IMG/VR virus record: IMGVR_UViG_3300021424_000170
Span: 1 to 29,783 of that record
Direction: 5' to 3' (one strand)
Length of the DNA stretch: 29,783 bases
Source of the DNA: a virus
Shown: positions 1 through 29,783 of the stretch, piece after piece
Position numbering within the stretch: position 1 is the first letter of the stretch
Layout: each line of letters starts with the position of its first letter
The notes under the pieces: generated by a model
What the model was told of the DNA's origin: nothing
Databases searched by the model: none
What the model saw: only the letters and a program-made list of their open reading frames with translations
Program-made: the position numbers and the translations under genes

Positions 1-1110
1 CCAACATTCTACCAACAGCTACATCAGCAATTAACAGAGCATTTGCATCAATCAAATCTCCAGCATCAAGGAATCTACCAGAAACAATATATTGCTCTCT
101 TTCTGGGAGAAGAATACCAATTCCTAATGTAAACAAGACTTCGATTGCAGATTTAACATCGGCACAATGACCACCATACTCCCCATCGTCTACAGTGATT
201 GTAGTATCTTTGTACTTATTTGCATTACTTGCAAACGTTGGTTGATACTCAGTATTTTGTGTACCAGTAATAATCCAATTATCTACAGCATATTGACATA
301 ATTTCTTTGTTTGCTCAATAGCGTAGATAGTTGGTAGAAGTTCATCCTTAACGTGCAAGACATCTTCATCTTCATTAACATATTGCTTCATTGCGTTTAT
401 GATGTTTACATTTCCGCCCGAAACCAAATCAGAAATAATCGCTGGTATGATGTGCTCTTTGAGATCTCTCTTACACTTATCTATTCCAGCAGCACCGCCT
501 GGATATTCAAAAGCACTATATTGAACGCCATTTAGAGTGTATGTGAAATATTGAGTTGTAAGTGCTACAGCTTCATCAGCAATAAATGTTCTGTTAAACC
601 AGAGTAAGTCTCCAGCATCTTTGTAAACATCTCCAGTAGGAGCAATAACTTCATTAATCAAACCCCACAATGTGTCTATATCACTCCTGACATCAGCACA
701 ATCTAAAGAATCAATAGTAATATCAATAGGTGGAACTGGGAATCTGTCAGAATACTCGGGTGTCTCACTTAGTTCTCCAATTACTGCTTGTTGACAAAGC
801 AAATTCAATTGCTCATGAGTATAAGCACTGTGAAGAACTTGGAGTTCAATAAATCTAATTCCGCCATTTGCATCTAGATATTGTCTCGCCGCAGATGTAG
901 CATTATAGGTGCCTCCTTTTTCTATATCTAAGATAACACCCTCTAACAATAAAGCAGCGTCTAATTTACATCTAGCAGTACCATCTTGGGATGTTGCAGT
1001 ATCTCTAGGAATAACTAAATCTGGATAGCGATCTTTTAATCTACCCACTGCTTCATCTACAATATATCCAGAATTCAATCTAATTAGATTTGCAGCATCT
1101 CTGTACCTAT
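1..1110 (-). repeat. Large tandem protein repeats at the visible C-terminal end of the giant protein
   Basis: Three related units begin with YRDAANLIRLN (D codon at 1097-1099), YKDAGDLLWFN (617-619) and FLDAGDLIDAN (65-67). The spacing is 480 and 552 bases, or 160 and 184 residues. Each complete unit continues with a C-K-x-D helix (CKLDAALLL / CKRDLKEHI), then LCQ.AV and CADV.S.I segments. The third unit is cut by the window edge, so more copies may follow. I recall similar repeats in other cyanophage virion proteins. Their function is unknown. Confidence 0.7.
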
Positions 1111-4100
1111 GTCTAGTATCATTGTCAATATAACCAGTAATAAACTTATTGGTTGCGGTGAATACTTGATTTGCCAAAACAGGAACTTCTAAATATGCAG
1201 ACACCACAGCACTAACAGATCCTGATGTGATTGTACCGCCAATCGTAAATGATCCTGTCTTACTACCAAGATATAAAAGATTTAGTGCATAATTAACACC
1301 TATGATTTGAGCAGTTGCACCGCCACCTGTTATTGTTCCACCGATTTGGAAATTTCCTCCGCTTCGAGTATGATATGATAATTTTCTAGAAATCAACTCT
1401 TCGTTCTGAGTAAAATCTCCACTTTCATTAGTATATTCAAAAACTTGATTTTGGATAAATGACCCTTCTTCAACACCATCAACTAATCCACCATCATCTT
1501 GGATTGGATTGGAATCTGCATGTATGAGTAATGCAGTATTACCATCATTAACAAATGCTACTAGAGGTGGTGTAAATGTAGCAACATATCTAGCAATTCC
1601 TTTTGAGACTCTCATTTCATCAATATATCCATTGAAGAAATGTTGGTTTGAATAATTAACTGAATAACCAATTGTAAGTCCAGTCGCATTTGGAGTAGCA
1701 GTGCTAGTTCCAGTGTGTACTAATTCTCCATTTATAAATGATCTAACCTGATTACCAGTTCTAGACCAAGCAACATGAGTCCAAGTATTTAACGGAATAC
1801 TTGTTCCTGTTGTTTGTTCATTGATTGTAGTGCCATCATATGAGGTCAGACGTGTGTTCCCAGCAACAGTACGGAGTCCCCAATACGAGTTTTCTCCGAC
1901 ATTGGCAAATATCATTGAATACTCAGAAGGTGCGGTTGGCAAATAAATCCACGCTTCAAATGTATAAGTTGTTAGATCAAATTCTGTTGCGTCTGATATT
2001 TGTAGATAATCTCCATTTCCGTCTAGAACTAAAGATGCAGATCCAAATTTCTTTTGTAAAGTTGATGAACCAGCATTACCATTTACTGTGATTACCTTTG
2101 GAGTTCTACTGCTACTAGAATAATCTAATAGTATATTTTGTACCTCTTCAAATTCTGGGAAGTTTGAATCAACATTAACATCGTCATCATCTAAATTAAC
2201 AACTTCAATTACACTCTTACTAATATCATCTACAATGGCATTAGGAACAGTTGGGTTAACAATTCTGTTGAATAGTAAACCATAGAAACTGCTAGGATCA
2301 CTGATGATTAATGTTGTTGTTGGTTCAATTTCTGTTGTTGTTAAAATTTTAAATTGTGCTAAAGATGTTAAACCATTAATAATTTCATTCGGTACAAAAT
2401 CGGCCGTGCTTGTTGATTTTAGAATCAATCTTCTAATAGACGGATTCCACAAAACAACTTCACCTGTTGCGTTTGACGTTGCACCTTTTACAACTTCATT
2501 AACTAAGAAACTACCTGTAGATGCAAAAGCAGGATTTACAACAATATAAACATTAGGATCTCTATAAGTTGAAATGTTAGTAATTCTGGCAACGACGCCT
2601 GTTTCAGCACTAACGAAACTATCATCAATTTTCATGTCTAGAAGACCTGATGGTGAATCATATGTGCCTGATGTTTTGCTAATTACAATTCTATTAGTTT
2701 GAATATTGGTAGCTAGATCTAGATTGATTTCTTCAACAATTGCGGTTTTTCCACGTAAGTTTTTAATTTTCTCTTGGAACCTCAAGACATTGGCATTTAC
2801 TACAGGTACAATGCTATCGAGAATAGCATTTAGTCCTGTTGCTGGTGAAATTATAGTTTCATTTGCAACAAATGCTCCTGTAATATTAAACACAGTCAAT
2901 GTGGTAGATGTTGAATTTGCAACAGTAGCTGTGGCGTTAGAAACCAATCCACGAATGGTATTTCCTATTTCTGGAATGATACCACTAACATTAGACATTG
3001 TAATCAAGGATGTTGTTTTAAATTCTAAATCTAAAACAGCATAACTAATTTTTGTTGGTGCAGGAGGTGGTTCTGTAAAAACAATATTTCCAGATTGAAC
3101 AGTAAATGCAAAACCTGGAGCTTGATAGATACCATTTATGACTATCATAAATTGACTTGCCTGAGCAATAACTGGTGATCCATCAATCGTTAATGGGAAT
3201 ACTGTTCTGGCACCATCAAACAAATTCGCTATGTTATCTAATGACTGTACAACAGAAGTCAGAATTTCCTCAGATGATGTCAATCTCTTAGTTCTAAACA
3301 AAACTTGTGTATTATCAAACTCACTATAAACTGGTTCTACTAAAGCAAAACTATCAACGTTAGAGACAACCGAACTCTCAATTAAATTAACACTCTTTAC
3401 AAGTTCAAAATCAGTTCTATCTGTTAATCCTTTTCCTCCACCAGAAACTCCAATTTCTCCAAAGATTTTAAAACCAGCTGGATGAATAGTATCATTTATA
3501 ACTTTCTTCCATTGATCAATCGAGATTGGACTCTTGATGTTATAAGAGAACATTTGATATAGATATGAGTCTTGAACTTTCTGAACAATCTCACTTGGTT
3601 TGCCAATATCATCCAAGAATTTTCCTGTAGTTTTAGTGATAGAATCTACTTCTAAAACTCCTTTCGCAATATTGATATCTCCGATAATACCACTAGACTT
3701 GGATATTAAACCATTTACTCTTTGACCAATTTCAAAAACTCCAGTATAATTAATTAGTTTTAACAATCTGGGACCGATCTGCCAACCATCATTTTCAGAT
3801 ACAAACCCAACTGCTGTTGCAGTTTCAAAGGTTTGACCTTGGAAAACAGTTTCACCAAACAAGAATCTTGCTGTCTCCAACACTGCTTCTGCAGAACCAC
3901 CAAATGAATCTGTAAGAATAACTTGTCTACCAGTACCAGTATTTACAAAAGTAATGTAGTTTCCAGTCTCTGCATCCTGAGGAGTTAGGGCGATTCTGAT
4001 TTGATCATTTTCTAATCCAGCACCTTCTCCAGAAACTGCATAGTAAATTTGATTTGCATTTAAGAATCCGAATGAAGAAAGTGGAAATTCTGCTCCATCA

Positions 4101-7100
4101 CCAACATCAATTACATTAAACTGGACTTCAGCACCATTCGGTATTCCATGCGGATATGCAAATTGGAATAATCCAAGGTCTAAGTTTACAACATAGTTAA
4201 AGGAAGATTTGAGTTTAACCGTTGGTTCAACCGTATATCCAGAACCAGGATTTTTAATTACGATTCCGTAGATTCGACCGTTTCTTAAAACTGCTTGTGC
4301 AGTCGCTCCAGAACCGCCTCCACCAGTGATTACAACCTCTGGGGGTGATGTATACCCTGAACCAGGATTAACCACCTTAATGCTGCTTAGAATGCTTGTA
4401 CTGGTTAATTGTAAATTAACTGGGAAGGTAATCTCTGGACGCAAAGTATAATCATGAGTATAATCAAATCCAAAGTTATTATTCTTTAATTTCTTAATTT
4501 TTCCAATTCTTTCACCTTTGACAAAAACAGATGCTCCTGTTCCTTTTGGTGGAATAACCACGGTTAATTCTGCACCAGATCCACCAAGATCTGAACCAAG
4601 AATTCCATCAACAGCATCAACATCAATGAATGCTGTAGTATAACCTTTGCCTGGATCAGTAACAGAAACTTCAATAATTTGACCAGGTGGATCTGATGCA
4701 GGATCAACAGTAATACTTACCTTACCGCCATTACCATCTCCAAGGATAGGAACTCCAAAGTATTGTCCTGGTTGATATTCTGTGCCAGGTTCATTAATTT
4801 CAACTCTTTCAATTTTTCTTGATGATTGAATATCAACAATAATTGGTAGTTTTTTGTAGAATCCTCCTCCACTTACTAAACGAATATCACCAATAGATCC
4901 AACAGCTTTTAGAGATGTCGTTGTATATGTGGTTAGATTAGCAAGAGCTGCTTTTTCTGGTTCATATTTTAAATCAAATACAATTTTGGTTGCACCACTT
5001 GTAACTGTTGCCCCCTCTAAAGATTTGACTTCAAATTTACCAATGTAAGGACTGTATATTACATCAATATAGGATAGTGGAGATACAGGACTTTGTGATC
5101 CTATTCTGGATGGGTCAGCGTAATAACTAATGTTTGATACGTCATCAGTAACTTTGAATGAAATAAATGGTGAACTTCCAGGTTCATCTATTCCTGGTAC
5201 ACCTTTTCTAATAATATTCTTAAATGTATACTCAATTTTATTTAAGTTGTCTCTGTAGAATGATAAGAATCTACCAAGATTAGAAGAATCAGATGTATCA
5301 AAAACATATTGTTGACCAAATATCAATCTAAGAATAGGATGCTTAACAAAGATAGTGAGTGTAATAGATGATCCTATTGCAGCTGATGGAGTAGTATTAA
5401 GATCAAAAATAAATTCTTTCTTACTGATGATTTGTTTAACATAGAAAGAACCATTTGCTGCAGCATATTGTGGAGAAGTCGTATTGAATAAAACATCTCC
5501 AACATTTAAATAATGAGAAGTTGCACTTCTAACATACATCTCTTGAGTAAATGCTTCATCAACTATCTGGAAAGTCTTGTTTAGATTTGTAATTACGGTA
5601 ATTTTAGTTACCGATGCTAATCCAGAAATTGTTGCCTGAGTATATGCGGTATTGAATGAAAAATAATTAGAACTAAGAGCATATACAGATCCTTTGGAAA
5701 ATGCAGATCCTGCAATTACATCATCAATTCTCACAGAATAATCAAGCTCAGAATATGGTTTAAATAAGGCAGCAGTTCCACTAGGTATATTAAGCACAAA
5801 AGTTCCTGGAGTTGTATTAACTACGTTTGAAAATGTAGTTGTAAGATCGTTTACAGGATTGTCCGAGAAAGTTATAGAACCTGTATTTTCTTGGAATTCC
5901 CCAGTTAAAGACGATGTGAAAATTTGCTTGTTTTCTTTATCAACATCAACTACTTTTGACGATGCAATGGTCACACCTGAAGTATTTTTTTGAATAACTG
6001 TAGATCCAATATTAGCGTTAAATGTTTGATTTAAAGTTAATTTTCTAACATTATCTACTTTCTCAGTATTGAATACTTTGAAGAAGAATTTTCCATATGA
6101 TTCTGCAGTAAATTTTGGTTTTTGACCACCTGTAGAAGGAACAGTTGCGGTCCTAGCTGACCAGTTATCAATAGTTTGAGATACTGTTACAGCATTTGAG
6201 GTTTGTGTAATTGATGATTCTGTAAAATCTAAAACCTGGAATCCCTCAGATGCAATAGTGTAATTACTTGTTGTAGAAGTTATAGGAGCATTTGATACCG
6301 TCATCGCTGTTCTAGAGATTGTCAATCCAGAAGTAGTAAATGATAATGTCCCCATTCTTACAGAATCTGAAGTTTTATCAAATTTAAATATGTACGAAGA
6401 TGCAGGAGAGTAGTCGTAAATTCCATGTGCAGCAGATGGTGATGCCCCATATGTAATCGCATAATTACTTAATCTAATATCATCTACTCTTGTTGGATTA
6501 GACGCTGCAGCAGTTGTGTTTCCAAAATCAATTTGTGTTGGATTAATATTAGTAGAACTTGTTGTTTGAACATATTGAGTGCCATTTACAAATACAGTAT
6601 ATGTTGCAATGGCATTCGCAAATGTTTTTCTTACGGCAATATGAGCATAGTCAGCATTCATCAATGATACAAGATTAGTTTGTGTGCTGTAAGATCCTGC
6701 TGTTGCATTTACTAAAAGTCTTGCTTTACCATAATCTGTTCCAGTGCTGCTATTAATTTGTAAAACTAATGTATTAGTGCTATCAGTAATTGTGAGCAGA
6801 TTAATTTCACTTTTAGTTGTTGTTGCTGATGAGAAGTTAAACCACCCCTCTAATGTCCAAGAAGATAGAGACAGACTTGTAGTTGCTGTCATTTTTCCTG
6901 AAAGTGAAATAGCATATGCAGTAGATCCAAACTTAGGAGATGTTGTACTGACAGCAACAGTTCCAGTGGTTGTTAAGTTAGAAACTCTACCAGTTTTATC
7001 TACAAAATCACTACCGTCAAATAGGAATTGGGTTCTATTTGAATAATATGAACCCAAGACAAATGGATCTCCAGAAACATCAGAAACGCATGAAGTTGTA

Positions 7101-10100
7101 TCATATGCAAATGCAGATGTTGTAGATTCAAATTTATTTGCATTTATTACAGAACCATCATATTTAACTTTTATAAATGAAACATATTTTTTATTTGTTA
7201 AAGTTGTAATCGTGGCAGCAATATTAATTTCACCAAAAATATCAATTGAAGATTTGGATGCAGTAATAGCACCATCGCTGACTATATTGTAAGCGTATGT
7301 GTCTTGGACTGTTCCTGCTGTATTTAATTTAAATAGCAGCAATCTTGTTCTAAGACCACTACTGACAACTTGTTGAGTTCCTAATACATATAGATCATTA
7401 AACTCATCAATGTTCAATGACAAGTCTGTCATTTTGACATCGGTGATTACATACTGTTTTAACCAATTGATAAGTATTTTATTTCCTTGAATATAAACAC
7501 TAGCAATTAAAAGGTTATTTCCAGCATTACCAACCAAGTAGATGTTATTAAAACTGTCAACACGAACAGCATAGAATCTATCTTCTGTAGATACTGAAGT
7601 TATCTTTCTCTTTGCTAATGAGTCTCCATTATTTGCAATGTACATTACAAATGCATCATGAGTGTGAACGCTATTAGTTGATGTATAACCACTAATTACA
7701 ACGTTTTCGTTATATGCGGTTATGTCTGTTGCGTAATCAGCTCTTGTTGTTCCACTGATACCACCATATTGTTTTTGCCAAGATAAAGTGCAATTTGTTC
7801 CCGTTGTATTTTCTGTATACTTTGCAAGATAAATATCTGGATTAAATGCATTCGTAATTGCTGGATTCGGTCTGTTGTTTCCAACAACATAGATAGAAGT
7901 TCCTTTTTTGCACAATGAAATAAACTCTATATCCTTTAGTTCCCCAGATGGAGAAACAGGTGTAATGCTTTTTTGCCAAACAATTGTCCCTAGACTATTA
8001 AATTTAATTATTACTCCACTCTTATCGCCAGTTGTAGATTTCAAATAACCAACTGCATATACATCTTTTGTTGATTCTACAATTGAATTTATGATTTTAA
8101 ATTCAGAACCACCAACTAGCGTAGTTGCAAAATAACTTGCTCTTGCTGCCACTTGTGGATGAGTGACTCTTATCCTGGGAGAAGTATCATATGAATTACC
8201 AGAATTAACAATATTAACACCATTTACTAATCCAGTAGAAGTTGTCACAGGTGTCAACAGTGTATCTTTGCCAGTTTTTGACTCAACAGTAATTACAGCA
8301 GGAAAATCTGTTGTATATCCAACACCTTTTTGATTAGTTGTGATATTTTCCAATCCAGTGACAGTTATCACCTTGATAGTTTTACTAGCAGGTTCCATTT
8401 GAGGAACAGTTAAAATATCTACCGAATCTCCAACTTCTAAATTGTGTGGAACTTGGGTTTGTAGTACACCTTCAAATTTATCTAGTGTAGAATTGTATCT
8501 GTAAGTATAACTACTAACAGTCTCACCTAAAATTTTCGACACTGATGCTGATGCACCATATCCATCTGTACCCGTATCATCAAATACTAGTACGTCTCCA
8601 ACTTGATAGTTTGTTCCAGGATTTTCGATTAAGAATTCACTAATTTTTGCATCTTCAAATTTAGTTGTAGTTTCTACTTCAATGTCTACTTTTGATGCGA
8701 CATCAATTCTAGGAAAATAATCAAAAATTTCTAATTTATCTTCTTCGAATATGATATTGGGATCATTGATCTCATCTGATGTAAGTATACCATCTTTGTT
8801 TTCATCCTCGACTTCAAAAGTCAGAACATCTCCGTTTTCAAGAGTAAGTGCATTTGTTTCTTCGTTTGCTTGTCTTTCAACATCAATATCAACATTTTCA
8901 AAAGGATCTCTATATCTAACAATACCAGTTGGAATATATGCTTGAACTGCAAATTGAGATAAGTTCCAATCATCAGGAACAGAGTAATAATTTGGACCGA
9001 CTACATAAGGGAAAGCCGAAGTTCCATTAGTGTTTATGGTTACAAAATATGCATAGATACCATCTGGATATTCTGGAGTTTTAGTAAATCTCCCATTATA
9101 CTCATCCAGGAAAATTGACTCACTTCTAAATAGATACTCGTAATCGTCGATGAAAGTTCCTGCAGGATATTGTAATAGTGGTGGTCCGTCAATTCTAACA
9201 GGATTTAAGTTTAGTATTTCATCAAAAACAAGATTTGGTTTTAAACTATAACCACTTTTAATTTGTGCTATACCACTATTAATATTAGTTGGATCGCTCA
9301 ATCCATATGGTCCGTAAATTGGATTACCATCAAATGCCCATCCAATAATAGGAGAATGCTGTAAACCACTTTCCTTTTCTACTATTTGACCATCAACTAC
9401 TTGTAAATTATCTCCAAGAACAAATCTTAATTGTTTAGGATTGGAGATGTGTCCATATTCACCGCCAAACTGTTTATTAAAACCTTCAAATATAGATCCG
9501 TTTGCATAATCAGTGGTTGTGGTCTCATTTAAGTTAAAAGTCCATTCAAAAATTGATGACTTAAATTCAGCAAGTTCACCAATAGATTCTAGTCTAATTA
9601 ATGTTGTTCCTGTTTTATAACCAATACCTTTATTTAAAATTGTAATTCCAGTGACTCTGCCTGCATCTGCACCTTCACTAGAAATTGTTGCTTTTGCCAC
9701 AGCACCAAAACCATCTCCAGTTATAATTACTCGTGGAGCAGTAGTATAATTATTTCCAGAAGCAATTACAGCAATAGACACCAATCTTCCATTATTGACA
9801 TAAGCTTCAGCAGCAGCACCCTCACCACTACTTAAACTAATTGTTGGATTATCAATATATCCACTACCATTAGCGGTAATGATTACATTACTTACAGGAC
9901 CTCTTACACTTGCTTTTGCTGTAGCACCTGATCCCCCTCCACCACTAATATTAATAATTGGTTCTGCAGTAAAACCTGTTCCTCCAGTATTAACTAAAAT
10001 TCTTGATACTCTTCCATTAGTGATAACTGCAGTCGCTGTAGCACCTTCTCCTCCCCCTCCAGAAATAGAAACTAGAGGAGAAGTAGTGTATCCAGAACCT

Positions 10101-13100
10101 TGGGTTAACACCTCAACATCGCTAATAGAACCATTAACGATTACTCTAGCAGTTGCCCCAGAACCTCCACCACCAGATACTGTTAACACAGGAGGTATAA
10201 CAGCATCATAATCTTTTCCTGGTTCAACAATTGCGATGCTGGTTAGAGGACCAAAAGGAAATTTTTCCTCCGATTTATAATTCCATACACTTACACCATT
10301 AACATAACTACCAACTCCTCCTGGAACTGTTGGTGTTTTTAGTGAAATGGTCTCTGGTACTTTTGGAAATTTATTTAGTTTTCTTTGATTGCCTGGTAAA
10401 AGTGCAGTTCCTAAGAATGGTCCAATCTTATAATTTGGAATACCACTAGCAGCAACATATACACACTTTGAATCAAAAAATGAATTTTGAATATTGGTTG
10501 CAAATTTACTAATTGACGTATTAATAGATGCAGAATCACTTTTACCTTTATTTAAATCTATAGAGATTAGGATGTTGCCTTGTGGATTCTGGTTTGCTGG
10601 TTGTGGTAATGTATATGTAAATGTAAAGTCTGTAGGAATTGAAGTGACTAAAAATGAACCATTGAATACAATTGGATTAGCACCATAGATTGTTACTTGA
10701 TCTCCAATTAATAGACCATGTTTGTTTTCACATAAAACCGTTGCTGTAGTATCATTAAGACCACCAAATCCAATAGATACAACTTTAAGTAATTTTTTAA
10801 CATTATACAACCAACTATCAAGAAGTTTAATGTCTTCCGTAGATCCTAATTTAGAAATTGTTAATTTGTCTCCACTCAAATAATAACTACCATCGTCAAG
10901 TAGTGTTGTTTTATTTGCTTCAATAATTCCTAAGACAGATAGAACGACTTCGTTAGAAGTTCCTTTGTTAACAACTAGATAGAAATTTGAACCGACTTCA
11001 GTACCAGAATCGTATTCTTCTGCAACTCCTGTAATTCCTCTAGTACATTCAATGAACTGAGTCAGTGATTTTTCTTTATAACGAATTACCTCATCATTAA
11101 TTAAAATCTCTCCATTTCTTTCTGGCCATCCAACGGTAGAGTCTACAGTAATAATTACATCTGTAGGTGAAACCTTTTCCGTTAATTTGGTTTTATATGG
11201 AATTACAAATTTGCCTGTAATACTTTCTTCAGATAGAATAAGTTCATAAACATCATACTTAGGAGTTTGAATTGCAATATAATTTTCTATCAGTGCTGTT
11301 GCTGTCTTGATATTTGTATCAACTTCACTTTCTTCTTGAACTAGTAGTCCATTAGACAAATTTAAAGCAGATCCAGAAATTAATTTAGCACGTAATATTG
11401 TATCAACGGACCAACTTGATGCAGATGGTTTTATAATTTGATCTTTTGGATAGGAAATTTCTACTTGAGAATTGTATAGTAAGTTAAATAGATACTTGAT
11501 TGCAAATTGTGTTCCTTTAGATGCATAAAAATCTTTTACTGTTCTAAGAACATTAGCAATATTTAGTTTATCGATTGCAATATCAGATAAACCAGGTAGG
11601 TATTGACTTAATAATCTCTTTATTAAAACTTTAAAGAATACCGAATCTAAACTTTTTACAGTAGATCCTGTTTTGTGTTGAGATGCAACAGATTTAGATT
11701 CATTTGAAAAGATAACTTTATTATCATTTGTATAGTCAACGATGCCGCTTACACCTCTACTACATCCAACAAATTCAGATTTAGAATATCCATCACCAGC
11801 ACTTAAGATCTTAAATCCAGTTATTTGACCATCACCAATTTCTGCTGATGCTCTTGCTCCTTCTGGAGATGAAATATAAATTTTTGGTGGGTCTATAGAA
11901 GAGTACCCAGAACCAAAATCAGTAACACTGATATCAATAATTTGATTATTAAAAATCGTTGCTACTGCTTTTGCCCCTTCGCCTCCTATAGGATTACCAA
12001 GATTATCTTTTCTATCATCAACAATGTAAACACTAGGAATGTTTTCATAACCACTTCCTCCAGATAATATCTCAATATTAATTACTCGCCCAAAACTATC
12101 AACTTCAACATCTAAAACTTGAGCACCTGTTGGTTGAATAACCTTAATTCTAGGAGGATTCGATGTTGAATAACCTTTACCAGGATTTACAACTGTAACT
12201 GACTGTAAACCACCATCGGAATTTAATACTCCTTGTAAGATACATTGTACACCTGAACCACTTGGGGGATCAATGTAAATATTTGGTGGTGTGCTGTAGA
12301 AGAGACCGTTAGAAACTACACTTACAGAAGTAATACTACCAGTACTGCTGATTGTTGCGGATCCAACCTCGGCACCAAAAGGGTTTATAAATTGAATTCT
12401 TGGAATAAAATCATATCCACTTCCACTATTAACAAGTTCTAATGAATCTACATTACCTGAAGAGTTAACTGTTGATGTAATAATTGGAACTTCTCCATCA
12501 GGATTCGTTGGATCTTGGATAATTACTTTTGGTGGATTTAATGGCGAATAACCAGTTCCGCCAAATAGTAAAGAAATTTTTTGAATACCATTAACTAATG
12601 CTTTTGCAGTAGCATTAGATCCTACCTGAGAGCTAAAACTAACTTGAGGGACATTTTCAATTTTATAATTTGATCCAGGATTACTAACTCGAACTGATTC
12701 TACCTGACCAAAATCATTAATTACAGAATATGCTACACATCCACTACCGACAGTTAATGGTGTGTAATTAATATAACCAACATAGTCTACTACTGGATTT
12801 GATGCCGATACATTTAAAATTAAAGTGGAACCACTAATTGAATATTCTTTTTCTGGGATCAATAGTTTTCCATCGACAATAACTATTGAAAGCACAGTTG
12901 ATGATGCAACAAATGGAGTGCTAGTAGTACCAATGGTGTGTGTCAATCTGAATTTACGATTGCCTAATGCAGTAGATGTAATAGACATGATTTGATTTGT
13001 CTCAAATCCTTTCAAATAATAGATTGAAATATCTGTTGCATTATCACCTAGTCCCAAAGCATCAAATGTTCTGGGCGCTGTAGTATATCTAATTTTATCA

Positions 13101-13645
13101 TTTACAATAATATAATCGACATCTGGCACTAATACTTTATCATATAAAGTAGCAATTATATGCCTTGGGCTTGGTGGAAAAATTGGTTCATTGTTTGATC
13201 TTAAATCAAACTCTCTTCGTACACCATTGAACAACAAATAAGGATTTGATAAGATAACTGACTTCTTATTAAATTCTGAATATGAAATTGATGGACCAAA
13301 TGAGACATCTGGTGATTTTCTAAGTGTCTCATAATAGATTACCTCATCATCAATAATAACAGATCCGTCTCTATCTAGAAAACCATCAGTATTTTCTACT
13401 TCAATGTTTTTTGTGTTTTTTTCAACAGGTACGATTAATGTAGTTGAACCATTTATTTTGTTCAATTCAAACTTATCTACATCTAAGTAATCAGTCAAGT
13501 TGTTAATGATGTTTATTGCACCACCAGTTTTTTCTTGAGATCTATAATACGCATCTAAAAATTTCTCAAATAAAGGATTAGCTTCTTTGATAAATTCTGG
13601 TACTTGAGTAGATACTGACCGAGAAACCGATGTTTTATCTTGCAT
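1..13645 (-). CDS. Giant modular virion structural protein (probable baseplate/tail-fibre), partial at its C-terminus
   Basis: The frame opens at ATG 13645, behind an AGGA ribosome site at 13653-13656, and stays open to the left edge: at least 4,548 codons without a stop where sampled. It lies directly after gp6, where T4 has gene 7, but I cannot show homology to gp7. Approximate residues: 1-60, a segment (LFEKFLDAYYRSQEKTGGAI) of a type I associate with cyanophage virion proteins; 305-620, 1138-1350 and 2940-3150, PGSGY repeats; 655-735, a conserved stretch including FYASKGTQFAIKYLFNLLYN; about 1365-1450, a YHYH-type domain (HSPIIGWAFDGNPIYGPYG); 1614-1625, an EF-hand-like loop; 1838-2212, repeats resembling a beta-propeller; 2230-2390 and 3838-4028, LamG/concanavalin-like domains; 4180 onward, large helical repeats. 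It is probably a late-expressed particle component that contacts host or baseplate. The exact role is inferred. Confidence 0.85.
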   Translation of the reverse strand, partial: MQDKTSVSRSVSTQVPEFIKEANPLFEKFLDAYYRSQEKTGGAINIINNLTDYLDVDKFELNKINGSTTLIVPVEKNTKNIEVENTDGFLDRDGSVIIDDEVIYYETLRKSPDVSFGPSISYSEFNKKSVILSNPYLLFNGVRREFDLRSNNEPIFPPSPRHIIATLYDKVLVPDVDYIIVNDKIRYTTAPRTFDALGLGDNATDISIYYLKGFETNQIMSITSTALGNRKFRLTHTIGTTSTPFVASSTVLSIVIVDGKLLIPEKEYSISGSTLILNVSASNPVVDYVGYINYTPLTVGSGCVAYSVINDFGQVESVRVSNPGSNYKIENVPQVSFSSQVGSNATAKALVNGIQKISLLFGGTGYSPLNPPKVIIQDPTNPDGEVPIITSTVNSSGNVDSLELVNSGSGYDFIPRIQFINPFGAEVGSATISSTGSITSVSVVSNGLFYSTPPNIYIDPPSGSGVQCILQGVLNSDGGLQSVTVVNPGKGYSTSNPPRIKVIQPTGAQVLDVEVDSFGRVINIEILSGGSGYENIPSVYIVDDRKDNLGNPIGGEGAKAVATIFNNQIIDISVTDFGSGYSSIDPPKIYISSPEGARASAEIGDGQITGFKILSAGDGYSKSEFVGCSRGVSGIVDYTNDNKVIFSNESKSVASQHKTGSTVKSLDSVFFKVLIKRLLSQYLPGLSDIAIDKLNIANVLRTVKDFYASKGTQFAIKYLFNLLYNSQVEISYPKDQIIKPSASSWSVDTILRAKLISGSALNLSNGLLVQEESEVDTNIKTATALIENYIAIQTPKYDVYELILSEESITGKFVIPYKTKLTEKVSPTDVIITVDSTVGWPERNGEILINDEVIRYKEKSLTQFIECTRGITGVAEEYDSGTEVGSNFYLVVNKGTSNEVVLSVLGIIEANKTTLLDDGSYYLSGDKLTISKLGSTEDIKLLDSWLYNVKKLLKVVSIGFGGLNDTTATVLCENKHGLLIGDQVTIYGANPIVFNGSFLVTSIPTDFTFTYTLPQPANQNPQGNILISIDLNKGKSDSASINTSISKFATNIQNSFFDSKCVYVAASGIPNYKIGPFLGTALLPGNQRKLNKFPKVPETISLKTPTVPGGVGSYVNGVSVWNYKSEEKFPFGPLTSIAIVEPGKDYDAVIPPVLTVSGGGGSGATARVIVNGSISDVEVLTQGSGYTTSPLVSISGGGGEGATATAVITNGRVSRILVNTGGTGFTAEPIINISGGGGSGATAKASVRGPVSNVIITANGSGYIDNPTISLSSGEGAAAEAYVNNGRLVSIAVIASGNNYTTAPRVIITGDGFGAVAKATISSEGADAGRVTGITILNKGIGYKTGTTLIRLESIGELAEFKSSIFEWTFNLNETTTTDYANGSIFEGFNKQFGGEYGHISNPKQLRFVLGDNLQVVDGQIVEKESGLQHSPIIGWAFDGNPIYGPYGLSDPTNINSGIAQIKSGYSLKPNLVFDEILNLNPVRIDGPPLLQYPAGTFIDDYEYLFRSESIFLDEYNGRFTKTPEYPDGIYAYFVTINTNGTSAFPYVVGPNYYSVPDDWNLSQFAVQAYIPTGIVRYRDPFENVDIDVERQANEETNALTLENGDVLTFEVEDENKDGILTSDEINDPNIIFEEDKLEIFDYFPRIDVASKVDIEVETTTKFEDAKISEFLIENPGTNYQVGDVLVFDDTGTDGYGASASVSKILGETVSSYTYRYNSTLDKFEGVLQTQVPHNLEVGDSVDILTVPQMEPASKTIKVITVTGLENITTNQKGVGYTTDFPAVITVESKTGKDTLLTPVTTSTGLVNGVNIVNSGNSYDTSPRIRVTHPQVAARASYFATTLVGGSEFKIINSIVESTKDVYAVGYLKSTTGDKSGVIIKFNSLGTIVWQKSITPVSPSGELKDIEFISLCKKGTSIYVVGNNRPNPAITNAFNPDIYLAKYTENTTGTNCTLSWQKQYGGISGTTRADYATDITAYNENVVISGYTSTNSVHTHDAFVMYIANNGDSLAKRKITSVSTEDRFYAVRVDSFNNIYLVGNAGNNLLIASVYIQGNKILINWLKQYVITDVKMTDLSLNIDEFNDLYVLGTQQVVSSGLRTRLLLFKLNTAGTVQDTYAYNIVSDGAITASKSSIDIFGEINIAATITTLTNKKYVSFIKVKYDGSVINANKFESTTSAFAYDTTSCVSDVSGDPFVLGSYYSNRTQFLFDGSDFVDKTGRVSNLTTTGTVAVSTTSPKFGSTAYAISLSGKMTATTSLSLSSWTLEGWFNFSSATTTKSEINLLTITDSTNTLVLQINSSTGTDYGKARLLVNATAGSYSTQTNLVSLMNADYAHIAVRKTFANAIATYTVFVNGTQYVQTTSSTNINPTQIDFGNTTAAASNPTRVDDIRLSNYAITYGASPSAAHGIYDYSPASSYIFKFDKTSDSVRMGTLSFTTSGLTISRTAMTVSNAPITSTTSNYTIASEGFQVLDFTESSITQTSNAVTVSQTIDNWSARTATVPSTGGQKPKFTAESYGKFFFKVFNTEKVDNVRKLTLNQTFNANIGSTVIQKNTSGVTIASSKVVDVDKENKQIFTSSLTGEFQENTGSITFSDNPVNDLTTTFSNVVNTTPGTFVLNIPSGTAALFKPYSELDYSVRIDDVIAGSAFSKGSVYALSSNYFSFNTAYTQATISGLASVTKITVITNLNKTFQIVDEAFTQEMYVRSATSHYLNVGDVLFNTTSPQYAAANGSFYVKQIISKKEFIFDLNTTPSAAIGSSITLTIFVKHPILRLIFGQQYVFDTSDSSNLGRFLSFYRDNLNKIEYTFKNIIRKGVPGIDEPGSSPFISFKVTDDVSNISYYADPSRIGSQSPVSPLSYIDVIYSPYIGKFEVKSLEGATVTSGATKIVFDLKYEPEKAALANLTTYTTTSLKAVGSIGDIRLVSGGGFYKKLPIIVDIQSSRKIERVEINEPGTEYQPGQYFGVPILGDGNGGKVSITVDPASDPPGQIIEVSVTDPGKGYTTAFIDVDAVDGILGSDLGGSGAELTVVIPPKGTGASVFVKGERIGKIKKLKNNNFGFDYTHDYTLRPEITFPVNLQLTSTSILSSIKVVNPGSGYTSPPEVVITGGGGSGATAQAVLRNGRIYGIVIKNPGSGYTVEPTVKLKSSFNYVVNLDLGLFQFAYPHGIPNGAEVQFNVIDVGDGAEFPLSSFGFLNANQIYYAVSGEGAGLENDQIRIALTPQDAETGNYITFVNTGTGRQVILTDSFGGSAEAVLETARFLFGETVFQGQTFETATAVGFVSENDGWQIGPRLLKLINYTGVFEIGQRVNGLISKSSGIIGDINIAKGVLEVDSITKTTGKFLDDIGKPSEIVQKVQDSYLYQMFSYNIKSPISIDQWKKVINDTIHPAGFKIFGEIGVSGGGKGLTDRTDFELVKSVNLIESSVVSNVDSFALVEPVYSEFDNTQVLFRTKRLTSSEEILTSVVQSLDNIANLFDGARTVFPLTIDGSPVIAQASQFMIVINGIYQAPGFAFTVQSGNIVFTEPPPAPTKISYAVLDLEFKTTSLITMSNVSGIIPEIGNTIRGLVSNATATVANSTSTTLTVFNITGAFVANETIISPATGLNAILDSIVPVVNANVLRFQEKIKNLRGKTAIVEEINLDLATNIQTNRIVISKTSGTYDSPSGLLDMKIDDSFVSAETGVVARITNISTYRDPNVYIVVNPAFASTGSFLVNEVVKGATSNATGEVVLWNPSIRRLILKSTSTADFVPNEIINGLTSLAQFKILTTTEIEPTTTLIISDPSSFYGLLFNRIVNPTVPNAIVDDISKSVIEVVNLDDDDVNVDSNFPEFEEVQNILLDYSSSSRTPKVITVNGNAGSSTLQKKFGSASLVLDGNGDYLQISDATEFDLTTYTFEAWIYLPTAPSEYSMIFANVGENSYWGLRTVAGNTRLTSYDGTTINEQTTGTSIPLNTWTHVAWSRTGNQVRSFINGELVHTGTSTATPNATGLTIGYSVNYSNQHFFNGYIDEMRVSKGIARYVATFTPPLVAFVNDGNTALLIHADSNPIQDDGGLVDGVEEGSFIQNQVFEYTNESGDFTQNEELISRKLSYHTRSGGNFQIGGTITGGGATAQIIGVNYALNLLYLGSKTGSFTIGGTITSGSVSAVVSAYLEVPVLANQVFTATNKFITGYIDNDTRHRYRDAANLIRLNSGYIVDEAVGRLKDRYPDLVIPRDTATSQDGTARCKLDAALLLEGVILDIEKGGTYNATSAARQYLDANGGIRFIELQVLHSAYTHEQLNLLCQQAVIGELSETPEYSDRFPVPPIDITIDSLDCADVRSDIDTLWGLINEVIAPTGDVYKDAGDLLWFNRTFIADEAVALTTQYFTYTLNGVQYSAFEYPGGAAGIDKCKRDLKEHIIPAIISDLVSGGNVNIINAMKQYVNEDEDVLHVKDELLPTIYAIEQTKKLCQYAVDNWIITGTQNTEYQPTFASNANKYKDTTITVDDGEYGGHCADVKSAIEVLFTLGIGILLPEREQYIVSGRFLDAGDLIDANALLIADVAVGRML
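4200..4820 (-). repeat. PGSGY glycine-rich repeat array 3 in the giant protein
   Basis: Repeated units of the form (N/D)PG(S/K)GYT..P.V.I.GGGGSGA.A.A.L.NGRI. Clear copies read NPGSGYTSPPEVVITGGGG and NPGSGYTVEPTVKL. These look like short beta-hairpin modules. The same type of unit recurs in two other places in this protein and in the 1,629-residue protein. Confidence 0.7.
9590..10235 (-). repeat. PGSGY glycine-rich repeat array 2 in the giant protein
   Basis: About five consecutive units in which a GSGY or GTGF turn is followed by a beta strand, a block such as ISGGGGSGATAKA or VSGGGGSGATARV, and then an NGR(V/L) or NGSI turn. Unit length is about 40 residues. The near-identical GGGGSGATA blocks at the DNA level could support recombination between units. 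Confidence 0.7.
11780..12730 (-). repeat. PGSGY-type repeat array 1 in the giant protein
   Basis: A longer, more diverged array of seven or so units, including SNPGSNYKIENVPQV, NSGSGYDFIPRIQF, NPGKGYSTSNPPRIKV, GGSGYENIPSVYI and DFGSGYSSIDPPKIYI. The spacing is roughly 45 residues. Greater divergence than in arrays 2 and 3 suggests it is older or under different constraint. Confidence 0.65.
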
Positions 13646-13694
13646 TTGATTTTCCTAGTTTACTTACATATTGAGATCCAATATGTATCTGAAA

Positions 13695-13702
13695 TATTTA
13701 TT
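13695..13702 (-). promoter_or_regulatory. Probable T4-type late promoter for the giant gene
   Basis: The minus strand reads AATAAATA, one base from the T4 late consensus TATAAATA. It sits 49 bases upstream of the giant gene's ATG, in the only gap (13646-13718) between that gene and gp6. T4-like phages use such a lone -10 box with a gp55-type sigma factor. That use here is inferred. Confidence 0.55.
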
Positions 13703-13718
13703 GCTATTTTAAAAGCTT

Positions 13719-16247
13719 TTATACATAACATCCAGAACCACCTGCTGGCGGCGCTGTGGTTGGTGGTGGTGGTGTAAATACTATTGCGCCAGGGAGTCCT
13801 GGTAAACCACCAGTTGTACCAGGACTTCCAGGAGTTCCTCCAGTTATGAAAGTCCCTATGACTGGAGAACCAGGAGGAACTACAGCAATAGAAGGAATAC
13901 CAAATGTCATTGTAGTTCCAGGTGAGAATGTTCCAGGAGATACCGACAGAGTTGCAGGAGCTCCTCCAACTGTAATTGCTGTTGGAATCAAACTCGATGA
14001 GATTGGGGAGAAAGTGGTGCTTGTAGGAGCTCCTGTAGATCCAGCAGTGCTCGTACCACCATACCCGCCTGTAGCGCCTCCAGTGGTTCCTGCACCACCT
14101 GTACCAGTACCTCCTGCGCCACTACCGCCGCCAGCGGTTCCACCGCCTCCTGCTGAAGCTCCTGCGCTTCCTGTTCCAGATCCTGTTCCTGTACCACCAG
14201 TAGGAGCAACAACTATAGGTGTAAAAGTACCAACTCCAGTAGCAGGTGATGTTACAGCAAAGGTTCCTGGAATAGCAGATCCTGTGACAGAAGGGACAAA
14301 AGTACCGCCACCACTTGGAAGAGTACCTCCACCTGGAAGAGTACCAACTGGAACATAGATATAAGATGTATTATTTGCATTTGTTGGTATTATGACACCA
14401 ACTTGACTTACAGGTGGCACAGTATCAATAGTCATAATACCTGGAATTTCTGTGCCTGGATCATATAGTATATTTTCTGGAGGAACTGTTGGAGTATTGT
14501 CTGGATTTGCCAGAGTATCCTGTAGATCATTACTACCTTCTATATTTACTGGACCAAATGTAATTTTACCAGTATCACAACTGTATGATCCAACATTTCT
14601 ATCAAGGATGGTTTTTTTATTATTTAACAGTGTAAATGATCTCAATACTCCAGAACCATCATCTTCAAAATATTGAGGTACACCTGGTCTATCTGTGGTG
14701 TAGTAAACACTACTTTGAATACTATTTCCTGGTGTTGAACTGCAACTACAGTCAAAAGAAACACCAAAATCAAAATTAAATGTTTGAGGACTAGACTCTT
14801 CTGGGTATAGAGCTCTTTTATACAAACTTATATTTGTCAGTACATCTTGAATATTGGTATCTGATTTTAGAATATCAGTTTGTAATTTGGTGATAGAGAA
14901 TGTTTTGTCAAAATTACTTAAATCTTCATTGTCTCCGTATTCCTGTAAGGCATTTAGTGCCTTTGCCTTAAGTTTTTCCGAAGTACTTTGAGATAAAGTT
15001 CCATCACCAAAAGTAGTTACAAAATTATTAGTAATTACCAGGACATTCAACTCAACAAATAGTTCATTTGGATCCTCAATCACAATATCAACCGATGCCA
15101 TAGCATATGGTCGTAAATTACGTACAATATCTTTTTTTGTTAAATTATTTAATTTTGCTCCCGTCTTTGTTCTAATAGACAAAAACACTTTTCCATATAC
15201 AGGAGGGGTTAATGTTTCTCCACCAAATGCATTTACATATTTTGCATTTGGATATACAATTTTAGTTAAGTTTTCGTAATCTTTTGCAGTTACTGCTCTA
15301 TTTTGTGCTGCGTATGCTCTTGGTGCATTAAATTTTATGGATTTGAGAGTTTCTTGTGCAGAACCACTCTGAGACTTCATATTTAATTTTAATGTTGCAT
15401 CATTATATGCAATATTGTCTGCATCTACAATTTCTCCAACAAATGCAAATTGTTGAATGTTGTTTGCAGTCATACCACTTGTGGTTATATAATCAAGAGT
15501 AATAACTTGACCTGTTTCAAGTTCTTTTCCTAATATACCATCTCCAAAAACTACTTCATATCTCCTATCATTAGTTTCCGATAGAAAATACACTCTACTA
15601 AGAGGATCAATGGTTGTAATATTTTGAACTATATTATATGTGTCATATTGTGTTGCTTGAGCGTTTGCACGAACAGAAACTTTCAATAAACTGGTATCAA
15701 CCCTTTCATTTGGAATGAGATATTTTTGATTTACCGTTTTATCTACTGTATATTCATACGTTAGGTGATTTCCTTCATAAACAGCAAAATTTTTAAAACA
15801 TGCATATCCAGTTGTTTGATCTACTTTTGCTATTTTATCTTCTTGCGTACAAAAACTGTAAGAAGCCCCACCAATAAGTCCACTACATACATTGCCCTTT
15901 TTTAATAGAACATACGGTGGATATAATCCATTATTACCTATTTCAGTATATACTTCCACATCTATACATGCATATGCTGCCCTATATGATGTTGGTGTAT
16001 AGTTTAATAACTTAGCAAGATTGACAACGTTATCTCTTGTTGTTGCACTATCTAAAAATAATTCATTTAATGCCATATTTGCATTAAATGCTGAATAATA
16101 TGTATTGTATGCTAAAATATCTAACAAATATGACAGAGTAGATCCAGTAAAATCATAGTCTGTGAACTCTGGACGAGTTCTCATATAGGATTTTATTGAT
16201 TCCCTAATATCAGCAAAATCTATATTTGTTAAATTTGTTGGTTTCAT
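13719..16247 (-). CDS. gp6: Baseplate wedge protein gp6 with a glycine-rich C-terminal extension
   Basis: 842 residues. The N-terminus (DFADIRESIKSYMRTRPEF, TGSTLSYLLDILAYNTYYSAF, NELFLDSATTRDNVVNLAKLLNYTP) is the typical start of T4-like gp6. The middle has the expected NRAVTAKDYENLTKIVYPNAKYV region. In T4, gp6 dimers link neighbouring baseplate wedges and contact gp25, gp53 and gp7. The start ATG overlaps the gp25 stop (TAATG) and has AGGGG four bases upstream, so the two are translationally coupled. Residues about 633-842 are unusual: a Gly/Thr/Pro/Ser-rich tail ending GGSGCYV. T4 gp6 is 660 residues, so this tail accounts for the extra length. The gp6 call is firm; the role of the tail is unknown. 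Confidence 0.92.
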   Translation of the reverse strand: MKPTNLTNIDFADIRESIKSYMRTRPEFTDYDFTGSTLSYLLDILAYNTYYSAFNANMALNELFLDSATTRDNVVNLAKLLNYTPTSYRAAYACIDVEVYTEIGNNGLYPPYVLLKKGNVCSGLIGGASYSFCTQEDKIAKVDQTTGYACFKNFAVYEGNHLTYEYTVDKTVNQKYLIPNERVDTSLLKVSVRANAQATQYDTYNIVQNITTIDPLSRVYFLSETNDRRYEVVFGDGILGKELETGQVITLDYITTSGMTANNIQQFAFVGEIVDADNIAYNDATLKLNMKSQSGSAQETLKSIKFNAPRAYAAQNRAVTAKDYENLTKIVYPNAKYVNAFGGETLTPPVYGKVFLSIRTKTGAKLNNLTKKDIVRNLRPYAMASVDIVIEDPNELFVELNVLVITNNFVTTFGDGTLSQSTSEKLKAKALNALQEYGDNEDLSNFDKTFSITKLQTDILKSDTNIQDVLTNISLYKRALYPEESSPQTFNFDFGVSFDCSCSSTPGNSIQSSVYYTTDRPGVPQYFEDDGSGVLRSFTLLNNKKTILDRNVGSYSCDTGKITFGPVNIEGSNDLQDTLANPDNTPTVPPENILYDPGTEIPGIMTIDTVPPVSQVGVIIPTNANNTSYIYVPVGTLPGGGTLPSGGGTFVPSVTGSAIPGTFAVTSPATGVGTFTPIVVAPTGGTGTGSGTGSAGASAGGGGTAGGGSGAGGTGTGGAGTTGGATGGYGGTSTAGSTGAPTSTTFSPISSSLIPTAITVGGAPATLSVSPGTFSPGTTMTFGIPSIAVVPPGSPVIGTFITGGTPGSPGTTGGLPGLPGAIVFTPPPPTTAPPAGGSGCYV
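14010..14210 (-). repeat. Low-complexity Gly/Thr/Ser/Ala tract inside gp6
   Basis: Codes for about 67 residues made almost wholly of Gly, Thr, Ser and Ala (for example GTGSGTGSAGASAGGGGTAG), flanked by Pro/Gly segments such as GSPGTTGGLPGLPG. The DNA is GC-richer than the rest of gp6 because of the Gly codons. It resembles a flexible linker or a collagen-like or glycine-rich adhesin tail. Confidence 0.75.
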
Positions 16248-16660
16248 TAATCCCCTGGTCTCTCTAGGATAAATCTGCTTTGAATGGAAAGATTTTCACC
16301 AACAATTGTATAATCAATATCAACCAATATTTCATTAGAATCTGATGATTCTGCACTCACTTCACAGTTGTTTATAATAACTCTAGGTTCAAAGTTCTTA
16401 ATTGTATTTATTATGTTTTCTTTCAAAGTTGTTGCAGAAAATTCATCCAATGGTTCAAATAAAATCTCGTATATTCTAGATCCAATATCGGGGTCCATGA
16501 GTCTTTCTCCAAATTTTGTTTGCAAAAGATTTTTAATAGATTGAGTCACTGCTGTCTCATTTTTAACAACGACCAAATCTTTAGTTACTGGGTTCTTTTG
16601 AAACCCAATATCTAGATCTTTGAACTCCCGAAAGTAATCTTTAAAGAGATAATCTGCCAT
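16247..16660 (-). CDS. gp25: Baseplate wedge protein gp25 (lysozyme-like GPW/gp25 family)
   Basis: 137 residues, close to T4 gp25 (132). Family signatures are visible: KDLVVVKNETAVTQSIKNLL, then TKFGERLMDPDIGSRIYEILFEPLDEF, and a C-terminal strand region ending VGENLSIQSRFILERPGD. In contractile tails gp25 joins the gp6 dimer to the sheath and tube at the baseplate, and helps trigger sheath assembly. Its stop overlaps the gp6 start by one base. A perfect TATAAATA motif lies 16 bases upstream of the ATG, and no clear Shine-Dalgarno is visible. So the late transcript would have a very short leader. Confidence 0.93.
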   Translation of the reverse strand: MADYLFKDYFREFKDLDIGFQKNPVTKDLVVVKNETAVTQSIKNLLQTKFGERLMDPDIGSRIYEILFEPLDEFSATTLKENIINTIKNFEPRVIINNCEVSAESSDSNEILVDIDYTIVGENLSIQSRFILERPGD

Positions 16661-16675
16661 GTGAATGTTTTTAAT

Positions 16676-16683
16676 TATTTATA
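16676..16683 (-). promoter_or_regulatory. T4-type late promoter upstream of gp25
   Basis: The minus strand reads TATAAATA, an exact match to the T4 late -10 consensus. It lies between the stop of the 66-residue gene (16686-16688) and the gp25 ATG (16660). The spacing to the ATG nearly matches the copy before the PAAR gene. Confidence 0.7.
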
Positions 16684-16685
16684 GT

Positions 16686-16886
16686 CTAATGCCAACGTTC
16701 TACAAAGTCATCAAAACCTCCTGCACCGCCACATGGACGAGAATAACGATCATCTGGAGGTGAATTTTTCATCATTTTTGCTTTTTTTAAGTATAAATCT
16801 GATTTTGGATCAGTAATTAAGCAAATTGTACCAAAATCTTGCTTCATCAATGAAGGATTTGTGTCTGGATTAGGACTTTGTGCCAT
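16686..16886 (-). CDS. Small hypothetical protein between the 151-residue protein and gp25
   Basis: 66 residues, not recognised. It is polar, with a KKAKMMKNSPPDDRYSRPCGG segment in the middle and an aromatic/acidic end (GGFDDFVERWH). There is no signal peptide or membrane segment. The start is well supported: AGGAG at 16893-16897 followed by six bases and ATG at 16886. Its position among baseplate genes and co-orientation suggest a late structural or assembly role, but nothing in the sequence proves it. Confidence 0.75.
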   Translation of the reverse strand: MAQSPNPDTNPSLMKQDFGTICLITDPKSDLYLKKAKMMKNSPPDDRYSRPCGGAGGFDDFVERWH

Positions 16887-16928
16887 CTGTTTCTCCTAAA
16901 TGGGTAAACAGAACTTTTTACGGGGTTG

Positions 16929-17384
16929 CTATCCCGATTTTTTGACCATTTCGTAGTCTTCACCTAAGACTTCACGTAACATTTCGTCATTCCAATGACT
17001 ATAATACCCCATTTCACGTAATATAACACGATATTTTTTCAAAACTTCACGAGAATTTACGAAAATAATGTTGTGCTTGCCATTATTTGACTGAACTCCA
17101 TTGATATAAGTGTTATAAGTAGCACAATCTTCTAAAAATATGTAGTCTGGAAACTTTTTATTGTAAAATTCTACCCAAAATTGAATACTAGCTAGGTCAA
17201 GATAGTCCTCAACCACATAAAAAACGACATCATACCCAGAAACAGGTATGATGTCCTCTGCTTGACACTCTACAATTAAGGTTTTTGCTTTAGCGGCATA
17301 CGGACAAACTGAAAAACCTCCTAATTCTGGACGAACTTCAGATATTCTTGCAATCCACTCCTGTATATCTGCCTCTACACTCAT
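16929..17384 (-). CDS. Conserved-looking hypothetical protein with a GGFSVCPYA motif
   Basis: 151 residues, no confident function. The N-terminal third carries LGGFSVCPYAAKAK, which faintly resembles the CPFA motif of the DUF1415 family; this is only a weak likeness. The rest alternates strands and helices: VVFYVVEDYLDLASIQFWVEFY, then HNIIFVNSREVLKKYRVILREM, and an acidic C-terminus. Cysteines lie near residues 27, 39 and 102. The start ATG overlaps the stop of the 48-residue gene (ATGA), so translation is probably coupled. It could be expressed early from the sigma70-like promoter at 17548-17576 as well as late by read-through. Confidence 0.78.
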   Translation of the reverse strand: MSVEADIQEWIARISEVRPELGGFSVCPYAAKAKTLIVECQAEDIIPVSGYDVVFYVVEDYLDLASIQFWVEFYNKKFPDYIFLEDCATYNTYINGVQSNNGKHNIIFVNSREVLKKYRVILREMGYYSHWNDEMLREVLGEDYEMVKKSG

Positions 17385-17527
17385 CCTTTTCCTTGTCCTC
17401 TATAGCGTTTTCCTGCACCATTACGACTACTTGCAGCATATTTAGTACCACCGCCATTTCCTTGCCGAGATTTTTTGGGAGGACCTGGAATATAATTTGA
17501 TTTAGTGAGAGATTTTGATTTTGCCAT
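17381..17527 (-). CDS. 48-residue highly basic peptide
   Basis: Starts at ATG 17527 (MAKSKSLTKSNYIPGPPKKS) and ends RYRGQGKG, with a TGA overlapping the next ATG. It is rich in Lys, Arg, Gly and Ser with almost no acidic residues, as expected of a nucleic-acid-binding or ribosome-associated tail-like peptide. I recall similar short PPKK.RQGN...YRGQGK peptides beside baseplate genes in other T4-like cyanophages, where they have no proven role. GGAAG lies six bases before the ATG. A strong sigma70-type promoter lies just upstream, unlike the neighbouring late genes. Confidence 0.8.
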   Translation of the reverse strand: MAKSKSLTKSNYIPGPPKKSRQGNGGGTKYAASSRNGAGKRYRGQGKG

Positions 17528-17547
17528 AATTTTCTTCCGAAAAAAGT

Positions 17548-17576
17548 ATTATATCATGTAATTTGCTACATGCCAA
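17548..17576 (-). promoter_or_regulatory. Sigma70-type promoter with extended -10, inside the end of the PAAR gene
   Basis: On the minus strand the -35 box is TTGGCA (17571-17576). A 17-base spacer ending in TGA leads to TATAAT (17548-17553), giving a TGnTATAAT extended -10. Initiation would fall about 12-15 bases before the 48-residue gene. This is a host-polymerase promoter inside a late cluster. Confidence 0.65.
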
Positions 17577-18090
17577 CCACGACATTTTCTGAACCCGTTG
17601 CTATTGTGCTTAAACATGGTGGTCCTAGAGGATCTCCAATGGCAGCAAGTCGTTTTCCCATAACAAATACTGTTGCTCCTAGTGCTTTTACAACTCGCGG
17701 GTGTCCTTTACCAAATGTATCTTCTGCTGATAACAAACTACAATTACATGGCGCTGTAATCGGTCCTATGCAGTTTGGACCAGACACCTGCTTCCATTCA
17801 ATAAGGTTTGTTGTTGCCGATATATGTGGAATTAACTTATCACCATCACATAATGGTGATTTTCCATTAATAAAAACTGTTCTTGCTAACACCGATGCAT
17901 CTTCTGGTGTTGTTGGAGCTACTGGCCACATACAAGTTGCATCCATAACCGAAAGAGGTTTTGTAGGAGTTATACCAGGCGGACAGGGTGGTGGTGATGG
18001 TAGGCAAGGATGAGTGAAGTGTATGTGTGCTGGAATTGTAACACCATGGGAAGTGCAAGTTCCAGTGACAACAGCAGCAAATCGAGTCAT
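17566..18090 (-). CDS. PAAR-domain baseplate spike-tip protein
   Basis: 174 residues. The PAAR pattern is visible twice over: TVFINGKSPLCDGDKLIPH around residues 70-88 and VFVMGKRLAAIGDPLGPPC near 140-158, ending GSENVVVGM. PAAR proteins fold into a small metal-bound cone that caps the central spike of contractile tails; T4 gp5.4 is the phage example. Many Cys, His and Pro residues in the first 60 positions could add metal ligands. A late TATAAATA motif lies 17 bases upstream, overlapping the stop of the preceding 1,629-residue gene. The call is strong; which spike it caps is inferred from the neighbouring baseplate genes. Confidence 0.88.
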   Translation of the reverse strand: MTRFAAVVTGTCTSHGVTIPAHIHFTHPCLPSPPPCPPGITPTKPLSVMDATCMWPVAPTTPEDASVLARTVFINGKSPLCDGDKLIPHISATTNLIEWKQVSGPNCIGPITAPCNCSLLSAEDTFGKGHPRVVKALGATVFVMGKRLAAIGDPLGPPCLSTIATGSENVVVGM

Positions 18091-18106
18091 ATTCTTATTT
18101 TATTTT

Positions 18107-18114
18107 TATTTATA
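18107..18114 (-). promoter_or_regulatory. T4-type late promoter upstream of the PAAR gene
   Basis: The minus strand reads TATAAATA exactly. It overlaps the TAA stop (18110-18112) of the upstream virion gene and lies 17 bases before the PAAR ATG, the same geometry as at gp25. Confidence 0.68.
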
Positions 18115-21100
18115 TAAGAGCTGGATTGGTATTTGCCAGTTGATCTGGAACTTGATTGTCTTCTTCTAACGAAGCATTTTCTAAAGCAAATTCTTCATCT
18201 TCTTTTAAATCACCATATGACCTATTACAGAAGAAATCATATGGGTTTCCATATTTGTTCAATGCACTTACAAAAGTTCTAGTTTCTGCTGTATTGTCAT
18301 GTAGGATTTCTAAATTGCCATTGATTTCCCACCCGTGAATGCCTTCATATACTACATTGTCCAAATCTTGATATGCTCTTAATCCTGATAGACCATAAAG
18401 TATCCCACCACTGCCCGCATATAAGGCGGGGAGACTAGTGACGTTATGTATGGAATTTGTCCAAACAGTAGCACAAAAACCATCAACAATAGTTTTATCG
18501 GGATCAGTTATCTGATTCATTTTGGTGACATATGCTGGAGTATTTAATAAACATCTTTCACATCTACCAACGTATCGATTTAAAGTTGCATCAAATAGAT
18601 TTTCATTTATTTGAACACCTAATACAACGTTAATAATTGTGTTTGCTCTTGGATCTGGGCAATATGATTGAATCAAATATTTTATCCGATCTGTTGCACA
18701 AGGTAGTTTATAAAAACCACCAACTACTGTTGATATGGTTGGCGTAGCAGGAATAGTTATAGTTCTGTCTTTATCTGATTGAGGGAAAGCAGATGTATCC
18801 ATACTACTATCAAAATCTTTAATTGTCTGGTCTAACTCCTTATCAAAATTAGCTGGAACTGCACCGAAACCAGTTCTTTCTTTACCAGTTATTGGTACTG
18901 TGTTGACTGCCTTTTCAATACCTGAATATGTCTTAGATGCGTTATTAAAAGAAGGACCATTACCTACTTTTGGTTCTTTAAAATTGCCTAGTCCAGTTGA
19001 ATTTTTATCTACCTTGGTATTTTTTACAACGTCTCTAAGACCTTGTGGATAATAATCGGCATCATTTGCTGCACCCCCTCCTGCTGCAGTTTTTTGATAA
19101 TTTGTACTCTCTGACTTAGTAATACTGCCAGTAGTTAAAGATTTAGGAGTACCATCTAATTTTGAAGTATTCAAACCAAAATCCTTTTCTAGTCTTCCTG
19201 CAGAAGTACCAGGATTAATTACATTCCCTCTCGCTAGACTTAGACTATCTCCACTTACATTTTTATTCAAGTCTTGATTATAATTGACGGTATCCTTATT
19301 CTTTGTTTTTCCTTGCAAAAGATCCATAGTATCTTTAGATGTTTTTTCTGATCTTTGCTTTTGTGTTGTGTGAATAGCTTTTACATCGTCAGTAAATTGG
19401 CGTCTACTTTTACTTGTCTTAAACTGACCCATGTACTTTGGAGATACAGGACTTTTTGGCAATTGAAATTTTCTTGGCCGACTTTTATCCAAATCTAATT
19501 CAGTAATGTCTGCGACTGGTTTATCAAATGTTTTTTTGTCAAATTGAAATTGAGTTTTGTTATACAACTCTGACTCAGAAAGTGGTGAGTTTTTAAAACC
19601 AGGTGATGCTGATAGAACTAATCCATTTTGAGCCAATTCCTCTTTTGATGTTGAGGCTTTGATCATAGTTGTAGATTCAATCTTTCTTATAAATGGTATT
19701 CTAATCTGAGGTGGTTTTGTGCTTGAATAACCAGAACCAGCATCCTTAATCTGAATGCCAGTTAGTTTTCCTGCAGTAAGTATTGGAGAAACCTGTGCTG
19801 CTCTACCAGTGCCTTGACACTGTTGTATTGCTGTCAAAACATCGTTATTCTTATCCAGCATCAATTTATTAAATTTTGCATGATCAAATGTTGATGGTGG
19901 AGGATCAACAGATAAAGTTATTTTTTCAATGTTTTTATTAGATAATCCTATTCCTGGTTGTGTAATTTGAGTACCAGTCAATCTTCCATTAGTAATGATA
20001 CCAGTCGCTTGACAACGTACTAACGTTGGTGAAAAAGGCATCGATGCTGAAACCCGTGCAGTTGCATATTGAATTGATTTTCTAGTAAATTCATACATGC
20101 CATATAATGCTCCTCTATCTCTTATTCCATATCCAGCAATAGCTGTAACAGTGGCACCTGAATTACTTGTATAATTTGTATCTTTAGCAAAATCATTTCC
20201 ACTACCAGTTAATTTAATGTAGGCAGCATTGAATCCTCCTGTACTATCAAAACGATTTACTGCTTCAACCGTCCATCCGTTTAACGTTTGACCTGCAGCA
20301 ATTTGTCCTGATCCTGACGAGGGTTTTAACATATCTTGAATATCTGATACAACTATTGCAACTCCAATCCTTTGTGCTCTAGGAGTACTAGGAGATGGGT
20401 AGTAAAGATAAAAAACCTGTTGGTCTGAGAATGCTTCACCACCTTCAGAGTGATCTCCTCTATCTAATGAACCATATCCACTTCCATATGACAATATTTG
20501 ATCAATAGTCCATCTACTTTGAAATGATGATGTAGAATTATCATATACAGATTCTATTTTCATTCTTATCTTAGTACCACCTGCAAGTTTATAATCTTTA
20601 TAGACAACCAAATCTCTAGTTTGCCAACATGAACCTTGAGCAGATAAAAATGGTCTTGCAGTTCCAGATCCTAACCAAGCAGTCTGATATGGAGTGTTTT
20701 CCCATCGCATTCCTCTATAGCAATCTCCAGCATTAATACCAGTTTGTGCATTTCTAGTTGACCAAGATACCTGACCATTTTTTGTTAAAGTAATTGCCCA
20801 TCCTGCAGGATTGTTAGACCAATCACCACCAGGAGCATTTTCAAGTTCTACTTCGATATTAACAACTGTCGTCGCAGTTAAAACAAAAGAACCAGTGTGG
20901 GTTGATGAACCAAGAGGGATACCACCAACATGATTCTTCTTTGTAAACCAAGCAGGTCCTGTAGCAGATTTAATCTCTACAGATCCAGTATCGTCAAAAC
21001 CAAGTTCTACATTATATGTTCCTGCTGTTAGGGTTATAAGTTGGTGGATAATCCTCAGAGGTCTACCAGATAAGTTATTATTACGATTATTACACCATAT

Positions 21101-22999
21101 AGCATAATTATTTCCAAAAGTAGTCCAACTACTATGAGTCACTGCAAAAACACCACCAACAGTTTTTGGTTCTGCTAGTCTAAAACCAATAGGGACACCT
21201 CTCTTAACAACTCCTCTAAGAATGTTAGCAATTTGGATATAACCACAAGTATAGGTTATACCATTACGAACAAATCGAATTGGGAATGTTTGCCCTACAG
21301 CATATCCTGCATTACCAGATCCAATAACTCTTATAACTGTAATTTTAGTACCAGATCCCTCCGAATCTGTAAATTTCTGTGCTCTAATTAAAACTCTTAA
21401 ACCAGATCCACCTGTACCACCACGCGATGCACTTGATCCCTCAAAATTAAAAATTTGTTCAATACTATCAATACCAGAGTTTCCTGGAGACCATACACCT
21501 GTTGTAATTCTATTAACAATACCACTATCTCCATTTTGCTCGTCTGGTGGTAAACCAATTGTTGCATTTACAAAATTTTCATCTAATGCACTCTCGGCTG
21601 TTGTTTCTGCTGTAAATAATTTAAACCCATTCACAATAGCACCACACCCTGCTGCTGCCTGAGTAATATCCGTAAAACTAATAAATCCAACTCTGCGACC
21701 ATTCTGATCGCTGGCGACTTGTCTTAAATTTGCAGGAACATCTCCAGTTTCATTTGGAAATGGAATATCAAGTCCATACTCAAGTCCTGGAACTGGTAAT
21801 ACATCACCTGCTGAAACATTAGTAATTTTTAACTCTCTATCATTGTCGAATGTATCTCCATAGTATTGACGATACCCACGAATTTTTACCTCTACAACTG
21901 CAACTTTTTGATTGCTATTATTGAATACATTTACAGATCGAGTATAAACCTGCGTCTCTTGACCTGGTGGAAACTGATTTGTAAATGTCCCACCATTTCC
22001 ACTTGTCGGACCAAAGTTTGATGAAGATAATCCTATCCAATGTTCAAAGAATATCCACTCACCAGTAGTACCTCCATCACGAGTATATGCCATGGTTGCG
22101 GGACCAAAAAACAGTCCACCAGTATTAGCTCGGTTTCCTGCTCCACGAACCGTTGCATTTGCAAATCCAGGTGGACATGATGCTTGTTCTCTTACAAGAA
22201 GTCCCCTAGTATTAGTACCAATACCCCAGATAAGTGGATTTGAATTCTCATCGTCTGGACCAGTTAATTTACCATCTTGTGTTTCATACTCAACATAAGT
22301 TGCATCAGGAGATGTATCACAAGGAAAAGGAGTTTTTCTTGGAGTGTATACAATTCTTGGATAAGTAGCTGTCCCTTTCCCTGCAGGATAGGTCCCCGTT
22401 GTAAGAGTAATTGTCCAGCATATTGCATAACAAGGTCTTCCTGTCGCTTGACTTGAAGTATCCCACAAATATAAAAATGGTGTATCACTATAGTTTGCTT
22501 CAAAACTTAATTCACTTGGATAATGATCCCAATATCGATATTTCTTTGGATTTACTGTACCTGGTGATTGAAAAGTTCCTCTGCCTACATTAGTTTTCTG
22601 AGGACAAAGTTGATTTCTTTCCCACCAACTCATACTATCTAAGTTAAGTTCCTCATATAATTTTCCAGAATACTCCTGAGTATTAAGAGTACCATTAATT
22701 TCTGTTTCAGTATTTGCTGTATCCTCTCCTGCTGGTGATCCTGGATCTCCAGTTTTGGGATTTGGTGGTACTGCTGGTGCTCCAGGTGTTATACCACCAC
22801 CTAGATAAGTGGTCTGCGGAACTTCACACTTATCTTCATAATTATACATAACAGCATCTCTGTACCATCCAGGCACATTGATTTGTGATGTATCCCTCTT
22901 GGGAAACATCTCCTTACTCATAATTACACCAGTGCCATATCCTGGACGGGCTCTACCGTGAGGTCTATAGTCAGGACATGTTTTCTTATTACACGGCAT
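18110..22999 (-). CDS. 1,629-residue virion structural protein
   Basis: No single family was recognised; the size, composition and position before PAAR, gp25 and gp6 suggest a tail or baseplate fibre. A Cys-rich start (MPCNKKTCPDYRPHGRARPG) is followed by about 950 residues of beta-rich, Gly/Thr/Asn-rich sequence. Near residues 1000 and 1090 are units like those in the giant protein (ITNGRLTGTQITQPG; KDAGSGYSSTKPPQIRIP). Residues about 1100-1430 are Lys/Ser/Asp-rich and probably disordered. The last 200 residues form a compact-looking domain with CATDR, YCPDP and GRCERC cysteines and an aromatic C-terminal part. There is no Shine-Dalgarno; a CTAAATA late motif sits 29 bases upstream. Confidence 0.85.
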   Translation of the reverse strand: MPCNKKTCPDYRPHGRARPGYGTGVIMSKEMFPKRDTSQINVPGWYRDAVMYNYEDKCEVPQTTYLGGGITPGAPAVPPNPKTGDPGSPAGEDTANTETEINGTLNTQEYSGKLYEELNLDSMSWWERNQLCPQKTNVGRGTFQSPGTVNPKKYRYWDHYPSELSFEANYSDTPFLYLWDTSSQATGRPCYAICWTITLTTGTYPAGKGTATYPRIVYTPRKTPFPCDTSPDATYVEYETQDGKLTGPDDENSNPLIWGIGTNTRGLLVREQASCPPGFANATVRGAGNRANTGGLFFGPATMAYTRDGGTTGEWIFFEHWIGLSSSNFGPTSGNGGTFTNQFPPGQETQVYTRSVNVFNNSNQKVAVVEVKIRGYRQYYGDTFDNDRELKITNVSAGDVLPVPGLEYGLDIPFPNETGDVPANLRQVASDQNGRRVGFISFTDITQAAAGCGAIVNGFKLFTAETTAESALDENFVNATIGLPPDEQNGDSGIVNRITTGVWSPGNSGIDSIEQIFNFEGSSASRGGTGGSGLRVLIRAQKFTDSEGSGTKITVIRVIGSGNAGYAVGQTFPIRFVRNGITYTCGYIQIANILRGVVKRGVPIGFRLAEPKTVGGVFAVTHSSWTTFGNNYAIWCNNRNNNLSGRPLRIIHQLITLTAGTYNVELGFDDTGSVEIKSATGPAWFTKKNHVGGIPLGSSTHTGSFVLTATTVVNIEVELENAPGGDWSNNPAGWAITLTKNGQVSWSTRNAQTGINAGDCYRGMRWENTPYQTAWLGSGTARPFLSAQGSCWQTRDLVVYKDYKLAGGTKIRMKIESVYDNSTSSFQSRWTIDQILSYGSGYGSLDRGDHSEGGEAFSDQQVFYLYYPSPSTPRAQRIGVAIVVSDIQDMLKPSSGSGQIAAGQTLNGWTVEAVNRFDSTGGFNAAYIKLTGSGNDFAKDTNYTSNSGATVTAIAGYGIRDRGALYGMYEFTRKSIQYATARVSASMPFSPTLVRCQATGIITNGRLTGTQITQPGIGLSNKNIEKITLSVDPPPSTFDHAKFNKLMLDKNNDVLTAIQQCQGTGRAAQVSPILTAGKLTGIQIKDAGSGYSSTKPPQIRIPFIRKIESTTMIKASTSKEELAQNGLVLSASPGFKNSPLSESELYNKTQFQFDKKTFDKPVADITELDLDKSRPRKFQLPKSPVSPKYMGQFKTSKSRRQFTDDVKAIHTTQKQRSEKTSKDTMDLLQGKTKNKDTVNYNQDLNKNVSGDSLSLARGNVINPGTSAGRLEKDFGLNTSKLDGTPKSLTTGSITKSESTNYQKTAAGGGAANDADYYPQGLRDVVKNTKVDKNSTGLGNFKEPKVGNGPSFNNASKTYSGIEKAVNTVPITGKERTGFGAVPANFDKELDQTIKDFDSSMDTSAFPQSDKDRTITIPATPTISTVVGGFYKLPCATDRIKYLIQSYCPDPRANTIINVVLGVQINENLFDATLNRYVGRCERCLLNTPAYVTKMNQITDPDKTIVDGFCATVWTNSIHNVTSLPALYAGSGGILYGLSGLRAYQDLDNVVYEGIHGWEINGNLEILHDNTAETRTFVSALNKYGNPYDFFCNRSYGDLKEDEEFALENASLEEDNQVPDQLANTNPALI

Positions 23000-23004
23000 T
23001 TACA

Positions 23005-23352
23005 TTACAAACAATTATTCTCAAGACTATTTAGTCGTTCATATAGATCCGTTAACGTTGCCCCTAATGAAATATATTCTTTCCTATTCGGTGGACGATA
23101 TTGTAATCCATTCTTACTGACAAGTTCTTGCGTCACAAATTGCTCTAATCGATTAAATCGCTCTTCTATTTCTTTTTGTTGCGTAATTAATTCTTTCTCA
23201 AGATTATTCAACCTCTCAATTAGTTTCTTGATCAGTTCATTAATAATATCATGAGCAATTTCATTATCCTTTAAACGAAACTGTGTATTGTTCTTATTGA
23301 TTAATCTTACTAGTTCCGTAGGATAAATCTTAATATTCTCATGCTTGCCCAT
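23005..23352 (-). CDS. Coiled-coil hypothetical protein upstream of the large virion gene
   Basis: 115 residues from MGKHENIKIY. I chose ATG 23352 over the ATG pair at 23367/23364 because GGGGAG (23357-23362) lies four bases before it. Residues about 30-75 form a heptad-like helix (NELIKKLIERLNNLEKELIT, then a second Glu/Gln-rich helix), so it probably makes a coiled-coil oligomer. The end has ATLTDLYERLNSLENNC. It could be a chaperone or trimerisation partner for the fibre-like protein encoded next, but that rests on position alone. Confidence 0.75.
   Translation of the reverse strand: MGKHENIKIYPTELVRLINKNNTQFRLKDNEIAHDIINELIKKLIERLNNLEKELITQQKEIEERFNRLEQFVTQELVSKNGLQYRPPNRKEYISLGATLTDLYERLNSLENNCL
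23028..23034 (-). promoter_or_regulatory. Late-promoter-like CTAAATA before the 1,629-residue gene
   Basis: The minus strand reads CTAAATA, within the 3' end of the coiled-coil gene and 29 bases before the ATG at 22999. The same variant occurs at 24046-24052 and 24162-24168. It differs from TATAAATA in the first bases only. Confidence 0.45.
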
Positions 23353-23393
23353 AATACTCCCCATCATAATTCTTAATTCGCGCAGCGGTACGG

Positions 23394-23567
23394 TTACGCG
23401 CTGGTATCGTCCTTTTTGATAATAAATGACTCCCCATCATCCCCAATCTCATACTTCATTACATCACCCTCAATGAGACCTAACTCATCAATAATCTCCT
23501 GAGGGAACTCGATGAACAAGTCGCCCTCTGTAGTCTCCTGTACTTCTATAATAAACTTTCTGGACAT
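23394..23567 (-). CDS. AbrB/MazE-like small DNA-binding protein
   Basis: 57 residues, from ATG 23567 (AGGAG seven bases upstream) to TAA at 23394-23396. It begins SRKFIIEVQETTEGDLFIEF, then has PQEIIDELGLIEGDVMKYEI and ends in a charged strand. This is the swapped-hairpin AbrB/SpoVT layout: strand, P-(E/D)-x-(I/L) helix, L-x-x-GD turn, strand. Such proteins bind DNA as dimers, as transition regulators or antitoxins; no toxin partner is visible here. Its first codons overlap the end of the preceding 80-residue gene by 22 bases. It may regulate the late cluster, but its target is unknown. Confidence 0.75.
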   Translation of the reverse strand: MSRKFIIEVQETTEGDLFIEFPQEIIDELGLIEGDVMKYEIGDDGESFIIKKDDTSA

Positions 23568-23776
23568 TCTAATACTCCTGTTTGATAACTATACTCGTCT
23601 GTGAGAAATTTAGCAACTTCTTCTGCTTCTTTATATGTATCAAACATAAGAATTCCCTCATCTCCTTTTACACATGCAACTTCACCACTTTCCGAGTTAT
23701 ATTCCGATAACGGTAAATATGTCGGACCTTGCTTGAAGGGCGGTGAAATCATGATGATCCACTTCTCATTCTTCAT
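23546..23776 (-). CDS. Small hypothetical protein (76 residues)
   Basis: Not recognised. It reads MKNEKWIIMISPPFKQGPTY and then SEYNSESGEVACVKGDEGILMF, followed by a helix (TYKEAEEVAKFLTDEY). The alternation suggests a small mixed alpha/beta fold. I prefer ATG 23776, which has GAGAG five bases upstream, to ATG 23788, which would add MRVI. Either start lies close to or overlaps the end of the preceding gene (stop at 23766-23768), and the 3' end overlaps the AbrB-like gene. The three form a compact operon. Confidence 0.7.
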   Translation of the reverse strand: MKNEKWIIMISPPFKQGPTYLPLSEYNSESGEVACVKGDEGILMFDTYKEAEEVAKFLTDEYSYQTGVLECPESLL

Positions 23777-23984
23777 TATTACTCTCATTCATTATCTTTG
23801 CTAACTCTTTTGCTTCTTCTGCTCCTAAAATATCAAAGTTTGGTTCATGGGGCGGTCCCATACTCTCCCAAATCCTTCGTGCCTCAGCTTCATTCTGTGC
23901 AAAAATTGAGGCAAGTTTGATTTGTCTATCATTCTTATCAAGATAACGAATCCCATAAAGATTCGACGGCACGTAGTCAAGCAT
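23766..23984 (-). CDS. Small hypothetical protein (72 residues), first gene of the late small-gene cluster
   Basis: Starts at ATG 23984, preceded by AGGAAAAAATT, a reasonable ribosome site. It reads YGIRYLDKNDRQIKLASIFA, then a Glu/Ala-rich helix (NEAEARRIWESMGPP) and an acidic end. No domain recognised. It begins the leftward cluster that ends with the giant gene. Two late-promoter-like CTAAATA motifs (24046-24052, 24162-24168) and a GC-rich hairpin lie in its upstream region. Confidence 0.7.
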   Translation of the reverse strand: MLDYVPSNLYGIRYLDKNDRQIKLASIFAQNEAEARRIWESMGPPHEPNFDILGAEEAKELAKIMNESNNEE

Positions 23985-24015
23985 AATTTTTTCCTGGCGA
24001 AATTTTTTTTCCTGT

Positions 24016-24036
24016 GGGACCCCCTAGAGGGGACCC
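24016..24036 (-). other. GC-rich hairpin in the leader before the small-gene cluster
   Basis: Plus-strand GGG-A-CCCC, loop ctaga, GGGG-A-CCC: a seven-pair stem with one internal mismatch. On the minus strand it falls between the late motif at 24046-24052 and the ATG at 23984, so a late transcript would carry it in its 5' leader. It could protect mRNA 5' ends or limit read-through. It has no trailing U tract, so it is not a classic terminator. Confidence 0.45.
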
Positions 24037-24045
24037 TTCGAATAA

Positions 24046-24052
24046 TATTTAG
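24046..24052 (-). promoter_or_regulatory. Late-promoter-like CTAAATA before the small-gene cluster
   Basis: The minus strand reads CCTCTAAATATT. It lies 62 bases before ATG 23984 and is near-identical over 11 bases to the copy at 24162-24168 (CCTCTAAATATA). Confidence 0.45.
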
Positions 24053-24099
24053 AGGTCGATTGCAAGACTTTATAGCTTACATAGGACCCTTTTATTATA

Positions 24100-24155
24100 T
24101 ATACGGCCGCCCCCGACCCCGAAAACGCCCGCCACCACTGGGTTTTGGCGCGAGT
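24100..24155. other. GC-rich island in an AT-rich intergenic stretch
   Basis: The gene-free stretch 23985-24198 contains about 55 bases of strongly C/G-rich sequence between ATATATAC and the late motif at 24162. Parts can fold (CCAAAACCC against GGGCGTTTTCGG on the minus strand) with a bulge. It may be a terminator or boundary between early and late regions. No open frame was found in it. Confidence 0.35.
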
Positions 24156-24161
24156 TAGGTA

Positions 24162-24168
24162 TATTTAG
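24162..24168 (-). promoter_or_regulatory. Second late-promoter-like CTAAATA motif
   Basis: The minus strand reads CCTCTAAATATA, 178 bases before ATG 23984 and directly after the putative hairpin that follows the 58-residue gene. Its position fits a start of late transcription beyond an early-transcript end. Confidence 0.4.
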
Positions 24169-24190
24169 AGGGGAGCAATGACTGCCCCCC
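24168..24190 (-). terminator. Possible terminator hairpin after the 58-residue gene
   Basis: The minus strand reads GGGGGCA, loop GTCAT, TG-c-TCCCC, starting about eight bases after the TGA at 24199-24201. The stem has one bulge. The sequence after it is AT-rich (TCTAAATATA) but not a U run, so Rho-independent termination is uncertain. Confidence 0.35.
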
Positions 24191-24198
24191 AGTATAAC

Positions 24199-24375
24199 TC
24201 AGAACACCACTTCTGTCAAGTCCTGTCCATAACCCACAAGGATCTTCCCAGGGGAGGGGAGATTTTGTGAGGGTGCTTCAGTGTTATCGAACTGAGAAAG
24301 TACACGCAGGAGAGCATTACCGTCCTTGGCATAACGCAACTGGGTCATGGTACGTGGGGTGTTGAGATTCGTCAT
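24199..24375 (-). CDS. 58-residue hypothetical protein
   Basis: Starts MTNLNTPRTMTQLRYAKDGN and ends GQDLTEVVF before TGA. It shows no membrane segment or known motif; LRYAKDGNALLRVL is followed by a polar, Pro-rich turn (APSQNLPSPGKI) and a final strand. There is no Shine-Dalgarno; the leader is CCAACAAATCT, like other genes of this block. Codon use and GC match the early-type block to its right rather than the late genes to its left. A second ATG at codon 10 is also possible. Confidence 0.6.
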   Translation of the reverse strand: MTNLNTPRTMTQLRYAKDGNALLRVLSQFDNTEAPSQNLPSPGKILVGYGQDLTEVVF

Positions 24376-24396
24376 AGATTTGTTGGGGAAAGTACC

Positions 24397-24451
24397 TGTG
24401 GAAAAAGTTAATTAGTTTTCCACAAGAAACCAAAAACTTGTGGAAAACTAA
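24397..24451. repeat. Three TTTTCCACA 9-mers forming alternative hairpins
   Basis: TGTGGAAAA at 24397-24405, TTTTCCACA at 24416-24424 and TGTGGAAAA at 24439-24447. Arms 24412-24426 and 24437-24451 form a perfect 15-base inverted repeat with a 10-base loop. The middle arm can instead pair with the first copy (nine pairs). The block lies 32 bases after the stop of the 104-residue gene and 21 bases before the next ATG. It could terminate or attenuate transcription. TTTTCCACA also equals, as I recall it, the cyanobacterial DnaA-box form. Confidence 0.6.
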
Positions 24452-24483
24452 GGTGCTTTTAGTGTCATCACCAGGACAGAAGA

Positions 24484-24798
24484 TCATGCCAGACGCATAC
24501 CTGAGAAGAACGGAATAGGGGCACCGTTGTAGTTAACGAACCACTGGAAGTTCTTCGAGAAGACATACTCGCCAGGGCAACCAAAGGCACCCAGGATAGC
24601 ATTGAGGCGCGATTTTGTGGTGTTTGATTGCCAACCACCATCGAACAATTCGATCCAGGTTTCACCAATCCGAGCGATCAGATTACCATGCAGATAGACA
24701 TCAGAACAGTCGCTATATGTGACCACCTGAGTGTTACCTGTCCGAAGATCTTTGTGCTCAGCGATGGCATCATTCATCTTGGTTTCGATCTTACGCAT
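24484..24798 (-). CDS. 104-residue hypothetical protein behind a strong sigma70 promoter
   Basis: Reads MRKIETKMNDAIAEHKDLRT, then QVVTYSDCSDVYLHGNLIARIG, ETWIELFDGGWQSNTTKSRLN and FSKNFQWFVNYNGAPIPFF. The pattern is a helix followed by a beta-sheet core (LHGNLIA...W.....GW.S..TKSRLNA). I recall similar short phage proteins of unknown function. The frame is open further upstream to TTG 24894, but that codon sits in the -35 box at 24889-24894, so the usable start must be downstream; ATG 24798 is the first ATG. No Shine-Dalgarno precedes it. Confidence 0.72.
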   Translation of the reverse strand: MRKIETKMNDAIAEHKDLRTGNTQVVTYSDCSDVYLHGNLIARIGETWIELFDGGWQSNTTKSRLNAILGAFGCPGEYVFSKNFQWFVNYNGAPIPFFSGMRLA

Positions 24799-24865
24799 GA
24801 GAGGCGATTGTGAAGGGGTTTGTGATGGCGGGGGATGGGGTTGTTTCCCTCCCTCCGATGCACTC

Positions 24866-24894
24866 AATATAGGACGGATGGAGGGGTCTGTCAA
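24866..24894 (-). promoter_or_regulatory. Near-consensus sigma70 promoter (cassette A)
   Basis: The minus strand has TTGACA (24889-24894), 17 bases, TATATT (24866-24871). Upstream of it are TGATC nine bases before the -35 box, and a CTTATCcctatGATAAG-type inverted repeat (about 24915-24931). These two upstream elements recur at cassette B. It drives the 104-residue gene with a leader of about 65 bases. Confidence 0.75.
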
Positions 24895-24952
24895 GCGATT
24901 TCAGATCAGCAGTGCTTATCATAGGGATAAGGTGATTTTATGAGTCTGAGTC

Positions 24953-24981
24953 TTGACAAATGAGCGAAGTTGTGATACAGT
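24953..24981 (+). promoter_or_regulatory. Possible divergent sigma70 promoter on the plus strand
   Basis: TTGACA (24953-24958), 17 bases ending TGA, then TACAGT (24976-24981), giving an extended -10. No plus-strand gene is convincing downstream, so the product would be antisense to the small genes at 25059 onward, or a short non-coding RNA. An AT-rich run (about 25048-25072) and two TGTGGAAA 9-mers follow it. Confidence 0.4.
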
Positions 24982-25058
24982 GAAGACTTAACTTGCATCT
25001 CTGAGTGTACTTAACTGAGACATTTCTTGAGAGACATAAAACACGCACATATATTTTT

Positions 25059-25238
25059 TTAGGTATTTTTTAGTTGTGGAAATTGTGGAAAACTTTTTAC
25101 ATCTTGCTGAGAATCTTTGTAGAGTTTAGCATCAAGTTTGTCGAGGTATTCATCATGGGAGAGTTGTTCTTCAACACAGAAACAATCACGGTATTCAGGA
25201 TAAAGTTCTTGGTACAGTTTGTCGGTGTTCATGATCAT
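25059..25238 (-). CDS. 59-residue acidic hypothetical protein
   Basis: Begins MIMNTDKLYQELYPEYRDCF; ATG 25238 or the in-frame ATG at 25232 could be used. The middle is charged and helical (EEQLSHDEYLDKLDAKLY) and the end reads KSFPQFPQLKNT before TAA 25059-25061. Its first ATG overlaps the stop of the 32-residue gene (ATGA), so it is the last member of the 37/32/59-residue operon. The FPQFPQ codons contain two tandem TTTCCACAA sequences, linking the coding end to the 9-mer repeats discussed separately. No family recognised. Confidence 0.65.
   Translation of the reverse strand: MIMNTDKLYQELYPEYRDCFCVEEQLSHDEYLDKLDAKLYKDSQQDVKSFPQFPQLKNT
25075..25092. repeat. Two tandem TGTGGAAA(A/T) 9-mers
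   Basis: TGTGGAAAT (25075-25083) directly followed by TGTGGAAAA (25084-25092). The second is identical to the three 9-mers at 24397-24447; the first differs at its last base. They lie inside the last codons of the 59-residue gene, beside an AT-rich run. Confidence 0.5.
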
Positions 25239-25333
25239 TTGGTTCTGTTGGTTGGTTTAGCGTTGAAGAGGATGATACGAACGGGAAGTGTATTTTTGCG
25301 AATCATGTTGGTCTGACGTTGTGCACGAGACAT
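25235..25333 (-). CDS. 32-residue basic peptide
   Basis: Starts at ATG 25333 (MSRAQRQTNMIRKNTLPVRI) and ends NAKPTNRTK. The start is supported by AGGAG about nine bases upstream, one of the few clear ribosome sites in this block. Its ATG comes one base after the stop of the 37-residue membrane peptide (TGACATG), and its own stop overlaps the next ATG (ATGA). Lys/Arg-rich with a hydrophobic centre (VRIILF), it could bind nucleic acid or a membrane. The function is unknown and the product is short, so confidence is moderate. Confidence 0.55.
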   Translation of the reverse strand: MSRAQRQTNMIRKNTLPVRIILFNAKPTNRTK

Positions 25334-25334
25334 G

Positions 25335-25448
25335 TCAAACTTCTCCTTGAATAAAGTTAGCGACGTTGTGAAGTACGGTGCCTGTAGTATAACGTACAGA
25401 GGGCACAGTAAGGAAGGCAATCAGGAACAGAATCGAGAGGAGTTTCAT
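25335..25448 (-). CDS. 37-residue membrane or exported peptide
   Basis: Begins MKLLSILFLIAFLTVPSVRY: a short basic start and a hydrophobic stretch of about 15 residues, which would be a signal peptide or single membrane span. A polar tail of about 20 residues ends FIQGEV. It is translationally linked to the 32-residue gene by TGACATG. The leader is CA-rich (AACACTCAATCA) without Shine-Dalgarno. Such tiny phage membrane peptides often act on the host envelope or membrane enzymes, but no specific role is visible. Confidence 0.6.
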   Translation of the reverse strand: MKLLSILFLIAFLTVPSVRYTTGTVLHNVANFIQGEV

Positions 25449-25480
25449 TGATTGAGTGTTGTGGGTTTTGTTAGAGCGTT

Positions 25481-25675
25481 TCAAGAATCTGTCTTGGTGA
25501 TGGTGTAAGTCAGCATGTCAGGGTAGTATTCTTCAACCTCTGCAATCAGTTCCTCATCAGATAGACTGGAGAAACTTTCTTCGAGTTGATCGCCTACCAT
25601 ACGCATCAAATCTTTGGTGGACATGTTCTCAAGGATGCGGTCGATGTATGCTTCGAGAAGTTCTTGACGGTTCAT
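25481..25675 (-). CDS. 64-residue acidic helical protein
   Basis: Starts at ATG 25675 with a CA-rich leader (ACAACAAAACC) and no Shine-Dalgarno. It reads NRQELLEAYIDRILENMSTK, then a stretch rich in Asp, Glu and Ser (SSLSDEELIAEVEEYYPDML). Nearly all of it should be helical. I recall similar short RQEL.EAY...I...M....L acidic proteins in T4-like cyanophage early regions, without known function. A small acidic protein expressed early could bind a host protein or mimic DNA; this is speculation. Confidence 0.75.
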   Translation of the reverse strand: MNRQELLEAYIDRILENMSTKDLMRMVGDQLEESFSSLSDEELIAEVEEYYPDMLTYTITKTDS

Positions 25676-25706
25676 GGTTTTGTTGTTAGTTAGAGTGAAG
25701 AAAAGT

Positions 25707-25904
25707 TCAGTTCAGAATGATACGATAGTCGATGGATTTGATACACCATCCTGTAGCACATGTGATCTCTTCAATGAGATCATCTTCATCTACTGCTTCC
25801 CAAATCATACCGATAGTTTCGTCGGTAATGTTAGAGAATTGATGCTCGGGAAAGTCATCATCAGAATCAAAATCGAACTCGATTGCAGTAACTTGGAATT
25901 GCAT
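25707..25904 (-). CDS. 65-residue acidic hypothetical protein
   Basis: I take ATG 25904 (MQFQVTAIEFDFDSDDDFPE), which overlaps the preceding stop as TGATG. The TTG one codon earlier is less likely. The order is: a strand with FDFD, an Asp-rich loop, a helix (ITDETIGMIWEAVDEDDLIE), and a C-terminal CATGWCIKSIDYR that looks like a final strand with two Cys four residues apart. It resembles small conserved cyanophage proteins I recall only as hypothetical. It is co-transcribed with the 87-residue gene from cassette B. Confidence 0.75.
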   Translation of the reverse strand: MQFQVTAIEFDFDSDDDFPEHQFSNITDETIGMIWEAVDEDDLIEEITCATGWCIKSIDYRIILN

Positions 25905-26167
25905 CAAACTGCACCGTTGAGAGGATTACCGAACATAGCATAGTCTCGGTTATCACCAGTCAGGATGTAATCATGAGCAAGACGATCACGAATTGCAAGT
26001 GCTTTCTCAACACGATTGAGAAACTTTTTAGAGATTTGATCTACACCTTTCCAGGAAAGGATTTGCATACACCACTCTTCAGAAATGTTGCCATCGGGAG
26101 TTTCTACAGGATAGAATCCGACGAGCATTGTGCCATCCTTGGATTGTAGAGTAGGGAAGTCGATCAT
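25904..26167 (-). CDS. 87-residue hypothetical protein, first gene after promoter cassette B
   Basis: Starts MIDFPTLQSKDGTMLVGFYP at ATG 26167. The N-terminal half looks beta-rich (MLVGFYPVETPDG), the centre has SEEWCMQILSWKGVDQISKK, and a helix (FLNRVEKALAIRDRLAHDYI) follows before a polar end. No family recognised. The leader (AACTTCCCAAACC) lacks a Shine-Dalgarno. Cassette B lies 49 bases upstream, and the stop overlaps the next gene's start, so it heads a run of leftward genes. Confidence 0.75.
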   Translation of the reverse strand: MIDFPTLQSKDGTMLVGFYPVETPDGNISEEWCMQILSWKGVDQISKKFLNRVEKALAIRDRLAHDYILTGDNRDYAMFGNPLNGAV

Positions 26168-26215
26168 GGTTTGGGAAGTTAGGTGGTGGGAGGTCTGTCC
26201 CCCCTTGACTCCTTT

Positions 26216-26281
26216 AGTATGGCACTGATCTGGTAGGAAGTCAACCCTTTTTTGATCAGTGTCGCTTATGAGTGAGATAAG
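26216..26281 (-). promoter_or_regulatory. Promoter/operator cassette B
   Basis: The minus strand has TTGACT (26239-26244), 17 bases, CATACT (26216-26221). Arms ACTGATC (26224-26230) and GATCAGT (26254-26260) form an inverted repeat around the -35 box; the first arm lies in the spacer. A CTTAT...ATAAG inverted repeat (26265-26281) follows upstream. Near-identical elements occur in cassettes A and C. An operator for a repressor or activator is the simplest reading. Confidence 0.7.
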
Positions 26282-26282
26282 G

Positions 26283-26420
26283 TTATTTAATGAGTTTTTG
26301 CTGTTCTACTTTTGCTTTTTCGTGATAGTATGCCTTGAACAGTTTGTCATCTCGTTGAATGAGAAAGGTTTGCCACAGAAGCATAGCAATGACACCGAGG
26401 AAGATGTAAGTCGTTTTCAT
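26283..26420 (-). CDS. 45-residue single-span membrane protein
   Basis: Starts MKTTYIFLGVIAMLLWQTFL at ATG 26420, seven bases after the stop of the preceding 87-residue gene. The frame continues upstream, but that overlaps the preceding gene and looks non-coding. Residues about 5-21 form one membrane span. The remainder is charged (IQRDDKLFKAYYHEKAKVEQ) and probably cytoplasmic. No family recognised. It ends just before cassette B and is the last gene of its run. Confidence 0.65.
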   Translation of the reverse strand: MKTTYIFLGVIAMLLWQTFLIQRDDKLFKAYYHEKAKVEQQKLIK

Positions 26421-26427
26421 AAGTTGA

Positions 26428-26691
26428 TCACCATTTGCCTTGTTGAATGAGAATCTTGCGAATCTCGGTGTAGATAAACGAACGCAATTTAGCGTCGGTA
26501 GTACAATCAAAAGCATGATAAAGACGAGTCAAATACTCTTGCTGTGTGACACATTTGATAGATCGAACAGAGGTCATTCCAAGGTCATTGAGTGTAGAAC
26601 CAGCAGAAACTTTGTTCCTACCGAAGTTGCCAGATACACGTCCAGATGTTCTTAGTTTAGGACGAATCTTGGAGAGATTTGAGTACATCAT
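26428..26691 (-). CDS. 87-residue basic hypothetical protein
   Basis: Begins MMYSNLSKIRPKLRTSGRVS; two adjacent ATGs (26691, 26688) are possible starts. The N-terminal 45 residues are basic, Ser/Gly-rich and probably flexible. The C-terminal half (TQQEYLTRLYHAFDCTTDAK, then SFIYTEIRKILIQQGKW) looks helical. The composition fits a nucleic-acid or nucleoprotein partner, but I recognise no family. It lies between the 52-residue gene and the 45-residue membrane gene, with a few bases between each, in the operon driven by cassette C. Confidence 0.68.
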   Translation of the reverse strand: MMYSNLSKIRPKLRTSGRVSGNFGRNKVSAGSTLNDLGMTSVRSIKCVTQQEYLTRLYHAFDCTTDAKLRSFIYTEIRKILIQQGKW

Positions 26692-26692
26692 C

Positions 26693-26851
26693 TTAGATCA
26701 CAGAAACGTTGATTTCTTTAATGTTAAGTCCACAGAGTTGATTATACACACGCTTGCTAATCGTATCGCAAGCATTTTTTAGTTTTGACCTTTCGTACCA
26801 AATTGTAATACAACCGTCGAAAGTTTCAACCTGAATCCTGATGTCTTTCAT
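26693..26851 (-). CDS. 52-residue hypothetical protein
   Basis: Starts at ATG 26851 (MKDIRIQVETFDGCITIWYE). The longer frame starts at a TTG (26893) and includes a stretch better explained by the 19-residue frame. It reads as two strands, then a helix (RSKLKNACDTISKRVYNQLC) and a final strand (NIKEINVSVI): a compact beta-beta-alpha-beta layout. It has three Cys. No family recognised. The ATG follows a TGA by one base (TGACATG), as at the 37/32-residue pair. Confidence 0.62.
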   Translation of the reverse strand: MKDIRIQVETFDGCITIWYERSKLKNACDTISKRVYNQLCGLNIKEINVSVI

Positions 26852-26852
26852 G

Positions 26853-26912
26853 TCAGTGATGGTGGAAGTAAAAACGAAGAACGATTGAAGCAATGAGAGT
26901 GAAGTGAATCAT
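26853..26912 (-). CDS. Candidate 19-residue hydrophobic micro-protein
   Basis: ATG 26912 overlaps the stop of the 146-residue gene (ATGA), and its TGA ends one base before the 52-residue gene's ATG. The peptide MIHFTLIASIVLRFYFHHH is hydrophobic with three terminal His. Coupling at both ends, and otherwise unexplained spacing, are the only support. It may be a membrane micro-protein or merely a coupling leader. Confidence 0.35.
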   Translation of the reverse strand: MIHFTLIASIVLRFYFHHH

Positions 26913-27349
26913 CGTGCGTAAAGATAACCACCAGACCAGTCAGCATGGACAAACAAATAATCACGATCTTTCATCAATCGCAGATCATAACGTACACCCT
27001 TTGCAGGTTGCTTCCATGATGCGGACTTGTACACTTCACCCGTCTTCTTGTCAACAAATGCATGTGCGGAGCGTTGTCCACCACCATCAACAAAGACAAT
27101 TTTGTGATACTTTTTACCAGAGATGATGTCATACCGAATAGGGCAAATGCCTGCCTTAAGTTTATCAGCAGCAGTTTCGTGGTACAGTACATCTTGATTC
27201 GTATCTTTGATCGCACGATAATGACCACGAATTGCATGGTCAATATAATTCTGACGCAGTGCATCAGTCAGCAACCAGCAATACTTGATGATGTTGAGTT
27301 GCACAGTATTTTGTGCATCGCGTTGCTGTTGATAGTCAGTGAAGGTCAT
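26909..27349 (-). CDS. 146-residue conserved-type cyanophage hypothetical protein
   Basis: Starts at ATG 27349, 22 bases after the -10 box of cassette C, with a Shine-Dalgarno-free leader (AAGACAAAACCC). An N-terminal helix (FTDYQQQRDAQNTVQLNIIK) precedes a core with KYHKIVFVDGGGQRSAHAFV, then DKKTGEVYKSASWKQPAKGVRY and a final HADWSGGYLYAR. I recall the VDKKTG.VYK.ASWK.PAK.VRY...L....ADW.GGYLY pattern from many phage proteins of unknown function. It could be a small enzyme or binding domain, but no catalytic signature is certain. Confidence 0.8.
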   Translation of the reverse strand: MTFTDYQQQRDAQNTVQLNIIKYCWLLTDALRQNYIDHAIRGHYRAIKDTNQDVLYHETAADKLKAGICPIRYDIISGKKYHKIVFVDGGGQRSAHAFVDKKTGEVYKSASWKQPAKGVRYDLRLMKDRDYLFVHADWSGGYLYAR

Positions 27350-27371
27350 GGGTTTTGTCTTGTATGATCAT

Positions 27372-27426
27372 AGTATGGCACTGATCTGGGCAGAAGTCAA
27401 CCCTTTTGAGATCAGTGTTGCTTATG
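27372..27426 (-). promoter_or_regulatory. Promoter/operator cassette C
   Basis: TTGACT (27395-27400), 17 bases, CATACT (27372-27377) on the minus strand. Arms ACTGATCT (27380-27387) and AGATCAGT (27409-27416) form an eight-base perfect inverted repeat around the -35 box, and GCTTATG follows at 27420-27426. The stretch AGATCAGTGCCATACT is shared exactly with the spacer and -10 of cassette B. It drives the 146-residue gene. Confidence 0.72.
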
Positions 27427-27466
27427 GGCACCATGAGGACCGATTAAGTATCCTCATGGCAACATG

Positions 27467-28699
27467 TCATCGAGTCATGGTAGAAATAGCAGGCACACCT
27501 TGCACAAAGATAGTATCAACAACACTCTGCAATCGTTTGGCAATAGCACTACCGTAGTTGGTGAATACTGGCACGATCACATTACCAAACTGTTTGCGAT
27601 AGAGATGACATGCACCTGCAGGAATCTTGCCTGTAGCAATATCCTGGGCATCATCTTTATCCATACGGATAACACGGCCGACGGTTTGTGCCATCTCGAT
27701 GATAGGCATCATCCGCAACATGATGCAGTGAGAGAGACCTGGGACGTTGATACCTTCGGACAGGATGCTATAGTGAAGCAGCACAAATCGCTTGGATTTG
27801 TCTTTGCCCCACTCTGTCAACGTGTCAAAGAACTTCTCACGATTGACCTTGGTTTTGTTAACATAAGCACCATGCTTGGATGTAATATGCAGGATGCCAT
27901 ATCCGCGTTCTTCGAGTTCTCTGAGAATGTCAGAGTTAGTGAGCATATTCCACATCACTTTTGTGCTAGGAGCAGCAACAAGCACCTTAGGATTGTCATG
28001 CTCGATAGTATCGAGAATGTCCACAATCATGTTGCGATCTGCTTCTGCTGCTGTTGCTTTGTTCCGCACAATGTCAACCTTGTAGGTGTCAACTTGCGGA
28101 GGAATGATACAACCAGTCTGAATGAGTTCTTGAGCACGAACGTTGTGAATCACATCACCATAGATACTAACGTTGTTCATACCGTTAGCATTAGGATTGG
28201 TATGATGTTTGGGAGTAGCAGTAAAGAAATACTTGCAATCTGCGGACAGAGATGTAGCGGCCGTTGCAATGAAATGTTTCTTTTGAGTAGAATTGTGTGC
28301 CTCGTCGAAATAAGCAACGTTGACATCTACACCAGAATCAACAACACGATGCAGAGAATGATAGGTGGTGAAGATGATGCGATTGGTGTCCGCATGTTCC
28401 GCAACCCATGCGGAAATGTTGTCGGGCCGAGTAGAAGAATAGTGATGAGTTTCACCACTATGAACGTGCATCACATTTGCATTGGTGATAAACTCAAGAA
28501 ACTCAGCAGAGAGTTGCTCAGCAAGCAGAATACGAGGAGCAACAACAACAGCAACATGACCAGGATTCTGCACAAAACGTTGCAGCAGATTCATGATCAT
28601 GCAAAGAGTTTTACCACCACCAGTAGGAATAACAATTTGACCGATCTTGTGCTGATTCATTGCATCAAGCACACGAGTTTGGTGGAGTCGCAACTTCAT
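27467..28699 (-). CDS. Superfamily II DEAH-box helicase (DNA repair/recombination type)
   Basis: 410 residues. Motifs in order: a Q-motif-like LRLHQTRVL (4-12), Walker A PTGGGKT (25-31), motif Ia VVAPRILLAEQL, DEAH (132-135), TAT (160-162), motif V SEGINVP (314-320) and motif VI QTVGRVIR (338-345). Both RecA-like domains are present and complete, so it should be an ATP-driven translocase or helicase of the Res/RecG/UvsW type. T4-like phages use UvsW to remodel forks and recombination intermediates; this protein is shorter and I do not claim orthology. The frame extends to TTG 28726, but that codon lies in the -10 box, so ATG 28699 is the start. The leader lacks a Shine-Dalgarno. Confidence 0.88.
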   Translation of the reverse strand: MKLRLHQTRVLDAMNQHKIGQIVIPTGGGKTLCMIMNLLQRFVQNPGHVAVVVAPRILLAEQLSAEFLEFITNANVMHVHSGETHHYSSTRPDNISAWVAEHADTNRIIFTTYHSLHRVVDSGVDVNVAYFDEAHNSTQKKHFIATAATSLSADCKYFFTATPKHHTNPNANGMNNVSIYGDVIHNVRAQELIQTGCIIPPQVDTYKVDIVRNKATAAEADRNMIVDILDTIEHDNPKVLVAAPSTKVMWNMLTNSDILRELEERGYGILHITSKHGAYVNKTKVNREKFFDTLTEWGKDKSKRFVLLHYSILSEGINVPGLSHCIMLRMMPIIEMAQTVGRVIRMDKDDAQDIATGKIPAGACHLYRKQFGNVIVPVFTNYGSAIAKRLQSVVDTIFVQGVPAISTMTR

Positions 28700-28722
28700 A
28701 GTGATTTGTTTGGTATGTGAGT

Positions 28723-28761
28723 ACAATAAAGGATCAGAGGTCGAAAGTCAACCCCTGATCC
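28723..28761 (-). promoter_or_regulatory. Promoter/operator cassette D for the helicase
   Basis: TTGACT (28746-28751), 17 bases, TATTGT (28723-28728). GGATCAG (28731-28737) and CTGATCC (28755-28761) form a seven-base inverted repeat around the -35 box. The half-site orientation is reversed relative to cassettes B and C, and the spacing is shorter. The -10 box is 24 bases before the helicase ATG. Confidence 0.68.
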
Positions 28762-28785
28762 CATTAGTATTTTTTATGGCAATGA

Positions 28786-28929
28786 TTAGGAGAACTTTAC
28801 GTTGACTCCAACTACTTTGGCAGTTGGGTTTCGTGCTAATGCTGTTCTCCTTGCATCTGCAGCATTGGCAGCATACACTTCCTCCTTGAAAGTGCGGCCA
28901 GCAACATACATTTCAACCAACCATGTCAT
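28786..28929 (-). CDS. 47-residue hypothetical protein
   Basis: Starts MTWLVEMYVAGRTFKEEVYA at ATG 28929, overlapping the preceding stop (ATGA), and ends VVGVNVKFS before TAA. The layout is strand, helix (AADARRTALARNP) and strand. I recall short cyanophage proteins of the form V.(V/M)Y.AG.T..E.V.A....AR..AL.R.P.A.VV, none with a known function. The product is too short for most gene callers, but the coupling and the family-like pattern support it. Confidence 0.72.
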   Translation of the reverse strand: MTWLVEMYVAGRTFKEEVYAANAADARRTALARNPTAKVVGVNVKFS

Positions 28930-29105
28930 GAGTTTTCACTATAATCGAATTGAATGGGTTTGTAGTCATAACCAAATCCCTGTTGTGATTTGATATTATT
29001 TTGTACTTGCTTTCGCAATTTTTTCTTTTGATGATCTTCCTTTTTCATTGCAACGAACTCTTCATGAGTGAGAAGAGGTTGTGGTTTCTGTTTTTTCTTG
29101 GACAT
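28926..29105 (-). CDS. 59-residue very basic hypothetical protein
   Basis: Starts MSKKKQKPQPLLTHEEFVAM at ATG 29105, with GGAG eight bases upstream. The frame runs further up from a TTG, but the site and composition favour this start. The middle is extremely Lys-rich and helical (KKEDHQKKKLRKQVQNNIKS) and the end is Tyr/Asp-rich (YDYKPIQFDYSENS). It probably binds nucleic acid or an acidic protein surface. The stop overlaps the 47-residue gene. Confidence 0.7.
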   Translation of the reverse strand: MSKKKQKPQPLLTHEEFVAMKKEDHQKKKLRKQVQNNIKSQQGFGYDYKPIQFDYSENS

Positions 29106-29160
29106 TTTAGTTACTCCGATTGGTTGGGCATAAGATTTGATACATTTTATAGATGACGCT

Positions 29161-29382
29161 CTAGGCATCAGTTTCCTCCATGTGATTGAGATATTCATCA
29201 CGGTGAAATCCAGAAACTCCCTCAACCATAGAAGTTTCAGTGGGTTTTACATAACGCACATTGTAAGGACTATTGAAGAACCTGCGGAAAGCAGTAACAA
29301 TAATAATAAATGCCGAAATAATACCAACCAAACCAAGGAAGGTAACAGCATCACCAGAGAATGAGTAAGTGTCAGGAGTCAT
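29161..29382 (-). CDS. 73-residue single-span membrane protein
   Basis: Starts at ATG 29382 (MTPDTYSFSGDAVTFLGLVG), seven bases after the 28-residue gene's stop. The upstream frame overlaps that gene and is less likely. One strong membrane span (about residues 14-34, including GLVGIISAFIIIVTAF) is followed by basic RRFF and a polar tail (YVKPTETSMVEGVSGFHRDE). This is an N-out/C-in topology by the positive-inside rule. Function unknown; it is part of a membrane-peptide pair. Confidence 0.7.
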   Translation of the reverse strand: MTPDTYSFSGDAVTFLGLVGIISAFIIIVTAFRRFFNSPYNVRYVKPTETSMVEGVSGFHRDEYLNHMEETDA

Positions 29383-29389
29383 GAGATGT

Positions 29390-29476
29390 TCAGCGGTAAA
29401 TGGCTTTGAAGAAGAAAATGATGCCACCTGTGAGTAGAATAAAGGTGGCAAGCAAAGATAGATTAACTATATTCAT
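29390..29476 (-). CDS. 28-residue single-span membrane peptide
   Basis: Reads MNIVNLSLLATFILLTGGII and then FFFKAIYR. Nearly the whole peptide is one membrane span with a basic end. The ATG overlaps the stop of the preceding gene (ATGA), which is the main evidence that it is translated. It could be a tiny subunit-like peptide acting on a membrane complex; I cannot match it to any photosystem or cytochrome small subunit. Confidence 0.55.
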   Translation of the reverse strand: MNIVNLSLLATFILLTGGIIFFFKAIYR

Positions 29477-29783
29477 GCTGCAGGAATCTCTACACTTTCA
29501 AGATAAGTTACATCGTGCCACTTGCAAGTATCGTAGCACAACCACTCTCCATCAGTGGTATAGAGATAGGCATACTCTTCTGCATCTTGAGTGAGATACT
29601 CAGTCATGTTGTTGTCATGACGAGGAGGACAATTCTCACCACGAGAAGAATAGTAGAGAGGACCAGATTCAGGCAGAGTTTCATTCTGCCAACCAGCATT
29701 TGTCCACAGAGCACTGATGTCACCACCATCAATCAACTCAGCAACTTTATCACGAGTGTTGAAATGTTCTTTGAGTTTGACAC
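29473..29783 (-). CDS. Hypothetical protein, partial at its N-terminus
   Basis: The frame is open to the right edge, so the true start lies beyond it; about 103 residues are visible. It starts KLKEHFNTRDKVAELIDGGD, then ALWTNAGWQNETLPESGPLYYS, a Cys/His-containing loop (RGENCPPRHDNN), and DGEWLCYDTCKWHDVTYLE near the end. It looks like a small soluble mixed fold with several aromatic residues. Not recognised. It is upstream of and coupled to the 28-residue membrane peptide. Confidence 0.7.
   Translation of the reverse strand, partial: VKLKEHFNTRDKVAELIDGGDISALWTNAGWQNETLPESGPLYYSSRGENCPPRHDNNMTEYLTQDAEEYAYLYTTDGEWLCYDTCKWHDVTYLESVEIPAA

Follow-up and report, generated by a model that had tools for sequence, protein, structure and literature searches.

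The window examined here, a 29.8-kb virus record, is part of the genome of a T4-like phage of Synechococcus in the family Kyanoviridae. Its nearest annotated relatives, both T4-like Synechococcus phages of the same family, are S-CREM1 (83% where the two align) and S-H38. Four predicted promoter cassettes, A to D, lie on the minus strand, where a series of small genes adjoins the baseplate wedge genes. The genes 3' of these cassettes encode, in turn, a Kyanoviridae Gp96 family protein (A; ORF 24484-24894 (-)), a small protein that weakly matches phrog_500 (B; ORF 25904-26167 (-)), a DUF7717 protein (C; ORF 26909-27349 (-)), and a DNA helicase (D; ORF 27467-28720 (-)). An Rfam search of the region from 23.3 to 29.8 kb returned no RNA family.

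All four cassettes carry TTGAC(T/A), a spacer of exactly 17 nt, and a -10 box, as an earlier note on this DNA had reported. The core promoter of cassette A (24866-24894 (-)) pairs TTGACA at 24889-24894 with TATATT at 24866-24871 and has an orthologous promoter in S-H38; B (26216-26244 (-)) has TTGACT at 26239-26244 and CATACT at 26216-26221; C (27372-27400 (-)) repeats these boxes at 27395-27400 and 27372-27377; and D (28723-28751 (-)) combines TTGACT at 28746-28751 with TATTGT at 28723-28728. Taken alone, this core is ordinary, given that TTGAC(A/T)-17-xAxxxT occurs 10 times in the window against a shuffle mean of 6.1, with 18 of 200 shuffles attaining at least that count. The TGATC that the same note had placed 9 nt upstream of TTGAC(A/T) in A, B, and C is well above chance (3 in the window, whereas 200 dinucleotide shuffles average 0.065 and never exceed 1). 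A stronger signal than TGATC comes from ATAAG-N5-CTRAT at 10-11 nt from TTGAC, found three times in the window and in none of the 200 shuffles. Copies of this upstream element are located at 24905-24919 (-) in cassette A (ATAAGCACTGCTGAT, 10 nt from the -35 box), at 26255-26269 (-) in B (ATAAGCGACACTGAT), and at 27411-27425 (-) in C (ATAAGCAACACTGAT), with a degenerate copy at 28763-28777 (-) in D (ATAAAAAATACTAAT, 11 nt from the -35 box). The element had been overlooked earlier, and the cassette D copy has one mismatch, in ATAAG. Further likenesses that had been pointed out are as described, namely the CTTAT...ATAAG shared upstream by A and B and the sequence AGATCAGTGCCATACT, which is identical in B and C and has no copy elsewhere in the record at ≤2 mismatches.

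The feature conserved in relatives is a 15-bp imperfect dyad, ATAAGCAACRCTRAT (ATNAG-N5-CTNAT), placed 10 or 11 nt upstream of TTGACT, which is followed by 17 nt and a -10 box. Scanning IMG/VR for ATAAGNNACNCTRAT at 8-13 nt from TTGACT yielded 70 stretches, and clustering these with the window, S-CREM1, and S-H38 at up to 6 differences left 80 non-redundant cassettes. The gap between element and -35 box is 10 nt in 44 of these and 11 nt in 36, and the -35/-10 spacer measures 17 nt in 78. As an internal control, gaps of 0-30 nt between ATAAGCAACRCTRAT and TTGAC were allowed in IMG/VR, and 98 of 101 non-redundant sites fell at 10 (43) or 11 (55); the other three are not promoters, and a -10-like box follows at 17 nt in 85 of the 98. 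Positions that the search pattern had left free are also conserved (C at 0.68 and A at 0.84 after ATAAG, and R-T at the presumed start), so that the result is not merely an echo of the query. In whole-record searches the pattern occurs 4 times in S-CREM1, 6 times in S-H38, and 8 times in a 177-kb IMG/VR contig, with none for a reversed-pattern control, and it is missing from six other Kyanoviridae, Syn9, S-PM2, Bellamy, S-CRM01, S-RIM12, and P-SSM2, where the reversed control is likewise zero. The promoters of S-CREM1 and S-H38 have the same core with other arms. The cassettes, at 4-8 copies per genome, are grouped between tail-fibre and baseplate genes in a variable region of small ORFs. The element and its 10-11-nt spacing recur in all families of contigs found, persisting over the 80 clusters while arms, spacer, and downstream leader have diverged. 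Sequence comparison thus establishes both the conservation and the rigid spacing of ATAAGCAACRCTRAT, and the promoters predicted to bear it are a widespread virus promoter family.

An inverted repeat surrounds the -35 box, placing it in the loop or the upper stem; one arm lies between the element and the box, and the 17-nt spacer holds the other. The repeat encloses the -35 box in B (26223-26261 (-), CACTGATC...GATCAGTG; MFE -14.3 for the 60-nt cassette) and in C (27379-27417 (-), CACTGATCT...AGATCAGTG; MFE -19.0). The strongest of the four is in D (28730-28762 (-), GGGATCAGGGG...CCTCTGATCC; 15 bp, MFE -23.8), where the GGATCAG...CTGATCC previously noticed is indeed present, and that of A is weak to negligible (MFE -4.8). 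For the 80 cassettes, folding with their own arms gave an MFE of -9.25 compared with -7.14 ± 0.30 for swapped arms (0/300 permutations), although the IMG/VR cassettes share ancestry, so that permutation tests overstate independence somewhat, an effect that clustering at up to 6 differences reduces and does not remove. When classes were set by the bases preceding the -35 box, own arms outperformed swapped arms in the G-rich (z = -7.7) and other/mixed (z = -4.2) classes, and pairing in the C-rich class was not above permutation (z = -1.3). Orthologues of the helicase promoter illustrate the pattern, their arms differing between contigs and mostly remaining complementary, as in GGATCAAGGGG/CCCCTTGATCC and GGTCTAGG/CTAGACC. 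In most classes, covariation keeps the predicted arm pairing intact. TTTT follows several cassettes, for example GGGGTC-TTGACA-GACCCCTTTTTTT of S-CREM1, and sites resembling intrinsic terminators, in which the loop contains the -35 box and the spacer a U-tract, occur at 79007 and 83401 in S-CREM1, 124309 in S-PM2, 184228 in Bellamy, and 38265 in S-RIM12; the GATC-type hairpins of B and C have no U-tract. An inverted repeat alone as the full explanation of the cassettes is ruled out by the fixed spacing of the ATAAGCAACRCTRAT element.

In other Kyanoviridae, the orthologues of gp96, the helicase, and the DUF7717 gene often have a GTGNCA...TGNCAC-type motif upstream instead. A systematic search located this GTG dyad about 46 nt before the -10 box, with P-SSM2 the clearest case (9 at exactly 46, a number that counts some palindromes once on each strand). 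In IMG/VR, where assignment to the Kyanoviridae is by way of the named genomes, 52 of 70 non-redundant GTGCCAGT-N6-ACTGNCAC sites are spaced 29-31 nt from TATAAT. A TTGAC -35 box is missing from all 52, and hairpin complementarity in them exceeds permutation (0/1000). The GTGCCAGT-N6-ACTGGCAC promoters therefore differ from the window cassettes in the sequence of the dyad, in its length of 22 bp, and in the missing TTGAC, but resemble them in serving several of the same orthologous genes, in hairpin complementarity upstream of the -10 box, and in geometry; measured from the -10 box, the two dyads share a centre at about -53 to -54 (-53.5 for GTG).

We propose, with a probability of about 60% judged from sequence, that the four sites are composite terminator-promoter cassettes in which dyad, sigma70 core, and hairpin are combined between early-type operons of a T4-like cyanophage. 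The ATAAGCAACRCTRAT dyad, centred at about -53/-54, would be the site of a dimeric phage-encoded regulator, most likely aiding recruitment of the host RNA polymerase. Downstream of it, the sigma70-type core TTGACT-17-yATAcT would direct a start about 7 nt past the -10 box, a position suggested by the conserved purine-T there. The hairpin, formed in the RNA of the upstream operon, may terminate or attenuate transcription, in which case a single cassette would end one transcript and start the next. Recruitment is preferred over repression as the probable mode of action because the GTG class has no -35 box, although the strong -35 and -10 boxes of the ATAAGCAACRCTRAT class do not by themselves require an activator. 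A broader version, which we put forward only tentatively and consider somewhat less likely to be right than wrong, would extend this arrangement to the whole family. A phage-encoded dimeric regulator at a dyad near -53.5 would drive early/middle genes across the Kyanoviridae, replacing MotA/AsiA, with at least two operator specificities (GTGCCAGT-N6-ACTGGCAC and ATAAGCAACRCTRAT) swapped at orthologous genes between clades and each fused to an insulating terminator-type hairpin. S-CREM1 has both dyad types, so a clean switch of one specificity per phage does not hold.

The cassettes could instead be recombination-prone regulatory repeats of the PeSL (promoter-early stem-loop) type and nothing else, the element hitch-hiking with them and binding no protein. 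Such an origin would suit the 16 identical bases common to B and C, the flanks that A, B, and one S-CREM1 cassette have in common, which include the end of the upstream gene, and the grouping of cassettes in a variable region of small ORFs; PeSL-mediated shuffling has also been described for T4-like phages (PMC4503421). Hitch-hiking does not readily account for an element and spacing kept over 80 clusters whose arms, spacer, and downstream leader have diverged, nor for a different dyad with the same centre at this position in other Kyanoviridae, and we regard it as a doubtful account of the whole. The earlier note had attributed the repetition to a shared regulator or to recent promoter duplication. 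The evidence strongly favours a recognition element shared upstream of these promoters, although it is not the GATC half-site, and duplication or recombination is plausible for the B/C and A/B likenesses.

If a protein does bind the dyad, the most economical reading is that it would be encoded by the phage, since 200 host-order genomes show no enrichment of either dyad, and a scan of genome contigs gave none either. Among the 200 genomes, the GTG dyad was found at 2 loci, its control matching in 7 genomes, and the ATAAG dyad at 13 places in 10 genomes, against 2 for its control, several of these being one recurring Prochlorococcus sequence that lacks a -10 box. UP elements are the region touched by the alpha C-terminal domains of RNA polymerase, and the ATAAGCAACRCTRAT element, spanning about -60 to -46, falls inside the region of such contact, which would allow the host alpha subunit to recognize it with no dedicated regulator. 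The element is not A/T-rich, however; it is dyad-symmetric and shows no enrichment ahead of host-order promoters, and we consider this explanation unlikely. Phyletic profiling for a clade-specific DNA-binding protein gave no clear candidate for the putative phage regulator. An Arc-like protein was rejected, being present only in S-CREM1, S-H38, G006, S-RIM12, and Syn9, as was an AbrB-like protein (phrog_661), present in 8 of 10 genomes examined and absent from Bellamy and S-CRM01.

The GATC half-sites had been read as the shared operator, and such sites might be bound by a phage or host regulator or be subject to Dam methylation. In line with this, GATC recurs in set positions, spacer position 8 accounting for 17 of 26 cassettes, and Dam-type methylase genes are annotated in S-H38 and S-PM2. 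Over the 80 cassettes, however, GATC is found upstream in 32 and in the spacer in 26, leaving 48 and 54 without it, and the 15 that have both represent only a weak coupling (Fisher p = 0.03); GATC is thus not conserved while the promoters are, and it is ATAAGCAACRCTRAT with its 10-11-nt spacing that recurs instead. What was taken for an upstream "TGATC half-site" consists of CTRAT, the right arm of the ATAAGCAACRCTRAT element, and a following C. The supposed inverted half-site in the spacer is better described as one arm of the hairpin, with its partner upstream of the -35 box; the arm sequence differs from one cassette to the next and the arms stay complementary, cassettes fold better with their own arms than with swapped ones, and at the orthologous helicase promoters the arms change together, being replaced by other complementary sequences. 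A search of IMG/VR for the GATC operator produced 14 matches, of which only L009 is a matching promoter cassette, the remainder being chance-like. The GATC motif is a side product of dyad element and predicted hairpin, layers that happen to read CTGAT-C and GATC-A/C; an operator function is very improbable, and the reading as dyad plus hairpin corrects a plausible misinterpretation. Control by a host regulator such as NtcA or PhoB, for which boxes defined as GTA-N8-TAC and CTTA-N7-CTTA have been predicted in cyanophage genomes (PMC3037559), is less credible still, with each box in 1 of 80 cassettes and the ATAAGCAACRCTRAT element not enriched in the 200 host-order genomes.

How, then, do the composite cassettes compare with known systems? 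T4 middle promoters have a MotA box, TGCTTWA, near -30 in place of the -35 box. The cassettes resemble them in joining an upstream element to a sigma70 -10 box and in the idea of control by a phage protein, but differ in motif and in position (about -30 compared with -53 here). A MotA-dependent middle promoter was rejected, a MotA-like heptamer occurring anywhere in only 4 of 80 cassettes and TTGAC in all 80, as was a T4 early promoter with a GTTTAC-type -35 region (1/80). PMC5780444 reports that T4-like cyanophages have neither motA/asiA nor T4-like middle promoters, so a family-wide dyad would matter if it is a regulator site. These phages are abundant marine viruses in which the timing of early and middle genes without MotA/AsiA is unexplained, and a rigid phage-specific dyad at dozens of promoters offers a concrete motif that predicts operon boundaries in poorly annotated variable regions.

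The closest known counterpart is the PeSL of T4-type phages, an early promoter with a stem-loop (Arbiol et al. 2010; Comeau et al. 2014; both as described in PMC4503421, which considers S-PM2 to be without a high density of PeSLs). No description of the upstream dyads was found in the publications covered, which take in the PeSL work second-hand, and a prior description may exist. A strong sigma70-like promoter, TTGAC(T/A)-17-(-10), is present at all four sites of the window; an attached stem-loop is found in B, C, and D (-14.3, -19.0, and -23.8) and not in A, with covariation of the arms in the family; and the copies, 4-8 per genome, are repeated in hyperplastic regions of small variable genes. 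Of the recombination trait, there is the 16-mer shared by B and C, and shared flanks in A and B only. We therefore class the cassettes as PeSL-like, with terminator activity and recombination both putative. Like PeSLs, they combine an early-type sigma70 promoter with a stem-loop or terminator and are repeated between small variable genes; unlike PeSLs, as far as their geometry is known second-hand, they enclose the -35 box within the predicted hairpin and carry a conserved 15-bp dyad at a fixed distance upstream.

Opposite cassette A, one of four minus-strand promoters with a TTGAC(T/A) -35 box (-35/-10 at 24866-24894), lies a divergent plus-strand promoter, TTGACA-17-TACAGT, with a non-coding stretch downstream of it that ends in TATATTTTTTT (24953-25066 for the whole). 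The terminal part of this stretch, GACATAAAACAC..ACATATxTTTTTTT, is kept in S-CREM1 and S-H38, the nearest annotated relatives, and in the IMG/VR contig G006, and is kept in part in P-SSM2. An Rfam search covering 23.3-29.8 kb returned no match for the stretch, which we regard as a candidate small RNA.

Some cassettes in IMG/VR (e.g. loci L036, L087 and L090) carry TACTTTG ∼25 nt upstream of the ATAAG-type element, the imperfect dyad preceding the -35 box, and CAAAGTA directly after the -10 box, the pair forming an outer inverted repeat that encloses the entire cassette.

A small AbrB/MazE-like protein with a weak Pfam match (phrog_661; 23394-23567, minus strand), kept in S-CREM1, S-H38, Syn9, S-RIM12, S-PM2, P-SSM2 and one IMG/VR contig, is a possible DNA-binding regulator.

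Promoters of other Kyanoviridae bear a different, GTG-type dyad, GTGCCAGT-N6-ACTGGCAC, whose distance to a TATAAT box is fixed at 29-31 nt, and they lack a TTGAC -35 (e.g. P-SSM2 at 44641, 55758, 60627 and 61989; S-CRM01; IMG/VR loci L219-L298). This combination is a second promoter class, apparently family-wide in Kyanoviridae as judged from the named genomes. Both dyad types, ATAAG and GTG, are present in S-CREM1 (loci L003 and L020), which may represent an intermediate state.
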